DNA of 64,000 nt from Anoxynatronum buryatiense (lineage in GTDB: Bacteria > Bacillota > Clostridia > Peptostreptococcales > Tindalliaceae): assembly GCF_900182905.1 (NCBI RefSeq), contig NZ_FXUF01000017.1, positions 1-64,000 of the forward strand. Reading direction: 5' to 3'. The position numbers were made by a program, and so were the translations under genes. Below the pieces are notes generated by a model. The model was given only the letters and a program-made list of their open reading frames with translations, made no database searches and was not told the origin of the DNA. This document shows, piece after piece, positions 1-64,000 of the stretch; position 1 is the stretch's first letter; each line of letters begins with the position of its first letter.

Positions 1-128
1 AAGAATAAAAATTTGACAAAAAAAGTAGCCGCAAGGCTTACTTTCAAAGGATCTTATGGATTCAACTTTTCGGTTTTGCTGTCAAACTCACGAGTAGTGC
101 AAAAACGATGCTTCCTTGCAGGACCTTC

Positions 129-172
129 CAAGACCCCGGAACTGGAATCTGTTTCTGGGGCCTTGTTTTTTT
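129..172 (+). terminator. Rho-independent terminator
   Basis: An inverted repeat (CAAGACCCCGGAA against TTCTGGGGCCTTG, with a few mismatches) is followed by a run of seven T. It is close to the stem at 2913-2951, which suggests that a gene of the same family ends just left of the window. Confidence 0.75.
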
Positions 173-213
173 ATGTGAAGGAAGATTTATAACGTTTGCC
201 AGTAACCATTGTT

Positions 214-246
214 TGTCAGAATCGTGTCAGAGGGCTTTAGTATAAT
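214..246 (+). promoter_or_regulatory. Promoter with 11-bp phased direct repeats
   Basis: TATAAT at 241-246 is preceded by two copies of TGTCAGA (214-220 and 225-231), one helical turn apart, where a good -35 box would be expected but is missing. This is the layout of an activator-dependent promoter. The same arrangement recurs at 2977-3009 before the paralogous gene. The activator is unknown. Confidence 0.5.
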
Positions 247-348
247 CAAGATAACAATAGAGTCGTCCTTTAGAAGCATTCTCTATCGTGAACTTATTTT
301 ACAACAGGAACGTTTTGACATTTAAGGAAAAGTGAGGAGCGGATAAAG

Positions 349-2901
349 ATGAAAATGAAACAAAGACTGGCCCTGGTTATTATTCTGGCACTGGTACTAT
401 CAGTGATCGCCCCAGCAGGTATGCCGGTATATGGGGATGCTGGAGGTAGTGCTGCTGCCAATCATACCTTTCACATCAATGAAGGGAATATCACGATAGC
501 ATCAGGAACAGGAGAGCATGCTGGCAAGATTGCAGTCACACATCAATCATCGCCAAGTGTGACAGCGTTTGTCTATGCAGCGGATAACATCATCATCACC
601 GGTACCACCACAACCAACAGGGTTGTGGTGGATGGTGTTAAGGCAAATATAACCCTTCGGGATGTTGATATTCAAATAAATGCGTACATCATTGATGCTG
701 CCTTTGGGTTGAAAAACAATGCAGATGTGACACTAACTTTGGAAGGTGTTAATAACCTTAAAAGGGATCTGTATTTTGCTGGTTTGCAGGTGCCTAGTGG
801 CAATAAGATTACGATTAATGGAACTGGTTCTCTTCATGCAATCGGTGGTGATTATGCAGCGGGGATCGGCGGCGGATGGGGTGAAACAGGCGGTACCATC
901 GCTATAGCAGGAGGAACGGTTATAGCAACAGGTGGAAGTGAGGCAGCAGGCATCGGTGGTGCTTGGGAGGGAGAAGGCGGCACCATCACGATTTCAGGTG
1001 GAACGGTGACAGCCACAGGTGGAAGTGATGGCGCAGGTATTGGTGGTGGATCTGAAAGGTCAGGAGGCAGCATCAAGATAGAAGGCGGAACAGTAGAAGC
1101 CGCAGGAGGGTATTGGGGAGCAGGCATCGGCGGTGGTAAGCAGGGAGAGGGAGGTACTATCACTATTTCAAGTGGAGCGGTGACAGCAAGAGGTGGAAAT
1201 AGTGGCGCAGGCATCGGTGGTGGACATGTGGGAGACGGCGGTACTATCACGATTTCAGGAGGAACGGTGACAGCCACAGGTGGAAGTGGTGGCGCAGGCA
1301 CCGGCGGTGGAAATTTTGGAGCAGGAGGCAGCATCACCATTTCAGGTGGAGTGGTGACAACAACAGGTGGAAATTTTGGCGCAGGTACCGGCGGTGGAAA
1401 TTCTGGATCAGGAGGCAGCATCACTATTTCAGGTGGAGAGGTGACAACAGCAGGTGGATGGTATAGTGCAGGCGTCGGTGGTGGTGTTATGGGAGAAGGC
1501 GGTAATATCACCATAAATTCAGCTGCAATCGTGAAAGCCGTTTCAGACAGTATCATGTGGCCAGCGATACATACACTATCGGGAAGCATTGAAGATACAA
1601 GTACAGCAGCAGTATTAATGGCACATTTTTCAGCAATCCAAAATGGAGGTACTGCCACGAGTATTCATGTTAAAGGCGGTTTAAATCCATATACCAGCTT
1701 TACTCCAACGACAGAATACAACTCGATTGCTTTTACAGTACCACCCAACACAATCTATCAGCTAAAAACAGGTGGTGACTATCAACAACATTTGATAAAT
1801 CCTTCAACAGATTTTGTTGTAGCAGGTTTTGGCCTTACTGTATTCGATGAGGTAGAGAATGCAATTAATCTGCCCGTGCCGATGGCACCAGTGGTGCAAT
1901 CGGTAACAGCGAGGGACAGACAGATCAGCATAAGCTGGAATTCAGTTGAAGGAGCAGAAAGCTATAAGATTTACCAAAGTACAACCTCAGGGGCTTATAC
2001 GACACCAATTGCCACAGTGACAGCCCCGGTTCACAGTTTTAATGCAACAGGATTAATCAATGGCACAACCTACTACTTTGTGGTGAAAGCAGCCGATTTA
2101 ATCGGAGAGAGTGTGAACTCTAATGAAGTCAAAGGAACACCCAGCGCCTCCAATAGTAGCGGTGGCAGCGGTGGCGGTGGCAGCTCCAACAGCCTAAACA
2201 TCGGCAAAAGCAATCCCACTGAAGGAACGACAGGCACCCCCTACACCTATAGCCTAAGAGCCACAGGCGGTAGTGGCGGTCACAGCTTTGAAGTTACCAG
2301 TGGCGCATTGCCAGAGGGTTTAACCCTTTCAAAGGATGGGGTCATCAGCGGGACTCCCACCAAGGCAGGCACCTACCAATACACCATCTCTGTAACCGAT
2401 AGAAATGGCAGCGTATCAAGGCATAGCTTCACCCTGGTGATTGGAGAAGATGATGCAGAAAGTGATGCAGAAGATGCAGAAGAATCCAATCAGGAAACCT
2501 CAGAGGGAGAAGAGACACCTAAAAAGAAGATCCTTCTCACCATAGGAAAGCAAGATATCACGATAGGTAATGAAATCCATCAGCTGGATGCCATGCCCTT
2601 TATCGACGGCGAAACCAACAGAACCTTGGTACCACTCAAGTTCATCAGCGAAGCCCTGGGAGCAACGGTGACCTGGCTGCCGGAGACAAGACAGGTACTG
2701 ATCACAGAAGGAGACACAGAAATCCTGTTGACCATCGGCTCTAAAGAAGTCCTGGTGAATGGCGAAATGATCCTGATAGATACTGAACCAAGGATTATCC
2801 CTCCCGGGCGCACCTTTGTACCCCTGCGGGTTATCGGAGAGCTGCTGGGAGCAACGGTGGTGTATGATGAGGTAACAAGAGAAATCAGTATAGAAAGATA
2901 A
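349..2901 (+). CDS. Secreted beta-solenoid surface protein with FN3, Ig-like and stalk domains
   Basis: A predicted exported protein of 850 residues. Residues 1-30 form a Sec signal peptide. Residues about 183-392 hold seven glycine-rich repeats of 29 residues (87 bp) of the type TITISGGTVTATGG..GAGIGGG, expected to stack as a right-handed beta-solenoid. A fibronectin type III domain (about 510-600), a putative Ig domain (He_PIG type, about 621-699) and an acidic linker follow. A C-terminal stalk or copper-amine-oxidase-N-like domain (about 726-850) contains two LVPLKFISEALGA/FVPLRVIGELLGA motifs. The role is probably cell-surface adhesion or matrix building, with the stalk domain holding the protein at the wall; no enzyme motif is seen. 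Its leader, signal peptide and stalk are nearly identical to those of the next gene, whereas the middle differs. A long proline-rich reverse-strand ORF here is a shadow of the repeats. Confidence 0.8.
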   Translation: MKMKQRLALVIILALVLSVIAPAGMPVYGDAGGSAAANHTFHINEGNITIASGTGEHAGKIAVTHQSSPSVTAFVYAADNIIITGTTTTNRVVVDGVKANITLRDVDIQINAYIIDAAFGLKNNADVTLTLEGVNNLKRDLYFAGLQVPSGNKITINGTGSLHAIGGDYAAGIGGGWGETGGTIAIAGGTVIATGGSEAAGIGGAWEGEGGTITISGGTVTATGGSDGAGIGGGSERSGGSIKIEGGTVEAAGGYWGAGIGGGKQGEGGTITISSGAVTARGGNSGAGIGGGHVGDGGTITISGGTVTATGGSGGAGTGGGNFGAGGSITISGGVVTTTGGNFGAGTGGGNSGSGGSITISGGEVTTAGGWYSAGVGGGVMGEGGNITINSAAIVKAVSDSIMWPAIHTLSGSIEDTSTAAVLMAHFSAIQNGGTATSIHVKGGLNPYTSFTPTTEYNSIAFTVPPNTIYQLKTGGDYQQHLINPSTDFVVAGFGLTVFDEVENAINLPVPMAPVVQSVTARDRQISISWNSVEGAESYKIYQSTTSGAYTTPIATVTAPVHSFNATGLINGTTYYFVVKAADLIGESVNSNEVKGTPSASNSSGGSGGGGSSNSLNIGKSNPTEGTTGTPYTYSLRATGGSGGHSFEVTSGALPEGLTLSKDGVISGTPTKAGTYQYTISVTDRNGSVSRHSFTLVIGEDDAESDAEDAEESNQETSEGEETPKKKILLTIGKQDITIGNEIHQLDAMPFIDGETNRTLVPLKFISEALGATVTWLPETRQVLITEGDTEILLTIGSKEVLVNGEMILIDTEPRIIPPGRTFVPLRVIGELLGATVVYDEVTREISIER
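895..1525 (+). repeat. Seven 87-bp in-frame tandem repeats
   Basis: Units begin near 895, 981, 1069, 1156, 1243, 1330 and 1417. Each encodes 29 residues with a [TS]I.ISGG core followed by GAGIGGG. The period is kept exactly while the sequence varies, as expected for solenoid rungs prone to unequal crossing-over. Confidence 0.8.
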
Positions 2902-2912
2902 GCCCCTTTTTG

Positions 2913-2951
2913 CCAAGGCCCCAGAACATTTTCTGGGGCCTTGGTTTTTTT
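2913..2951 (+). terminator. Rho-independent terminator after first surface gene
   Basis: A perfect 14-bp stem (CCAAGGCCCCAGAA / TTCTGGGGCCTTGG) with a CATT loop is followed by seven T, just after the stop codon at 2901. Confidence 0.9.
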
Positions 2952-2976
2952 AAAGCTGTGGTCAATGGCTGGTGTT

Positions 2977-3009
2977 TGTCAGAATCGTGTCAGAGGGCTT
3001 TAGTATAAT
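2977..3009 (+). promoter_or_regulatory. Duplicated promoter with phased TGTCAGA repeats
   Basis: TGTCAGA occurs at 2977-2983 and 2988-2994, with TATAAT at 3004-3009, identical in layout to 214-246. The whole 5' leader down to the start codon is duplicated, so both surface genes are probably controlled by the same factor. Confidence 0.5.
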
Positions 3010-3111
3010 CAAGATAACAATAGAGTTGTTCTTTAGAATCATCCTCTATCGTGAACTTATTTTACAACAGGAGCGTTTTGACATTTAAGGAAAAGTGAGG
3101 AGCGGATAAAG

Positions 3112-5580
3112 ATGAAAATGAAACAAAGACTGGCCCTGGTTATTATTCTGGCACTGGTATTATCAGTGATCGCCCCAGCAGGTTTGCCGGTATATGGGGA
3201 TGCTGGAGGTAGTGCTGCTGCCAATCATACCTTTCACATCAATGAAGGGAATATCACGATAGCATCAGGAACAGGAGAGCATGCTGGCAAGATTGCAGTC
3301 ACACATCAATCATCGCCAAGTGTGACAGCGTTTGTCTATGCAGCGGATAACATCATCATCACCGGTACCACCACAACCAACAGGGTTGTGGTGAATAGTG
3401 GCGTAACGGCAAATATCACTTTATCTGATGCAAATATAAGCAGAACAAGTTTCAGCTTGAGCATATGTGTCTTTGACATGTCTGGTGCAATTGTCAATCT
3501 CACTTTAGTAGGAGACAATTTCTTGAGGAGCAATTCGCTTCAACCTGGGTTAAAGGTACCCGAGGGAGCAACCTTGACGATAAAGGGACCGGGCAGTCTA
3601 AAAGCCGAGAATGCTTTTACAGGTAGTTCCAGTGCAGGTATTGGCGGGAGTAATAATCAAGCAGGTGGTATAATCAACATAATAGGCGGCACAATAACAG
3701 CCATGGGAGGAAACAGTGGAGCAGGCCTTGGGGGTGGCGGGCTTGGTAACGGTGGTACAATCAATATTTCAGGGGGAACGGTTACGGCCATAGGCGGAGA
3801 TTATGGAGCAGGTATTGGTGGCGGCACTGGCGGCAGCGGTGGTATCATCAATATCACGGGAGGAACTGTTAGTGCCGCAGGGGGCAGGGCTGCAGCAGGC
3901 ATCGGCGGCGGCCTTAACGGAGGCAGTGGGACAGTCAGCATTTCAGGAAATGCCCGAGTGACAGCAACAGGCGGCGGCCCAATACTGGAACGTCAAAATG
4001 GCTGGGATATTGGTTCAGGCAGCGACAATACAAGTAATGGCACCTTGAGAATTCAGGGTGATGGCAACCAGAACCCTACTGTCATCTTCACAACCTACGG
4101 TGTCGATGCTGGTATCCCTGAAGGGGTGGAAAAACCCTATACCTATTGCACAATAGAAGGTGCCGGGGCAAGAGACAAAAATGGTGTCATGATAGACGGT
4201 GCCTATGGCCCTGAGGCAAAAGACCAGGCGCCCCTGATCGTCACCGGTGCGCCCACCAGCCTGATAATTGGTGAAACCTGTAACCTCAGCAGCTTAATCA
4301 GTGGTGGAAGCACCACCGGTGCCATCACCTACAGTGTGAGCGGAAGCGGCGTGGATGTGAGCCATGAAGGGATTGTTACTGCAGTGGAGGCAGGAACAGC
4401 TGCCATTACAGTTACTAAAGAGGGAGACACATATTTCAGCGCCGTTTCGACAACAGTGACAGTAAACATCGCAGCCCCGGTGATGCCCACCATTCATCCT
4501 GCATCAGTGAACTATGATTTGACAGCGCCAACGGATAGATTCACTACAATCACATGGGGAAGTGCCGCTAGTGTCACAGCGGTAGTTCATGGAAGTGAAA
4601 ATTTGGTGCTGGGTACAGATTATACAGTCAATGGAAATAAGCTGACGCTACAGGCTGATTATTTGGAGGCCTTAACCTTAACAGCGGGAGAAGTGATGGA
4701 ATTCAGCATATGGTTCAACAATAACAGCACGGAAACCCTGACAGTTCATGTTGTAAAAGGGTCTATTCCCTCAGATAACGCTAACTTAAAATCACTGACA
4801 ATCAGCGCAGGTACGTTGAACCCTGGGTTTAGTGAAAATGCATTGCAATACAGTGTTAATGTAGATAACCGGGTCACCAGCATAAAGCTGACCACAGTTA
4901 CGGCAGATAGTAACGCAACAGTAACAATCAATGGAACAAAAGTCATTAGTGGGAATGTGATACCAATAAGTCTGAACACAGGAAATAACATGATCACCAT
5001 CTTAATAACAGCTGAGAATGGAAGTACTAAGACTTATGCGATTCATATGAATAGAGCGGCAGCAAGTGGAGGCGGTGGATCCGGCGGCGGCACCTCAGGA
5101 AGCAACCGGGATAAACAACAGCAGACAAACGAAACCGAAAAAACAGAAGAAATAAAAGAAATTGAAGGCTCAAAAGACACACAGGAAGCAAGCCCTCCTC
5201 AAAAAAGGATCCTTCTCACCATCGGAAAACGGGAGATTGTACTAAATAATGAAACCCATCAGCTGGATGCCATGCCTTTTATTGATGGTGAAACCAACAG
5301 AATCCTGGTACCTCTCAAATTCATCAGCGAAGCCCTGGGAGCAACGGTGGCCTGGCTGCCAGAGACAAGACAGGTACTGATCACAGAAGGAGACACAGAA
5401 ATCCTGCTGACCATCGGCTCTAAAGAAGTCCTGGTGAATGGCGAAATGATCCTGATAGATACCGAACCAAGAATTATCCCTCCCGGTCGCACCTTTGTAC
5501 CCCTGAGGGTTATCGGAGAGCTGCTGGGAGCAACGGTGACATATGATGAGGGAACAAGAGAGATTCGCATAGAAAAATAA
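3112..5580 (+). CDS. Secreted beta-solenoid surface protein with X2, cadherin-like and stalk domains
   Basis: Paralogue of the preceding gene, 822 residues. The signal peptide and first ~95 residues are almost identical to it. Four 29-residue solenoid repeats (about 183-293) are then followed by domains the neighbour lacks. These are a bacterial Ig-like domain (about 374-455), a CBM_X2-type Ig domain (about 458-550) and a cadherin-like beta-sandwich (about 556-650, opening NANLKSLTISAGTLNPGF). A Gly/Ser and charged linker leads to the same stalk domain (about 698-822). The X2 and cadherin-like modules are typical of cell-wall and polysaccharide-associated proteins, which points to a surface binding role; no catalytic domain is visible. 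The stop lies 49 bp before the next gene with no terminator between, so the two may be co-transcribed. Confidence 0.8.
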   Translation: MKMKQRLALVIILALVLSVIAPAGLPVYGDAGGSAAANHTFHINEGNITIASGTGEHAGKIAVTHQSSPSVTAFVYAADNIIITGTTTTNRVVVNSGVTANITLSDANISRTSFSLSICVFDMSGAIVNLTLVGDNFLRSNSLQPGLKVPEGATLTIKGPGSLKAENAFTGSSSAGIGGSNNQAGGIINIIGGTITAMGGNSGAGLGGGGLGNGGTINISGGTVTAIGGDYGAGIGGGTGGSGGIINITGGTVSAAGGRAAAGIGGGLNGGSGTVSISGNARVTATGGGPILERQNGWDIGSGSDNTSNGTLRIQGDGNQNPTVIFTTYGVDAGIPEGVEKPYTYCTIEGAGARDKNGVMIDGAYGPEAKDQAPLIVTGAPTSLIIGETCNLSSLISGGSTTGAITYSVSGSGVDVSHEGIVTAVEAGTAAITVTKEGDTYFSAVSTTVTVNIAAPVMPTIHPASVNYDLTAPTDRFTTITWGSAASVTAVVHGSENLVLGTDYTVNGNKLTLQADYLEALTLTAGEVMEFSIWFNNNSTETLTVHVVKGSIPSDNANLKSLTISAGTLNPGFSENALQYSVNVDNRVTSIKLTTVTADSNATVTINGTKVISGNVIPISLNTGNNMITILITAENGSTKTYAIHMNRAAASGGGGSGGGTSGSNRDKQQQTNETEKTEEIKEIEGSKDTQEASPPQKRILLTIGKREIVLNNETHQLDAMPFIDGETNRILVPLKFISEALGATVAWLPETRQVLITEGDTEILLTIGSKEVLVNGEMILIDTEPRIIPPGRTFVPLRVIGELLGATVTYDEGTREIRIEK

Positions 5581-5629
5581 AAGAAATGAAGCGACATTAT
5601 AAACAGAAACTTAATGAGGAGGTGCACCT

Positions 5630-8600
5630 ATGAACAGCAAAACAAAGAAAATCTTAGCGATGATCCTCATTGTAGTAATGATTTTCCCCACAGTTGTTTT
5701 TGGAGAGGGCAATAGCAAGGACGATTTACAGGGGCATTGGGCAGAGAAAAACATGAGACAGTGGATTGCAGGGGGATGGATGAAAGGTTATCCAGATGGA
5801 AGCTACAGACCTGACGGAAAAATAACCCGGGCAGAATTTATCACGTTGATCAACAAGCTCTATGGCTACGACGCGACAACAGAAGAAAACTATGAAGACA
5901 TAGAGAAAGAAAGCTGGTATCACCAGGCAACAGCAATAGCAAAGCATAACAAGTATTTTGATTGGTATAAAGAAGACAAGCTGTATCCAAATCAGCCAAT
6001 TACCAGACAAGAAGCAGCTGCTGTTATCACACAGATTTTAAAACTAAATGCCTCAGAAGATCTGACAGCAATAGAAGGATTTAACGACAAAGAGACAGTG
6101 CCAACCTGGAGCAGAAGCTATATGGATGCAGTCGTAAAAGGGGGGTATGTAAGCGGTTATCCTGATGCGACATTAAGACCGGCGGGAGATATAACAAGGG
6201 CAGAAGTGGTCGTGATGCTGGATAAGGTCGTTGGAGAATTAATAAGCAGGAAGGGAATTTATGGAACCGCTGAAGAAACAAAAACAATCAAAGGAAATGT
6301 CACCATAAGTGCCCAGCAGGCAGCGCTGAAAAACATGGTGATAGAAGGAGATTTAATATTAGCGGCCGCCATCGGAGATGGAGACGTAACCCTGGAGAAT
6401 ATAACAGTAAAGGGAAAAACCATCGTATATGGTGGCGGGCCAAACAGTATTATACTGATTGATTTCAATGGAAGTCAGATCATAATTGATCTTCCAGACA
6501 ACAGTGCTGTCAGACTGGTAGCATATGGAGACACCCACGTTGGGGAAGTCGTTGCTTATTCGGATGCCATTCTTGAGGAAGCTCAGAGCCTTACCGAAGA
6601 TGGATTTACAACAATCAACATTTATCAGGGAGCCACCATAACCTTGATAGGCGCTTTTGAAAGTGTCAATGTAGGTGCCGGCAACGCAACGCTACATATG
6701 CAAACTGGATCCATCAATACCCTGGTGGTAGAAGAAGCTGCTGCCGATGCGATGATTAACCTAAGCAACGGAACAACCGTAACACATTTAAATATCCATG
6801 CACCTACCCAAGTAACTGGCTCAGGCAACATAGAAACCGCACAGATTAACAGCAATGACGTTATGATTGCTCCGGTTCCATCTATCATCAATATAGGAGA
6901 AGGGATCACATCAAGGGTAGGAGGAAAGACAGTCAATCGCAGTACAACCATCACGACAACCATCACTACAGGAGGCGGTGGCTCCGGTGGCAACTCCGGC
7001 AATAACTCCGGTGGAGGTAATTCTGGCGGCGACAGTGGTACTCCTGACGACAATGGCGGTGGAAGCATACCCAACAATCCACCGAAGGTAGTACAGCCAG
7101 TACAAGATATCAACAACGCTGCTCTGGGAATCCAACTAACAGTGGATTTGAGAAATACCTTTGAAGACAAGGATGGAGATCCTTTAATCATAAGTACAAA
7201 TCTGGGAAAAGTTGAAAATGGTATATGGAGCTATACACCAACAGCATCGGGAACCATGACAGTCGTCATTACTGCAGCGGATGGCAAGGGTGGCAGTGCG
7301 ACCACAACCTTCAAGGTGACAGTAACAGCAGTAACGGATCCCACCAACAATCCGCCAACAGTCACAAGTACCGTATATGCCATATCAGATGCCTTTGTAG
7401 GAATAGAGATAATGGTCGATTTAAGCAATGTGTTTGAAGATATCGATGGCGACCCATTGACATTAAGCGCTAACGTAGGAACCATCGATAATGAGGTGTG
7501 GCGGTATACACCCACAATAGCAGAAGCAAGGACAGTCGTGATTACCGCAACGGATGGCAGAGGCGGCAGTGCGACCACCAGTTTCCTAGTGACGACATTA
7601 ACCATCGAGATCACAGAAATCATCGTAACGTCAGCGGGAGATATAACCGAAATCGAAGAAGGCAACACGTTACAGATGCGGGCAGCGGTTTCGCCAGCCA
7701 ATGCAAGTAATCAAGAGATCCTATGGTCAGTAGACGCCATGACAGGGACGGCAACCATTGATGAAGACGGCCTATTAACCGCAACAACAGCAGGAACTGT
7801 CAACGTAAGGGCGACCGCAAAGCACCATTCAAGTGTAACGGGCAGCAAAATCATTACCATACACCCTGATAATACGCCGCCTGCCCCAGGAGATGGAGGC
7901 ATGCTGACAATATCAGAGGTCAAGACAAATGGTATGAAGCTGAGTTGGACCAAGGCAGCTGATGACAAAACAGCGGTTTCTCAATTAGAATACGCAGCTT
8001 ATCACTCAGAGACAAACAATATAAGCACCGTTGCAGAAATGGAAGCCAACGGAACCCCTGCAGGAGACTACACAGCAGATATTGACAGCATCGTGATATC
8101 TGGGCTGGAGGCCGATACGCATTATTATGTCAATGTGATTGTCAGGGATCAATCGGGAAACAAAGCAGCTTATACGATGACCTCTGAGAAAACCTTTGAA
8201 TATGAGCTGTATTATGCAAGCTACACAGAAAATGCGATTGAAAAATTAGGCATCACCACCGGGGAAAAAACCACGGTTGTCTCTCAAGTGGATGACAGCC
8301 CCTATTCTGGACCACAGGCAATCACTGTAGCAGGGGGGCGGGTTTATTGGGCAGGACAGGATTCTCAAAAAATAGAATCCGCTAATTTAAATGGCTCCGA
8401 CAGAAGAACCTTGGTCAACACAGGGATAAGCAATGTCACCGGCATCGCCGTAGATCCAATCAATGGTTGGGTTTACTGGGGAGACTATGGCAACAATGCC
8501 ATAAAGAGGGCCAACATTGATGGAACAGAAGTAAGCACCATCATTTCACAGGCAGATACAAGTACTGCCACCTATAAAGGACCCTTTGCATTGGCCATCA

Positions 8601-9019
8601 GTGGAGACAAGCTCTACTGGGTGGGGGATAGCAGCCTGGTGATTGAAAGATCACATCTCGATGGAAGTGAAAGAGAAACGGTAATCGCAACTACGGGCAG
8701 CCCCCAAAGCGTCGATACCATCGCCATAGACCAAAGCAACGGAAAAGTCTATTGGAGCGACTATCATAACAATCAGATAAACAATGCCAATCTGGATGGA
8801 ACAGGTAAAGAAGCGGTTGTTTCTACAGCAGATGAAGGCAGCAGCTACCCCGGGGTGAAGAGAATCGCCATCACGAAGGAGCGGTTGTACTGGATAACCG
8901 ATTCTACTGGAACCATTTATTCATCAAAGCTTGATGGCAGTGACAGGAAACTTTTTTGGACGCCATCTTCGAGTTCAGTCATTAAAGGTTTTGTGATCGT
9001 CGATCCTGGGCAGCTGTAA
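5630..9019 (+). CDS. S-layer-anchored multidomain protein with YWTD beta-propeller
   Basis: A secreted 1129-residue protein. A signal peptide (1-26) is followed by three SLH domains (about 31-80, 84-138 and 149-205; for example WMKGYPDGSYRPDGKITRAE), which bind pyruvylated secondary cell-wall polymer. Residues about 215-440 form a repetitive beta region, and a Gly/Ser/Asn linker follows (about 447-478). Two cadherin/Ig-like repeats (about 487-567 and 572-657, with the calcium-type motif FED.DGDPL), a BIG2 domain (about 659-747) and an FN3 domain (about 757-853) come next. The C-terminal ~270 residues carry five repeats with VYWAG, VYWGD, LYWVG, VYWSD and LYWIT, the hallmark of LDL-receptor class B propellers. 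The propeller probably displays a ligand-binding face beyond the S-layer. The ribosome site GAGGAGG precedes the ATG. The ligand is unknown. Confidence 0.85.
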   Translation: MNSKTKKILAMILIVVMIFPTVVFGEGNSKDDLQGHWAEKNMRQWIAGGWMKGYPDGSYRPDGKITRAEFITLINKLYGYDATTEENYEDIEKESWYHQATAIAKHNKYFDWYKEDKLYPNQPITRQEAAAVITQILKLNASEDLTAIEGFNDKETVPTWSRSYMDAVVKGGYVSGYPDATLRPAGDITRAEVVVMLDKVVGELISRKGIYGTAEETKTIKGNVTISAQQAALKNMVIEGDLILAAAIGDGDVTLENITVKGKTIVYGGGPNSIILIDFNGSQIIIDLPDNSAVRLVAYGDTHVGEVVAYSDAILEEAQSLTEDGFTTINIYQGATITLIGAFESVNVGAGNATLHMQTGSINTLVVEEAAADAMINLSNGTTVTHLNIHAPTQVTGSGNIETAQINSNDVMIAPVPSIINIGEGITSRVGGKTVNRSTTITTTITTGGGGSGGNSGNNSGGGNSGGDSGTPDDNGGGSIPNNPPKVVQPVQDINNAALGIQLTVDLRNTFEDKDGDPLIISTNLGKVENGIWSYTPTASGTMTVVITAADGKGGSATTTFKVTVTAVTDPTNNPPTVTSTVYAISDAFVGIEIMVDLSNVFEDIDGDPLTLSANVGTIDNEVWRYTPTIAEARTVVITATDGRGGSATTSFLVTTLTIEITEIIVTSAGDITEIEEGNTLQMRAAVSPANASNQEILWSVDAMTGTATIDEDGLLTATTAGTVNVRATAKHHSSVTGSKIITIHPDNTPPAPGDGGMLTISEVKTNGMKLSWTKAADDKTAVSQLEYAAYHSETNNISTVAEMEANGTPAGDYTADIDSIVISGLEADTHYYVNVIVRDQSGNKAAYTMTSEKTFEYELYYASYTENAIEKLGITTGEKTTVVSQVDDSPYSGPQAITVAGGRVYWAGQDSQKIESANLNGSDRRTLVNTGISNVTGIAVDPINGWVYWGDYGNNAIKRANIDGTEVSTIISQADTSTATYKGPFALAISGDKLYWVGDSSLVIERSHLDGSERETVIATTGSPQSVDTIAIDQSNGKVYWSDYHNNQINNANLDGTGKEAVVSTADEGSSYPGVKRIAITKERLYWITDSTGTIYSSKLDGSDRKLFWTPSSSSVIKGFVIVDPGQL

Positions 9020-9091
9020 TAGAAAAAAAGGCATCACAACCATTTAAAATCAGGTCTTTAATCAGGTCTTTAGAGAGGAGAAATGAAAGTC

Positions 9092-9730
9092 ATGAAAATA
9101 AAATACTTGCGGGTCTTCGTGATCACACTCATCTTATGTCCCATGTTTATGATACAGAGCTGGGCTTCTGACCCATATATCGGAGAAATTAGAATGTTTG
9201 CCGGTAACTTTGCACCAGTTGGTTGGGCATTTTGTGAAGGGCAGCTGATATCGATTTCTGAAAACGACACTCTATTTCAGATAATCGGCACCACCTATGG
9301 CGGCGATGGAGAAACTAATTTTGCCCTTCCCGACCTAAGGGGCCGTGGACCAGTACATGCTGGAAACGTAGTCTCATTAGGTGAAATGAGGGGTATGGAA
9401 ACGGTCACGCTGACAGTACAAAATATACCGCCTCATGTGCATACAACCACAAAACTAACGGTTTTTGATCTCCTTAAAACCACCCCCGATGTTGGAAATG
9501 TGCCTATGTCAGCCATGCTTCTACTGGCAAAGACGGCAAAAAACGAAAAAATATATGCCCCTGCAGCTTCTGCAAATGAAGCACTGGGAGGGACACATAT
9601 TGAGGTAAAGGTGGACACTACTGCCCTTACCAATATGGTAGGGCAGTCACAGCCTGTTGAAAACATACAGCCTGTTCTCCATATCAACTATATTATATCC
9701 CTACAGGGCATTTATCCATCTCAGTTTTAA
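9092..9730 (+). CDS. Exported phage-tail-collar-like protein (1 of 3)
   Basis: About 212 residues. After a signal peptide ending near SWAS, the protein has the tail-collar/MdpB signature: YIGEIRMFAGNFAP.GWAFCEGQ, then GTTYGGDG and FALPDLRGR. In phages this domain sits in short-tail-fibre collars. In bacteria, tandem groups of such proteins (microcystin-dependent-protein family) are common but of unclear function. An ATG at 9083 is only 2-3 bases from the AGGAG ribosome site, so the ATG at 9092, with 11 bases of spacing, is preferred. It is the first of three paralogues transcribed together. The secretion signal and the surface-protein neighbours suggest an extracytoplasmic role rather than a cytoplasmic phage part. 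Confidence 0.75.
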   Translation: MKIKYLRVFVITLILCPMFMIQSWASDPYIGEIRMFAGNFAPVGWAFCEGQLISISENDTLFQIIGTTYGGDGETNFALPDLRGRGPVHAGNVVSLGEMRGMETVTLTVQNIPPHVHTTTKLTVFDLLKTTPDVGNVPMSAMLLLAKTAKNEKIYAPAASANEALGGTHIEVKVDTTALTNMVGQSQPVENIQPVLHINYIISLQGIYPSQF

Positions 9731-9812
9731 AGAGGCATGCATCGGCAAGAAGCTTAACTGATAGCAAGCAATAGAATCCTAAAAGAAGATAATGGAAAGG
9801 ATTGGATATATA

Positions 9813-10475
9813 ATGAAAAGAAAAATGATGAAAATCATCATGGTGACCCTTATCCTTTGCAGTTTCTTTACCATGCAAAGCTGGGCAAGGGATCCATTTA
9901 TTGGAGAAATTACCATTTTTGCCGGTTCAGGAGATAAACCTCCAGCAGGCTGGGCCTTTTGTGAAGGGCAGCTATTACCCATTAGTCAAAATACAGCATT
10001 ATTTTCACTACTGGGTACCACCTATGGCGGCGATGGAAAAACTACCTTTGCGCTGCCAGATTTGAGGGGAAGGGTACCTGTGCATCCAGGTCAGGGAACA
10101 GGCTTAACAGACAGGTCATTAGGAGAAGAGATGGGAACAAAGGAAGTAACCCTTATAGAAGCTCAAATGCCCGCCCATCGGCATGAGATAACGATGGATC
10201 TGGAGGTAGAGGGAACCATTAAAGTTTCGGATGCCATGGGAAATAGCCCTGAGCCCCAGGCAAACCACGTGTTGTCCAGGGGAAATGAAAATGAAAGAAT
10301 TTACTCCGATGGTGTGGGTGCTGCGGTAGAGACTGCAACAGTAAATGAGACAGGAACAGATGCGTTGGTTACCTTTACAGATGCCGGCGAAAGCCTGCCT
10401 GTGAGCAACATGCAGCCCTATATAACAGTTCGATACATCATTGCTTTACAGGGCATATATCCTCAAAGACCTTAA
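9813..10475 (+). CDS. Exported phage-tail-collar-like protein (2 of 3)
   Basis: About 220 residues, with the same architecture as its neighbours. A signal peptide ends near SWAR, followed by FIGEITIFAGSGDKPPAGWA, GTTYGGDGKTTFALPDLRGR and a C-terminal half ending in MQPYITVRYIIALQGIYP. An upstream ATG at 9792 has no ribosome site, so the ATG at 9813, preceded by GGAAAGG, is taken as the start. The three paralogues are spaced by 30-80 bases with no terminator between them and are probably expressed as one unit. The conserved collar half is the N-terminal ~80 residues; the C-terminal halves diverge, as if they bind different partners. Confidence 0.75.
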   Translation: MKRKMMKIIMVTLILCSFFTMQSWARDPFIGEITIFAGSGDKPPAGWAFCEGQLLPISQNTALFSLLGTTYGGDGKTTFALPDLRGRVPVHPGQGTGLTDRSLGEEMGTKEVTLIEAQMPAHRHEITMDLEVEGTIKVSDAMGNSPEPQANHVLSRGNENERIYSDGVGAAVETATVNETGTDALVTFTDAGESLPVSNMQPYITVRYIIALQGIYPQRP

Positions 10476-10505
10476 GTAAAATAATAAAGAAGGAAGGTGG
10501 AAAAA

Positions 10506-11138
10506 ATGAAAAAAAAGATTTCAGGAATGATCATCATCACCATTCTCCTGTGCAGCCTTTTTACCTTACAAACCTGGGCAAATGAGGCCTATCTTGGAGA
10601 AATTAGGATATTTGCAGGAAATTTTGCCCCAAAAGGCTGGGCTCTTTGTAATGGACAGCTGCTACCCATTAATCAGAACCAAGCACTTTTTGCACTGCTG
10701 GGTACCACCTATGGAGGCGATGGAGTAACCACATTTGCGTTACCTGACTTAAGGGATCGGGTAGCCATTGGTGCTGGAGATGGGTATAATGTAGGCGATA
10801 AGGGTGGCAGTGCCACCGTAACCCTTATACCAGCAAATCTACCTGCCCACAGTCATACTGCTGAGGTAACGGCTGATGTAACTGGAACCATTGAATACAC
10901 CAACAATGAAGGAAATACGCCACTACCAGGAGGCCATATGCTGGCTAGGGGAGATAAAAATGAAAGAATTTATTCCGATAATGCTACGCCAACAGATGGC
11001 ATTAACCTTGAGGTGACAATAGATCCGCAAATTTCGACGAGTGCGGTAGGCGGAGGACAGCCAGTCAATAATATGATGCCCAGTTTAGGATTAAACTATA
11101 TGATCGCAATGCAGGGAATATTTCCGAGCTTTGATTAA
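10506..11138 (+). CDS. Exported phage-tail-collar-like protein (3 of 3)
   Basis: About 210 residues. A signal peptide ends near TWAN, followed by YLGEIRIFAGNFAPKGWALC, GTTYGGDGVTTFALPDLRDR and a C-terminal MMPSLGLNYMIAMQGIFP motif shared by all three copies. The strong ribosome site AGGAAGGTGG at 10491-10500 overlaps an in-frame GTG at 10497, so the ATG at 10506 is the likely start. The gene closes the surface block; the genes to the right lie in the opposite orientation. The function is inferred only from the family. Confidence 0.75.
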   Translation: MKKKISGMIIITILLCSLFTLQTWANEAYLGEIRIFAGNFAPKGWALCNGQLLPINQNQALFALLGTTYGGDGVTTFALPDLRDRVAIGAGDGYNVGDKGGSATVTLIPANLPAHSHTAEVTADVTGTIEYTNNEGNTPLPGGHMLARGDKNERIYSDNATPTDGINLEVTIDPQISTSAVGGGQPVNNMMPSLGLNYMIAMQGIFPSFD

Positions 11139-11213
11139 ACAGAAGGGAAAAACGTCGTTGGGGACAGTCTCAACCCGTATCAGAAGGGATCAAACACGTT
11201 CAGTACGGCAGGA

Positions 11214-11281
11214 AAAGGAAGATGCCAAGCTGCCCCAGTTTAATATGGCACTTGTGTGTGGCGAAGCTCCCATCTTCCTTT
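11214..11281. terminator. Possible long-loop bidirectional hairpin between convergent genes
   Basis: An 11-bp perfect inverted repeat (AAAGGAAGATG at 11214-11224, CATCTTCCTTT at 11271-11281) brackets 46 bases between two convergent genes. The loop is long and there is no extended T-run, so a terminator role is tentative. Confidence 0.35.
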
Positions 11282-11288
11282 GCGCCTT

Positions 11289-12449
11289 CTACTGAACCTC
11301 ATTAATCACCAGCTGGTAATCGTTGCATTCAGATTCAATCCGATCATGCAGTATCTGTTTAATGGCCGCAATTTTGTCTTCATCGGCAGGTTCTGCCATG
11401 GTCACCTCAACGGTGACCATGGTTTTCTTTTCCCCCTGAGCCACCCGAATCACCTTCACCTTGACACCGGTTACAGCTTCGTTAAGGCAGGCCAGCACCT
11501 GATCCTTCGCCGCCTCTGTTTTTGCCGTGTCGATGGAGACGGGGTCAATGTGCACTGTCAGTTCAATACCCATCTGGCTTTTCACCTCTTTTTCCAGCTG
11601 GTCAATGACAGTGTGGGCATCCACAATATGGGTGGTATCCGGCATTTCCGCGTGAATGGAGGCCACTACCCTTCCCGGGCCATACTCATGCACCTCCAAG
11701 TCATGGGCTTTCAGCACAAGGGCACTTCCATCAACAATGTCATAGATTGCATCCACCACGTGGTCCTCCGGGGCTTTTCCCAGCAGACTGGTGGCGGTGT
11801 CTTTGGCGGCGTCAAAACCGGAATACATGATTAACAGCGAAATGAGCAGGCCCATGGCACCATCCACGGGAAAAGCCGTGTACTGGCCCAAGATCATGGA
11901 AACCACCACCAGAGAGGTGGCGGCCACATCGCTGATACTGTCATAGGCGGCGGCCTTGTTAATGCTGGAATTAATGGTGCGGGCAATGTAACGGTTATAA
12001 GAAAACATCCAAAGCTTCACCAGAATGGAGAGGATCAAAATCACCACAATCACCAGGTGATACTGAACGACTTCCGGGTTCATCAGCCGCTGGAAAGACT
12101 TTTGCAGCAGCTGAAAGCCCACCAAAAAAATCAGGGCGGCCACCACAAGGGAACCAATGTATTCCACCCGGCCGTGGCCGTGGGGGTGATTGCCGTCAGG
12201 GGGTTTATTGGAGATCTTGGCACTGATGATGGAAATCACCGACGAGCTGATGTCTGTCATGTTATTGAAGGCATCGGTAATGACGGCGATGCTGTTGATG
12301 AACAGCCCCAGGGCTAACTTCACGGCAAAAAGAAGCACATTGCAAAAAATGCCCAGGTAGCCTGAGAGGGAAATATACTGTTCGCGCACGTCATGATTGC
12401 TGACGTCTTCATGATTGTTGATCCATTTTCGGATAATTCGCTTAATCAA
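11289..12449 (-). CDS. Cation diffusion facilitator (CDF) family transporter
   Basis: A membrane efflux protein for divalent metals (Zn, Fe, Mn or Co), probably a proton antiporter, about 386 residues. The CDF pattern is clear. Transmembrane helices carry the metal-site motifs DAFNNMTD (helix 2) and DSISDVAAT (helix 5). The cytoplasmic loop motif HPHGHGRVEYIG lies between them, and a hydrophilic C-terminal ferredoxin-like domain contains HAEMPDTTHIVDAH. A second, extra C-terminal domain of ~80 residues follows. An ATG at 12458 abuts the GCAGGAG ribosome site directly, whereas the TTG at 12449 is spaced by 9 bases and gives the family-like start MIKRIIRKWI, so it is preferred. The metal cannot be assigned from sequence alone. 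Confidence 0.85.
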   Translation of the reverse strand: MIKRIIRKWINNHEDVSNHDVREQYISLSGYLGIFCNVLLFAVKLALGLFINSIAVITDAFNNMTDISSSVISIISAKISNKPPDGNHPHGHGRVEYIGSLVVAALIFLVGFQLLQKSFQRLMNPEVVQYHLVIVVILILSILVKLWMFSYNRYIARTINSSINKAAAYDSISDVAATSLVVVSMILGQYTAFPVDGAMGLLISLLIMYSGFDAAKDTATSLLGKAPEDHVVDAIYDIVDGSALVLKAHDLEVHEYGPGRVVASIHAEMPDTTHIVDAHTVIDQLEKEVKSQMGIELTVHIDPVSIDTAKTEAAKDQVLACLNEAVTGVKVKVIRVAQGEKKTMVTVEVTMAEPADEDKIAAIKQILHDRIESECNDYQLVINEVQ

Positions 12450-12611
12450 AGGTCTCATCTCCTGCGGTCAATGTCGGTTGATGGCGGTCGTCTCATTCTG
12501 TTCATATCACAAATGGTCCTGTTTTTCAACCGGCTGTCGGGAGTTTCTGCTATTGATTCTCACCTGAAACACTGGTATGATGGCATCAAATCAGACGAGA
12601 GGTGGCAGATC

Positions 12612-13748
12612 ATGGAGAGGGAAGGGAAAACAATCGCCATTGGTGTCATCATCAACCCCATCGCCGGCCTGGGAGGGCGTGTGGGACTCAAAGGAAGCGA
12701 CGGGCCCGATGTGGTGGAAAAAGCGCTGGCCCTGGGAGCGCAGCCTGAAGCGGCACAACGGGCAGCCAACGCCCTGGCTGAACTGGAAGAAATAAAAGAA
12801 AGCCTCATCGTGCATACCTACAGTGGCGACATGGGTGAGCATCTCCTCACCTCCATGGGGTTTACCGTCAGTCTGGCGGGAACGCCGGCTGCGGGGCGCA
12901 CCACCGCCCAAGACACCATGGAAGCAGCCCAAAAACTGCGGGATGCCGGCGTGGCACTCATTCTCTTTGCCGGTGGTGATGGGACTGCCCGCAATATCTG
13001 CCAGGCCATCGGCGAAGATGTGCCGGTGATCGGCATTCCCGCCGGGGTGAAAATCCACTCGGCTGTGTATGCCACCAATGCCCGCAATGCCGGGCTGGCA
13101 GTAAAGGAGTACCTGCAGGGGCTGGAGGCAGAAGTGGCCCTGGCAGAAGTGATGGACATTGACGAAGACATGTTTCGCCAGGGGCGTCTCAGTGCCCGGC
13201 TGTATGGCTATATGAAAGTGCCTGTTTCCGGCAGTCATATGCAGCACACCAAATCAAGCAGTGTGTCAGAGCATGATGAACTCATGGGTGTGGTGGGTCA
13301 CGTGATCACCAAAATGGAGGAGAAGACGCGCTATATTATTGGCCCCGGAACCACCACCAGGGCCATCACAGACGAACTGGGCCTGTCAGGAACCCTGCTG
13401 GGAGTGGATGTGGTGGAAAACAGCCGGCTGCTGGCGGCGGATGTCACCGAAAACCAGCTCTGGGAGCTGGTGAAAGACCCGGAGGTACCCGTGAAGATCA
13501 TCGTCACCATCATCGGCGGTCAGGGAAACCTCTTTGGCCGGGGAAACCAGCAAATCAGCCCCCGCATCCTTCGTCGGGTGGGGAAAAAGAACATCATTGT
13601 GACGGCCACCGCCTCCAAGCTGAATGCCCTGTACCAGGCTCCCCTGGTGGTGGACACCGGCGACTTGGCACTGGACAAAGAGCTGTCCGGGTACATCGAA
13701 GTGGTCAAGGGCTTTGCCCATACCGTGATTTACCCAGTGACAAACTAA
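12612..13748 (+). CDS. ATP-NAD kinase family protein (COG3199 / AcoX-like)
   Basis: A predicted cytosolic small-molecule kinase of 378 residues. It shows IGVIINPIAGLGGRVGLKGSDG at the N-terminus and the kinase-fold motif LILFAGGDGTARNI near residue 120, followed by GIPAGVKIHSAVYA. This pattern is that of the COG3199 branch related to NAD kinase and diacylglycerol kinase; the natural substrate of this branch is not firmly known. The open frame extends upstream to 12393, but only the ATG at 12612 has a ribosome site (GAGAGGTGG) at a correct distance. It is transcribed divergently from the CDF gene and ended by a strong terminator. Confidence 0.8.
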   Translation: MEREGKTIAIGVIINPIAGLGGRVGLKGSDGPDVVEKALALGAQPEAAQRAANALAELEEIKESLIVHTYSGDMGEHLLTSMGFTVSLAGTPAAGRTTAQDTMEAAQKLRDAGVALILFAGGDGTARNICQAIGEDVPVIGIPAGVKIHSAVYATNARNAGLAVKEYLQGLEAEVALAEVMDIDEDMFRQGRLSARLYGYMKVPVSGSHMQHTKSSSVSEHDELMGVVGHVITKMEEKTRYIIGPGTTTRAITDELGLSGTLLGVDVVENSRLLAADVTENQLWELVKDPEVPVKIIVTIIGGQGNLFGRGNQQISPRILRRVGKKNIIVTATASKLNALYQAPLVVDTGDLALDKELSGYIEVVKGFAHTVIYPVTN

Positions 13749-13799
13749 GCAGGCACTTGAAAAGGCACTTGGAAATCCTTCCGAGTGCCTGCTTTTTTT
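13748..13799 (+). terminator. Rho-independent terminator
   Basis: Inverted repeat AGCAGGCACT (13748-13757) and AGTGCCTGCT (13784-13793) followed by seven T, starting at the last base of the kinase-like gene's stop codon. Confidence 0.9.
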
Positions 13800-13839
13800 G
13801 ACGAAACTGAAAAGTGCTGCGGGGTACTGACTGGCCACC

Positions 13840-14907
13840 TTACAGAAACTGATATGAAAGAAAAAAAGGAATCACCAGCACAATGGCCAGCAGGCGCACC
13901 AAATGCATGAGGCTGACTTTCACAGGGTCGGCATCCAGCTCAAGGGCGATGGCGCTCATTTGAGACAGGCCGGCGGGGGAGCAGGCACACAGCGCGGTGA
14001 GTAAGTCCCACCGAAAAATACGGTGAATGAAATAGGCCAGCAAAAATCCACTCAGCAGCTGCATTACTGAAATGACCAGCAGCGGCAGCCAAAGAGCCTT
14101 GAGATAGTGCATGAAGGGTTGATTAAAGGTCAGCCCCAGCACCACCCCCATGCCGATTTGTGCGAAAGTGACGATTTGAGGCGGCGGTGCGGGCATCTGA
14201 AAACCGGCAATTCGCAGTGACGCGATCAGCAAAAGTGCTCCCAGCATACCGCCGGCGGGAAGCCCCAGATAATAGCCAAGTGTACCGCCAACGATTCCCA
14301 GCAGAATGCCCCGAAGAACGGGCAGGCTGTACCAGGGAAGCGGAGCCGTCTGGGCGTCGCTCAAATGAATGAGAGTGGCCGAGGCATCCTCTCGCTGAAA
14401 AGCAGGCGGATGAGCCTGAAACCATTTCATGGTCATGGGAATGGTGGCATACACCAGAATAATGCGCAGAGAGTGAAAAAAAGCAACCTTGGAAGCGTCC
14501 ATATGATAAGAAAAAGCTAAAATAGTCATCTCAGCAAGGCCGCCGGGAGTGGCACTGATTAATGCGGTGGCACTGTCGAGGGGACTCACCCGCGCCAGCA
14601 CATAACCATTGAGAAGCCCGGTCATCACCATCCAGACAGCCACCAGTACGGCTGGAGCCACTAGCTTTTTCAGCACCCGAAGCAGTTCCCTTGAAAAACG
14701 GGACCCAATCATGGTGCCAATGATAATTTGAAAAAACTGACGAGTCCATAAAGGCAGATCCGGCCAGGGGACGCCAAAACCCAGGGTGACAGCCACCAGC
14801 AGCATAGACCCCAGCATGGCTGCCGCCGGAATGCTTCCCCTTTTAAATGCCCGGTAACCGGTATAACCAACACCGGCCAACGCCGGGTAAATCAACAGCT
14901 CTTTCAT
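13840..14907 (-). CDS. AbrB-type membrane protein (AbrB duplication domain)
   Basis: An integral membrane protein of 355 residues with about ten hydrophobic segments. It contains two internally similar halves, each with a glycine/proline-rich signature: ATPGGLAEMTILA in the first and CSPAGLSQMSAIALE in the second. This is the AbrB-duplication family (COG3180), long misnamed ammonia monooxygenase. Members are now thought to be transporters, but the substrate is unknown. It lies 18 bp downstream of citC on the same strand, so it is probably co-transcribed. A role in exporting or importing an organic acid in citrate metabolism is a reasonable guess from position only. The start ATG has AGAAGGTGA upstream. 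Confidence 0.75.
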   Translation of the reverse strand: MKELLIYPALAGVGYTGYRAFKRGSIPAAAMLGSMLLVAVTLGFGVPWPDLPLWTRQFFQIIIGTMIGSRFSRELLRVLKKLVAPAVLVAVWMVMTGLLNGYVLARVSPLDSATALISATPGGLAEMTILAFSYHMDASKVAFFHSLRIILVYATIPMTMKWFQAHPPAFQREDASATLIHLSDAQTAPLPWYSLPVLRGILLGIVGGTLGYYLGLPAGGMLGALLLIASLRIAGFQMPAPPPQIVTFAQIGMGVVLGLTFNQPFMHYLKALWLPLLVISVMQLLSGFLLAYFIHRIFRWDLLTALCACSPAGLSQMSAIALELDADPVKVSLMHLVRLLAIVLVIPFFLSYQFL

Positions 14908-14925
14908 ATTGTCACCTTCTGATCA

Positions 14926-16059
14926 TTAATGGCGGTGGTTCTTTTGCATCTTTTTCTGCATCGTGTCAACAAGATGCCTGCCTTCATCAGACAGCAAAAA
15001 AGTCAACGTGCTCGCCGGTACCATCTGAGAAATCAGGTCAATCTGATTCTCCAGCAAAGCGGCGCGCACCCTTGAAGCGCTGATCCAGCCGTTGGTATCG
15101 GTATCGGTCAACCGGGGAATCTCAACGACTTCAATGCCCATTTCAGGCAACAGGCTTTTCATGGTTTCGTTGTAATGGCGGGTGGTGAGGCAGTAGGGTT
15201 CCTCTCCAATAAACCGCTTTGAGATTCCCAGGGGTGGTGCAATACGGCTGCCAAACAGCGTGAGATCCAGACGGCAGTGAATCTCATTCACGGCAGAGGC
15301 ATCTTTAATAAAGTAAGAAGGAAAGGTGGCTGATGAAATCAGGTAAGGGCCACCCCGGTGAACCACCACATTGTTCAAATGAGCCGTTCCTTCCTTTACC
15401 AGTTGATAACGCACTTCTGCCGGAAAACTGGACCGTTCTTCTGAGAGCACAAAAAGGTGAAGGGTGTCGCAGTCATTGGCGGCTGTTTCCACCAAATACT
15501 GGTGCCCCAAAGTAAAAGGATTGGCATTCATCACAATGGCTGCGATGGCATCAACTTCTTTACTTCCAGAAGATGCCGGTGGAGGAAGGTCGACAGCATC
15601 AGGATTCTGGCAGTTCTTAAGAGGCTGAAGAGACTGATTTTGTTTGAGCTGATCCACGTAGGCAGCAAGACCATGCCGCCGGTTCTCCAGCAGTGTGACG
15701 CCGGGGGCAACGGTAACGACCTCAAAGAAACCGAGTTCACTGAACATGGCCCGGTTGTTGGACGGCGTGAACACAAAAAGATGGGTGCGGCCCCGGTCAA
15801 AGGCCTCACTGATCAAACGGGAAACAATGGCAGCGGCAATTCCCTTTCCCTGATGGGTGCACCGAACCGCCAGGCATTTGAAAACATTACCTGCGAGTGA
15901 ACCCGTCCCCACCAGTGAAGTACCTTCATAAAGGGCCACGGTGAGTTCCACATCGGTTTCAAAATGCAGCCCCTGGGATTTCACCAGAGAAATGATGGGT
16001 GCAAGAGCCTCGGTGTCATCGGGAAGCAGGATGGTTTCATGGTACTGGTAAGGATTCAC
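14926..16059 (-). CDS. citC: [Citrate (pro-3S)-lyase] ligase
   Basis: Activates citrate lyase by acetylating the thiol of the prosthetic group on CitD, using ATP and acetate. It has 377 residues. The N-terminal ~140 residues form a GNAT-like domain (CTHQGKGIAAAIVSRLI). The C-terminal part is a nucleotidyltransferase-fold ligase with IVMNANPFTLGHQYLVE (HxGH-type ATP site) and a later ISASRVRAALLEN motif. The start is GTG, with a strong AAGGAGG seven bases upstream. Unusually, it is not inside the citDEFXG operon but divergent from the GntR regulator ~10 kb of genes away, sharing an intergenic region with the GntR operator. It may therefore respond to the same signal. Confidence 0.92.
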   Translation of the reverse strand: MNPYQYHETILLPDDTEALAPIISLVKSQGLHFETDVELTVALYEGTSLVGTGSLAGNVFKCLAVRCTHQGKGIAAAIVSRLISEAFDRGRTHLFVFTPSNNRAMFSELGFFEVVTVAPGVTLLENRRHGLAAYVDQLKQNQSLQPLKNCQNPDAVDLPPPASSGSKEVDAIAAIVMNANPFTLGHQYLVETAANDCDTLHLFVLSEERSSFPAEVRYQLVKEGTAHLNNVVVHRGGPYLISSATFPSYFIKDASAVNEIHCRLDLTLFGSRIAPPLGISKRFIGEEPYCLTTRHYNETMKSLLPEMGIEVVEIPRLTDTDTNGWISASRVRAALLENQIDLISQMVPASTLTFLLSDEGRHLVDTMQKKMQKNHRH

Positions 16060-16127
16060 CGAATAACCTCCTTAAAAGTTCTCTTTTATGAGCAAAAACG
16101 AATATGAGCAAAAAACAAACACACATC

Positions 16128-16165
16128 TATTGTACTAAAAAATAAATATTGTACTAAAAAATAAA
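16128..16165. repeat. Two tandem 19-bp AT-rich repeats
   Basis: TATTGTACTAAAAAATAAA occurs twice head to tail (16128-16146 and 16147-16165) in the citC/gntR divergent promoter region. On the minus strand each copy reads TACAAT, a possible -10 element for citC, so the repeat may be duplicated promoter or regulator DNA. Confidence 0.6.
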
Positions 16166-16198
16166 CAGAAAAATGAAAGAAAAGCCGCAAAAAAGGGA

Positions 16199-16227
16199 TT
16201 GAAATTAGTAAATGTTTCGACTATAAT
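16199..16227 (+). promoter_or_regulatory. Promoter of GntR regulator gene
   Basis: TTGAAA (16199-16204), a 17-bp spacer and TATAAT (16222-16227) form a near-consensus sigma-A promoter. Its start site would fall inside the palindrome at 16230-16247, fitting autorepression. Confidence 0.75.
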
Positions 16228-16229
16228 GA

Positions 16230-16247
16230 TTGTATACGAGTATACCA
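16230..16247. promoter_or_regulatory. GntR-type operator (site 1)
   Basis: TTGTATAC-GA-GTATACCA, an inverted repeat with 7 of 8 arm positions paired, lying just after the -10 box. A nearly identical site precedes tctC. Palindromes of this size and spacing are normal for GntR/FCD regulators. Confidence 0.7.
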
Positions 16248-16336
16248 GTACGCAGACAAAAAGAAAAGGCCTTTCCATCAAGTTTTCGACATGAGGGAAA
16301 AGGTTTACCCATCTTTTTTAGATAGGAGTTAAGAGA

Positions 16337-17014
16337 ATGAATATTGAGCTGGGATTGATTGATGATTTTGATCTAAGGCCCATCCGCGATATCGTCTATG
16401 AGAATTTAAGAAATGCCATTATGGAGCAGCGGCTGAAACGAGGCGAACGTCTCGTTGAAAATACCATCGCCGAAAAAATGAATATCAGCCGCACGCCGGT
16501 GCGCGAAGCACTTCGTCAACTGGAATCAGAAGGTCTTGTGGTGCACATGCCCCGGCGGGGAACCGTTGTACAGGGAATTACCCGGGAAGATGCCCTGGAT
16601 ATTTACAACATTCGGGAAGTGCTGGAGGGGCTGGTTGTCAGACTGGCCTGTGAAAGACGCAGCGAGGCAGAGGTGGAAAACCTACATAAATACATCGAGC
16701 AAATGGAAACAGCCATTCATGGGAATGCCTATGAAAAATTGATGGAACTGCATCATGAGTTTAATGATGAGATTTTACAGGCCGCTCAGTCCAAGAGACT
16801 TTCAGGAATGGTGAAACATCTGCACGAGTACCTTGCCAGCATGCGAACCGTATCCCTTGAAAGCACTGAAAGACAGGAAGACGCCCTGCAAGAGCATCGT
16901 GAAATTGTCAAAGCCATTGAAGAAAGAAGGACAGAAGAAGGCGAAGCAAAAGCGCGAATTCACGTCCAGAAAGCGCGGGAAGCGTTTTTACGCAGGGGCA
17001 CCATTAGGGGGTGA
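16337..17014 (+). CDS. GntR family (FCD) transcriptional regulator of the citrate cluster
   Basis: A DNA-binding regulator of 225 residues. The N-terminal winged helix (about 15-85) contains the recognition region AEKMNISRTPVREALRQLE. The C-terminal all-helical FCD domain carries histidines in the positions used for metal and ligand binding (LHHEFNDEIL, EHREIVKAI and RIHVQKAR). FCD ligands are often organic acids; citrate or a related tricarboxylate is the obvious candidate here, by context. TTGTATAC palindromes lie over its own promoter and 80 bp downstream of its stop, ahead of the transporter operon, which suggests autoregulation and control of tct-cit-oad. Ribosome site AGGAG, 8 bases before the ATG. 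Confidence 0.85.
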   Translation: MNIELGLIDDFDLRPIRDIVYENLRNAIMEQRLKRGERLVENTIAEKMNISRTPVREALRQLESEGLVVHMPRRGTVVQGITREDALDIYNIREVLEGLVVRLACERRSEAEVENLHKYIEQMETAIHGNAYEKLMELHHEFNDEILQAAQSKRLSGMVKHLHEYLASMRTVSLESTERQEDALQEHREIVKAIEERRTEEGEAKARIHVQKAREAFLRRGTIRG

Positions 17015-17096
17015 TGCTGGATGACCTGAAAAGGGCAGCAGGCAGTACCATGAGGGGTCTCAGGAAAACGTTGGCAGGAACTTAATGCGTGTTCGA

Positions 17097-17114
17097 TTGT
17101 ATACAGGTATACAA
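17097..17114. promoter_or_regulatory. GntR-type operator (site 2)
   Basis: TTGTATAC-AG-GTATACAA, a perfect 8-bp inverted repeat with a 2-bp centre. It matches site 1 before the regulator gene and lies about 235 bp upstream of tctC. Confidence 0.75.
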
Positions 17115-17185
17115 ATTGTATTTTCAAGAGTGCAATTCAGCATAACGATCCAAAACAAACGCATCAGCAATCAAAAGACAACCGA

Positions 17186-17254
17186 GTGAGCTTAAAGTGA
17201 GCTCAACGCGAGTCAAAAGTAAGCTCAAAGTGAGCTCAACGTGAGTCCCAAAAG
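17186..17254. repeat. Imperfect direct repeats rich in TGAGCTCAA
   Basis: Two ~34-bp copies (GTGAGCTTAAAGTGAGCTCA and so on) lie head to tail between the operator and tctC. Each contains the palindrome TGAGCTCA. Their role is unknown; they might be additional protein-binding sites in the long leader. Confidence 0.5.
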
Positions 17255-17349
17255 ATGCTGAAGCAACCCACAAAGGTCGGCCATCGTTCCCGACATGAAG
17301 GTGGATCGGTGAATGATTTCACAAACATAAGAGAAATGGGAGGGTAATC

Positions 17350-18414
17350 ATGAAAAAACGTGTTCTAAGAAACAAGTTACTCACAGGCGTCATCTTTTTA
17401 CTGTTGGTCTCAATGGTGTTGAGCGGTTGCGGTGGACAGTCAGGGAGTCAACCAGCCGAACCGGCATCAGGGCAATCATCAGCACCGGCGGAAGCGCCAT
17501 CCAACTATCCTGCAAGAGCCATGGAATTTGTTGCGCCGGCAGGTGCTGGCGGCGGCTGGGATTTAACCATTCGTACCGTGGGCAGAATACTTCAGGAAAC
17601 CGGAATTGTTGAAGTGCCCATGCCGGTGACCAATCGTGAAGGTGGCGGTGGCGGTGTGAATCTGGCTTATATGCAGGAAAAAGCCGGCAGCGACGATTAT
17701 ATTGCCGTTTACTCACCACCACTACTATTGATCAATCTCAACGGCTCTACACAGCTGAGCTACGAGAATACCACACCCCTGGCACGGCTCATTACAGACT
17801 ACCAAGCATTTATGGTGGGTCAAAACTCGCAATACAGTAACATTCATGAAGTGATGGAAGCATTGAAGGCAGATCCCAAAAGCGTGAAAGTGGCCGGGAC
17901 TTCTGCAGCAGGCAGCATGGACCACATTGCCTTCTTGATCATTGCCAAAGAGGCGGGCGTTGAAAACTTGTCAGAAATTGATTACATTGCCTTCCAGGAT
18001 GGTTCTTCCGCCTCTCAGCTGATGGGCGGCCATGTGGACTTGCTTTCCACCAGTCTCAGTCAGGTAAGTGGTTTGATTGAAAGCGGCGACCTGGTGGTAT
18101 TGGCTCAAACTGCCCCTCACCGTGTGGGCACCGGCGTCATGGGTGAAATCCCCACATGCATTGAAGAAGGTATCAACGCCACCTTTGAAAACTGGCGCGG
18201 CCTGTTTGGACCACCGGAAATGCCCGGTTACGCAGTAGACTACTGGTCAGAAGTGCTGGCAGAAATGGTGACCACCGACGAATGGCAGGCTGCTTTGGTC
18301 TCCAATGGGTGGGATGATGCCTACCTGGATGCCGCCGGATTTAAATCATTCCTTGAAATTGCCAATGAATCCTACAAAATGATTTTGGATGAAATTGGTA
18401 TGCTGGCTGAGTAA
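17350..18414 (+). CDS. tctC: Tripartite tricarboxylate transporter substrate-binding lipoprotein
   Basis: An extracytoplasmic receptor of the TTT-type citrate/tricarboxylate uptake system, 354 residues. The signal peptide ends in the lipobox LSGC (Cys at about residue 27), so the protein is membrane-tethered, as expected in a Gram-positive cell. It is followed by a Pro/Ser/Ala linker and the TctC fold opening (YPARAMEFVAPAGAGGGWDLTIRTV). Citrate as substrate is inferred from the adjacent citrate-lyase genes. It is the first gene of tctCBA, and a stable stem-loop right after it may keep its transcript more abundant than the membrane genes. Confidence 0.9.
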   Translation: MKKRVLRNKLLTGVIFLLLVSMVLSGCGGQSGSQPAEPASGQSSAPAEAPSNYPARAMEFVAPAGAGGGWDLTIRTVGRILQETGIVEVPMPVTNREGGGGGVNLAYMQEKAGSDDYIAVYSPPLLLINLNGSTQLSYENTTPLARLITDYQAFMVGQNSQYSNIHEVMEALKADPKSVKVAGTSAAGSMDHIAFLIIAKEAGVENLSEIDYIAFQDGSSASQLMGGHVDLLSTSLSQVSGLIESGDLVVLAQTAPHRVGTGVMGEIPTCIEEGINATFENWRGLFGPPEMPGYAVDYWSEVLAEMVTTDEWQAALVSNGWDDAYLDAAGFKSFLEIANESYKMILDEIGMLAE

Positions 18415-18424
18415 TTGCATATCA

Positions 18425-18452
18425 GGGAGGGCTGCTGACAGGCAGCTCTCCC
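18425..18452 (+). promoter_or_regulatory. Intercistronic stem-loop after tctC
   Basis: GGGAGGGCTGC pairs with GCAGCTCTCCC around a 6-base loop (one G-U pair). No T-run follows, so it is more likely an mRNA-stabilising or partial-attenuation hairpin between the receptor gene and tctB than a full terminator. Confidence 0.6.
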
Positions 18453-18485
18453 GCTATTAAAGAATCAGATTGAGAGGTGAATCGG

Positions 18486-18962
18486 GTGAATTATTCTGCA
18501 TTATCAGGCGTTGTTTCGGTGATGATCGGTATTATTTATACAGTACAGGCATACATGCTGCCCCGGGCGGCCATTGGTAAACCCTTGGCACCCCTGGTGT
18601 TTCCCCTGGGACTGGGTAGCTTGATGATTCTGTTTGGGACGCTTCAAATTATCCGGTCGGTGCGTGTTGGTGAGTTTGCCGGCTTTGGAGCCATGAAGGG
18701 ACAAAAACCCACAGTGACCTATTCGGCCAAAATCATTACCTTCACCTGCGTGGTTGCTATTATTTATGCCTTATTATTCCATCGAATCGGATACGTCTTT
18801 TCAACGATTTTCTTTCTGGGTTCCATGCTGTTTGCCATTAATGGTGTGGCCCGCTGGAAAACCAACCTGGCAGTGGCCATTGTATTCAGTTTGAGTGTGT
18901 ACATTCTTTTCTCCAAACTATTGGGGCTGATTCTGCCAAGAATGCCCTTCATTGGATTTTGA
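18486..18962 (+). CDS. tctB: Tripartite tricarboxylate transporter small membrane subunit
   Basis: A four-helix membrane subunit of the TTT transporter, about 158 residues, weakly conserved in sequence. Hydrophobic segments lie at about 5-25, 38-58, 78-98 and 120-155. GTG codons occur at 18477 and 18486; the first is part of the ribosome site GAGAGGTGA, so the second is chosen. It ends 15 bases before tctA. The assignment rests on size, topology and its place between tctC and tctA. Confidence 0.82.
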   Translation: MNYSALSGVVSVMIGIIYTVQAYMLPRAAIGKPLAPLVFPLGLGSLMILFGTLQIIRSVRVGEFAGFGAMKGQKPTVTYSAKIITFTCVVAIIYALLFHRIGYVFSTIFFLGSMLFAINGVARWKTNLAVAIVFSLSVYILFSKLLGLILPRMPFIGF

Positions 18963-18977
18963 CGGGAGGTTATATAA

Positions 18978-20492
18978 ATGGAAGCCTTACAGCATTTGAT
19001 TGAAGGATTTGGTGTGGCACTAACGCCGGCCAACTTAATGTGGGTCACCATCGGCGGATTACTGGGCACCATCATTGGAATGCTCCCCGGCCTTGGCCCG
19101 GCCACAGGCGTGGCAGTGCTGTTACCCCTCACGTATACCATGGGCCCCACCGCTGCCCTGATTACCATGTGCGGCGTTTACTACGGTGCCATGTTCGGCG
19201 GTTCCAGAAGTTCCATTTTGATCAACACACCGGGTGATGGAGCCGCCATCGCCGCCACCTTTGACGGATACCCCATGGCTCAGAACGGGCGGGCCGAGGC
19301 TGCCCTGGCCATGTCGGCCATTGCCTCCTTCATAGGAGGGATTATCGCCGCCATTATCATGGTTTTTGTGGCACAGCCCGTGGCCCGGTTTGGCCTGCGG
19401 TTTGGGCCGGCAGAATACTTTCTGCTCATGGTGTTCGCCTTGTCAGCCACCGCCTCCATGTCCAAAGGGAACCTGATGAAGGGCTTCATTTCCCTATTGG
19501 TGGGGCTGATGGTAGCCACCGTGGGCATTGACGCTCAGTCAGGGGTGCAGCGGTTCACCTTCGGTATCATGGAACTGCAGGGCGGCATTGATTTTCTGGT
19601 GGTCATCATTGCCATGTATGCGTTGGGTGAAGTCTTTGGTACCTTCCAGGTCATCAAAGAAGGCAAGAAAAAAATGCAGACAAAGTTCGGTAAAATCTGG
19701 ATTACCAAAGACGACTGGAAAAAATCATGGAAACCCATCCTGCGCAGCACCCCCATTGGTTTTTTTGTGGGCGCATTGCCGGGAGCCGGAGCCACCATGG
19801 CATCTCTCATGGCCTACAACAATGAAAAACAGCTGTCAAAAAACCCTGATAACTTTGGAAAAGGTGACATTGTGGGTCTGGCAGCACCTGAAGCCGCCAA
19901 CAACGCCGCATCTGTGGGCGCATTGATTCCCATGATGACGCTGGGTATTCCCGGTTCCGGAACCACCGCCGTTATGATGGGTGCGCTTCTGATGCTGGGA
20001 CTTCAACCAGGCCCCATGCTGTTTCAACAGCATCCGGAGGTTGCCTGGGGACTCATCGCCAGTATGTTCATTGGCAATATCATTCTCGCCGTTATCAACA
20101 TCCCCCTGGCAGGTGTGCTGGTGCGTCTGCTGGCCATTCCGCCCCGCATTCTGTACCCCGTGGTCATGGCGCTGGCCTTTGTCGGCACCTACGCCATCGC
20201 TCATACCGTCATCAGCTTTTACATTCTGGTTATCTTCGGTCTGGTGGGATATTTCATGCACAAAGCCGGCATCCCCACAGCACCACTGATTCTGGCTGTC
20301 ATCGTCGGCAATAAAATGGAACAGTCTTTTCGTCAGGCCCTGACCATTTCCAATGGCAGTCCTGCCATTTTCTTCAAATCCTCCGTTGCCATGGTGCTCA
20401 TTGCCCTCACCATTCTGTCACTGCTGTATCCGGTGGTTCAAAGCAAGCTTCGTGCCAGACAGATGCAGAAAGAAAGTGAAGTTGCCAGTTAA
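18978..20492 (+). CDS. tctA: Tripartite tricarboxylate transporter large membrane subunit
   Basis: The main permease of the citrate/tricarboxylate TTT system, 504 residues with about twelve transmembrane segments. It carries the family glycine motifs GLLGTIIGMLPGLGPATGVA near residue 25 and GFFVGALPGAGATMASLMAY near residue 265, plus GIPGSGTTAVMMGAL. Uptake is driven by the cation gradient, with TctC delivering substrate. It is preceded by GGGAGG and followed after 108 bp by citD with no terminator, so transporter and lyase genes are probably one transcript. Confidence 0.93.
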   Translation: MEALQHLIEGFGVALTPANLMWVTIGGLLGTIIGMLPGLGPATGVAVLLPLTYTMGPTAALITMCGVYYGAMFGGSRSSILINTPGDGAAIAATFDGYPMAQNGRAEAALAMSAIASFIGGIIAAIIMVFVAQPVARFGLRFGPAEYFLLMVFALSATASMSKGNLMKGFISLLVGLMVATVGIDAQSGVQRFTFGIMELQGGIDFLVVIIAMYALGEVFGTFQVIKEGKKKMQTKFGKIWITKDDWKKSWKPILRSTPIGFFVGALPGAGATMASLMAYNNEKQLSKNPDNFGKGDIVGLAAPEAANNAASVGALIPMMTLGIPGSGTTAVMMGALLMLGLQPGPMLFQQHPEVAWGLIASMFIGNIILAVINIPLAGVLVRLLAIPPRILYPVVMALAFVGTYAIAHTVISFYILVIFGLVGYFMHKAGIPTAPLILAVIVGNKMEQSFRQALTISNGSPAIFFKSSVAMVLIALTILSLLYPVVQSKLRARQMQKESEVAS

Positions 20493-20600
20493 GCTCACAG
20501 AGAAGGTGACAGGTGAGCAAAGCGGGCAGCGAACAGATGCAACAGGATTCGCACAGTGCATGACTGGTTGTGGGGGTCTTGAGTCAGAGGAGGAATCACC

Positions 20601-20879
20601 ATGAAGAAAGCACCATTCGGCAAGGCCGGTACACTTGAATCCAACGATGTGCTGGTAACGGTGGAGCTGAATGAAGAAAAACCGCTGGAAATTGAGTTGG
20701 AAAGCATTGTGAAAGCCCAATTCGGCAGCCAGCTGATGCATACGGTCACCACCACACTGAAAAACCTGGGAGTGGCAGGTGGCACCATACGAATCATCGA
20801 CAAGGGCGCATTGGATTTCGCCATCCGGGCCAGAGTCATCACCGCCGTTAACCGTGCCCGGGGAGGGGAGGCCCTATGA
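20601..20879 (+). CDS. citD: Citrate lyase acyl carrier protein (gamma subunit)
   Basis: A 92-residue carrier subunit that holds the phosphoribosyl-dephospho-CoA prosthetic group on a serine. The candidate is Ser14 in GTLESNDVLV, the conserved attachment region. During catalysis the acetyl group on this arm is exchanged for citrate. Ribosome site AGAGGAGG. The stop overlaps the citE start as ATGA, indicating translational coupling and a fixed subunit ratio. Confidence 0.93.
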   Translation: MKKAPFGKAGTLESNDVLVTVELNEEKPLEIELESIVKAQFGSQLMHTVTTTLKNLGVAGGTIRIIDKGALDFAIRARVITAVNRARGGEAL

Positions 20880-21769
20880 AACAGTTAAGAAGAACCATGC
20901 TTTTTGTTCCCGCCGATCATCCCGGCATGATGTTTGAAGCGCCGGTATTTCAACCGGATTGCATTATTTTTGATCTGGAAGACGCCATTTCCCTGAAAGA
21001 AAAAGACAGTGCCCGAAACCTGCTGGTGGAAGCACTGAAAGCCATCGATTTTGGAAACTGTGAAGTCTTCGCCAGAATCAATCCCCTCTACACCCCTTTT
21101 GGAGAGAAAGACGTCCGGCGGCTGGTGCCGGCAGGGTTACAAAACTTCCGGCTGCCCATGACAGAATCGCCGGAAGATATTCTGCGGTTGGATCAGCTGC
21201 TGACAGCCTTGGAAAAAGAGCATGAATTACCCCGGGGAGAACTGAAAATTCTGGGAGCCATCGAGACCGCTAAGGGTGTGATCAATGCACCCGCCATTGC
21301 CACAGCCAGTCCGCGGCTCATCGGAATATCCTTTGGAGCAGAAGATTTTACCCGCAGCATGACCACCGAAAGAAGCCAAACCGGAGAAGAGCTTTTCTGG
21401 GCACGGTCCCATGTGGTGCTGGCCGCCAGAGCCGCCGGGATTGACGCCATTGATACGGTCTTCACAGCCCTTGGAGATGAAGAAGGGTTTGACAGAGAAG
21501 TGAGCATGGCGAAACAACTGGGATTCTCGGGAAAATCCGTTATACATCCCAGTCAGATTAAAACGGTCCACCGTATCTTCACACCTGCGAATGATGAGAT
21601 CATTCATGCCCAGCGCATTATCAATGCCATGCATGCGGCAGAAGCCAATGGGTCAGGGGTGATTGTGGTGGACGGCAAAATGGTGGACAGCCCCGTGGTT
21701 CTGAAAGCACAGCGTGTGCTCGACCTGGCCAAGGGCGCCAATTTGTTACCGGGAGGTGGGGAAGCATGA
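20876..21769 (+). CDS. citE: Citrate lyase beta subunit (citryl-ACP lyase)
   Basis: Cleaves citryl-ACP to acetyl-ACP and oxaloacetate; 297 residues, normal length. HpcH/HpaI-type TIM-barrel motifs are visible: RRTMLFVPADHPGMM at the N-terminus, FDLEDAISLKEKDSAR (metal and acid residues), EVFARINPL and LGAIETAKGVINAPAIA. It overlaps citD and citF by ATGA junctions. Confidence 0.94.
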   Translation: MKQLRRTMLFVPADHPGMMFEAPVFQPDCIIFDLEDAISLKEKDSARNLLVEALKAIDFGNCEVFARINPLYTPFGEKDVRRLVPAGLQNFRLPMTESPEDILRLDQLLTALEKEHELPRGELKILGAIETAKGVINAPAIATASPRLIGISFGAEDFTRSMTTERSQTGEELFWARSHVVLAARAAGIDAIDTVFTALGDEEGFDREVSMAKQLGFSGKSVIHPSQIKTVHRIFTPANDEIIHAQRIINAMHAAEANGSGVIVVDGKMVDSPVVLKAQRVLDLAKGANLLPGGGEA

Positions 21770-23322
21770 CAAAAATGGTACTAAATGCTGTTGGAAGAGC
21801 CATTCCAACACACATCAAAGGAATGGGTGATCTGACACCGTTTAAAGGTGCCTTTGCCCATACACCCGGTCCGATGAACATGACTCCCCGGGCGGCCTGG
21901 CACAAACCGGGACAGTCCAAGATGACAGAAACCATTCGTCAGGCGCTTGAAAACTGTGGTCTGGCAGACGGTATGACCCTGTCCTTTCATCATCATTTCA
22001 GAAACGGGGATCACCTGGTGAACATGGTCATGGACGAAGTGGCCGCCATGGGAGTGCGGGATATCACCATTGCCCCCAGTTCACTGCAATCCATCCATGA
22101 AAAACTGATTCCCCATATTCGCAGCGGTGTTATCACCGGCATTCAGACCAGCGGGATTCGGGGAGAAATTGCCCGGGTGCTGTCAACAGAAAACCTGCTG
22201 AAAACCCCCATCATCATCCGTTCCCACGGGGGACGCCCCCGAGCCATTGAGTCTGGTGACACCAAAATTGACATTGCCATCATCGGAGCACCTGCCGCCG
22301 ATGCCTTTGGCAACGTGAACGGGGTGGAAGGCCCCAACGCCTGCGGTTCTCTGGGGTATGCCATAGCCGATGCCACCTGTGCCACCCATACGGTGGTGGT
22401 CACCGACTACCTCATCCCCTACCCCGCCTGTCCCGTGAGCATTCCCCAAACCCTGGTGGACTATGTGGTGGTGGCCGAAGGCATTGGTGATCCCCAGGGC
22501 ATCGTCTCGGGAGCCACCCGCATCACCCGAAATCCCATGGAACTTCTCATTGCCGAAAAAGCCAACGAAGCAATTTTGGCATCAGGGCTGGTTCAGCAGG
22601 ATTTCTCCTTTCAGGCAGGCACCGGCGGGTCATCCCTGGCAGTGGCCCACTTTTTAAGACAACATATGCGGGAAAACAACATCAAGGGCAGTTTCGCCTC
22701 CGGGGGCATCAACGGCTATCTGGTGGACATGCTGGAAGAAGGGCTGTTCAGAACCCTCATGGATGTGCAGTGTTTTGACCTGAAAGCCATTGAATCCATC
22801 CGAAAAAACCCCAACCATATGGAAATGTCAGCTTCCTATTACGCCAACCCCCATAACAAGGGGTGTGTGGCCCATCAATTGGATGTGATGGTGCTCAGCG
22901 CCACTGAAATAGACGTGCAGTTCAATGTGAACGTCATCACCGGGTCAAACGGAATCATCATGGGCGCTTCCGGAGGCCACTGTGACACTGCCGCCGGCTC
23001 AAAGCTGGCCATTGTGGTGGCGCCCCTCTTCAGAGGCCGGCTGCCCATCGTGGTCGATCAGGTCACCACGGTGGTCACACCGGGAGAATCCATTGACGTG
23101 CTGGTGACCGAGTACGGGGTGGCAGTGAATCCGGCCCGCACAGATCTCAAAGACCGGTTCCGTGAAAATGGGCTGAAAACCGTCGAGATCCATGAACTGA
23201 AAGAAAGAGCCGAAAAAGTCACCGGAAAACCCACCAAACCGGTGGTCACCGATGAAGTGATCGGCCTGGTGGAATATCGTGACGGTACCATCATCGACAC
23301 CATCAAAAAAGTGGTAGAATAA
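21766..23322 (+). CDS. citF: Citrate lyase alpha subunit (citrate:acetyl-ACP transferase)
   Basis: Transfers citrate onto the carrier protein with release of acetate; 518 residues, typical length. It contains MTLSFHHHFRNGD near residue 65, the glycine-rich ASGGINGYLVDMLEEG and GSNGIIMGASGGHCDTAAG, all characteristic of CitF. The ATG overlaps the citE stop (ATGA). The citX start follows only 4 bases after the stop. Confidence 0.94.
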   Translation: MTKMVLNAVGRAIPTHIKGMGDLTPFKGAFAHTPGPMNMTPRAAWHKPGQSKMTETIRQALENCGLADGMTLSFHHHFRNGDHLVNMVMDEVAAMGVRDITIAPSSLQSIHEKLIPHIRSGVITGIQTSGIRGEIARVLSTENLLKTPIIIRSHGGRPRAIESGDTKIDIAIIGAPAADAFGNVNGVEGPNACGSLGYAIADATCATHTVVVTDYLIPYPACPVSIPQTLVDYVVVAEGIGDPQGIVSGATRITRNPMELLIAEKANEAILASGLVQQDFSFQAGTGGSSLAVAHFLRQHMRENNIKGSFASGGINGYLVDMLEEGLFRTLMDVQCFDLKAIESIRKNPNHMEMSASYYANPHNKGCVAHQLDVMVLSATEIDVQFNVNVITGSNGIIMGASGGHCDTAAGSKLAIVVAPLFRGRLPIVVDQVTTVVTPGESIDVLVTEYGVAVNPARTDLKDRFRENGLKTVEIHELKERAEKVTGKPTKPVVTDEVIGLVEYRDGTIIDTIKKVVE

Positions 23323-23326
23323 AAAG

Positions 23327-23848
23327 ATGGATACCAAACTTGAAAAACAGATCAACCAAATAATGACAGCAAAGGAACGACGGGCCGCCCGCCAGCACCG
23401 GCTTCTCAGGGTGTATGGCAGCACCGTCATTTCTTTAACACTGAACCTGCCGGGAGGCTACCGACGCTATGACCGCTGGCAACAGGTGTGGCATGAAGCC
23501 CGCCGGGCCTTGGAGGTGCTGGAATCAGTTGAAAAACATCACACCTCCCGGGAAGGCCTGTGGGGGCCGGAGACCTTCATGGCAGTGGGCATGGGCCCCC
23601 TGGCGGTCAAGGTGATTACCACCACCATTGAAGAACGGCATCCCCTGGGCAGGCTGTTTGATATTGATGTGATTGACCTGGCAGGAAACCCAGTCTCCCG
23701 AAAACAGCTGGGTAAACCGGCCCGCAGCTGTCTGATCTGCGAAAAACCGGCCATTGAATGTTATTTGAACCGGGCCCACTCCCTGGAAGAACTGATGAAG
23801 GCAGTGGAAACCATCATTGAAGAAGGACTGAGATCATGGACAATCTGA
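23327..23848 (+). CDS. citX: Holo-citrate lyase synthase (prosthetic group transferase)
   Basis: Attaches the phosphoribosyl-dephospho-CoA group made by CitG to CitD; 173 residues. It shows the CitX pattern RRAARQHRLLRVYGSTVISL near residue 20, LFDIDVIDLAGNPVSRKQLG and the cysteine motif PARSCLICEKPAIEC near the C-terminus. The gene overlaps citG by 13 bp. Some bacteria fuse CitX and CitG; here they are separate. Confidence 0.92.
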   Translation: MDTKLEKQINQIMTAKERRAARQHRLLRVYGSTVISLTLNLPGGYRRYDRWQQVWHEARRALEVLESVEKHHTSREGLWGPETFMAVGMGPLAVKVITTTIEERHPLGRLFDIDVIDLAGNPVSRKQLGKPARSCLICEKPAIECYLNRAHSLEELMKAVETIIEEGLRSWTI

Positions 23849-24780
23849 CGGCACCCATCAACCAGTGCGAACCGGCCGAAATCATCGGTCGCAGCCTCCT
23901 TTCGGGAATTCTGCTGGAAGTCGCCTGCCACCCCTCTCCTGGGTTGGTCAGCCCTTTTTCAATGGGTGCCCATGAAGACATGAACCACTACAGCTTTATG
24001 CTCAGCACAGCCGCCATCGCCGCTTACATACAAGCCTGCACCCGTGTGGGATACCAGGAGCCCCCCGGAGAAAACCTGCTTTTAAAATTGCGCCCCCTGG
24101 GGCTGCAGGCAGAAAAGGCCATGCTGGAAGCCACCGGTGGCGTGAATACCCACAAGGGCATGATCTTTCTGGGAGGCATCACCGCCGCAGCGGCAGGCGT
24201 CGCCATGCAAAAAGACCATGAAAGCGCTTTTGAAAATACCCCCTATGTGAAAGCAACGGCAGTTTGCCGTGAAATAAAAGAAATGTGCCGGGGGCTGGTT
24301 CAGCGTGAACTAGAGAACGCCCCCTTACCAAAAAAAGAAACCCTTACCCAGGGCGAATACTGGTACCGGCAGGCCGGCATCACCGGCGTTCGGGGAGAAG
24401 TGGAAGCAGGGCTGCCCGCCGTGCGCCAGACAGGGTTGCCCGTATTCAGCGAAGCCCTGCGGCTGTTTTCCCTTAAAACCGCCATGGTGCACACCCTGCT
24501 GCACCTTATGACCGTGGTGGAAGACACCACTGTGCTGGCACGGGCAGGGCTGGAAGGCCTGAACCTGGTGAAGTCAACAGCTTCAGAAGTGATTGGACTG
24601 GGAGGTATTCAGACTGAACGCGGCCAACAGGCCATGGAGCGGGTAAGCCGCTTTTTCGAAACGCGGCGCATCAGCCCCGGCGGGTCGGCAGACCTGCTGG
24701 CCATGACCATTGCCCTCTGGATCATGGAAAACGGCCCCATTCCAAAAGAAAAAATGGTGCCAGACAGGCACCAGCGATAA
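23836..24780 (+). CDS. citG: Triphosphoribosyl-dephospho-CoA synthase
   Basis: Makes the precursor of the citrate-lyase prosthetic group from ATP and dephospho-CoA; 314 residues. Family motifs are present: HPSPGLVSPFSMGAHEDMNH near residue 35 and GGVNTHKGMIFLGGITAAA near residue 97. Its start lies inside citX, so the two are translationally coupled. Codon choice is GC-rich like the rest of the operon. Confidence 0.92.
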   Translation: MDNLTAPINQCEPAEIIGRSLLSGILLEVACHPSPGLVSPFSMGAHEDMNHYSFMLSTAAIAAYIQACTRVGYQEPPGENLLLKLRPLGLQAEKAMLEATGGVNTHKGMIFLGGITAAAAGVAMQKDHESAFENTPYVKATAVCREIKEMCRGLVQRELENAPLPKKETLTQGEYWYRQAGITGVRGEVEAGLPAVRQTGLPVFSEALRLFSLKTAMVHTLLHLMTVVEDTTVLARAGLEGLNLVKSTASEVIGLGGIQTERGQQAMERVSRFFETRRISPGGSADLLAMTIALWIMENGPIPKEKMVPDRHQR

Positions 24781-24810
24781 ACAGCAGCGGATAAAAAAGG
24801 AGGTACAACA

Positions 24811-26208
24811 ATGGGACAGGTAAAACTAACAGATACAACCTATCGGGACGCCCACCAGTCATTAATGGCCACCCGAATGCCAACAGACGTGATGCTGCCC
24901 ATCGCAGAAAAAATGGACGCAGCCGGCTACCACTCCCTTGAAATGTGGGGCGGAGCCACCTTTGACTCCTGCCTGCGTTACCTGAACGAAGACCCCTGGG
25001 AACGACTGCGCATCATCCGAAAAGCCATTAAAAACACCAAACTGCAAATGCTGCTGCGAGGTCAGAACATTCTGGGATACAAACACTATGCCGACGACGT
25101 GGTGGAAGAATTCGTCAAACGGGCCATCGGCAATGGCATTGACATCATCCGCGTTTTCGACGCCCTCAACGACGTGCGCAACCTGGAAACCGCCGTCAAA
25201 GCCATCAACAAAGAAGGCGGTCACGCCCAGTGCTGCATCTCCTACACCATCAGCCCCGTACACAACACCACCTACTACCTGGAGCAGGCCAAAGCCATGG
25301 CCCAGATGGGAGCCGATTCCATCTGCATCAAAGACATGTCCGGCATCCTGCCCCCCTACGTCGCCTACGAACTGGTGTCAGCCCTGAAAAAGACCGTTGA
25401 CCTGCCCATCCAGGTACACACCCACGACACCTGCGGCCTGGGAAGCATGACCTACATCAAAGCCATCGAAGCCGGCGCCGACATCGTCGACACCGCCATC
25501 TCCCCCATGGCCCTGGGAACCTCCCAGCCCGCCGCCGAACCCCTGGTGGCCGCCCTGCAGGGCACCCAGTACGACACCCACATGGACCTGGTACACCTGG
25601 ACGAAATCGCCCAGTACTTCCGGCCCCTGCGGGAAAAATACTTCAATGAAGGCCTCATCGACCTGAAAGTCATGAGCGTCGACACCCGCACCCTCATTAA
25701 CCAAATCCCCGGCGGCATGCTGTCCAACTTCATTTCCCAGTTGAAAGAACAGAAGAAGATGGAAAAAATGGACGAAGTACTGGCAGAAGTGCCCCGGGTC
25801 AGAGAAGAACTGGGCTATCCACCCCTGGTCACCCCCACCAGCCAAATCGTGGGCACCCAGGCCCTCTTCAACGTACTGGCCGGCGAACGGTATAAAATGG
25901 TCCCCAAAGAAGTCAAAGACTACGTCAAGGGCCTCTACGGAAAACCCGCCAAAGAAATCGACCCCGCCATGATCCAAAAGATCATTGGCAGCGAAGCCGT
26001 CATCACCCACCGGCCTGCAGACGACATTCCGCCACAGCTGGCAAAAATACGGGAAGAAATGAAAGAATACGAAGAGCAGCCTGAAGACGTGCTCTCTTAT
26101 GCCCTCTTCCCCCAGATTGCCATGAACTTCTTCAAAGACCGCTGGTCGAAGAAGTATCAGATTGAAACCACCCTCTACAATGAAGAAGAGAAGACGCATC
26201 CGGTGTAA
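24811..26208 (+). CDS. oadA: Oxaloacetate decarboxylase alpha subunit, carboxyltransferase part only
   Basis: Transfers the carboxyl group of oxaloacetate to biotin, giving pyruvate, the step after citrate lyase. The 465 residues correspond to the carboxyltransferase TIM barrel and its following domain: DTTYRDAHQSLMATRM (metal-site Asp), HTHDTCGLGSMTY (metal-site His pair) and PGGMLSNFISQL. The family's C-terminal biotin domain with its AMKM lysine is absent; the protein ends at EEKTHPV. A separate biotin carrier and, for sodium pumping, OadB/OadG must be encoded elsewhere, if used. Codon bias is very strong toward C-ending codons, suggesting high expression. Ribosome site AAGGAGG. A terminator follows. 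Confidence 0.88.
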   Translation: MGQVKLTDTTYRDAHQSLMATRMPTDVMLPIAEKMDAAGYHSLEMWGGATFDSCLRYLNEDPWERLRIIRKAIKNTKLQMLLRGQNILGYKHYADDVVEEFVKRAIGNGIDIIRVFDALNDVRNLETAVKAINKEGGHAQCCISYTISPVHNTTYYLEQAKAMAQMGADSICIKDMSGILPPYVAYELVSALKKTVDLPIQVHTHDTCGLGSMTYIKAIEAGADIVDTAISPMALGTSQPAAEPLVAALQGTQYDTHMDLVHLDEIAQYFRPLREKYFNEGLIDLKVMSVDTRTLINQIPGGMLSNFISQLKEQKKMEKMDEVLAEVPRVREELGYPPLVTPTSQIVGTQALFNVLAGERYKMVPKEVKDYVKGLYGKPAKEIDPAMIQKIIGSEAVITHRPADDIPPQLAKIREEMKEYEEQPEDVLSYALFPQIAMNFFKDRWSKKYQIETTLYNEEEKTHPV

Positions 26209-26254
26209 GGCCAGTTGCGTTTTGCCGGTACACTCACTTTGTCTCCCTTTTTTT

Positions 26255-26294
26255 AGCCTCAGCCTGCCACTGTGCAGGCCTCGGGGCTATTTTT
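26255..26294 (+). terminator. Rho-independent terminator of the citrate operon
   Basis: AGCC..GCCTGC and GCAGGC..GGCT form an imperfect stem with a short CACTGT-type loop, followed by ATTTTTA. It lies 50 bp after oadA and marks the change from GC-rich to AT-rich DNA. Confidence 0.75.
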
Positions 26295-26309
26295 ATGAAA
26301 TGCATTGTT

Positions 26310-27197
26310 CTATGAAGCCGCACGCCCACTTTCCATTGCGGCTGAAATACCCTCGCCCATAGGGTTAAGAAATCCTGCGGTTTCACCTGCAAACAGCACT
26401 TTCCCTTTTCCGTATTGTACAGGACATTTGGGCAGAATATGTGGTATAAGCCATTTTTCGGCTTTCTCTTGCTTTTCGATTTTTGCGTTATGATGTTTTT
26501 CCATATAAACCATAAATTCGGAATAATAATGTTCAAGTTTACTTGTATCCTTAACAGACACACCGAAAATAAGATAATCATCTTTTACATTAAACCACGC
26601 ATCATATTCCGATAGGTAGGGCTGCAAATAGGCATAAAAATAATGATGATCCAATTCGACGGAACCTTTGTTGAAAGTTTGATAAGTGGTGATATAATTT
26701 TGAGGTGCATGAATAAGTTTTCGCTTAACAGAACCTGCCACACCGTCACATACAATAACTAACTTTGCTTTTTCAGAGTAGAATGAAGTGCCTTTCAAAT
26801 TCACAACAACACAATTTTCTTGTTCAAAACATGATAGAGCAGTTGTTTCATCGCGCAATTCCGCACCAGCTTCGGTAGCTTTTGTTGCCAACCAATAATC
26901 AAAGGAACTCCGCCATATGTTTAATCCTTCCTGTTCAAATCGGTACTCTTGACCCTTGTCGTTGGTAAAAACCATACCTCGATTATCCTTCGGCATACAC
27001 ATCGTAAACTCTGGTGTATCCTCGTCAAAGTATCGTTTCACCAAATCCATGGACTTTTTAATAAGAATACCTGAACAAGATTTGTTTCTTGGCATCTTAA
27101 ATTTTTCAACCAATAATACTTTATAGCCATGACAAGTCAATTCCCGTGCAGCAGTACAGCCTGTCGGGCCTGCACCAATTATTATGATATCGTACAT
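26310..27197 (-). CDS. FAD-dependent oxidoreductase (geranylgeranyl-reductase-like), C-terminally truncated
   Basis: A flavoprotein of 295 residues. The N-terminal FAD/NAD-binding motif is intact (IIIIGAGPTGCTAARE with a following LLVEKF). The second FAD motif GKVLFAGETAGFLNPMGEGI lies near residue 270, but the reading frame stops 20 residues later at ESGRAAS. Homologues of this family normally run on for 70-100 residues of helical C-terminus, so this copy looks truncated and may be inactive. The start has a strong AGGAGG. It lies 46 bp downstream of the phosphotransferase gene on the same strand. AT-rich, unlike the citrate operon next to it. Confidence 0.7.
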   Translation of the reverse strand: MYDIIIIGAGPTGCTAARELTCHGYKVLLVEKFKMPRNKSCSGILIKKSMDLVKRYFDEDTPEFTMCMPKDNRGMVFTNDKGQEYRFEQEGLNIWRSSFDYWLATKATEAGAELRDETTALSCFEQENCVVVNLKGTSFYSEKAKLVIVCDGVAGSVKRKLIHAPQNYITTYQTFNKGSVELDHHYFYAYLQPYLSEYDAWFNVKDDYLIFGVSVKDTSKLEHYYSEFMVYMEKHHNAKIEKQEKAEKWLIPHILPKCPVQYGKGKVLFAGETAGFLNPMGEGISAAMESGRAAS

Positions 27198-27243
27198 AGC
27201 GGGTTCCTCCTATGAGGGATGACATAAACTGTGTGCATCATTT

Positions 27244-28035
27244 TTAACTCCTTCTTACACCATCCGCGGCAGGACATCGCGGCTTTATCGCTTCATTTAA
27301 CTGCTCATTCGGACATTCACCTACTCTAGCAGTGCTGATAACAGATAGATAATCCTGTATCATGTCTCTGGTAACATTCATTTGTATAAGATATAAGTCT
27401 GCCAGTGTTTTCTTTAATTGATAAACGATTTCCTTATTCTCCATTCCCGCCGGTACAGGTGTGTATTCCAGTAGAAATACGGTTTTTGCAACATCATACA
27501 GAAAATCTCCATGACATAAATTCATGAAATCTATAACCACAATTTGTCCATTCGATAAGAATAGATTACCTGGGTGAAAATCTCCATGACATAGCCTGTT
27601 CCCATCACCTAGCTTTTCCAACATTTGCAATGCCTTTTTTCGCGTTTCCAGGTGATCAGGTAATCCCTTTACGATATGATATTCTAAAAATTCTTTGTAA
27701 TTTGGAACAGTCGAAATCTCATTCCGACCAATTGACTTATGGATCTCTGCCATATATACTGCACATTTCTCGACATCACCTGTTTTTATAACCCAATCCA
27801 ACAAAGATTCTCCTTCAACTTTGTCATAAATAATGCCCATCTGCTCTTCGTAAAAAACTATCTCATATGCATGTGGTTTTGCAAAAATCATATGGCGTAT
27901 GGCCTTAGCATTGAAAAATTCTCTTTCTACTGCTTTCAGGGGATAGCCTGTGCCAAAAAGCTTGAGCACTTTTCCTTCTTTGAGTTCATATACAGTTGCA
28001 GTATTACCTATTCCAATTATTTTACCATGTTTCAT
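27244..28035 (-). CDS. APH-type phosphotransferase family protein
   Basis: A kinase-like protein of 263 residues related to aminoglycoside/choline phosphotransferases. Visible features are a glycine-rich start (GIGNTATVYEL), a Lys in GKVLKLF, the Brenner-type catalytic motif CHGDFHPGNLFL and the metal Asp in VVIDFMN. The substrate is unknown; members of this family include antibiotic-modifying enzymes and many housekeeping small-molecule kinases. The start at 28035 has TAGGAGA eight bases upstream; the frame's earlier ATG has none. It is one of several single-gene units in the AT-rich minus-strand array. Confidence 0.75.
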   Translation of the reverse strand: MKHGKIIGIGNTATVYELKEGKVLKLFGTGYPLKAVEREFFNAKAIRHMIFAKPHAYEIVFYEEQMGIIYDKVEGESLLDWVIKTGDVEKCAVYMAEIHKSIGRNEISTVPNYKEFLEYHIVKGLPDHLETRKKALQMLEKLGDGNRLCHGDFHPGNLFLSNGQIVVIDFMNLCHGDFLYDVAKTVFLLEYTPVPAGMENKEIVYQLKKTLADLYLIQMNVTRDMIQDYLSVISTARVGECPNEQLNEAIKPRCPAADGVRRS

Positions 28036-28093
28036 AAAACGATCTCCTAACCCTTTAATCTTCAATAATAGCCAGCTTTGAAGTCCGGCGATT

Positions 28094-28111
28094 CGCAGAT
28101 CCTCATGTTAG
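28094..28111. repeat. Decayed copy of the cassette boundary motif
   Basis: CGCAGATCCTCATGTTAG closely matches the right end of the palindromic element at 29945-29963 (CGCAAATCCTCGTGTTATG). It sits between two unrelated genes in the minus-strand array. The matching left half is not seen. Confidence 0.4.
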
Positions 28112-28134
28112 CCGAAGGATAGCCAGTATATTTG

Positions 28135-28665
28135 TTAGTCCCAATTGTGCCTATGCTTTTTCCACCACTGATAAGCAACTTTCTTCATTTCCTCATGGCG
28201 CTCAACATCAAAGTCAAGATATGTAATGATATAATCCCTTCCTGCGAATTCTTTTACATTTTCATGTTGAGAAGCCAAAAGTAGTGCATAAAAAGTTAAT
28301 GCCCTCTCATAATCGTCCTGTGTTTCAATATTTTCAATTAAATATGGTATAGCTGGCTTACCTATCATGCCTAATTCTTCTGCAGCTATATACCATGTAT
28401 GCCCATCACCATATGATCTTGTAAATCCGCTGTCTTTAAGTTTTTCTATTAAGTATAAAACTTCCGCCTCTTTAATCTGCCTTTTATTAAGATAATCAAT
28501 CTCTTCTTCCAGCCTAACAACTGTTTCCAGCAGTTGTTTTTCTTTTTCACTTTCAATTTGATAGTGATTCTTAAAGGAGTTCAATTCGAAATATAGATAC
28601 CCTATGATAATAAGCAAACAAAATATAAGTAAATTCTTTATGATTAAATGTCTTTTAAAATTCAT
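28135..28665 (-). CDS. Membrane-anchored HEAT-like hypothetical protein
   Basis: A 176-residue protein that I do not recognise by name. One N-terminal transmembrane segment (about 8-26) is followed by a short coiled coil (about 35-65, ESEKEKQLLETVVRLEEEI). A helical domain then contains AAEELGMIGKPAIPYLIENIE, which looks like a HEAT/PBS-lyase repeat. The protein probably projects outside the membrane. The start ATG has AGGTG upstream. It is flanked by a decayed boundary motif on its downstream side. AT-rich codon use. Confidence 0.6.
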   Translation of the reverse strand: MNFKRHLIIKNLLIFCLLIIIGYLYFELNSFKNHYQIESEKEKQLLETVVRLEEEIDYLNKRQIKEAEVLYLIEKLKDSGFTRSYGDGHTWYIAAEELGMIGKPAIPYLIENIETQDDYERALTFYALLLASQHENVKEFAGRDYIITYLDFDVERHEEMKKVAYQWWKKHRHNWD

Positions 28666-28698
28666 TTTGTAAGCACCTCGCTCTTAACTCTCACAACT

Positions 28699-28944
28699 TT
28701 ATAATATTTCGGCCAACTCATCAGTTGCTGCTGGCGTATAACCTAAATCTTGATTTCCAATTACTTTCAATAAATTCTTGTATTTAATCTTCTTGCATAT
28801 CATTCCTTTATCTCCAACGTTCATAACAAAAACTCGATGCGCCTCCCTTGCGCTTTTAAAAAGACCTGCAAGCATAAACATTAGCTGGTAGTTTAATGGC
28901 AGCATTTCAATTACATTTTTATCAGTCAAGTATAGCGGTTTCAT
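28699..28944 (-). CDS. Hypothetical protein, probably 5'-truncated
   Basis: 81 residues from the first ATG; not recognised. The open frame continues upstream of this ATG for about 40 codons without a stop and without an ATG, GTG or good ribosome site. This upstream part reads like real protein (FLEKNGATINWGVDNPREI). The gene is therefore probably the C-terminal remainder of a longer one, or uses a rare start. No ribosome site precedes the ATG at 28944. Confidence 0.4.
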   Translation of the reverse strand: MKPLYLTDKNVIEMLPLNYQLMFMLAGLFKSAREAHRVFVMNVGDKGMICKKIKYKNLLKVIGNQDLGYTPAATDELAEIL

Positions 28945-29168
28945 ATGCTTCGCAGTTTGGGCGTAACCTTCAATTTCACGCGGGTTATCAACTCCCCAAT
29001 TAATCGTTGCCCCGTTTTTTTCAAGGAAGGATGATTTTTTATGCTTTTTGCTGTCAGTTTGGAATATGCATCAAATAATATTGTATAGCTCTCAAACTTT
29101 GATTTGAGTGCTCCAAGACAAGCCCTTTCTTTTTATATGTAAAACTAAAGCGAGTTAGCGCAATAAAA

Positions 29169-29705
29169 TTAACCTTTATGCCTTTCAACCCATTCATTCT
29201 CTAAAATACTCATTTCCCATAAACTCCAATATTCGTCTCCAATTTTTCTTGCGTCTCTGAGCAAACCCTCTTTTTTAAATCCTGACTTTTCATAACAAGT
29301 AATTGCTGAAGAGTTAAAATCAAACACTCCAAGACTTACTCTATGTAAGTGTAGTTCATCAAAAGCAACTTTAAGAATTTCTGTCATCATTTGTTGTCCT
29401 ATCCCTTTTCCCCTTACACTCATATCACCAACTAATACTTTCCCAACTCTTGCTGATTTGTTTTTTCTATCTATATTTCCTAGCGTTATATGTCCAATAA
29501 TTTTCCCAGTTTCCTTTTCTTTAACACTGTAAATCAAAGTATTGGAATTGTACTTATTTGCATCTTTAAGGTAGCTTTCTAGTTGTTGTTTATCTAAGGG
29601 GAAACTAAAGTTAGGTCCTCCCCATTGAAGTAAAATTTCCGGAGTTTTAATCCAATTTATAAGTTGTTCAAAATCTGAAAATTGAAAAAATCTCAGCTCA
29701 AACAT
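29169..29705 (-). CDS. GNAT family N-acetyltransferase (RimJ/RimL type)
   Basis: 178 residues. An acetyl-CoA-dependent transferase of the RimL-like subgroup. The acetyl-CoA loop is visible as VRGKGIGQQMMTEIL near residue 118, and the C-terminal CYEKSGFKKEGLLRDA is typical of the subgroup. The substrate is unknown; relatives acetylate ribosomal proteins, antibiotics or spermidine. The start has GAGGAGA eight bases upstream. It is a single-gene unit in the minus-strand array, next to the palindromic element. Confidence 0.8.
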   Translation of the reverse strand: MFELRFFQFSDFEQLINWIKTPEILLQWGGPNFSFPLDKQQLESYLKDANKYNSNTLIYSVKEKETGKIIGHITLGNIDRKNKSARVGKVLVGDMSVRGKGIGQQMMTEILKVAFDELHLHRVSLGVFDFNSSAITCYEKSGFKKEGLLRDARKIGDEYWSLWEMSILENEWVERHKG

Positions 29706-30020
29706 AATAAAGTTCTCCTCGTTTCTTTTGTCTTGTATACATTCACTACATCTATTCTGGTTTTTTAACTGCCTTCAAACGTATTATTCCTGCAGCCATG
29801 GACGACCACATCCATACATCGCTTTTTGATAACGGTCTCGGGATTTGCGAACTTGGCGGTTGGCGCGATTTTTGACCCCAAAGCTTTTTCCCCTTGCAAA
29901 AATCATGACAATCGTCAAGTTAGGACGTAGGCGCTAGCCGGAGCCGCAAATCCTCGTGTTATGTTAAGTCGCGTGCCTCTTGTCTGTGAGATCTCAATGG
30001 TTGCCGGCGCCTTGAAATGA
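29706..30020. other. Intergenic region carrying the palindromic element
   Basis: There is no gene in these 315 bases. Most of it is the long folded element at 29829-29962, and it is distinctly richer in GC than the genes on both sides. Confidence 0.6.
29829..29962. repeat. 134-nt attC-like nested palindrome
   Basis: Three nested complementary pairs fold this DNA into a single long arm. The outer pair is ATAAC (29829-29833) with GTTAT (29958-29962). The middle pair is GGATTTGCG (29841-29849) with CGCAAATCC (29945-29953). The inner pair is a 25-nt arm (29850-29874) with 29897-29921, 20 of 25 positions paired. Size, outer GTTAT ends, bulges and position between unrelated single-gene units resemble an integron attC site, although the ends do not fit the strict GTTRRRY consensus. 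Confidence 0.5.
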
Positions 30021-30917
30021 TTATATTCTTACAACATTTTTATGAAAGTATTGCTTTACTTCCTCCCTAGAACGGAATTTAACTAGATTAAGCAAACTAT
30101 GTGTTTGAAACTTTCTTAAAGAGTGAAGTTTAAAATGGTATTTCAAAAAAATATTTCTTATAATATATCTTCTCAACTTCTTATCTATGTAGGATTTCAT
30201 TTTAAGTCTAGCATTTATATGATCATAGATTGTATATAATGACATACAGTAGACTAACGGCAAGTACAAGACAGTTAATATAATAGGCAATAAAAATGAT
30301 TTTAAAGTATCCAAACTGCCAAACGTATGAAAGTCTTTTACAGTTAAATGTATTGCATTAGCGAATATCATTAGCCCTAAAATACTAATTAGTGTTGTAA
30401 TTAATTTCTCCACTTGCTTGTATTTTTCCTCAAAACTAGCTACTGCTTGTAACGCTCCTAAAAACACTAACACAAAAGTCAATATTATTTCTGGCAATAA
30501 CCTAAAAGTATACGCGTTTGCAATAAACTGGATAACAACAATTATTTTAATACTTTCAATGACTTTCCTTTTAAAAAAACCTTCTTGTAACGCCTTATCT
30601 GTCGAATTAAACAATAACGCAAATGCAGTAAAAGTTACCCATATTAAAGTATCTTTAGTTAGATTGGTATCCCAATATCCAAGTATAAATAAAAAATAAA
30701 TAATGCCAGCTATATAGATAAACATAATGGAAAAAACACAAAGAATAATCTTTGAACATAATACTTTAAAAACATTGGACAAAGATTCTCTTGTCCCTTT
30801 ATTTACTAAGAAAAAGACAAACAACACTATTAGCCAGAAGCTAATTGCTAACTCTCTATTCGTAAACAATGAGATTCCTCCCCAAAAGAAATTTCGGTTC
30901 TCTTTTATCGACGACAT
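30021..30917 (-). CDS. Hypothetical multi-pass membrane protein
   Basis: 298 residues, no family recognised. About seven hydrophobic segments fill residues 20-235. The last ~65 residues are basic and hydrophilic (many Lys, Arg and His) and are probably cytoplasmic. The start at 30917 lacks a clear ribosome site. Strongly AT-rich, with very rare-looking codon use compared with the citrate and chemotaxis genes, which suggests recent transfer. The array setting suggests an accessory function such as defence or resistance, but nothing in the sequence proves it. Confidence 0.5.
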   Translation of the reverse strand: MSSIKENRNFFWGGISLFTNRELAISFWLIVLFVFFLVNKGTRESLSNVFKVLCSKIILCVFSIMFIYIAGIIYFLFILGYWDTNLTKDTLIWVTFTAFALLFNSTDKALQEGFFKRKVIESIKIIVVIQFIANAYTFRLLPEIILTFVLVFLGALQAVASFEEKYKQVEKLITTLISILGLMIFANAIHLTVKDFHTFGSLDTLKSFLLPIILTVLYLPLVYCMSLYTIYDHINARLKMKSYIDKKLRRYIIRNIFLKYHFKLHSLRKFQTHSLLNLVKFRSREEVKQYFHKNVVRI

Positions 30918-31521
30918 GATGTGGCAGTCTTGTGCGCGATTTTATATAACGTCGTATTACCGTCACCAAGTTCGTGTTATCCCTTAAAACTAGCGGTATT
31001 TACGAACATGGTTTCGGAAATATGTACTTCTTGTCGAATTTTCTAGTCCTAATTTCTTGATAAACTCATCCGCCAGATTGCTTAAGAGCCTCAGATTTTT
31101 CAAAGACAATTACTGCGTGCATGAGTTCATATTATGGTTGATTGAGTGCATATTACAGTCGGTATAGAATGCTTATGACATAACTATTCAGCATACACCG
31201 CAAAAACCTTTTTTGCTGTTGCTCAAACAGTGTTGTTACAATTCCTGAGGGTATCTTCTGCTGAAAATTTAATGATTTCCTAAAGCCTGCAAAAGATAAC
31301 CTGTAAAAGTGCTGAATGACTTCTTGTCAATATGAAATTCGATCTGATCAGTCAATTATATAATTGGCAGAAGCCGATAGCAAGGAGTTAAGCATATCGG
31401 CATGGTATATTGTATGAAAAAAGCACTCAAAAAAACAGAGAGATTCTTGACAAATCCGTTAATAAAGAGTAGTATGATAAAAAACCGAGTGAACACTATG
31501 TTTCAAGGAAGGTGCTGAAAG
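30918..31521. other. 604-bp intergenic region before TetR/RND operon
   Basis: No gene is supported. The left end has a fragment resembling the cassette boundary (TTCGTGTTAT at 30971-30980, preceded by GCGCGATTTT at 30938-30947). The middle is featureless AT-rich DNA. The right end contains the TetR-gene promoter TTGACA (31447-31452), a 17-bp spacer and TAGTAT (31470-31475). Confidence 0.5.
31447..31496 (+). promoter_or_regulatory. Promoter and possible operator of the TetR gene
   Basis: TTGACA (31447-31452), a 17-bp spacer and TAGTAT (31470-31475) are followed by ACCGAGTGAACACT. This shares the ACCGA half-site with the palindrome before the RND operon at 32195-32208, which suggests autoregulation. 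Confidence 0.55.
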
Positions 31522-32133
31522 ATGACTGATACAAGAGAACGTATAGTAGGAACCGCTTTTAAGCTTTTTATGCAAAAGAGCTTTAAGGAAGTTACTATAA
31601 AAGAGATAGTTGAGAAAACTGGAGTGTCACAGGGGGCTTTTTTTCATTATTTCAAAACAAAAGAAGATTTATTTTTGGAAGTAATTGGAAAAGCCGTATC
31701 CTCCGCTGGAGACTATTATAATAGTCTTGCCAAAGACTCCCTACAGCAATTTTATAGACAATATATACAGTCTTTTTTAGATAACTTTTTGCCTGAAATC
31801 ATTTCGACAGAGGATGGAAATTCTGTGATGAATTATTTTTCACTCTACTTTGAAGCAGTGAAAATTTTTCCTGATTTTAAACGCAGGTTATCTGACATTC
31901 ATGAAATTGAATTAAATAGTTGGAAGTCGGTGGTTTCGAAGGCGAGGGCTAATGGAGAAATCTCCTCTGTTATGAAGGATGAAGAAATAGCTAATATGTT
32001 TATCAACTCTGGAGATGGATTATCACTGCATATTATTTATATGGGGTATAGCAATGAAGATGTAAAAAATATGTGGATAGCTCTTTGGGATGGTTTTTAT
32101 GAAGTGTTGAAATGTAAAGCAGATGATTATTGA
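31522..32133 (+). CDS. TetR/AcrR family regulator of the adjacent RND pump
   Basis: 203 residues. The N-terminal helix-turn-helix is clear (about 10-55: FKEVTIKEIVEKTGVSQGAFF followed by HYFKTKEDLF). The C-terminal ligand domain is unspecific. The gene lies directly upstream of the MFP-RND pair, separated by a terminator and an ACCGA..TCGGT palindrome. It most likely represses the pump and is released by a toxic compound; the inducer is unknown. The ribosome site GGAAGGTG is close to the ATG. Confidence 0.82.
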   Translation: MTDTRERIVGTAFKLFMQKSFKEVTIKEIVEKTGVSQGAFFHYFKTKEDLFLEVIGKAVSSAGDYYNSLAKDSLQQFYRQYIQSFLDNFLPEIISTEDGNSVMNYFSLYFEAVKIFPDFKRRLSDIHEIELNSWKSVVSKARANGEISSVMKDEEIANMFINSGDGLSLHIIYMGYSNEDVKNMWIALWDGFYEVLKCKADDY

Positions 32134-32152
32134 AGATTCCATTACAAATTTT

Positions 32153-32182
32153 AAAATGGAAAATAATTTCCATTTTTTTTTG
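32153..32182 (+). terminator. Rho-independent terminator after TetR gene
   Basis: AAAATGGAAA pairs with TTTCCATTTT and is followed by a run of T to 32182. It separates the regulator transcript from the pump operon. Confidence 0.8.
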
Positions 32183-32194
32183 CAATAAAAAAAA

Positions 32195-32208
32195 CCGACT
32201 ACTCGGTA
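32195..32208. promoter_or_regulatory. TetR-type operator upstream of RND operon
   Basis: ACCGA-CTAC-TCGGT, a perfect 5-bp inverted repeat 22 bp before the adaptor gene. It probably overlaps the promoter (TTGCAA at 32181-32186). A matching half-site lies before the TetR gene. Confidence 0.6.
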
Positions 32209-32229
32209 TTTAACATAAGGAGGCAGAAC

Positions 32230-33420
32230 ATGAAAAAATTATTGGCATTAATGATTTTAGGAGTACTGGTACTAACGGGTTGTCAAACTCAAGCTGCAAT
32301 AGAGGTAGCAGGAAAAAATGTGAGGATAGTCGAGGCTGAAATCCGCAAATATCCCGTAACTCTGGAGTATATGGGAATTGTGGATACTGAGGATACAAGG
32401 TCATCGGCCTTTAAAACAGGAGGAAAAATAGAAGAAATATACGTAAAACCAGGGCAACAGATTAATAAGGGAGATCAACTGATCCGATTGAATGAAGAGG
32501 ATTTAAGATCAGCAGTAAGTGTGGCCAAGGCCCAGTATGAAGTGGCAGAAACTCAATATAATATGGCGATGAAGGGAGCAACAGAGGAGGAAATAAATCA
32601 AGCAAAAATCAGGGTGGAAGTGGCAGAAAGAAACTTAGAAAATACGAAAGATCTATATGGAAAATATCAAAAATTAGTAGAGGCAGGGGCAGTATCTCTC
32701 CAACAGCTACAAGAAATTAAGCTCAAATTGGACTTGGAAGAAAAGCAGCTTAATAGTGAGATGGAAGCCTATAACCGGATATTAAAAGGAGCGGGAGATG
32801 ATGAGCTTCAAATATTAAAAAGTCAGATAGATATTGCCCAGGTCACCTATCAGCAAAGTCAAGACCTGCTTGAAGAGAGTATCCTTAGAAGTGACATAGA
32901 TGGAGTTGTTTTGCAGATACAGGTGACAGAAGGAGATTATATATCCCAAGGGATGCCAGTTGTTATTATCAAGGGAGAAGAAACCACGGTAACGGTAGGC
33001 GTTAGCAATGAAGATGCAAGTATAATAGCTTTGGGAATGGATGTGATTGTAAGACATCATAACGAAGCGGTTAAGGGAATTGTAGAAACCGTATCCTCTA
33101 TTCCTAAAAATCAAAGTAATCTTTATGAAGTAAAAATAGACCTGGAGCCAAATACAATCCCCATAGGATCATTCGTAAATATCGACTTTCTCTTAGGGGA
33201 AGAGGAAGGGATATTTCTTCCGATGAATATTCTTTTGAATGAAGGCATTGATTTTGTATATATTGTTCAAGATGAAAGGGCTGTAATGCGGGAAGTTCTC
33301 TTAGGCGAGGTTTTTGGAAACGAAATAAAGATTCTGGAGGGAATTAATCCGGGAGATCAAGTAATTGTGGAAGGTATGAGGAGTGTAAAAAATAATGATA
33401 ATGTGGAGATTAATGAATAG
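32230..33420 (+). CDS. RND efflux adaptor lipoprotein (HlyD/MFP family)
   Basis: 396 residues. The signal peptide ends in the lipobox LTGC (Cys about residue 14), so in this Gram-positive setting the adaptor is anchored to the outer face of the membrane. It has a biotinyl-lipoyl-like half-motif (GGKIEEIYVKPGQQINKGDQ) at about 60-80, a long coiled-coil hairpin (about 95-205), the second lipoyl half (LRSDIDGVVLQIQVTEGDY) and a beta-barrel domain. It is translated together with the RND gene 14 bp downstream. No TolC-like partner is present, as expected without an outer membrane. Confidence 0.85.
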   Translation: MKKLLALMILGVLVLTGCQTQAAIEVAGKNVRIVEAEIRKYPVTLEYMGIVDTEDTRSSAFKTGGKIEEIYVKPGQQINKGDQLIRLNEEDLRSAVSVAKAQYEVAETQYNMAMKGATEEEINQAKIRVEVAERNLENTKDLYGKYQKLVEAGAVSLQQLQEIKLKLDLEEKQLNSEMEAYNRILKGAGDDELQILKSQIDIAQVTYQQSQDLLEESILRSDIDGVVLQIQVTEGDYISQGMPVVIIKGEETTVTVGVSNEDASIIALGMDVIVRHHNEAVKGIVETVSSIPKNQSNLYEVKIDLEPNTIPIGSFVNIDFLLGEEEGIFLPMNILLNEGIDFVYIVQDERAVMREVLLGEVFGNEIKILEGINPGDQVIVEGMRSVKNNDNVEINE

Positions 33421-33434
33421 AGAGGGGGCTTCAA

Positions 33435-36400
33435 TTGTTTAAGAATATGATTAAACTACCCATAAAAAATAAAACAGTTACTATATTTTCAATGATTATG
33501 ATCATCCTATTTGGATTTTATAGCTACAACACGACTCCAAAGCAAGAATACCCTGAATTTCCTGCCCCTTTTGCCATGATAACAGTGATTTACCCTGGCG
33601 CTTCAGCTGAGGAAGTTGAAGTCTTGGTAACTGAAAGGCTTGAGGAAAAGCTCGCTGAATTAAGAAATTATGATTACACCACTTCTACTACACTAAACAG
33701 TGCAGCAGCGATTATTCTTGTGTTGGATGGGAACATTTCTCAAGCTGAACTGGAGCAAACCTGGAATGAGTTATATCGTATGATGGAGGATGTGAAAAGA
33801 AATCTGCCGGCAGGAGTAGCTGATATAAATATTGACACAAATTTATTAGAGACTTCCGGGATATTGATTGGCCTATCCGGTGACAACTACAGCTATGAAC
33901 GGTTGGTGGCCTACGGGGAAAGATTGAAAAATAACCTCATGGGTTTAGGAGGAATTAATCGGTTTGAAATAATTGGGGAGCAAGAAAAAGAATTGAAGGT
34001 AGAGGTAGATCTTCAAAAATTAGATTTATACAATATGTCTATTGGTGAAATTAGCAATGTCTTGGCCGCCCAAAATATTCAATTACCTTCGGGAACGATC
34101 CAGGATAATACGATGAAATTTCATGTCAATCAAGAGGGATTATTTAAGTCCTTGGAAGAAATTGAAAATACTATCATATATATTAGGGAAGACAAAATAA
34201 TTGTACGACTGAAGGACGTAGCTGAGGTATACATGGGGTTGAAGGACTCGAATTACAAGATAAGAAACAATGGAGAAAGCGGATTATTACTCGCGGGATA
34301 TTTTAAAGGGGATGTGAATGTAGTAGCGGCAGGTAAAGAAGTGAGAGAAGCGTTGGAGGATTTCAAAACACAACTGCCAGAGGATATAAGTATTGATGAG
34401 ATTGTTTATCAGCCAGAGGAGGTTGGGAAATCTGTTAATGATTTTGTTAAAAACCTTATAGGTGGAGTATTCATTGTTATTCTCGTGGTGATGGTGGGAA
34501 TGGGAATCAGAAATGCTACAACAGTTTCCTTTGCCATCCCCTTATCGATGTTTATCACCTTTATTACCATGGGGCTATTGGGGATTAAGATCCATATGAT
34601 TACTATCACAGGTCTTATTATGGCACTGGGGATGCTGGTGGATAATGCCATTGTTGTGAGTGATTCCATTCAAAATAAAATTGACGAAGATATAGATCAG
34701 CTAACGGCTTGTGTAGAAGGAACAAAAGAGGTTGCTATACCAGTATTATCCTCTACCCTTACAACCATTGCAGCCTTCTCACCTTTACTATTATTACCTA
34801 AGTCGGTAGGAGCCTTCTTTGGAGGTATACCTCAGATGATTATTATATCATTGATTGCCTCCTATGGCATTGCAATCTTTATAACCCCTCTAATGGCTTA
34901 TTTATTTTTCAGAAAAAGTAAGAGCAACAGGAAAAAAGACGGCAAAATCAAAAGGATGTTTGAAAGGTTATTGGTTTTAGGGATGAAATATAAAGCTCGG
35001 ACTCTTCTTGTTGCTTTTATTATTCTGGTGCTATCATTAACCTTAGTGAGCACCTTACCCCAAGAACTTTTTCCAACATCAGACAAGGATATGATCTATA
35101 TTGATATACAAACAGAATACCTTAGTAACCTGGATAAGACAGATGATTTAGTAAAGGAAATTGAAGCAGTGTTGCGAGAACAAACGGAAATCACCGCCTA
35201 TACATCCTCTATAGGTGGAGGTCTGCCTAAGTTTGATTTATCCATTATGCCTCAATCAAATGCTCCGAACTCAGCACAGATTGTCATGCGGGTAAATTTA
35301 TTAAAGGGAGAAGTATTTAAGACTAATGAAGAGCTAGTAAGACATCTTCAGAGAATATATGATAAAAAAATTGTAGGGGCAAATGTGATTGTAAAAGAAC
35401 TGGAGATGGAAGGGTTTTTAGGAGCACCAATTCAAATTAAAGTTAAAGGAAAAGAAATGGAAGACATTATTGAAGCAAAGGAAACAATTAAAGATGCTCT
35501 CATAAATATAGAGGGGAGTACCAATGTAAGAGATGATTTACCGTTGTTAGATTACCAATTCAGAATGACAATAGATGGAAATAGAGCTCTGGCCTATGGA
35601 TTAACAAAACACGAGATACAAAATGAAGTAAACATGGCTCTAATGGGAAAAAGAGCGTCTGTGTTTAGGGAAGAAGGAGAAGAATTTGATATTCTGGTAA
35701 AGGGGAATATATCGAGACTTGAAGAACTGGAAAATTTGAAGATTAAATCTGCAGCTACAGGATTACAGGTGCTATTGAAGGATGTAGCGAGTGTAAATTT
35801 TGAGCCCGTTGTTGGACAGATTAACCGATATAAAGGAGAACGGGCTATAGCAGTACAGGGAAATGTTGCTGAAGGATATAATGCAATTGAAATACAAACA
35901 ATCTTGGAAGAAAAGATTAGGGATATCGATTTTCCTAATGTCACCATTGTCCCAGAGGGTGAAAAAGCCGATCTGGAGGGGGATTTAGGGAGCATGGGAA
36001 TATCAGCAATATTTGCATTATTTTTGCTCTTTATCATTCTTATGATCCAGTTCAATTCTGTCATTCAACCGGGTATTATATTAGCTTCAATTCCTTTATC
36101 ACTTATAGGCTCGATGGTGGCTCTGGCAGTATTAAGACAGCCCCTGTCCCTATTTAGCGTGTTGGGGGTGGTGAGTTTAATGGGGGTTGTTATTAATAAT
36201 GCCATCATCCTAATAGACTATATCAACGGACAAAGAAAGAACGGTATGGCTATAGATGAGGCTTGTAGTAAAGCAGTAAGTGCAAGATTCAGACCAGTAA
36301 TATTAAGTACCACCACTACAGTATTTGGCTTATCTCCATTAGCTTTATTTGGCAGTGACTTATTTAGACCCATGGCAATTGCTTTCATGGGGGGGCTAAT

Positions 36401-36515
36401 GGTTGCCACCCTATTAACTTTAGTAATTATTCCAGTACTATACAGTCTAATAGAAGGAAAAATAGAAGCATTTAAGTCAATTCACAATATTAAAACCCTT
36501 GAATTACAAGAGTAA
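33435..36515 (+). CDS. RND family efflux transporter
   Basis: A proton-driven inner-membrane pump of 1026 residues, the normal RND length, with twelve transmembrane helices and two large extracytoplasmic loops. The proton-relay helix carries GMLVDNAIVVSDS (the first Asp kept, the second replaced by Asn as in many family members), matched by LMGVVINNAIILIDYING in the second half. The start is TTG at 33435, with GAGGGGG six bases upstream. It likely exports hydrophobic toxins or antibiotics and is controlled by the upstream TetR protein. AT-rich throughout, like the rest of the accessory region. Confidence 0.9.
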   Translation: MFKNMIKLPIKNKTVTIFSMIMIILFGFYSYNTTPKQEYPEFPAPFAMITVIYPGASAEEVEVLVTERLEEKLAELRNYDYTTSTTLNSAAAIILVLDGNISQAELEQTWNELYRMMEDVKRNLPAGVADINIDTNLLETSGILIGLSGDNYSYERLVAYGERLKNNLMGLGGINRFEIIGEQEKELKVEVDLQKLDLYNMSIGEISNVLAAQNIQLPSGTIQDNTMKFHVNQEGLFKSLEEIENTIIYIREDKIIVRLKDVAEVYMGLKDSNYKIRNNGESGLLLAGYFKGDVNVVAAGKEVREALEDFKTQLPEDISIDEIVYQPEEVGKSVNDFVKNLIGGVFIVILVVMVGMGIRNATTVSFAIPLSMFITFITMGLLGIKIHMITITGLIMALGMLVDNAIVVSDSIQNKIDEDIDQLTACVEGTKEVAIPVLSSTLTTIAAFSPLLLLPKSVGAFFGGIPQMIIISLIASYGIAIFITPLMAYLFFRKSKSNRKKDGKIKRMFERLLVLGMKYKARTLLVAFIILVLSLTLVSTLPQELFPTSDKDMIYIDIQTEYLSNLDKTDDLVKEIEAVLREQTEITAYTSSIGGGLPKFDLSIMPQSNAPNSAQIVMRVNLLKGEVFKTNEELVRHLQRIYDKKIVGANVIVKELEMEGFLGAPIQIKVKGKEMEDIIEAKETIKDALINIEGSTNVRDDLPLLDYQFRMTIDGNRALAYGLTKHEIQNEVNMALMGKRASVFREEGEEFDILVKGNISRLEELENLKIKSAATGLQVLLKDVASVNFEPVVGQINRYKGERAIAVQGNVAEGYNAIEIQTILEEKIRDIDFPNVTIVPEGEKADLEGDLGSMGISAIFALFLLFIILMIQFNSVIQPGIILASIPLSLIGSMVALAVLRQPLSLFSVLGVVSLMGVVINNAIILIDYINGQRKNGMAIDEACSKAVSARFRPVILSTTTTVFGLSPLALFGSDLFRPMAIAFMGGLMVATLLTLVIIPVLYSLIEGKIEAFKSIHNIKTLELQE

Positions 36516-36682
36516 ATGCAATAAATGAGGATGAGGAGAACCTGGTTTTCTGAGCGTTTACCGATAACGGCATCAATTTTCCGGTGGCCATATTCCTGTC
36601 GGTTATACACCTTCTCCGATCGATCGCTACGGAAAACGGCCTCGGATTATTGAAACATCAATGTTCATTGCCGGTTTCATCG

Positions 36683-37006
36683 TTAGATATTTTGGGAAGG
36701 CAAATTAGTTTCATCCTCATGAGCCACAACTTCCACTACTTCACCATCGGCGGGAGACAGAATCGCCTGATCATAACAATAATAGCTTTCAACATCCTTT
36801 GGGTTACCACGATATGATTGACCATTTTCATCAAGTATCAAAAGATCATAGGCATATCTTTGCGCCGGAATACCCCGCGAATGAGAAAAGTCCTTAAATG
36901 GCAAATCATATTGAATGCTGCTTTGATATTGATGTATATCCGGCAGATCTTTTCCATATTTTCTTTTAATTTTTATGATGCCGATGATTTGCAGGAAGGA
37001 AGGCAT
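36683..37006 (-). pseudogene. Remnant of an M23 (LytM-type) peptidase
   Basis: A 107-codon open frame preserves the start of an M23 peptidase domain: SIQYDLPFKDFSHSRGIPAQRYAYDLLILDENG, then ESYYCYDQAILSPADGEVVEVV. The segment between LPF and SHS is shorter than in intact relatives. The frame then ends at NLPSQNI before the catalytic HxH strands. No ribosome site is evident. It is probably a decayed gene in the accessory region rather than a working hydrolase. Confidence 0.55.
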
Positions 37007-37128
37007 TGAGCTCGCAGGGCAATGTTCATCCGCCTGCGAGCGCAGTTAAAACATAGGCCTTCCATGCAATCCGGGTGCTTTCATTTTCTCGTTAGAAACA
37101 ATGGAGATAAGCAATCGATTTGATTAAT

Positions 37129-38094
37129 TCACTTCCGCACCGGTCTGATATACTTCCAAAAACGCTCCGGATTAAAATAGAAGTAAATTAACCTGCCGGG
37201 AGCGGTATCAAAGCAGTAACCAGTGCCTGTAAAATCAAAAGTTGCCATCGTCTTTTCCATCTTTTCCTCTACACTGCGATTTTCCTGCTCATAATTGAAT
37301 GGCCCATGTTCAAAAACAATATATTCGGCTTCGGGAACATCAATCATAAGCATTTGTGGTGGTATTTCGCCTTCATAATCAAAAGGAAGACGTGCACCAT
37401 AACATTCTGTGCGCGGAATACCCCAATCACAGAGTCTGCCGTCCGGGTCATTCATGTACGCCATAATCTGACCATTACCGCTGTTAGATTCGCTCTCACC
37501 ATCATCATCCAATTTACCCTTGATACTATCGAGTAAGCCGCAAATTGTTTCGCAGTCCTCTCCCGGAATAAGACTTTGTTTTTGCCAAAAATCCCAATAC
37601 CCATTACTCTCATAGTTTTTTATGTGCAAGAATTTGTGTGCGGGAATGGTTACAAAATAAATTTTAACATCATCTGCAGATTTCATCATCCCAATCTCTC
37701 CTAATCCTAAAAAGTAGCGGTCGAAAGGGTGTATTTTTGTGCGAAGAACGACAGGCTTAGGCTTTTTTCGGTATTCGCTTGGAGTGACACCATAGGTTCC
37801 TTTAAAAGCTCGGGTAAAAGCTTCGTGTGAAGAAAAACCATAATCAAAAGCAATATCTAAAAGGCTTTTCTCGCTATCGCGCACCTCCTTTAGAGCAAAG
37901 GCTAGTTTTCTAAGGCGTAGATAATTCCTATATTGCATACCCGATATTTCTTTGAATTTTCTCGTGGTATAGTATTCGGAATAGCCCAGCCTGCGAGAAA
38001 GAAAGCGTAGTGTCAAGGCTTCATCATTATAATTTTTAATACACTTGTCAATTTCATCAACGATTATTTGAATTTGCTTTTGCCACTCGTACAT
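37129..38094 (-). CDS. AraC family regulator with GyrI-like ligand domain
   Basis: About 321 residues. The N-terminal AraC DNA-binding domain (about 10-110) shows both helix-turn-helix units: LRFLSRRLGYSEYYTTRKFK, and LLDIAFDYGFSSHEAFTRAF with the family end YGVTPSEYRK. The C-terminal ~180 residues resemble the GyrI/Rob effector-binding fold (PAHKFLHIKNYE, ending FDTAPGRLIYFYFNP), so it probably senses a small hydrophobic ligand. The frame opens with GTG at 38106 inside the ribosome site; the ATG at 38094 is correctly spaced and preferred. Its targets are unknown. Confidence 0.82.
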   Translation of the reverse strand: MYEWQKQIQIIVDEIDKCIKNYNDEALTLRFLSRRLGYSEYYTTRKFKEISGMQYRNYLRLRKLAFALKEVRDSEKSLLDIAFDYGFSSHEAFTRAFKGTYGVTPSEYRKKPKPVVLRTKIHPFDRYFLGLGEIGMMKSADDVKIYFVTIPAHKFLHIKNYESNGYWDFWQKQSLIPGEDCETICGLLDSIKGKLDDDGESESNSGNGQIMAYMNDPDGRLCDWGIPRTECYGARLPFDYEGEIPPQMLMIDVPEAEYIVFEHGPFNYEQENRSVEEKMEKTMATFDFTGTGYCFDTAPGRLIYFYFNPERFWKYIRPVRK

Positions 38095-38289
38095 TTGCCT
38101 GTTCACCTCGTTTCAACCACTCTGTCTTCACTATAAAGAAATTGAGAGATTAATGCTTGACTTTACTTGCTGTTATTTTACTTTCTCATTTACTGCCAAA
38201 CGTAATACTGCAGTATAAACTTCTTGTCGAATCTCCCATTACCCACAAGCAGAAGGTTGCTGTGTGTATGATAGAAAGACATCATGTAT

Positions 38290-39342
38290 TTAATGCTTTT
38301 TCTTTTGCAGGCATGACAATTCTTGATCAAACCACGTTACAATGCCATCTCGTATATCTAAAACAGAATCATCCAAGGAGATGGGAAGGCCGCGGCAACC
38401 GCCATCACACTCGCCGATTTCTCTTTTTCTGCCGCAGCCATATCCTTTTGCAATCAGTTCCTGTAAAACTGGAGGGAATTTTTTGATAGTGTCGGTGTAT
38501 TCGTGCATTTTTGTCGTCTTCACGTTGATATGATAGCCGTTGTTAAGGGAAGCGTTAATACCCCATAAATCTTTCCGCTTATAACAATATTTCACATAGA
38601 TATGAAACCCTTTTATTTCCACAACGCAGGTAAGCCCTTTATTCAGATAGCGCTGATGCAGCTCCAGAATGAAATTTTGCACATTTGCCGATAAAGGCTT
38701 TATCGTATCTTGCACGATGGAAATCACATCAGTTTCATTCTTTTTCAATGCCCTGTAATCACAGCGCAAAAAAACGTTCTGATTGACGAGGGTGCCATGG
38801 TCTTTTTCGGCGATTGCCATAACCTTCAGGCCTGTCAACATGGCGGGGTTGTCTGGATATGCAATCGTTATGGTTCGGACGCCTGACAAGTTTTGCTTTT
38901 TATCATTCATATCAATGCCGTCAATACAAATACCGCAATCCGCCAGAAACCGCAGGCATTCAAGGTTTTTGGTAACAGAAAGCTTTCCATTGAATATGGT
39001 ATTTCCACAGGCGAGAGATTGGGCGTTTTCAACTGGAATACCATGATAACCCATGTTCATTAGCAAGGTGCTTACATGGTGCAAGAAAGGATAGTATACT
39101 GAAAGCGTGGTGCGGTTTTCATATTCATGGGCAACTTTTGTGCTGTTATCATAGACATCGCCTTTCGTGTACAAGACATCGTAAAGCCGAACCAAAAAGG
39201 CCCTGAACGCCAGAACGCTCTCGGGAATGCTCTCTTCAACTGAAATATGTGCATATGCGGGATTGATTGCATATGCTTCGTGGGTTTCGGGCACCAGTAT
39301 TTCCTTCAAATAGCTTGCCACATCCGGAAGCGTTTTTCTCAT
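38290..39342 (-). CDS. Hypothetical protein with C-terminal cysteine cluster
   Basis: 350 residues, soluble, family not recognised. The C-terminal third contains GYGCGRKREIGECDGGCRG, four cysteines that could bind a metal or form disulfides. The rest is alpha/beta-like without a known motif. The start ATG at 39342 has a consensus AGGAGGTG upstream; a GTG at 39351 lies inside that site and is rejected. Orientation and spacing put it upstream of the AraC-type regulator, from which it is separated by about 195 bp. Confidence 0.6.
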   Translation of the reverse strand: MRKTLPDVASYLKEILVPETHEAYAINPAYAHISVEESIPESVLAFRAFLVRLYDVLYTKGDVYDNSTKVAHEYENRTTLSVYYPFLHHVSTLLMNMGYHGIPVENAQSLACGNTIFNGKLSVTKNLECLRFLADCGICIDGIDMNDKKQNLSGVRTITIAYPDNPAMLTGLKVMAIAEKDHGTLVNQNVFLRCDYRALKKNETDVISIVQDTIKPLSANVQNFILELHQRYLNKGLTCVVEIKGFHIYVKYCYKRKDLWGINASLNNGYHINVKTTKMHEYTDTIKKFPPVLQELIAKGYGCGRKREIGECDGGCRGLPISLDDSVLDIRDGIVTWFDQELSCLQKKKH

Positions 39343-39720
39343 GTGCTTCACCTCCTCTAATTGATACTACAAAATAGTGAAAATGTCTGATAAATATTGA
39401 AAATACACTTAACCATATGGATTTTACGCTATTCAGGCCATTCTTGTACTATCAGAGAGTTAGCGCAGATCTCCATCGAAAAGTGCTATCGCAACGCTCT
39501 CGCTTTAAGATTTTTTGCATGAATAAGCACTCGGTTTCGCTGCTAAATGTACCTAAACGTGCTTTGTGTGTTATTAATTCTGGGCAGACTTGCCTTTTGC
39601 TGAAAAGAGGCTTACCATAGAACTTGATAAAGATTGGTGCAAAGTGAACTGAAACTAATCAAACTGCAACACAGTTAATTAAGATGTGGCAAGGTATGAT
39701 GATTGTAGAGGAGTGGGAAA
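39343..39720. other. Intergenic region at the right edge of the AT-rich island
   Basis: No gene is supported; a 67-codon open frame here has no ribosome site. Base composition changes from AT-rich to GC-rich at about 39.7 kb. No tRNA gene or clear attachment site was found. Confidence 0.5.
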
Positions 39721-40281
39721 ATGACCAACCCAGAGCAACCGATTAATGAACAGACGAATGGACCGGCTCATGAAACAGCCAGTGGAACTGACCGGCATTT
39801 TCAAGTGGATTTTCTCTACCTTGACTTAACCATCTGCAACCGTTGTCAGGAAGCGGAAACCAATCTGGAAGAAGCCCTGGCAGAAGTGGAGGAGACGCTG
39901 AAAGTTGCCGGCATACAGGTGACGGTGAACCGGGTGAACGTGAACACTGAAGCCCTGGCCCGGCAACACCGCTTTGTCAGCTCTCCCACCATTCGCATCA
40001 ACGGCAGCGACATTCAGCAGCTGGTGCAGGAAAGCCAGTGCCACTGCTGTGGCGACTTGTGCGGCGATGAAGTGGACTGCCGGGTGTGGCTTTACCGGGG
40101 GCAGATCTATGAAGCGCCGCCCCGGGCTATGATTATGGAAGCATTGTTGAAAGAAGTATACGGCGGTAATGCCTGCTGCGGAACGCCGGCAAAGGCGGTG
40201 GCGGGAAAACCTTATGAGCTGCCTGAAAACCTGAAACGCTTTTATGACGCCATGGCAAAACAACCATCTTTGGAAAGGTGA
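39721..40281 (+). CDS. DUF2703 family cysteine-rich protein
   Basis: 186 residues, cytosolic. The N-terminal core has a thioredoxin-like beginning (VDFLYLDLTICNRCQEAETN) with a CxxC pair, then VSSPTIRINGSDI, the cis-proline-like segment, and a cysteine-rich CHCCGDLCGDEVDC motif. This matches the DUF2703 family, whose members are often found with arsenic or mercury genes but have no proven activity. A metal-binding or thiol-disulfide role is likely. Ribosome site GAGGAGTGG. It overlaps the open frame of the next gene only in an unlikely N-terminal extension. Confidence 0.75.
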   Translation: MTNPEQPINEQTNGPAHETASGTDRHFQVDFLYLDLTICNRCQEAETNLEEALAEVEETLKVAGIQVTVNRVNVNTEALARQHRFVSSPTIRINGSDIQQLVQESQCHCCGDLCGDEVDCRVWLYRGQIYEAPPRAMIMEALLKEVYGGNACCGTPAKAVAGKPYELPENLKRFYDAMAKQPSLER

Positions 40282-40291
40282 GATCAGTTAC

Positions 40292-41032
40292 ATGCAGCCA
40301 GACCAGCATCAAAGTCATTCACATCTTTCGCATCAATTACAATCGCTGCATCAATCGCATCAACCGCATCAATCAGAGAAAACGGGGAAGCAACGGAGAA
40401 GAAGCCAAAAGGGAAGATGCGGCAGCAGGTTTTTGCGATATGCCAGTTGTCTGATGGCTGTCATCCTTTTCACCAGCCTGCTGACGGCCTGCGCGACTTT
40501 TCCTGAAATCATTCAAATCCCTGTGATTCAGAAGAGTTCGCTGACAACATCGGAAGAAGCGCTGCTGCAGGCGGTGGGAGTTGAGCGTACCTTCGCTTTT
40601 GATGTGCGCCTGGATCAACTGCCTTCAGAGGCTGTGAATTTTAAGGTGCAGGTCTACGAATCGGGAGAACTGACGAATACCACCATGGATTTTGGCATGA
40701 GTGGGTTTTTGGAAAAGAATACCCAGCGGCTGATCTGGAGCCATATTGGAGCAGGAATAACGGGGGAAGAAGTATGGGTGTTATCATTTGCGGGCGGTAC
40801 CCATCGGGTGAAGCATGAAAATGCTGATGACATGATGGGTTGGTCTTGGACCCAGGCAGAAAGCATCGAAGACGTCACTCCGGGAGAGACGGTGATGCTG
40901 GCGGCGGTTGTGGGTACCCGAAGTGGTGCCCTTCGATCACCGGGGGTGATTTTCGGTGGTGATGAAGCTGATGTTGACAATCCTCTGGCCCTGTATGATG
41001 TGGCCTATGTACTAACCGCCACCTTTGAATAG
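40292..41032 (+). CDS. Lipoprotein of unknown function with His-rich leader
   Basis: About 246 residues. An unusual N-terminus of ~45 residues is rich in His, Gln and Ser (HQSHSHLSHQLQSLHQSHQ). It precedes a basic stretch and a hydrophobic signal ending in the lipobox LLTACA. The mature part is a beta-rich domain of ~180 residues with no known family. The long hydrophilic leader before the signal is odd; the true start could be a later codon, although the ATG at 40292 has GGAAAGGTGA upstream. It is co-directional with the DUF2703 gene 10 bp before it, so they may be co-transcribed. Confidence 0.6.
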   Translation: MQPDQHQSHSHLSHQLQSLHQSHQPHQSEKTGKQRRRSQKGRCGSRFLRYASCLMAVILFTSLLTACATFPEIIQIPVIQKSSLTTSEEALLQAVGVERTFAFDVRLDQLPSEAVNFKVQVYESGELTNTTMDFGMSGFLEKNTQRLIWSHIGAGITGEEVWVLSFAGGTHRVKHENADDMMGWSWTQAESIEDVTPGETVMLAAVVGTRSGALRSPGVIFGGDEADVDNPLALYDVAYVLTATFE

Positions 41033-41042
41033 AAGCACAGAA

Positions 41043-41088
41043 AACAGCCCTGAACCGGTGCCTTTTGAAGGCTGGCGCAGGGCTGTTG
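41043..41088. terminator. Stem-loop between lipoprotein and chemoreceptor genes
   Basis: AACAGCCCTG (41043-41052) and CAGGGCTGTT (41079-41088) form a perfect 10-bp stem between convergent genes. T-runs are poor on the plus side; AAAA precedes the stem, which gives a short U-run for the minus-strand gene. Confidence 0.55.
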
Positions 41089-41186
41089 TGATTCGTGATT
41101 ACCTGTCACCCGTTACAGAGATGTTGCCATCAGATGGCAGTGTTGCCGGGTGAAGTGAAGTGATGCGGTATGATGCCAGGGGCGCA

Positions 41187-42887
41187 CTATACCCGGAAGA
41201 ACTGAATGCTCTTCTGAAGGTCTAATGCCAGCAACGCCAACGATTCACTGGCGCTGGAAATTTCTTCAAGCGATGCCGTCTGTTCTTCGACAGAAGCGGA
41301 AGCTTCTTCGGTGCCGGCGGCGTTTTCCTGTGAAATGGCTGACAGGCTTTCCACTACCCGAATCATTTCGTCCTTTTTCGTGCCCATGGTTTTGCTGGAG
41401 GCATCAATGCCTGTCACCGCTTCATTGATCTTTTCAATGGCGGCACCGATGCCCATGAAATTGTGAGAGGTGGTTTCCAGATGGCCGGCCTGGGAGGCCA
41501 CGGTGGTCTCCATCACTTTTACTGTGTCAACAGCGGCGCTGGTTTTGGCAGACAGCTCCTGAATAATGGTGGTGATTTCTTCGGTGAAGCGGCTGGAATC
41601 CTCCGCCAGCTTTCGAATTTCATCAGCCACCACGGCAAAACCGCTGCCGGCTTCTCCTGCCCGGGCCGCTTCGATGGTGGCGTTCAGTGCCAGGAGATTG
41701 GTTTGACTGGCGATGTTGCGAATCATGCCGCTGGCAGCCTGAATTTTTTCGGCGCTTTCATTGGTGGTGTAAATAATGGTGCCTATTTCTTTTGATGCCT
41801 TCTGGTTGGTGTCATTGCTGTTCAACAGTTCCTGGAAGGTGACCATGCTTTCCTCTTTTAGGCGGTTCACCTGGTTGGCAGACTGGCTGAGGTGGGTCAC
41901 ATCCTGTTGATTTTTTTCGATGAGCGTTCCCAAGTCATGGCCGTAAACAGCGCCTGCCTCGGTATCTTTGGCCTGGCGCACGGCGCTTTCAGCGATTTCT
42001 TCAATGGTACGACTGACGGCCTCGGCAGCGGCAGAAGACTGCTGACTGGTGGCGCTCAGTTCCTGTGAAGAAGCGGTGAGAGATCCGGCATATTCGGCAA
42101 TTTGCCCCACCATTGCCAGCAGGGTTTTTCGCATATGTTCAATGGATTGGGCCATGTCGCCAAACTCATCGCGAGAGGCCAGCAGCACCGGGTCGGTTTC
42201 CATGGTGAGGGTTCCCTGAGCAATGGTGTTCAGTTGCTGCTGGGTGCTTTTGACAGCCTTCATGATGTACCGGGAAATGAAAAAGAGAATGGTGCCCAAC
42301 ACCAGAAAGATCACCACACTGGTGAGGATGATCTGCATCAGGGTGGCGGCGACAGTGGCGTGCACCCGCTCCATGGAGAAGCCCAGGTTGACGGCACCGA
42401 TATGCTGGCCTTCAATGGACACCGGGTACACCACTTCATAAACCCGCACATTCCCCACGGGATAAACGTATTCAGAGGTATAGGTTTCTCCTGCTACAGC
42501 ACCTGCATAGCTGCCGTCATCAGATAATGTAATGCCAATGCGGTCATGGTTGGAATGGGCAACGGCCGTCAGGTCTGAGTTGATGAAGGTGGCAAAAACA
42601 ATACTTTCATCGTCGGCTAAATCTTCCATGAAAGTCTGTAATTCTGTGAAATCAGATGAATCGTTGGAAATGCCGGCCCGTTGAGCCTGAGTGGTGGCTT
42701 CCAGCTGAATATACTTGGTTGCCAGTGCCGCCACTTCCAGTCCGTTTTCCTGCATTTGATTGATCAGACTGATTCTGGCAGTTCGGGCTGATGTGGCACT
42801 GAGAATCGCCATCGAAATAAGAATAACCAATAAGGGGATCACAATCAGCTTTCTTTGAATCGATACTTTGCGGACTTTCTTTTCCAT
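41187..42887 (-). CDS. Methyl-accepting chemotaxis protein
   Basis: A transmembrane chemoreceptor of 566 residues. TM1 lies at about 13-32, a ~150-residue extracellular sensor (single-Cache-like) at 33-185, TM2 at about 187-208 and HAMP at about 209-262. A cytoplasmic signalling domain carries the hairpin-tip sequence [20 protein letters not shown] and [15 protein letters not shown]. The C-terminus lacks a CheR/CheB-binding pentapeptide. The ligand is unknown. Ribosome site AGGAGG. A paralogue with nearly the same signalling domain lies at 49848-51845. Confidence 0.9.
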
Positions 42888-43202
42888 GATGAATAACCTC
42901 CTATAAATTAAGTGTGCTAATTTGTAAATCGGTCTTGAGAACTATTCCTAATATACGCGTGTGTATGCCATTATGTTTCACTCTGCCGCAGAACATTTTC
43001 TGCAGCCTTGCCATTCCAACATTTTGACAGCTTGCCTAAGAAGTCTGAAAGTGGTGGCTGGAAAGACAACAGCACCACCATGGAAGGTGATGCTGTTACA
43101 AAGTATACTACTGTTAGATGAAGTTGATGTGAAGTTCGGGTGAAAAATGAGTGGTATTTTGGAAACGAGCGGGTAAAATACCCTTAAGAGGAGGCGTCAA
43201 CA
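42888..43202. other. Intergenic region with imperfect hairpin and shared motif
   Basis: There is no gene in 315 bases. It contains an imperfect hairpin around 43068-43097 (AACAGCA/TGCTGTT ends). A motif at 43157-43183 (TTTTGGAAACGA, GCGGGTAA, TACCC) is repeated upstream of nrfA. Confidence 0.5.
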
Positions 43203-43529
43203 ATGCGTATTACCGGCAGTGGTAAACTTGATCCGGATTTTTCTAAAATTCCAAAGCAACAACAAATACTGGGAATCGTTACAGAAGCAGCACTTTTTAT
43301 TCCGGGCACTACCGAATGGCTGCTGCCCCGCATCAGTCCCCGATGCGAAAACTGTGGAGGCGGCCACCCCTTTCAGGTGTCAATGGCTTATCGACCGCTT
43401 CTGGGCGGGGTTGTTCCACTGATTAAACTGGCAAAAAGCCATCACCTGATGTGCACTCATTGTGGCGAAACCATCGAGTTGGAAGCAGAAGAATATCATA
43501 AAATCAAGGGCAGACTCCAGGAACCGTAA
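43203..43529 (+). CDS. Small zinc-ribbon-like hypothetical protein
   Basis: 108 residues. Two CxxC pairs, RCENCGGG near residue 45 and CTHCGETIEL near residue 82, enclose a partly hydrophobic loop. This is a layout that could form a zinc ribbon. No name can be given. The ribosome site AGAGGAGG is excellent and spaced correctly, so it is a real gene. It is the upstream neighbour of nrfA and shares a promoter-region motif with it. Confidence 0.65.
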   Translation: MRITGSGKLDPDFSKIPKQQQILGIVTEAALFIPGTTEWLLPRISPRCENCGGGHPFQVSMAYRPLLGGVVPLIKLAKSHHLMCTHCGETIELEAEEYHKIKGRLQEP

Positions 43530-43930
43530 GCGTCCGCTGTGGCATGTAGCAGAAAGATAGATGGCCTTTACCGCCTTGACCAAAAGAGGTGTGTCCAGTC
43601 GTTGAATTAGGTGTTTTGGTAACGAAATAGCGGGTAATACCTCAATAAGATCGGACGAAGGGTATGGTTATGTTCGATCCAAAATGTTAATTAATTAACA
43701 AAACGAATGGAGTGATTGTTTCTATAGCGTCTTAATGAAAATGAAGCAGGAGAAGGAAAAGGAACAGCAAAAGCAAAGAATCATAAGAAAATGGAAAATC
43801 AAAAGAAGCAAAAATGCAAGAAAGCAAGAATGCAAAAAAACAATAGAACAGTTGAAAAGCGACGAGAAAAGGACAAGAAAAAATGGGAAAGAACAGAAGC
43901 GGAAATGTCAAATGAAGGGGGCGAAACAAC
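43530..43930. other. Purine-rich leader upstream of nrfA
   Basis: There is no convincing gene in 401 bases. The left part has the motif TTTTGGTAAC (43614-43623) followed by GCGGGTAATACC. From about 43735 to 43920 the plus strand is almost entirely A and G with very few T. It gives a 100-codon Lys/Gln-rich open frame without a ribosome site, judged spurious. Confidence 0.5.
43614..43640 (+). promoter_or_regulatory. Candidate regulatory motif upstream of nrfA
   Basis: TTTTGGTAAC is identical to the left part of the Crp/Fnr-type palindrome at 45869-45887 but lacks the second arm. The same element with small changes lies at 43157-43183, before the zinc-ribbon gene. Confidence 0.35.
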
Positions 43931-45127
43931 ATGAGGGGAAAGTTAAACCGCAGAACCAGCATCATCATTCTGGCTATGGCCACCATTGTTGCTATTTTTG
44001 CCATCGCTGTGCATCAGGACCGAACGGTGGAAATTGAAATCATCAGGGCCGAAGCCTGGGCAGAGCAGTACCCCGACCAGTACCGCACCTACCTGCAGAA
44101 TGAAGAAATGGTGCGCACCACCTTTGGCGGCTCAGAACCCATCGATTACCTGGAAAAATACCCGGAGCTGCTCACCATCTATGACGGCGTGGGCTTCAGC
44201 ATTGAGTATCTGCGGGCCCGGGGGCACGTCTACGCTTTGGAAGATGTGATTCACACAGAACGGGGCAAGCCGGGAGCCAGCTGCCTGGCCTGTAAAACAC
44301 CTGACTATGTGGCCATGGAGGCCACCCACGGCAGCGCTCTTTATGCCATGGACTTTAATGAAATGGCCGCCCAGGCCCACAGCGGCGTCAGCTGTTATGA
44401 CTGCCACCGCAACGAACCCGGCGTGCTTCATATCACCCGGGGGCATTTGGAAAAGGGTCTCTCCCATCTGGAAGAAGAGTATCAGATGAAAAATCTGGTT
44501 TGTGCCCAGTGCCACATCGAATACTTCCTTGACCCGGAAACAAAGGAAGTCACGGTTCCCTGGAAATATGGCACCGATGTGGCCGAGGTTGAAGCCACTT
44601 TCATGGAATGGAACTACATTGACTGGGTGCATCCCCAAACCGGCGGTGAGCTTTACAAGATCCAGCATCCTGAATTTGAAACCTACCTGGGCAGCACCCA
44701 TCAGCAGTTTGGCATCAGCTGTGTGGACTGTCATATGCCCCGCATCACCAATGATGCCGGCGAGCAGTTCCCTTCCCATCACTGGACAAGCCCCCTGAAA
44801 ACGGTGGAGGCCTCCTGTCTGGGCTGCCACGGCGAATCAGAGGCTGAGCTGGTGGCAGAAGTGGAACGCCTCCAGGGCACTGTGGAAAACAAAACCGTGG
44901 AAGTCAGCCGACAGCTGGTGGCCCTCATCGAAGCCATTGCCGGTGCCAGAGACACCCTGCCGGAAGCCACGCTGGAAGAAGTTTATCAGCTCCACCGCAG
45001 CGCCCAGATTCGCTGGGACTTTGTTTTCGTGGAAAACAGCCAGGGATTCCACCACTACGATAAAGCCATGAGCTACCTCAATGAAGCTGAAGCCATGATC
45101 AATGAAGCCATGAGCCTGTTGCCCTGA
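43931..45127 (+). CDS. nrfA: Ammonia-forming cytochrome c nitrite reductase
   Basis: Reduces nitrite to ammonium with six electrons outside the membrane; 398 residues. Five haem sites are visible in the NrfA order: CLACK (the lysine-ligated active-site haem, near residue 119), CYDCH, CAQCH, CVDCH and CLGCH. The calcium/active-site region KIQHPEFETYLGSTHQQFGI is also present. The N-terminus has an uncleaved-looking anchor helix (about 10-28), so the enzyme is probably membrane-tethered. No NrfH quinol dehydrogenase gene is adjacent, unlike in most operons. Besides respiration, a nitrite/NO detoxifying role fits the neighbouring regulator and hcp. Confidence 0.93.
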   Translation: MRGKLNRRTSIIILAMATIVAIFAIAVHQDRTVEIEIIRAEAWAEQYPDQYRTYLQNEEMVRTTFGGSEPIDYLEKYPELLTIYDGVGFSIEYLRARGHVYALEDVIHTERGKPGASCLACKTPDYVAMEATHGSALYAMDFNEMAAQAHSGVSCYDCHRNEPGVLHITRGHLEKGLSHLEEEYQMKNLVCAQCHIEYFLDPETKEVTVPWKYGTDVAEVEATFMEWNYIDWVHPQTGGELYKIQHPEFETYLGSTHQQFGISCVDCHMPRITNDAGEQFPSHHWTSPLKTVEASCLGCHGESEAELVAEVERLQGTVENKTVEVSRQLVALIEAIAGARDTLPEATLEEVYQLHRSAQIRWDFVFVENSQGFHHYDKAMSYLNEAEAMINEAMSLLP

Positions 45128-45128
45128 T

Positions 45129-45824
45129 TCATTCCAGCATGATGTTCTCCAACTTTTCAAGTTGCAATAAGCGCACATGATGTTTCCAATAATCAATTAA
45201 CCCATCCCTTTTCATGGCCGCCAGTTCCCGGGACAGAGAAGGGCGGGGCACCCCCAGCTGATCTGCCATTTCCTGACGTGTAAAGGGCAGGTTCAAGTCT
45301 GGGGTTTCTTGTTGATGGTGATATTCCAGCAAAAAACTGGCGATTTTCTGCCGGAGACTGCCATAGGAAAGGAGTTTCAGCTTTTCGTTGAGCATCCAGA
45401 TTTTATCTGACAAAAGCCTCATCAGGTTTTGCAGAAACAAGGGGTGTTGCTGACATAGCCGAAGTACTTCCTGCTGGGGAATTTGAAGCAGGGTAACATC
45501 TGTTTGAGCAGACACGGTGGAGGGAAGGCTGCGCTGAGTAAATACCATCAACTCTCCAAAAATATCTCCGGATCTCAGGGTAGTGACTGTGACGGCTTTA
45601 CCGGATCCATAAATTTTCTTGATGGCCACTTCACCCGACAAGATGATACTGATTTGTCGATAGGCATCTCCTTCCAAGGCGATGAAACTGTCCCGCTGAA
45701 CAGGCAGAAGTTCATAAACCATGGAATTTAGGATGGTTGAAATCTGCTCCTGGGGAATAGCCTGGAACAAAGAGCAATGTTGCAACACCGGGGAAAAAGT
45801 GTTAATGAGAAGCTTGGCTTCCAT
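45129..45824 (-). CDS. Crp/Fnr family transcriptional regulator (HcpR/DNR-like by context)
   Basis: 231 residues. An N-terminal cyclic-nucleotide-binding-fold domain (about 20-130, with LSGEVAIKKIYGSG and LRSGDIFGELMVF) is followed by a C-terminal winged helix (about 160-225, FTRQEMADQLGVPRPSLSRELAAM). No Fnr-type cysteine cluster is present, so it does not sense oxygen through a 4Fe-4S cluster. Its neighbours (nrfA convergent, polyferredoxin divergent, hcp nearby) suggest it senses NO or nitrite and activates this cluster. A perfect palindrome in its upstream region is the probable binding site. Ribosome site GGGAGG. Confidence 0.82.
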   Translation of the reverse strand: MEAKLLINTFSPVLQHCSLFQAIPQEQISTILNSMVYELLPVQRDSFIALEGDAYRQISIILSGEVAIKKIYGSGKAVTVTTLRSGDIFGELMVFTQRSLPSTVSAQTDVTLLQIPQQEVLRLCQQHPLFLQNLMRLLSDKIWMLNEKLKLLSYGSLRQKIASFLLEYHHQQETPDLNLPFTRQEMADQLGVPRPSLSRELAAMKRDGLIDYWKHHVRLLQLEKLENIMLE

Positions 45825-45871
45825 GAAGAATACCTCCCATATGAAAAAAAGAGAATATAAAAGCCTCTTTT

Positions 45872-45887
45872 GGTAACTTGCGTTACC
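45872..45887. promoter_or_regulatory. Crp/Fnr-type binding palindrome
   Basis: GGTAAC-TTGC-GTTACC, perfect 6-bp arms with a 4-bp centre. If TATGAT at 45909-45914 is the -10 box of the polyferredoxin gene, the start site is near 45921. The palindrome is then centred at about -41.5, the classical position for activation by Crp/Fnr proteins. Confidence 0.65.
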
Positions 45888-45968
45888 GATGTATTGCCTT
45901 CAGCATACTATGATGGAGGTACATAGGTCAAGGGCTTCTGTTCTGGCCAATGGAAGGAGGGTTCATCA

Positions 45969-46595
45969 TTGAAGAAGCAAAAATGGATTCAGATATTATT
46001 TTTGGTCGTTTTTATCGGTGTGATGATTTCTGGTAAACTTCCGGTTTGGATGCTGATTTTTGGCGCCAGTTTTGTGGCAGCAGCTTTTTTCAGCCGTTTT
46101 TACTGCGGATGGGTTTGCCCCATTAACACATTAACAGAAGCAGTAAATTGGTATTACAAGAAAAAGGGCATCACACGAAAACAGGTTCCCGCATGGGTAA
46201 AATCACCCCTGCTGCGTTTCATGATCCTGGCGGCGTTCGTTATCATGATCGGGTTAACCCTCCGACTGGGGATCAGAGTGCCTGTTCTACCCTTGATGCT
46301 GGTGCTGGGTGTTGTCTTAACCTTGTTTTATGTGCCTGAACTGTGGCACAGGTACCTGTGTCCTTATGGCACCCTGTTAACCTTCCCGGGGTCTGTTGCC
46401 AGAAAGAGGTTTTTGGTGGTAGTGGATAACTGTACGGGCTGCAGTATTTGCCAACGGGCCTGCCCTGCAGAAGCCGTTGAAATTTCTGGTGCGCCGAAGA
46501 AGGCAATCATCAGCCCTTCCGAATGCCTTGCCTGCACCGCCTGCGCCCAGGCCTGTCCAACCAATGCCATCATCTATGGAAGAGGTGAAGCGTAA
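45969..46595 (+). CDS. Membrane polyferredoxin (NapH/NosR-like 4Fe-4S protein)
   Basis: 208 residues. Membrane helices (about 5-40, 70-95 and 100-125) frame cytoplasmic motifs CGWVCP and LCPYG, typical of the NapH/CcoG-like electron-transfer family. Two classical 4Fe-4S motifs follow at the C-terminus: CTGCSICQRACP and CLACTACAQACP. It probably passes electrons between the quinone or ferredoxin pool and a reductase; NrfA or Hcp is the nearest candidate. The start is TTG at 45969, justified by GGAAGGAGG eight bases upstream. It is divergent from the Crp/Fnr gene, with the palindrome between them. Confidence 0.82.
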   Translation: MKKQKWIQILFLVVFIGVMISGKLPVWMLIFGASFVAAAFFSRFYCGWVCPINTLTEAVNWYYKKKGITRKQVPAWVKSPLLRFMILAAFVIMIGLTLRLGIRVPVLPLMLVLGVVLTLFYVPELWHRYLCPYGTLLTFPGSVARKRFLVVVDNCTGCSICQRACPAEAVEISGAPKKAIISPSECLACTACAQACPTNAIIYGRGEA

Positions 46596-46596
46596 G

Positions 46597-46758
46597 ATGT
46601 CAACACTCATGGTGATCTACAGTATATTGGCCATAGGGCTGGGGTTGTCTTTGGTTAAAAGTCGCAAGAAAACGCTGATGGCATTCAAAGTGGCAGGAAA
46701 AGCAGCGCTGAAGCTGGCTCCAAGCCTGATTGCCATCATTGGTTTGGTGGCTTTTTGA
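46597..46758 (+). pseudogene. Truncated permease-like membrane fragment
   Basis: 53 codons after AGAGGTG at 46581. The sequence has two hydrophobic helices and SRKKTLMAFKVAGKA.LKLAPSL.AIIGL, which resembles the first part of a larger clostridial permease family. The frame stops at LVAF, where relatives continue with several more helices. The following 90 bases do not restore the frame. It is probably a remnant, though a genuine small membrane protein cannot be excluded. It starts 1 bp after the polyferredoxin stop codon. Confidence 0.45.
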
Positions 46759-46849
46759 TTGAATACCTGATGAAAGACCCTGCTACCCACCACTGGATGA
46801 AGGTTAAGGTGGATGAGCTGATTATACCAAAAATGAAAGGATGAGTTGA

Positions 46850-47185
46850 ATGATTGAAAAAGTGTATCAGGTGACGATGACAAACGATAAAACCGTTGAA
46901 CGGATTGTGGACGATGAGCATGTGAATATCAATCACATGGTGTTGATCAAAGATACGGGTCTGCCGGTGCATGTATCCAATTCCAACGTATATATGGTGA
47001 TTGTAAGAGGTGCCATGACCATTGGTCTGGACGATGAACCCGCCAACCTGCACCAGGCGGGCGAAATATTGGCTATTCCCTTCAACACCAAGATGGAAGT
47101 GGCCAATCAGCATGATGAGGTGTTGGAGTTTTTCGTGCTGAAGTCTCCCAATCCAAAAGACATGCCGCCGGTGAAGCAAATCTAA
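46850..47185 (+). CDS. Cupin domain protein
   Basis: 111 residues, a small beta-barrel of the cupin superfamily. The conserved order is visible as GLPVHVSNSNVYMVIVRGAMTI, then AGEILAIPFNTKMEVAN. The usual metal histidines are only partly present (one in PVHV, one in NQHDE), so a standard metal site is doubtful. It is the last gene of the polyferredoxin transcript; a strong terminator follows. The function is unknown; a regulatory or small-ligand-binding role in the nitrite/NO cluster is possible. Confidence 0.75.
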   Translation: MIEKVYQVTMTNDKTVERIVDDEHVNINHMVLIKDTGLPVHVSNSNVYMVIVRGAMTIGLDDEPANLHQAGEILAIPFNTKMEVANQHDEVLEFFVLKSPNPKDMPPVKQI

Positions 47186-47205
47186 CCACTTAATGAAAGT
47201 TCCAC

Positions 47206-47236
47206 AAAAAAACTGCCCACGTCGGGCAGTTTTTTA
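47206..47236. terminator. Bidirectional rho-independent terminator
   Basis: AAAAACTGCCC and GGGCAGTTTTTT form a strong stem with a short ACGTC loop between the convergent cupin and hcp genes. A-tract and T-tract on the two sides allow termination in both directions. Confidence 0.9.
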
Positions 47237-47321
47237 ATGAGGCGGTTTCTGCAGGCGGTGCCAAACAGGGTGCCGGGTTTTCGCAGGATGCCGCAGCAGT
47301 ATGCGGGGAACAGCGGCGGTC

Positions 47322-48968
47322 TTACTGCATGAAGGCTTGCAGGTCTTCGTCCACACTGCTGATGGGTGCCAGGTCGAAGTTGTCTACGATCACCTGTGCC
47401 ACATTGGGGGACAGGAAGCCGGGAAGCGTGGGACCCAGGTGAATGTTCTTGATGCCCAGGGAAAGCAGGGCCAGCAGCACCAGTACGGCCTTCTGCTCAT
47501 ACCAGGCAATGTTGTAGGAAATAGGCAGTTCATTCACATCTTCCAGGCCAAAGGCATCTTTCAGTGCCAAAGCAATCATTACCAGTGAATAAGAGTCGTT
47601 GCACTGGCCGGCATCCAATACCCTTGGAATACCGCCAATATCGCCCAGATCCAGCTTGTTGTAACGGTACTTGGCGCAGCCGGCGGTGAGGATCACAGTA
47701 TCTTTTGGCAGGGCTGCGGCAAAGTCGGTATAGTATTTGCGGGGATTCTGGCGGGCATCACAGCCCCCCATGACAAAGAAACGCTTGATGGCACCGCTCT
47801 TCACGGCGTCAATCACCTTGTCTGCCAGTTGCAGCACCTGATGATGGGCGAAGCCGCCATAAATTTCACCGGTTTCCAGTTCCTCCGGTGGTGCACACTT
47901 TTTGGCATGCTCAATGAGGGCTGAGAAATCCTTGGGCTGGCCGTTCACCCTGTCGGGGATAAAGGCGCAGTCGGGGAATCCCACAGCATTGGTATTGTAA
48001 ACCCGGTCTTTGTAGCTGTCTCGGGGCGGTACCAGGCAGTTGGATGTCAACAGAATGGGGCCGTTAAACTTTTCGAACTCCACATTCTGATGCCACCAGG
48101 AACCGCCGTAGTTGCCCACGAAATGGTCATATTTTTTAAAGGCAGGGTAGGAGTTGGCCGGCAGCATTTCACTGTGGGTGTACACATCCACCCCGGTGCC
48201 TTTGGTCTGCTCCAGCAGCTCTTCCATGTCTTTCAGGTCGTGGCCGCTGATGAGAATTCCCGGGTTCTGACCCACGCCGATGTTCACCTTGGTGATTTCG
48301 GGGTGACCATAGGAGCCGGTGTTGGCGTCATCCAGCAGTTTCATGGCCTGCACGCCCACGCGTCCCGTCTCCAGGGTAAGGGCCACCAGATCATCCACTG
48401 TCAGGGTGACATCTGTCAGCTTGGCCAGGGTTTCCTGCATAAAGTCATCCACCTGGGGGTCCTCATATTTCAGATTGTTGGCATGGTGGGTATAGGCAGC
48501 CATTCCCTTTAATCCATAGGTGATCATCTGTTTCAGGGAGCGAATGTCCTCCGGCTCCATGGCCAGTACGCCCACTGTGGCCGCCTTGGCTTCCATGGCT
48601 TCTTCGGTATCGGCGAACCAGGTGGTCTCATCCCGTTCAGGCACCTTCACATCGGGAGCCACTTTCGCCAGTTGTTGTTTCAGGCTGTCCCGCAGGGCCA
48701 GTCCCTGGCGTATTTTTTCCATAAAAACAGCCTTGTCAAAGTTGGCGTTGGTGATGGTGGCAAAAAGACCATAGAGAACAAAGTGGTCTACTTCTTCAGA
48801 CCGGTGGCCCAGCTTGTTCAGTTCGCTGCTGTAGAGGGAAATACCTTTGATGGTGTGGATCATCAGGTCCTGAATGTTGGCCACATCCGGCTTCTTTCCG
48901 CAGACCCCCACCTTGGTACATCCGGTATTATTGACGGTTTCCTGACACTGATAACAGAACATACTCAT
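47322..48968 (-). CDS. hcp: Hydroxylamine reductase / hybrid cluster protein
   Basis: 548 residues, class I or II Hcp length. The N-terminal cluster motif is [20 protein letters not shown] (four cysteines). The hybrid-cluster ligands are spread later (for example GHDLKD with its conserved His, SNCLVPP and AGCAKYRYN). It reduces hydroxylamine to ammonia in vitro and acts as an NO reductase or S-nitrosylase in cells. This fits the neighbouring nrfA and Crp/Fnr-type regulator as a nitrosative-stress cluster. Ribosome site AGGAGG, nine bases before the ATG. No hcr reductase gene is adjacent. Confidence 0.95.
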
Positions 48969-49364
48969 GAATGAAATCCTCCTTTTTCGGTTTTCGTGAA
49001 AAGGGTACCGTTACGTGTGTGTTTTGTTCACAGGTGTCTTTCGTCTGTTTGAACCCACCTCCTGTACAAAATTGAAAGCGATACAGCAAATCATCACTCA
49101 AATACTTAAATACATTCACATCATACCCATCACAGGAAAAAAACAACACCAATAAGATGAATATAGAATAATATGCTGACAATACCGGAAGAGGTGATGG
49201 AGAAGAAGCTGGCATTGGCGACATGCCTGTGGAACGAGAAAAGAATCTGGTTAAATAGTCCTGAAAAAGGTATAATAGTAGCGAAATGCTTCAATACACC
49301 CTTGAGCGGGTGTAAAATGAAAAAGTCGCATGAATGTATGCGTTGTTGGAAAGGACGAATTTTC
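48969..49364. other. Divergent intergenic region of hcp and DUF454 gene
   Basis: 396 bases without a gene. The hcp side holds its ribosome site but no clean palindrome of the type at 45872. The other side has TATAAT at 49271-49276 with a weak -35, and a small hairpin ACACCC/GGGTGT (49297-49314) before the DUF454 gene. Confidence 0.45.
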
Positions 49365-49745
49365 ATGATGACCGGATTTAAAAGGGGCCTGCTCATTGCG
49401 GCGGGGCTTCTTTCGCTGGTGTTGGGCACCATTGGCATTTTACTGCCGGTGCTGCCCACCACGCCGTTTTTACTGCTGTCCTCTTACTGCTTTCTCCGCA
49501 GCTCGGAACGACTTCATCACTGGTTGCTGCACCATCCCCTCTTTGGCCGGTACATTTACCACTATCTGGAGCACGGGGCAGTGAAAAAAAGCGCCAAAAT
49601 AACGGCTATTGCATTGCTGTGGCCGTCGCTGCTGTTTTCCATGTATTTGGTGGGCAAACCCTGGGTGGCGGTCATGCTGGTGATCATCGGCAGTGCCGTC
49701 ACCTGGCACATTCTTTCGCTGAAAACTTACCGGGAGAATAGCTGA
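49365..49745 (+). CDS. DUF454 family small membrane protein (YbaN-like)
   Basis: 126 residues. Two hydrophobic segments at the N-terminus contain the DUF454 signature GTIGILLPVLPTTPFLLLSSYCFLRSSERLHHWL, followed by a HPLFGRYI motif. Two more helices lie near the C-terminus. The family is widespread and of unknown function. The open frame extends upstream, but the ATG at 49365 with GGAAAGGA fits best. A bidirectional terminator follows. Confidence 0.8.
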   Translation: MMTGFKRGLLIAAGLLSLVLGTIGILLPVLPTTPFLLLSSYCFLRSSERLHHWLLHHPLFGRYIYHYLEHGAVKKSAKITAIALLWPSLLFSMYLVGKPWVAVMLVIIGSAVTWHILSLKTYRENS

Positions 49746-49782
49746 AGACAAAGGGCTTTGGCCCGGCCAGCTGATTCCAATA

Positions 49783-49814
49783 AAAGAACCGGGAAAAATA
49801 ACCCGGTTCTTTTT
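49783..49814. terminator. Bidirectional rho-independent terminator
   Basis: AAAGAACCGGG and CCCGGTTCTTT with T-tract on one side and A-tract on the other, between the convergent DUF454 and chemoreceptor genes. Confidence 0.9.
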
Positions 49815-49847
49815 CATGAGAGTACTTGCGGAAGGTTTGTGGAATGT

Positions 49848-51845
49848 CTAGAATCTAAATTTTTTGATGTGATGCTGCATTTCTTCAGCAAGATCGGCCA
49901 GGGTTTCGCTGGCTCGTGAGATATCGTCCATGGCAGCAGTTTGCTCCTCAACAGATGCAGAAGCTTCCTGGGTTCCCGCGGCATTTTCTTCAGAAATCGC
50001 CGACAGGTTTTCCATGACTGCAATGATTTCATCTTTCTTGTCGGCCATCTGATGACTTGCGTTGTTGAGATCGCCAATGACTTGCTGCATATGAGCGATG
50101 GCATCACTAATGCCAAGGAACTTCTCGTGGGTTTTTCGAACGCTGTCATTCTGCTCATCGGCCATGGATTCCACCTCTTGCATGGTGGTGACGGCGTGGG
50201 CGGTTTTGTCGGTGAGGACGTTGATGATCGTGTCGATTTCTTTGGTGAACTCGCTGGACTGCTCTGCCAGTTTGCGGATTTCGTCTGCCACGACGGCAAA
50301 GCCTCTGCCGGCTTCTCCGGCCCGGGCAGACTCAATGGCTGCATTCAGGGCCAGCAGATTGGTTTGTTCGGCGATGCTCTTGATCATGGCACTGGCAGAT
50401 TGAATCTGATGAGCGCTTTCATTGGTGGTCTTCACGATTTCCGTCACTTCTTTGGAGGCTTCCTGGTTTTGGCGGGATTTTGTCACCACAAGGTTTAAAT
50501 TCTCCAGGCCTTCTTCTTTGAGGGTGACCACATGATTGGTTGAGTCATTCAGTGAATGCATGTGCTGTTGATCCTGTTCAATGAGTTTGCCCAAATCAGT
50601 AATGAGATTGACGCCGGATTCGGTGTCCTGCGCCTGGTCAGATGCACCCCGGGCAATTTCTTCAATGGTTTTGGCCACTTCCATGGCGGCGGTGGCAGAC
50701 TGTTCTGTGGTGGCTGTTAATTCTTCTGATGAAGCGGCAACATGCTGAGAACTGTCGGCAATACTGCGAATCAGCGTAATGAAGTTTTCCTGCATCGCTG
50801 AAAGTGATCGGGAAATAATGCCGATCTCATCTTTTCGATTCACATACCGGCTGGCAAGATCACTCTCCTGAGTAGTCAGGTCATACTGAGATAATCGCTG
50901 GATGGTGTCGGACAAAGCCACGATGGGAGTGGCGATGGATTTGCCGAGAACAAAAGCGATGATGGCAGCAATGAGGAAGATGACTATCAGCAAAATGATG
51001 AGAGCGGTCAAAGCGCGAGTGACAGCCTGGCCAATAATGGACTGACTCACGGTGGTAACCACCTGCCAGTCGATGTGGTTCACGGGGCTGGCGATGACAA
51101 AGCGGCGGTCGCCCGCTTCTTCAACGAAAGTCAGCTGGGCATCACTGCTGATGATTTCATTCAGCTCGCCGCCATACACTTCGGAGACGCTTGCCACATG
51201 GTCTGGGGTGATGAGAGCGGCATCAGGGTGTGCCACCAGACTCCCGTTGCCTTCAGCCAGAAAAACTGTCATGAAGTCTGATGTATTGGCGCTTTGAATG
51301 ATGTTAGTAACGGTGTCGATGGTGATGTCAGAGGCAGTCACGCCCAACAGGCCGCCTTGGGGAGTGCGAACAGCTTTGGCAGCAGTGATGACCATATCCC
51401 CTGTTTGGGCGTCGATGTAAGGTGAGGTAAAAATGGTATCCTGTGACTGGGCGGCGGCAATGTACCAGGGGCGGCCCGTCCAGTCCCAGGTTGCATCAGG
51501 AACCCAGCCGTCACCGGAGAAAAAGCCGGATTTGTTGTCGTACCCAAAATAGACTGTCATTGTGTGGGGATTGCGGCTGGTTTGCTGCTGCATGTAGGGG
51601 AGCAGTTCAATATTGTTCTGTTCAAGGATGAGAGTTGTTTGAGCGGTTTCGTCCATGAATACCATTTGCTGTGCAATAAAATCATTGATCTCAATGGTGA
51701 CGGAGGAAGCTACGCCTTCTGTGACAGAAAACTGTCCTTCGGTCACCAGGTTACGCACCATAGAAGCGGTCAGTAACCCGAGTGTCAGAAAACTAACCAA
51801 TAGAATTCCAATCACAATCAAGGGGAGTTTTTGTTTAATCGACAT
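49848..51845 (-). CDS. Methyl-accepting chemotaxis protein with dCache sensor
   Basis: A chemoreceptor of 665 residues. TM1 lies at about 7-28, followed by a double-Cache extracellular domain of ~250 residues. This contains [16 protein letters not shown] and [14 protein letters not shown], the arrangement seen in amino-acid or amine-binding dCache domains (the first aromatic is Trp instead of Tyr). TM2 (about 280-303), HAMP and a signalling domain ([20 protein letters not shown]) follow. It may guide the cell to amino acids taken up by the neighbouring AGCS symporter. Ribosome site AAGGAGG. Confidence 0.9.
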
Positions 51846-52433
51846 ACTATACCTCCTTCAATTGAGTAATCAGACAACCTTTTTAAATCGCTAAACTGTT
51901 TAAAAATACGGAATCGCAAAAAGTTGCATCGGCTCCTTTCCGAAGTGGTATTGGAAGCAGGGGGAAAATGAAGCGGAGAGCATCGTCAAGTCACACTGGT
52001 AGGACAATAGAATAGGCGCACAAAGAAACTGCCGGTGACGCCACTTGATCATTGCAGCTTAAGGCGTCCATTTATGGCTGCAGGTCATACCCTTTAGATA
52101 TTTGCACAGGCATAGTAAGTGCTATCATTAATGATACCCCAAATTCAACAAAAAAACGACGCAAGTCTTTTGAATGTCGGAAAAAAGCATGCTCAGAGGT
52201 GTCGAAGAGAATGGGGAGATGGCTGATTTAAATGCTTCGCAAGGACGAAGTCATTTCCATTCATCAAAAAAAGTCTACTTTCGTAGACTTCAGACGGCAG
52301 CTATAAGAAGATGAAGGCAAGGGATTTGCTAAAGGGCAGCCCTTACCAAATCCCTTTGTCTTCAACTGGAATATTTTTCTTTCGCAAACTTATCGAAGCA
52401 ATATGGTGGTTTATGATCAACGAACGAAAGTCG
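51846..52433. other. 588-bp intergenic region
   Basis: No gene is supported; a long plus-strand open frame starting at 52311 is a shadow of the amidohydrolase gene. The right part holds a minus-strand terminator (52264-52290) and a second stem (AAGGGATTTG / CAAATCCCTT, 52319-52356). No clear promoter was assigned for the chemoreceptor. Confidence 0.5.
52264..52290 (-). terminator. Rho-independent terminator of the AGCS-amidohydrolase operon
   Basis: AAGTCTAC-TTTC-GTAGACTT is a perfect 8-bp stem. On the minus strand it is followed by TTTTT. Confidence 0.7.
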
Positions 52434-54050
52434 TTACAGTACCCTGCCATCAAAAATGGTCATGGTCACCTGAATATCCTTGATGTCGTCGGGGGATACG
52501 TCGAAGGGATCCTGGTCAAGCACTGCCAGATCTGCCAGCTTGCCCACTTCCAAAGAGCCCTTCTCCGACTCCTCGAAAGTGGCGAAGGCCCCTTCCATGG
52601 TATAGCCGTAAACAGCCTCTTGGAGAGTCAGTGCCTGCTGGGGCAGCCAGCCGCCTGCCGGGTTTCCCTGCAGGTCTTTTCGTGTGACAGCTTCGTAAAT
52701 TCCCTGCATCACATTGAAGGTTTCCACGGGGGCGTCGGAACCGCATGGCGCATGGATGCCCCGGCGCGCCATCTCCTTCCAGTTGTAAGAAGTCTGTTCC
52801 CGCTCTTCCCCCACCCTGTCCCGCACAATGGTCCAGTCATAATCCAGAAAAATCGGCTGAATATAGGCCAAAGCATTCAGAGAGACAAACTGATTCAGCA
52901 GGGTTTCGTTGGTGATCTGGGCATGCACAATGCCGTGGCGGTGGTCTGCTCGGGGATGATTGGCCAGTGCCTTCTCAATGGCTTCGAAAGCCATGGACAT
53001 GCCCCGGTCGCCGATGCCGTGGATGGCTGTCTGAAAACCCGCATCATGGGCCATGGCCACCAGTTCATTCAGGGTTTCCTGGCTGGCAGTGGTGATGCCC
53101 CGGTTGTCGGGATCATCGCTGTAAGGCTGGTGCAGGGCTGCGGTTCGCGCTCCCAGAGAGCCGTCAATGAGCAGCTTCAACGGGCCGATTTTAAAGTACG
53201 GGTCACCCCAGCCGGTGACATAACCCTTGTCGATGAAGTCCTGGAGCCGCTTTTTTTCTGGAAGCAGGCACTGTTCGTACACCCGGACGGTGCACTGGCC
53301 ATCGGCTGCCAGCTCCTGGTAAGCGGCGATCACCTTTTCATAATCGCTCTGGGGCAGAGCCTCGAAATCGTCGCTGCCCACAGAGGTGATGCCGCAGGCA
53401 TTGAGAGCCTTAGAAGCCGAGAGAATCATCTGCTTGATGGCTTTCATGGAGGGGGTGGGAATGGCATTGTACACCACCCGCATGGCGTCTTCCCGAAAAA
53501 TTCCCAGAGGCTCGCCGCTGGCATCCACATCAAAGTGGCCGCCGGGAAACTGGGGTGTTTCACGGGTGATGCCCAGCAGAGCCAGCGCCTTTGAGTTCAC
53601 CACCAGCACATGGCCGCAGGTGCGGGTGAGGCAAATGGGGTGCTGGGTGGAGATGCGGTCAAGGTCGTAACGGGTGGGAAAGACCTTTTCGCCGGAAAAA
53701 TGATCCTGATTCCATCCCCGGCCCCGCACCCAGGTGCCGGGAGAGATCACCTGCTGATCCATGAAATCCCCCACCCGGTTCAGCAGGGCGTTCAGGGAAT
53801 CGGTGCCGGCAAGGTTTGCCATGGTGAGGGAATAGCCGTAGCTGAGAAGATGCATGTGGCTGTCATTGAAGCCGGGAAAAACTGCCTGGCCCTTCAGGTC
53901 AATCACCTGGGTCTGGCTGGTTTTTTCTGCCAGCAGCGCCTCGGTGCTGCCCAGGGCGGCGATGCGCTGCCCGCTGATTCCCAGCGCTTCCACCTGTGGC
54001 TGCCGGGGGTTCATGGTATGAATGCGTCCGTTGATCAATAGCAAGTCCAT
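52434..54050 (-). CDS. Amidohydrolase family protein (YtcJ-like)
   Basis: A metal-dependent hydrolase of 538 residues. It shows LINGRIHTMN and the metal motif GFNDSHMHLL near residue 65, a later HGIGDRGM (His) and HAQITNE, and the catalytic-Asp region ACGSDAPVE. It belongs to the YtcJ/exoenzyme-regulatory-protein-like amidohydrolase branch. The substrates are largely unknown and probably N-acyl or amide compounds. It is transcribed downstream of the AGCS symporter, which may import its product or substrate. The frame opens with GTG inside AGGAGGTG; the ATG at 54050 is six bases after it and is taken as the start. Confidence 0.85.
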   Translation of the reverse strand: MDLLLINGRIHTMNPRQPQVEALGISGQRIAALGSTEALLAEKTSQTQVIDLKGQAVFPGFNDSHMHLLSYGYSLTMANLAGTDSLNALLNRVGDFMDQQVISPGTWVRGRGWNQDHFSGEKVFPTRYDLDRISTQHPICLTRTCGHVLVVNSKALALLGITRETPQFPGGHFDVDASGEPLGIFREDAMRVVYNAIPTPSMKAIKQMILSASKALNACGITSVGSDDFEALPQSDYEKVIAAYQELAADGQCTVRVYEQCLLPEKKRLQDFIDKGYVTGWGDPYFKIGPLKLLIDGSLGARTAALHQPYSDDPDNRGITTASQETLNELVAMAHDAGFQTAIHGIGDRGMSMAFEAIEKALANHPRADHRHGIVHAQITNETLLNQFVSLNALAYIQPIFLDYDWTIVRDRVGEEREQTSYNWKEMARRGIHAPCGSDAPVETFNVMQGIYEAVTRKDLQGNPAGGWLPQQALTLQEAVYGYTMEGAFATFEESEKGSLEVGKLADLAVLDQDPFDVSPDDIKDIQVTMTIFDGRVL

Positions 54051-54080
54051 GAAAATCACCTCCTGTAAATGATAAACGAG

Positions 54081-54113
54081 AGCGGCCAGATGTGTTGAAC
54101 GCTTCTGGCCGCT
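54081..54113. promoter_or_regulatory. Intercistronic hairpin between AGCS and amidohydrolase genes
   Basis: AGCGGCCAGA (54081-54090) and TCTGGCCGCT (54104-54113) form a perfect 10-bp GC-rich stem with a 13-base loop. Only a weak T-tract follows on the minus strand, so partial termination or mRNA stabilisation is likely. Confidence 0.55.
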
Positions 54114-54134
54114 GCAGGGTGCTATGGAACAGGA

Positions 54135-55583
54135 TCAGGAGCGCTTGGCCGGGTCATCCTCGTAAAATACCTTGAAGTTGCGGTCGAAGTCCCCGTCGCC
54201 CAGATGACGCCCCCGGTAATCCTTCACCAGGTGAATGAAAGTGGGGCTGAGCACGAGGATCACCAGCACGTTGATAAAGGTGGGAATGGCAGAGGTTAAA
54301 TCGGCAAATAACCAGAGGGTGGCCCCGGGAAGCTCGCCATATACTGCCAACAGCACCATAATAATGCCGGGAACAGGATAAGTCCAGCGGTAGATCTTCA
54401 GGATGTTGTCTTTCGCGCTCACATTGTTGCGGAACAGGTGGCGCAGCAGAATCTCGTAGTAAGCATACCAGCCGGTGGTGGTGGTCAGACCAAAGAGGAA
54501 GACGGATACCGCAATGAGATAACGGCCCGGGGTGCCGATTTCCATTTCAAAGGCTGAAAGGGTCAGGGTGGCACCGGAAGCGCCGGAGGTCCAGGCCCCG
54601 GTCATAACGATTACCAGCGAAGTGATGGTACACACAATGATGGTATCCACGAACACTTCGAAGGCTCCCCACAGTCCCTGGCGAACCGGGTGGTCGGTGC
54701 GGGCGGTGGAATGGATCATTGGAGAAGTACCCCAGCCGGCCTCGTTGGAATAGACACTTCTGGCCATGCCCATCTGAATGGCTCTGGCCATGGCAGCTCC
54801 GGCGAAGCCGCCCACGGCGGCGGTACCGGTGAAGGCACCGGTGACAATTTGAGCCATCGCCCCAGGCAGGTTGGCAATGTCTTTAATGATGATAAAGAGG
54901 CCCGCGAGAACATAAAAGACTGTCATGAAAGGCACCAACCGGCCGGCTACCTTGCCCAGGCTGGGAATTCCGCCGCTGATGATCAGATAAACAAGGGCAA
55001 TGTAGGCGACTGAAACCGCCAGCAGAGGAATGCCAAAGGTGTTTCCGACGGCTTCGGAAACGGTGTAGTTTTGCATGGTAATGAAAAAGGTGGAAAAAAT
55101 GCCGGCGCCGAAGATGAAGGCCAGAATGGGCCAGCCTTTGAAATGCTTTTCGATGCCCAGGCCTTTTTCCATGTAGAAAGTGGGGCCGCCGTAGGGGTTG
55201 CCCACTTCATCCTTTGAGCGGTAGTAGACGGCCAGGGTGACTTCCGCCATTTTAATGACCATGCCCACCAGTGCGGCGATCCACATCCAAAAGACAGCGC
55301 CGGGGCCGCCAACGGCAATGGCAGTGGCTACGCCGCCAATGTTACCTACGCCCACTGATCCGCCAATGGCGGTGGAAACCGCTTCAAAAGGAGATAAAAG
55401 TCCGTCTGTCCCTTCGCCTTCATGCCGCTTCAACAGCTTTCCGAAGGTTTGCTGCCAGATGTGTCCAAACTTGAGAAATTGAAAAAATCCGGTTGCCACT
55501 GTGAAATAAATCCCGGTGCCAAGAATTGTGACGATGAGGGGAAGGCCCCACAACCACCCAACCACTTTTTCCAACAATTCCAT
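54135..55583 (-). CDS. Sodium:alanine/glycine symporter family (AGCS) protein
   Basis: A sodium-coupled amino-acid uptake carrier of 482 residues with about eleven helices. The family signature VYSNEAGWGTSPMIHSTA followed by TDHPVRQGLWG is present, along with the N-terminal GGSVGVGNIGGVATAI motif. The exact substrate (alanine, glycine or another amino acid) cannot be read from sequence. An earlier in-frame start at 55631 lacks a ribosome site, whereas the ATG at 55583 has AAGGAGG. It is followed on the same strand by the amidohydrolase. Confidence 0.92.
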   Translation of the reverse strand: MELLEKVVGWLWGLPLIVTILGTGIYFTVATGFFQFLKFGHIWQQTFGKLLKRHEGEGTDGLLSPFEAVSTAIGGSVGVGNIGGVATAIAVGGPGAVFWMWIAALVGMVIKMAEVTLAVYYRSKDEVGNPYGGPTFYMEKGLGIEKHFKGWPILAFIFGAGIFSTFFITMQNYTVSEAVGNTFGIPLLAVSVAYIALVYLIISGGIPSLGKVAGRLVPFMTVFYVLAGLFIIIKDIANLPGAMAQIVTGAFTGTAAVGGFAGAAMARAIQMGMARSVYSNEAGWGTSPMIHSTARTDHPVRQGLWGAFEVFVDTIIVCTITSLVIVMTGAWTSGASGATLTLSAFEMEIGTPGRYLIAVSVFLFGLTTTTGWYAYYEILLRHLFRNNVSAKDNILKIYRWTYPVPGIIMVLLAVYGELPGATLWLFADLTSAIPTFINVLVILVLSPTFIHLVKDYRGRHLGDGDFDRNFKVFYEDDPAKRS

Positions 55584-56009
55584 TGATGATGCCTCCTTTA
55601 AATGAGTTAAAATCTTCTGACAGTTTTTCAATTCAACAGTAATCCCAAAAGAAAGAGTTGTAAAGAGTGGAAAATATTCCCGGAATTATTCGAAATGAAA
55701 AAATTGTGTGTTGAATCAACATTATTTTGAATCGGGTGCAATTAATTTATGGAGAAAAAAATTGCCGTATAGCAGGTTGAATACAACACCAGAAGAAAGA
55801 TACTCAATTTTCAATCTTTTATCGAGAAGAAAGCAAAAAGAAAGAATCGAGATGGAATATTTCATGAATGAAAGTGCCCTTCTTACAAAACGGGCAACTG
55901 CATAAATGCAACACGCGTGTCGATAAAAGCCAATTATCCGAATTAAGCGAAAATATTAACGCGTTAAACCGATAAAGATCATAGCGGTGAATCAAAATAC
56001 AAAAAACCA

Positions 56010-56038
56010 TTGACAGATAAAATGAAGAAGAATAGAAT
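56010..56038 (+). promoter_or_regulatory. Sigma-A promoter of the ABC/ECF operon
   Basis: TTGACA (56010-56015), a 17-bp spacer and TAGAAT (56033-56038): near-consensus. The expected start site near 56045 lies inside the Fur box. Confidence 0.8.
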
Positions 56039-56057
56039 GATGATGAAAATCGTTATC
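56039..56057. promoter_or_regulatory. Fur box
   Basis: GATGATGAAAATCGTTATC matches the classical 19-bp Fur consensus at 16 of 19 positions. It directly follows the -10 element, so iron-bound Fur would block transcription of the TetR-ABC-ECF genes. Confidence 0.75.
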
Positions 56058-56100
56058 AAATAACACGAAGCGATCCGGCAAGGGCTTTTTTATTTAGCCT

Positions 56101-56124
56101 TAAACCGACGTTGGCGTCGGTTTA
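56101..56124. promoter_or_regulatory. TetR-type operator
   Basis: TAAACCGACG-TTGG-CGTCGGTTTA, perfect 10-bp arms, in the leader of the TetR gene. A half-site-like TAAACCGAT occurs upstream at about 55965-55973. It is probably bound by the adjacent regulator. No T-run follows, so it is not a terminator. Confidence 0.7.
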
Positions 56125-56127
56125 GTA

Positions 56128-56163
56128 CAGTTACAGTTGCAGTTACAGCCGCAGCCGCAGTCA
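56128..56163 (+). repeat. Six CAGNNN hexamer repeats
   Basis: CAGTTA, CAGTTG, CAGTTA, CAGCCG, CAGCCG and CAGTCA lie in direct succession between the operator and the regulator's start. Copy number could vary by slippage and change leader length. Confidence 0.65.
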
Positions 56164-56192
56164 CTGTCATAGTCGCTGACGTTGGGGCAGCA

Positions 56193-56873
56193 TTGAAAGA
56201 GGAGGGGATTCATATTCCGCGCAAAAGCAGTGAAGAACGTAAAAAAGAAATTTGGCTGGCAGCCAAGGAGGTGTTTCTGGAAAAGGGTTATGAGCGAACC
56301 ACCATGGAAGATATCATTGCCAGAACCAGCCTGTCAAAGGGGGGCATGTATCATTACTACAGCCGCACCAAAGATATTCTCTTCGATATTTTGTGGTCTC
56401 ACAATGAAACCTATTTGGAAATCAACATTCATCAGGAAATTCTGGAAAAAAAGATCAGTTTCCAGCAGCAGATGGAACTGATGCTGGACGCCATTGTGGA
56501 CAAAATGTGCCGCACAACGCCAGAACGTCGGCTCTTTGCCATCTTCATGTCTCAAATGGTGCATGATGCCGAGATTCAGGAAGTGTTTCTGAAGCTGGAA
56601 GATTATTTTCTCCGGGGGCTGTGCCACCGTCTGGGGATTGAGGGTGACCCGCAGCAGCAACTGCAACTCCGGTCTATCAGCCGGATGATCAACGGTTTCA
56701 CCCTGTTTCAGAACATCCTGCCTTACCCGGAACTGCTGACTAGTCATCAGGAAGAGGTGCGGCAGATGATCCGGCAGCAGCTGCAGGTGTTTTTACAGCA
56801 GGAAAACCGTGCAATCAAGACCGCATCAACAACAACAACAAACCCGGCGGCCGCCAAGGTGACGGCAGTTTAA
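56193..56873 (+). CDS. TetR family regulator of the ABC/ECF cluster
   Basis: Up to 226 residues. The helix-turn-helix is clear (about 15-60: ERTTMEDIIARTSLSKGGMYHYYS). The ligand domain is helical and unspecific, and the tail is rich in Thr and Ala. The start is uncertain. TTG at 56193 lacks a good ribosome site. A strong GGAGGGG at 56201-56207 points to an in-frame ATT at 56214, a very rare start codon. It is the first gene of a probable operon with two ABC exporters and an ECF transporter. With the palindrome in its leader it likely autoregulates and may sense haem, a porphyrin or another ligand in addition to Fur control. Confidence 0.8.
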   Translation: MKEEGIHIPRKSSEERKKEIWLAAKEVFLEKGYERTTMEDIIARTSLSKGGMYHYYSRTKDILFDILWSHNETYLEINIHQEILEKKISFQQQMELMLDAIVDKMCRTTPERRLFAIFMSQMVHDAEIQEVFLKLEDYFLRGLCHRLGIEGDPQQQLQLRSISRMINGFTLFQNILPYPELLTSHQEEVRQMIRQQLQVFLQQENRAIKTASTTTTNPAAAKVTAV

Positions 56874-56879
56874 CAGCGC

Positions 56880-56918
56880 TTGAGCGGCGGTTTAGCAGCA
56901 ATTGAGCGGTGTTTTAGC
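56880..56918 (+). repeat. Two 17-bp direct repeats
   Basis: TTGAGCGGCGGTTTAGC (56880-56896) and TTGAGCGGTGTTTTAGC (56902-56918) differ at two positions and lie between the regulator and the first ABC gene. The role is unknown. Confidence 0.5.
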
Positions 56919-56965
56919 GATTCTTGAATGGAAAGTGTGACATCGGGTTTTGAAAGGAGACACTT

Positions 56966-58699
56966 ATGAAATCATCCAACCTGTCTTTCATTTTATCCCA
57001 TGCAGGCAAGCAGAAATACAAAATGTACGCATCAGTGGTTTTCAGTGTGTTGACCGCTCTTATGAATCTGGTTCCCTTCATTCTCATTTACAAAATACTG
57101 GAAACCCTTTTGGGCGGCGGAGGACAGACCGACGGTGTGGGCAGGCTGGTGGCCTGGACGGCCCTGGCGGCAGTGCTGCACATGATCTTCCTCCTTCTCT
57201 CGCTGGCCTTTTCCCACATGGCCGCCTTTTCCATTCTCCACGAAATTCGGGTGAAGGCCATGGATCATATGGGAAAACTGCCCCTGGGATTTTTCAGAAA
57301 ACACAGTACCGGCCACATTAAAAAAGCCATTGACGAAGATGTGGAAAAACTGGAGCTGTTCATCGCCCATCAAATACCAGACCTGGCCGAGGCGGTGGTG
57401 ACTCCCCTCCTGGTGATCATCTACCTGGTGTCACTCCACTGGCCCATGGCATTGTTCCTGCTGATTCCGCTGATCTTCAGTTTTTTGTCCCAGATGTTGA
57501 TGTATCAGGGACGGGCAGATATGATGCGGGAATATACCACCCTGCAGGGAAAGCTACATAGCACCATTGTGGAATATATTCGGGGTATTGCTGTTTTCAA
57601 GGCCTTTAACCTGACGGCAAGATCGTTTCATCAGTACACAGAAACCACCAAAAAATACCTGGAGTTCTGGATTAAATGTACCTACGACACCATGTCCTAC
57701 TATACCGTCGGCTTGCTTCTCATTGATTCCGGGCTGATCTTCACCATTCCCGCCGGGGGCATTCTCTTCCTGCGGGGCAGTCTCAGCGGCGCGGCCTATG
57801 TGATGTTCCTGCTGCTGTCATCTGTCTTTCTTCAATCCTTCAGAAAGCTGCTGGAGCTGGGAATGAACCTGTCCATGCTTCTGGCCGGGGCCAATCAGAT
57901 CAGGGGAATTCTGGAAGCCGAACCCCAGAGAGATCAACAGCAGGGAGCCTTGTCGGAGTTGTCGGGAAACGTCGCCATCAACAATCTCAGCTTTGCCTAT
58001 GAAAACGAAGATGTGCTGAAACAGGTGAATCTGCAGATTCCCGCCGGTTCGTCCGTTGCACTGGTGGGCCCCTCCGGGTCTGGCAAAACCACACTGGGGC
58101 TTCTGTTGGGACGGTTTTATGATGCACCTCACGGGGCCATCACCATTGACGGTATTCCCATTGACGACATTCCCGTGAAAACCCTGATGGACCAAACGGC
58201 CTTTGTCTTTCAGGATGTGTTCATGCTCAATGACACCATTTTCAACAATATCAGGCTGGGCATGGATAAAACCCGGGAAGAAGTGGAGGCCGCCGCCCAA
58301 AAAGCCCAGATTCATGACTTCATCATGTCCCTGGAAAATGGATATGAAACCGTGCTGGGAGAAGGAACCGGCATTAAACTCTCCGGCGGTGAAAAACAGC
58401 GGATTTCCATTGCCCGGGTGTTTCTGAAAGATGCCCCCCTGGTGGTGCTGGATGAAATCACTTCGTATTCAGACATCGACAACGAAGCCCGCATTCAGCA
58501 GGCCATGCAAAAGCTGCTGGAAAACCGTACGGCAATCATCATCGCCCACCGTCTCTACACCATTAAAAATGTGGACCAGATTGTGGTGCTGGATCACGGG
58601 CGCATCATCGAACAAGGCACCCACGAAGTGCTCATGGCGAAAAGAAAGATATATCATTCCCTGTGGTATAAGGGTGAAGGAGGTGTGCGCAGTGCTTAA
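56966..58699 (+). CDS. ABC half-exporter 1 (SiaD/IrtA-like by context)
   Basis: A fused membrane and ATPase protein of 577 residues, with six helices (about 20-320) and a nucleotide-binding domain (about 340-575). Walker A is GPSGSGKTT, the Q-loop VFQDVF, the signature LSGGEKQR, Walker B VVLDE and the H-loop IIAHRL. The D-loop is unusual (ITSYSDID in place of ATSALD), so one ATP site of the expected heterodimer may be weak. It is translationally coupled to the second half-transporter (8-bp overlap). Heterodimers of this type next to ECF genes are known from iron, siderophore and haem loci. Ribosome site AAAGGAGA. Confidence 0.85.
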   Translation: MKSSNLSFILSHAGKQKYKMYASVVFSVLTALMNLVPFILIYKILETLLGGGGQTDGVGRLVAWTALAAVLHMIFLLLSLAFSHMAAFSILHEIRVKAMDHMGKLPLGFFRKHSTGHIKKAIDEDVEKLELFIAHQIPDLAEAVVTPLLVIIYLVSLHWPMALFLLIPLIFSFLSQMLMYQGRADMMREYTTLQGKLHSTIVEYIRGIAVFKAFNLTARSFHQYTETTKKYLEFWIKCTYDTMSYYTVGLLLIDSGLIFTIPAGGILFLRGSLSGAAYVMFLLLSSVFLQSFRKLLELGMNLSMLLAGANQIRGILEAEPQRDQQQGALSELSGNVAINNLSFAYENEDVLKQVNLQIPAGSSVALVGPSGSGKTTLGLLLGRFYDAPHGAITIDGIPIDDIPVKTLMDQTAFVFQDVFMLNDTIFNNIRLGMDKTREEVEAAAQKAQIHDFIMSLENGYETVLGEGTGIKLSGGEKQRISIARVFLKDAPLVVLDEITSYSDIDNEARIQQAMQKLLENRTAIIIAHRLYTIKNVDQIVVLDHGRIIEQGTHEVLMAKRKIYHSLWYKGEGGVRSA

Positions 58700-60422
58700 A
58701 AAAGTACAACGCTTAACAAGTCCCGAAAGCTACCGCAAGTATCGTTCTCATGTCTACCAGGTGCTGCTGGATGCCATCTTTCATGCCTTTGTGTATGGCA
58801 TGCTCTTTTTCGCACTGGTGGATCTGGTCACCGGCACGGTGACTTTTGAAAAACTCCGGAACTACACGGTCATTATGGTGACAGCCAGCGTCGTTCGGTT
58901 CATGGTGCTGAACAAAGGGTACACCGGTCTTCAGGTGGAGGGAGCCAAAATCATCGCCGACCTGCGTATTCGCATGGGCGATACGGTTCGAAACCTGCAC
59001 ATGGGCTATTTCAACCAGAATAACATTGGCGAACTGACCAATATCATGACCAACGACCTTCGGGATTTTGAACAGCTGATTACCCATATGATTCCCGGCA
59101 TTACCAAGCAGGCCATTCTCAGCGTGTATCTGGCGCTGGTGATGGTGTACCTGAATCCCCGCATCGGCATCATTCAGGTGGCGCTGCTCCTGGCGTGCAT
59201 TCCCCTGGGCTATTATGCCGGTAAGCGGGTGAAAGCGGCGGGGAGGCAGGCCAAAACCATCCGGGCCCAGATGCTGTCCCGCATCATTGAGTATGCCTCA
59301 GGTATTGAAGTGTTCAAGTCGTGCCACATGCTGGGAGACCGGTTCCCCAAAATGCGCCGGTCGGTGGATGAACTGAAGGTGGAGTCCATCCGTATGGAAC
59401 TGGCAGGGGTTCCCTTCATTGCCCCCATGCAAATTCTCATCGGACTGTCACTGCCGGTGGCGCTTTACCTGGCCTACCTGGATTTTTCCGCCGGTGGCAT
59501 GGACGCCCAGCAACTGGTGATGATTCTGGTGGTGTCACTGGCCCTGACCACCGTCAGCAAGGGTTTTTCCCAGCTTTATGTGGAAACCCGGTACTATACC
59601 CTTTCCGTTGATAAACTGCTGGCAGTGGTGGATGCCGAACCCATGCCCTTTACCACCACCGTCTTTCAGCCCCGGCATCACGACATTGTGTTTGAAGGCG
59701 TCAACTTTGCCTACCGGGAAGATCAGGAAGTACTGAAAAACATCTCCTTTACAGCAAAACGCAATGAAATGACGGCACTGGTGGGAGCCAGCGGCAGCGG
59801 CAAATCCACGGTGATGAACCTCATTGCCCGTTTCTGGGATCCCCGGGAAGGGCGCATCACCATCGGCGGCACCGATATTCGCAAGGTATACCCAGACAGC
59901 CTTATGGCGCAAATCAGCATGGTTTTTCAAGACGTTTACCTGATTCGGGACACCATTTACGAAAACATTCGCATGGGCAATCCCCGTGCCACCGAAGAAG
60001 ATGTGTACCGGGCAGCCCGGCTGGCTCACTGCCACACCTTCATACAGGCCCTGCCTGATGGCTACAACACGGTGATTCACGAAGGGGGAAGCACCCTTTC
60101 CGGCGGAGAAAAACAGCGGGTATCCATTGCCCGTGCCCTGCTGAAAGACGCACCCATTATTTTGCTGGACGAAGCCACGGCTTCCCTGGATGCCGACAAC
60201 GAGTTTGAAATTCAACAGGCGATCCGCACCCTCACCAGCAACAAAACCGTGGTGGTCATAGCCCATCGGTTGCACACCATTCAGGATGCGGAGCAAATCA
60301 TCGTGTTTGATGAAGGCGAAATTCTGGAGAAGGGTTCCCACGATGAACTGATGAAACAGCAAGGTACCTATGAGCACATGTACCGGTCGATGGTGCAGGC
60401 AAAAGAGTGGGTCATTGCATAA
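58692..60422 (+). CDS. ABC half-exporter 2 (SiaE/IrtB-like by context)
   Basis: 576 residues, partner of the preceding protein. Six helices occupy about 20-310; the nucleotide-binding domain (about 335-570) has a complete set of motifs: GASGSGKST, FQDVYLI, LSGGEKQR, LDEATASLDADNE and VIAHRL. It therefore carries the canonical half of the ATP sites. The open frame extends far upstream inside the first gene. The real start is GTG at 58692, eight bases after AAGGAGG and overlapping the end of the upstream gene. Export or, as in IrtAB, import of an iron-chelate is possible; direction cannot be read from sequence. Confidence 0.85.
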   Translation: MLKKVQRLTSPESYRKYRSHVYQVLLDAIFHAFVYGMLFFALVDLVTGTVTFEKLRNYTVIMVTASVVRFMVLNKGYTGLQVEGAKIIADLRIRMGDTVRNLHMGYFNQNNIGELTNIMTNDLRDFEQLITHMIPGITKQAILSVYLALVMVYLNPRIGIIQVALLLACIPLGYYAGKRVKAAGRQAKTIRAQMLSRIIEYASGIEVFKSCHMLGDRFPKMRRSVDELKVESIRMELAGVPFIAPMQILIGLSLPVALYLAYLDFSAGGMDAQQLVMILVVSLALTTVSKGFSQLYVETRYYTLSVDKLLAVVDAEPMPFTTTVFQPRHHDIVFEGVNFAYREDQEVLKNISFTAKRNEMTALVGASGSGKSTVMNLIARFWDPREGRITIGGTDIRKVYPDSLMAQISMVFQDVYLIRDTIYENIRMGNPRATEEDVYRAARLAHCHTFIQALPDGYNTVIHEGGSTLSGGEKQRVSIARALLKDAPIILLDEATASLDADNEFEIQQAIRTLTSNKTVVVIAHRLHTIQDAEQIIVFDEGEILEKGSHDELMKQQGTYEHMYRSMVQAKEWVIA

Positions 60423-60478
60423 AGCGCATCATGAATGTAAAAAAACATCAACTGGAATAAACAGGAGGCGTTGCGCAC

Positions 60479-61060
60479 ATGAATCGTAAGCTGGAAGTCA
60501 AAGACCTGATTACCATCGGGGTCTATACAGCCATTTATTTTGTGGTGTTTTTTATGTGCGGCATGCTGGGGTACATTCCCGTGTTTATGCTGCTCATCCC
60601 CTTCATCTGCCCCTTTGTGGCAGGCATTCCCTTTATGCTGTACCTGACAAAGGTGGACCGCTTTGGCATGGTCACCATCACCGGCCTGATCTGCGGGATC
60701 ATGATGTTTCTCACAGGTATGTCCTGGCCGCCCATCTTCACTGGCATCGGCTTTGGCCTGCTGGCAGATTTCATTCTTAAGTCCGGCCGCTACCAAAGCG
60801 CCGGAAAAACAGTGCTGGCCTATACTGTCTTCAGTATTTGGCTCATGGGAGCCATGCTGCCCCTGTATTTCATGCGGGACAGCTACTTTGCAGCCATGAT
60901 TCCCACCTATGGACAGGAATATGTGGACATCCTCATGGCCTATACCCCAGCCTGGTCATTTTATGCCCTGACAGTGACAGCGGCATTGGGAGGGCTCTTC
61001 GGTGCCCTGCTGGGCAAGTCGGTGCTGAAAAAACACTTTATCAGGGCGGGGCTGGTGTAA
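60479..61060 (+). CDS. ECF transporter S component (MptD/Trep_Strep family)
   Basis: The substrate-binding membrane subunit of an energy-coupling-factor importer, 193 residues, six helices. It begins with KLEVKDLITIGVYTAIYFVV, the typical S-component opening, and belongs to the family often annotated MptD or Trep_Strep. In streptococci and lactobacilli similar ECF systems beside two ABC genes take up haem. The Fur box upstream supports haem or another iron compound here, but the specificity is inferred. Ribosome site AGGAGG. Its stop overlaps the next start (TAATG). Confidence 0.82.
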   Translation: MNRKLEVKDLITIGVYTAIYFVVFFMCGMLGYIPVFMLLIPFICPFVAGIPFMLYLTKVDRFGMVTITGLICGIMMFLTGMSWPPIFTGIGFGLLADFILKSGRYQSAGKTVLAYTVFSIWLMGAMLPLYFMRDSYFAAMIPTYGQEYVDILMAYTPAWSFYALTVTAALGGLFGALLGKSVLKKHFIRAGLV

Positions 61061-61791
61061 TGCCGCGGGAGCTGATGCAAAGCAGCCCTGCCCAGGGGCG
61101 CTTCTCCCTTGATCCCCGGTCAAAATTACTCTTGCTGCTGACGGGAAGCACCATTCTCATTGCCGGTTCACCCCAGGGAATCATGACCTATATCCGGCCG
61201 GTCTTTGTGCTGCTGCCGCTGGCACTCTTGTTTCTGTCGGGCCGCAGCCGGGTGGCCGGGCGGTTCGCCCTCATCTATCTGGCGGCCCTGCTGGCAGAGC
61301 AGGTGCTCCTCCCCCTGGTCAGCGGCCTGGGGGGCTTTCTGCTGGTGGCGGTGCTGGGCATTCTCACCCGCTTCATTCCCAGCCTGGCCCTGGGGTACTA
61401 TATGGTGTCCACCACCACTGTCAGCGAATTTATCGCCGCCATGGAACGCATGCGTATTCCCCGGCAGGTGGTGATTCCCTTTGCCGTGATGTTCCGGTTT
61501 TTTCCAACAGTGCTGGAAGAATCCCGGGCCATTGGTGATGCCATGCGCATGCGGGGCATCGGCGGTATCAGACTGTTGAAAAACCCGTTGACAATGCTGG
61601 AATATCGCCTGGTTCCCATGATGATGACAACGGTGAAAATAGGAGAAGAACTCTCGGCATCGGCCCTTACCCGGGGGCTGGGAAACCCGGTGGCCCGCAC
61701 CAACATCTGCCGTCTTCGGTTCGGTGTGGTGGATGCCCTGCTGTCAGCCATGGCAGTGGCGGCGTTTGCCTGCTTTCTCACAACGGTTTAA
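61060..61791 (+). CDS. ECF transporter T component
   Basis: The transmembrane coupling subunit, 243 residues, with four or five helices at the N-terminus. The two cytoplasmic coupling-helix motifs are visible as AIGDAMRMRGIGG near residue 158 and ASALTRGLGNP near residue 200 (the Ala-Arg-Gly type motif that contacts the ATPases). The open frame begins earlier inside the S gene, but the overlapping ATG at 61060 is the natural start. It links the S component to the fused ATPase encoded next. Confidence 0.85.
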   Translation: MPRELMQSSPAQGRFSLDPRSKLLLLLTGSTILIAGSPQGIMTYIRPVFVLLPLALLFLSGRSRVAGRFALIYLAALLAEQVLLPLVSGLGGFLLVAVLGILTRFIPSLALGYYMVSTTTVSEFIAAMERMRIPRQVVIPFAVMFRFFPTVLEESRAIGDAMRMRGIGGIRLLKNPLTMLEYRLVPMMMTTVKIGEELSASALTRGLGNPVARTNICRLRFGVVDALLSAMAVAAFACFLTTV

Positions 61792-61855
61792 AGGTGGCAG
61801 AAAAACAAAGCAAAGAAAGACGGCAGCAAAACAAAGAAAGGAGGCTTGCTTTTCC

Positions 61856-63460
61856 ATGATTGAGCTGAAAAATGTCTCCTTCACATACGCCCGGGGAGAC
61901 GGGGAAAACGGCCTGCAGGGGATTAACCTGAAAGTGGAACGGGGAGAGGTGGTACTGCTGTGCGGCACATCAGGCTGCGGAAAAACCACCCTGACCCGGC
62001 TCATCAACGGACTGATTCCCCATTATTATGAAGGAATGCTCGAGGGTGAGGTGACGATCAACGGCCAGGCCGTTTCGCAGCTGCCCCTTTATGAACTGGC
62101 AAAAATGGTGGGCTCTGTTTTCCAAAATCCCCGATCTCAGTTTTTCAACGTGGATACCACCAGCGAACTTGCCTTTGGCTGCGAAAACCAGGGGCTTCCC
62201 CGGGAAGTTATCGAAGCCAGACTGCACACAACAGTATCTGATTTTAAGCTGCATTCGCTGATGAACCGCAGCCTGTTTCACCTCTCGGGTGGTGAAAAGC
62301 AGAAAATTGCCTGCGCCTCGGTGACGGCGTGTCACCCGGAGAAATTTGTGCTGGATGAACCCTCATCCAATCTTGACACCGCTGCCATTGAAGATTTGCG
62401 GCGGTTCATGGAGCAATGGAAGGCCCTGGGAAAAACCATCATCATTGCAGAACACCGGCTTGCCTTCCTCCGAAACCTGGTGGACCGGGCGGTGTACCTG
62501 AAAAATGGCAGTATTGTGCGGGAATTCACTGCCCGGCAGTTCCGCGCCTTATCTGCCGACGAATTGGAAACCATGGGAATGCGCCCCCTCTGCCTGAAAG
62601 AACTAAAAGCAGCCCAGCCGGCTGGTGCAGATCAGCGGCTGACAGAGGCGCAAGAGAGCACCCCCTTGGCGGAGGAGAATCACCACCTGTGCCTGTCCCG
62701 TTTTGAATTTGCCTATCATTCGTCAGAGCCGGTACTTCGGATGGAGAACTTAACCATACCTAAAACCGGCGTCACCGCCATCATTGGGGATAATGGCGCA
62801 GGAAAATCCACCTTTGCCCGGTGCCTGTGCGGCCTGGAAAAGCGCTGCTCCGGCCTGGTCACCATGGGGGGCATACACTGGGGTGGAAGAGAACGTCTGA
62901 AACGATGCTACATGGTGATGCAGGATGTGAACCACCAGTTATTTGCCGAAAGCGTGATGGAGGAAGTGTTGCTGAGCATGCAGCGGCAGAAAACGAAAGA
63001 AGCAACAAAAATAACAAAAGCAACAGAAACACCAGAAGCAAAGGCAGAAATTATTTTAAAGAGTTTGAACCTGCTGCATCTGAAAGAACGGCATCCCATG
63101 TCTCTTTCAGGTGGTCAGAAGCAGCGGGTGGCCATTGCCGGTGCCGTTGCTTCCCATAAAGACATCCTTATTTTTGATGAGCCCACCAGCGGGCTGGATC
63201 TCGTTCACATGAAAGAGGTGGCGGCGGTGCTGGCCCAGCTGCGGCGCATGGGGAAAACCATCCTGATCATCTCCCATGACCTGGAACTCATCTTAAAAAG
63301 CTGCACCCATGTGGTTTGCCTTGAAAAAGGGCGGGTGACCGACAGCTATCCACTGAATGGAGTTGGCGTCAACAAACTGAAAGCCTTTTTTGGAAGCGGC
63401 ACGGTGTCTTCAGAACCTGTGGAGATAGAGGCTGTGGTGGCAAGGGCTGTGGGCCATTAA
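61856..63460 (+). CDS. ECF transporter fused ATPase (A1-A2)
   Basis: 534 residues with two ABC ATPase domains in one chain. Domain 1 (about 1-235) has GTSGCGKTTLTRLI, LSGGEKQK and LDEPSSNLD. Domain 2 (about 275-510) has GDNGAGKSTFARCL, LSGGQKQR and FDEPTSGLD. In most ECF systems these are separate proteins. Domain 2 carries a ~20-residue low-complexity insert (TKEATKITKATETPEAKAE) just before the signature helix. The frame extends upstream, but the ATG at 61856 follows AAAGGAGG by 11 bases. It powers uptake with the S and T subunits. Confidence 0.88.
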   Translation: MIELKNVSFTYARGDGENGLQGINLKVERGEVVLLCGTSGCGKTTLTRLINGLIPHYYEGMLEGEVTINGQAVSQLPLYELAKMVGSVFQNPRSQFFNVDTTSELAFGCENQGLPREVIEARLHTTVSDFKLHSLMNRSLFHLSGGEKQKIACASVTACHPEKFVLDEPSSNLDTAAIEDLRRFMEQWKALGKTIIIAEHRLAFLRNLVDRAVYLKNGSIVREFTARQFRALSADELETMGMRPLCLKELKAAQPAGADQRLTEAQESTPLAEENHHLCLSRFEFAYHSSEPVLRMENLTIPKTGVTAIIGDNGAGKSTFARCLCGLEKRCSGLVTMGGIHWGGRERLKRCYMVMQDVNHQLFAESVMEEVLLSMQRQKTKEATKITKATETPEAKAEIILKSLNLLHLKERHPMSLSGGQKQRVAIAGAVASHKDILIFDEPTSGLDLVHMKEVAAVLAQLRRMGKTILIISHDLELILKSCTHVVCLEKGRVTDSYPLNGVGVNKLKAFFGSGTVSSEPVEIEAVVARAVGH

Positions 63461-63522
63461 GTGCTGAAATGACAGATGTAACACCCCGCACCTGAGTGTC
63501 ACCCCTGTCATGGGATACAAAA

Positions 63523-63578
63523 GAACACGATAGAACACGATAAAACGATAGAACACGATAAAACGATAGAACACGATA
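63523..63578 (+). repeat. Short tandem repeats GAACACGATA / AAACGATA
   Basis: Four GAACACGATA units (63523, 63533, 63551 and 63569) are interspersed with two AAACGATA units, immediately before the ribosome site of the next gene. The 18-bp compound unit occurs twice. It is a likely slippage hotspot between the ECF ATPase and SufC-like genes. Confidence 0.75.
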
Positions 63579-63597
63579 GAAAGGAAAGGTGACGGTC

Positions 63598-64000
63598 ATG
63601 CCGGCCGATACGAATATCCTTGAAATAGAAGCACTCTGCGTTGAAGCAGGGGGCAAAGAACTGTTGCATCATCTTGATCTTGCGATTCCGGAAGGGGAGG
63701 TACATGCACTTTTAGGGCAAAATGGCAGTGGAAAAACAACACTGATGATGACCATTATGGGCTATTCAGGCTATCAGGTAACCCATGGTGAAATTCGCTT
63801 TAAAGGCCAGGATATCACAGCGCTTAATGTCACCCAGCGGGCCCGGCTGGGCATCGGTATTGCCATGCAGCGCCCGCCAACCATTCAGGGAGTGACACTG
63901 AGCAAGCTGTTGGCATATGAACTGGAACATACAAGGGCGCCTGCTGATATGGCAGAACTGGCCAAAATCGCTGAAATAGAACCGTTTTTGAACCGCAGCA
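63598..64000 (+). CDS. sufC: SufC-like Fe-S assembly ATPase (partial, runs off the window)
   Basis: The first 134 residues only. Resemblance to SufC is clear: IPEGEVHALLGQNGSGKTTLM (Walker A), YQVTHGEIRFKGQDI, then ARLGIGIAMQRPPTIQGV (Q-loop region). SufC works with SufB/SufD scaffold proteins in iron-sulfur cluster assembly. Placement after an iron-regulated transporter suggests the pathway uses or repairs the imported iron, or that this copy serves another SufB-like partner encoded to the right. The ribosome site AAAGGTGA precedes the ATG. The 138-bp gap from the ECF ATPase contains the tandem repeats and no clear terminator. Confidence 0.78.
   Translation, partial: MPADTNILEIEALCVEAGGKELLHHLDLAIPEGEVHALLGQNGSGKTTLMMTIMGYSGYQVTHGEIRFKGQDITALNVTQRARLGIGIAMQRPPTIQGVTLSKLLAYELEHTRAPADMAELAKIAEIEPFLNRS

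Follow-up and report, generated by a model that had tools for sequence, protein, structure and literature searches.

The intergenic palindrome at 29827-29964 is very probably the attC equivalent of an integron-like cassette system that is run by a tyrosine recombinase other than the integron integrase IntI. It lies in a 64,000-nucleotide stretch of Anoxynatronum buryatiense DNA (hereafter the window). Computation on this and related genomes reveals the sites, an attI, cassette units, a strand bias and linkage to the recombinase. The preliminary description had suspected an attC-like site in a Firmicute, perhaps of a different recombination system. That suspicion is supported by relatives in which such sites stand behind the gene for a tyrosine recombinase, as had also been anticipated, and this recombinase has no IntI domain.

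The element and the array of the window

The 134-nucleotide nested palindrome with three complementary pairs that had been described was recovered by an inverted-repeat check and by direct reading. Its middle pair is perfect (9/9 bp, 29841-29849 with 29945-29953), its inner pair matches at 20 of 25 positions (80%, 29850-29874 with 29897-29921), and the outer ATAAC/GTTAT pair was read directly off the sequence. The element is also richer in GC than its 300-base flanks (0.50 versus 0.33 and 0.31), as stated before. Folded as single-stranded DNA, the plus strand (29827-29964) reached -26.2 kcal/mol (z -2.91, 1 of 200 shuffles as good); the minus strand (29829-29962, a difference of four bases in extent) folded less stably, at a level that did not clearly stand out from chance (-21.2, z -1.39, 19 of 200 shuffles as good). 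No terminator-like site, that is a GC-rich stem followed by a T run, was found in 29827-29964, and Rfam gave no match at the gathering score in 28000-32500. The element matches a site in a genome of the same family (G003, C20:5008-5141) at 82%. In G130, a genome from a different family, an attC that follows an unrelated gene (L093) is identical to the element at 129 of 138 columns.

An integron-like cassette array occupies the minus strand of the window and comprises an attI-like site, one complete cassette and a half site near 28100:

30946-31045, minus strand: attI-like site, orphan, with the crossover G at 30950 and no adjoining recombinase gene
29833-30949, minus strand: cassette 1, which begins with the TTA that follows attI, ends with the G of the attC-like site and holds a 298-aa gene and the window element
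30021-30917, minus strand: gene of cassette 1, 298 aa, no Pfam match
29827-29964, minus strand: attC-like site, with R'' at 29958-29964, L'' at 29945-29953, L' at 29841-29849 and R' at 29827-29833
29169-29705, minus strand: GNAT acetyltransferase, encoded in the next cassette, which begins at 29832
28699-28944, minus strand: 81-aa open reading frame, possibly a cassette remnant (uncertain)
28135-28665, minus strand: 176-aa open reading frame preceding the half site, possibly a cassette gene (uncertain)
28094-28114, minus strand: left half of an attC-like site (R'' and L''), with TAACATGAGGATCTGCG at 28094-28110

On the minus strand of the attC-like site, the crossover would fall between 29833 (G) and 29832 (T). 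The attI-like stretch stands just before the 298-aa gene, whose product is probably a membrane protein. In local alignments it scored 69-71 against the attI of two recombinase loci of the order (L091 and L117; maximum of 40 shuffles, 30) and 40-62 against four others (shuffled maxima 28-42). A tblastn search of the window with the recombinase returned nothing significant (best E 0.53), and no recombinase remnant was found beside the attI-like site. The start of cassette 1 and its own R'' flank are identical at 8 of 11 outer positions. No attC was recognised behind the GNAT gene, nor a right half at 28094-28114. The genome has only two exact copies of TAACAYGAGGATYTGCG, one in the half site and one in the window element.

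Whether the element is unique depends on the method: by blastn it is single-copy in its 4.16-Mb genome, and a covariance model built from 25 sequences, two of them from this genome, finds 11 places at E<=1, of which 10 are at E<=0.001. These fall on contigs C17 (two), C27 (two), C8, C33 (two), C11 (three) and C23. The attC-like sites on C27, C33, C8, C11 and C23 were collected as separate stretches (L223-L227), two of which are short contigs of 9.7 and 3.9 kb, and no recombinase was found beside the arrays in the five stretches examined. The genome carries a broken recombinase gene (C17:80605-81329) that matches residues 1-106 and 211-363 of the query; the middle is missing, and its translation has a Ser at the position of the relatives' catalytic Tyr. 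Downstream of it lie a methyltransferase gene, an attC-like site (L010:18379-18527) and a pentapeptide-repeat gene. A search for IntI with TIGR02249 gave only sub-threshold matches in this genome, as it did in 14 control genomes, and the best of those in the window's genome proved to be the broken recombinase. Since this is the only recombinase copy found there, the cassette system of the window's genome looks decayed, with a broken recombinase, an orphan attI and scattered short arrays.

Arrays of attC-like sites in the order

Two contigs of the G003 genome (C20 and C21) carry single genes lined up mostly on the same strand and separated by palindromic spacers, and in G004 an intact gene for a 363-aa tyrosine recombinase is followed by a same-strand row of such genes. 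Recombinase matches occur in 53 of 297 genomes of the order at E<=1e-30, some over the catalytic part alone, and in 39 at E<=1e-50. The surroundings of 32 matches were taken for array analysis. A scan for R''-L''-L'-R' palindromes, whose spacer ranges were set after the first arrays had been seen and whose asymmetric spacers favour one reading direction, returned 113 sites in 40 sequences (594 kb) versus 4.0 expected from shuffles and 11 in reversed sequence. Fully symmetric sites, such as those of L228 (below), scored on both strands.

The sites are tied to the recombinase gene in position and in direction. Around 35 recombinase loci (293 kb downstream and 145 kb upstream), 101 of 103 sites lay downstream on the strand of the gene, two upstream on the same strand and none on the other strand. 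At least two sites were present at 18 of these loci, one behind the gene at 10 and none at seven (L103, L107, L108, L109, L116, L120 and L122 in the palindrome scan). For L103, L107, L108 and L109 the sequence stops less than 600 bases behind the gene; L116, L120 and L122 offer about 2.5, 10.8 and 12 kb without a site. L111 and L114 have few sites, mostly 54-55 bases long, and these may be chance matches. Arrays are present in the single-contig genomes G130, G047, G019 and G007, which makes mis-binning an unlikely cause of them.

A covariance search with a model of the window element and 24 relatives matched 35 of the 297 genomes. Strong recombinase hits and attC matches coincided in 22 genomes, with 17 having the recombinase only, 13 attC only and 245 neither (p 3e-14); once the 12 genomes whose sequences went into the model were set aside, the counts became 11, 17, 12 and 245 (p 7e-7), both p values taking genomes as independent with no correction for relatedness. 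Thus 17 of the 39 genomes with a strong recombinase hit gave no match to the attC model; part of the model-negative genomes carry other attC types, the arrays of family f2, that the model misses. One of the 13 attC-bearing genomes without a strong hit, G032, contains a recombinase fragment. The expectation of many copies between unrelated small genes held across many genomes of the order, where attC-like sites stand behind unrelated single genes, mostly in one orientation.

The sites themselves are folded R''-L''-L'-R' palindromes of variable length, as attC sites are. Among the 89 with a score of at least 12 there are 59 distinct L arms with pairing kept, arm pairing being part of the scanner's selection. 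R'' usually reads [AC]TAAC and R' usually GTTA[TG], AAC and CGTT having been required by the scan, and the commonest right spacer, CGGGAAC, occurs in 16 of the 89. The ends of the window element had been said to depart from the strict attC consensus, and most of its relatives do likewise: 9 of the 89 have both RYYYAAC and GTTRRRY. When 25 sites were aligned, sequences with changes on both sides occurred in 6 of 8 arm pairs, although 24 of the 25 were chosen by the scanner, which demanded arm pairing. By predicted folding energy, the bottom strand was the more stable in 70 of the 89 sites and the opposite held in 17; on average it was the more stable in 24 of 28 loci, and it was so for 31 of 32 Bacteroidota sites. 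Random fragments read on the same strand leaned the other way, with the bottom strand the more stable in 27 of 89 and the opposite in 61.

A stretch of about 70-115 bases behind the recombinase stop codon was conserved up to GTTA and then divergent at four loci. An attI-like stretch ending at GTTA (or GTTG) could be seen by eye behind 26 of the 35 recombinase genes; none was seen behind L107, L108, L109, L111, L114, L118, L120, L121 and L122, of which L109 has only 5 bases left behind the gene. In an alignment of 14 of the 35 loci, picked for a visible stretch, the terminal motif was CGTTA in nine and AGTTA in five.

Comparison of cassettes pointed to the limits of the exchanged unit. A cassette common to G122 and G085 (about 89% identical) keeps its identity from ACG|TTA to ACGTTA, and the flanks differ on both sides; a second one, shared by G130 and G007 (76%), obeys the CGTTA rule at its start and has a diffuse end. 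Over 103 cassettes (74 intervals in the arrays of the order and 29 in six Bacteroidota loci), the first bases of a cassette agreed at 7.14 of 11 positions with the sequence flanking its own R''; the value was 4.59 for the start of the next cassette and 4.07 by chance, with 4.33 as the highest of 200 shuffles. The own end was the better match in 74, the worse in 18, and 11 were ties. Excised circles that rebuild the site would produce such a relation. The outer bases of R'' and R' did not covary within one site (72, 41 and 28 of 78 versus shuffle means of 70.2, 36.7 and 29.5), as would be the case if R' is part of the next cassette. Judged from such comparisons, the units appear to be mobile one-gene cassettes joined at G|TT.

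An open reading frame of at least 60 aa was present in 64 of the 74 intervals of the order's arrays, and the longest one lay on the strand of the site in 58 of these 64. Predicted anti-phage proteins and aminoglycoside-modifying-enzyme families are part of the cargo. Among 71 cassette proteins were Abi_alpha (L112:5539-6342) and an APH-family protein (L094:6856-7755); further cassette genes encode TIR-domain, streptomycin-adenylyltransferase-family and predicted defence proteins. A scan with a promoter consensus stayed at chance level. Separately, L095 (G047) contains three group II introns (RF02005) with maturase open reading frames, at 13699-15799, 10020-12118 and 6036-7976, directly behind attC-like sites; one maturase is split in two frames and two of the introns are 99.7% identical. 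Group IIC introns are known to target the attC sites of integrons.

The recombinase and its relatives

In an alignment of the recombinases the six catalytic residues are kept, save the tyrosine in L092. The spacing from the K strand to the HxLRH motif is 58-59 residues in all 22 aligned recombinases of the order versus 99-105 in 17 of 17 IntI; the IntI domain of about 41 residues is thus absent. XerD was left out of this comparison, its value being an artefact of the motif pattern. TIGR02249 scored eight of the recombinases at 197-232 bits (cut-off 265) and two IntI controls at 476 and 490. For six of the eight, the best NCBIfam family was XerA_Arch, 'site-specific tyrosine recombinase/integron integrase'. 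An AlphaFold model (pLDDT 85, pTM 0.52, with pLDDT below 50 at 335-348, around the catalytic tyrosine) was closest among solved structures to the Vibrio integron integrase 2a3v (Foldseek E 5.9e-17), followed by XerA. A quick maximum-likelihood tree of 91 rows, with SH-aLRT and no bootstrap as branch support and with L171, L175 and L192 left out for want of the motif, joined the 17 IntI and one Treponema enzyme in a clade (SH-aLRT 100). The 22 aligned recombinases of the order fell in a separate clade of 25 rows (SH-aLRT 93), and L122 and the second recombinase of L113 lay outside the latter. No protein passed the IntI cut-off in 29 genomes, which include single-contig ones and one, G113, that is not recombinase-bearing, nor in G001-G006 or the window's genome.

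The N-terminal part of the recombinase is called by Pfam as HARP in 9 of 22 members and in 1 of 8 further proteins, the other seven showing no HARP at E 0.05; where Pfam makes no call, this part was recognised only through alignment to the query. L104 has ten sites and a recombinase without the N-terminal domain, so the domain is not essential everywhere. A phage origin was not indicated: the matches covered the catalytic domain only, and 0 of 11 records covered 80% of the query.

Outside the order, the matches listed in a contig search include near-full-length recombinases in Bacteroidota, in one Spirochaetota and in one Undinarchaeota record, together with named Bacillota records. At least six Bacteroidota loci have rows of sites behind the gene (10, 7, 5, 5, 4 and 4 matches, all on the strand of the gene), and the remaining Bacteroidota loci listed have at most two matches each. 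The 80 loci kept among the matches listed gave 52 site matches versus 6 in one shuffle. The 17 IntI loci among those listed gave six scanner matches in four loci; given so few, the sites are not simply standard attC, and the scanner is no general attC finder. Plasmids of Chryseobacterium and Rufibacter carry such recombinase genes with palindromic sites behind them. One of these plasmids, from Chryseobacterium sp. SNU WT5 (L228), has on one stretch, besides the recombinase gene, an IS110 element, a group II intron gene and three 148-bp palindromes that share their arms. Apart from these, a Treponema sp. RGIG10193 enzyme (L170:4110-5339) combines the IntI insertion (spacing 100 residues) with an N-terminal extension that seems to resemble that of the order's recombinases, possibly a link between both groups.

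Interpretation and comparison with known systems

We infer that recombination is single-stranded and that the enzyme and its N-terminal domain share the work in the following manner. A cassette would consist of one gene and then one long imperfect palindrome, the bottom strand of which would fold to a hairpin whose shape the tyrosine recombinase reads. The enzyme would join the folded site at G|TTA to the conserved attI behind its own gene, which would leave the cassettes in one orientation. The extra N-terminal domain, which is usual and is HARP-like where Pfam sees it, may hold the folded site instead of the IntI insertion. HARP domains bind junction DNA.

A different way of moving the cassettes, as double-stranded DNA in the manner of Xer or phage integrases with the hairpins as by-products or as replication or transcription elements, is unlikely. 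It would suit an enzyme that lacks the IntI insertion, aligns with recombinases of the XerA/XerD type and has a XerA-like model as its best family in most cases, but it sits poorly with the diversity of arms that keep their pairing (pairing partly selected for), with the both-side changes in arm pairs and with the strong folding bias towards the bottom strand. We consider it still less probable that the arrays are remnants of ordinary integrons, attC clusters that lack an integrase with a classical IntI elsewhere or lost. The 13 of 35 attC-bearing genomes without a strong recombinase hit would fit such remnants, and published surveys (PMC9024848) report for Firmicutes one complete integron and a few integrase-less clusters. 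Yet IntI stayed below the cut-off throughout the 29 genomes searched, some of them single-contig, and it is a non-IntI recombinase that directly precedes attI and the array. Hardly any weight falls on a transcription terminator or a REP-like or MITE-like repeat: the window element is palindromic, intergenic and of higher GC than its flanks, as these may be, but no terminator-like T run follows its stem, and its relatives form oriented arrays behind a recombinase and bound exchanged units.

An integron-like system run by a non-IntI tyrosine recombinase would have been overlooked. Standard integron detection requires the IntI-specific domain, according to PMC9668308, so that systems like that of the window would escape surveys. 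In titles and beginnings of abstracts of the open-access literature, no integron-like system came up whose recombinase is other than IntI or carries HARP. We lean towards the broader view that these arrays form a second integron lineage, missed by surveys for the IntI domain, in which HARP-type recombinases take the place of IntI. It would span Bacteroidota and Bacillota, and the enzyme has further relatives in Spirochaetota and archaea. In this lineage the N-terminal domain would replace the IntI insertion as the part that holds the folded single-stranded site, and the lineage may be a sister or forerunner of the IntI integrons. Bacteria may thus have a second, so far unnoticed way of gathering and exchanging single genes. 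Should the recombinase act on folded attC without an IntI domain, the accepted rule of integron site recognition would need revision, and the origin of integrons would become testable by comparison of the two lineages.

The system shares much with the IntI integrons of class 1, of Vibrio and of other chromosomes: an attI downstream of the recombinase gene, cassettes of one gene that mostly point the same way, R''-L''-L'-R' palindromes, the G|TT junction, the folding bias towards the bottom strand and, in one genome, group II introns beside attC sites. It differs from them in a recombinase that is without the domain of about 41 residues and groups outside IntI, in a recombinase gene codirectional with the cassettes and in looser R boxes.

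In early work on Treponema, the recombinase gene of the spirochaete 'reverse' integron reportedly points in the direction of the cassettes. PMC9668308 likewise describes the reversed orientation of spirochaete 'reverse' integrons. The systems of the order share this gene direction, and the N-terminal extension of the Treponema enzyme looks similar to theirs; unlike the order's recombinases, that enzyme has the IntI insertion, falls inside the IntI clade and has an extension that is not HARP by Pfam. With XerA and other Xer enzymes the order's recombinase has in common that the IntI insertion is missing. Xer acts on dif-like sites and has no cassettes; in contrast, the gene of the order's recombinase is followed by attI and an array. 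The array of the window and others in its genome resemble CALIN in having no adjoining recombinase, whereas the same kind of site stands behind a non-IntI recombinase in relatives. On the sequence evidence, then, we do not class the system as an IntI integron, whose defining domain its recombinase lacks, and it appears to work like one.
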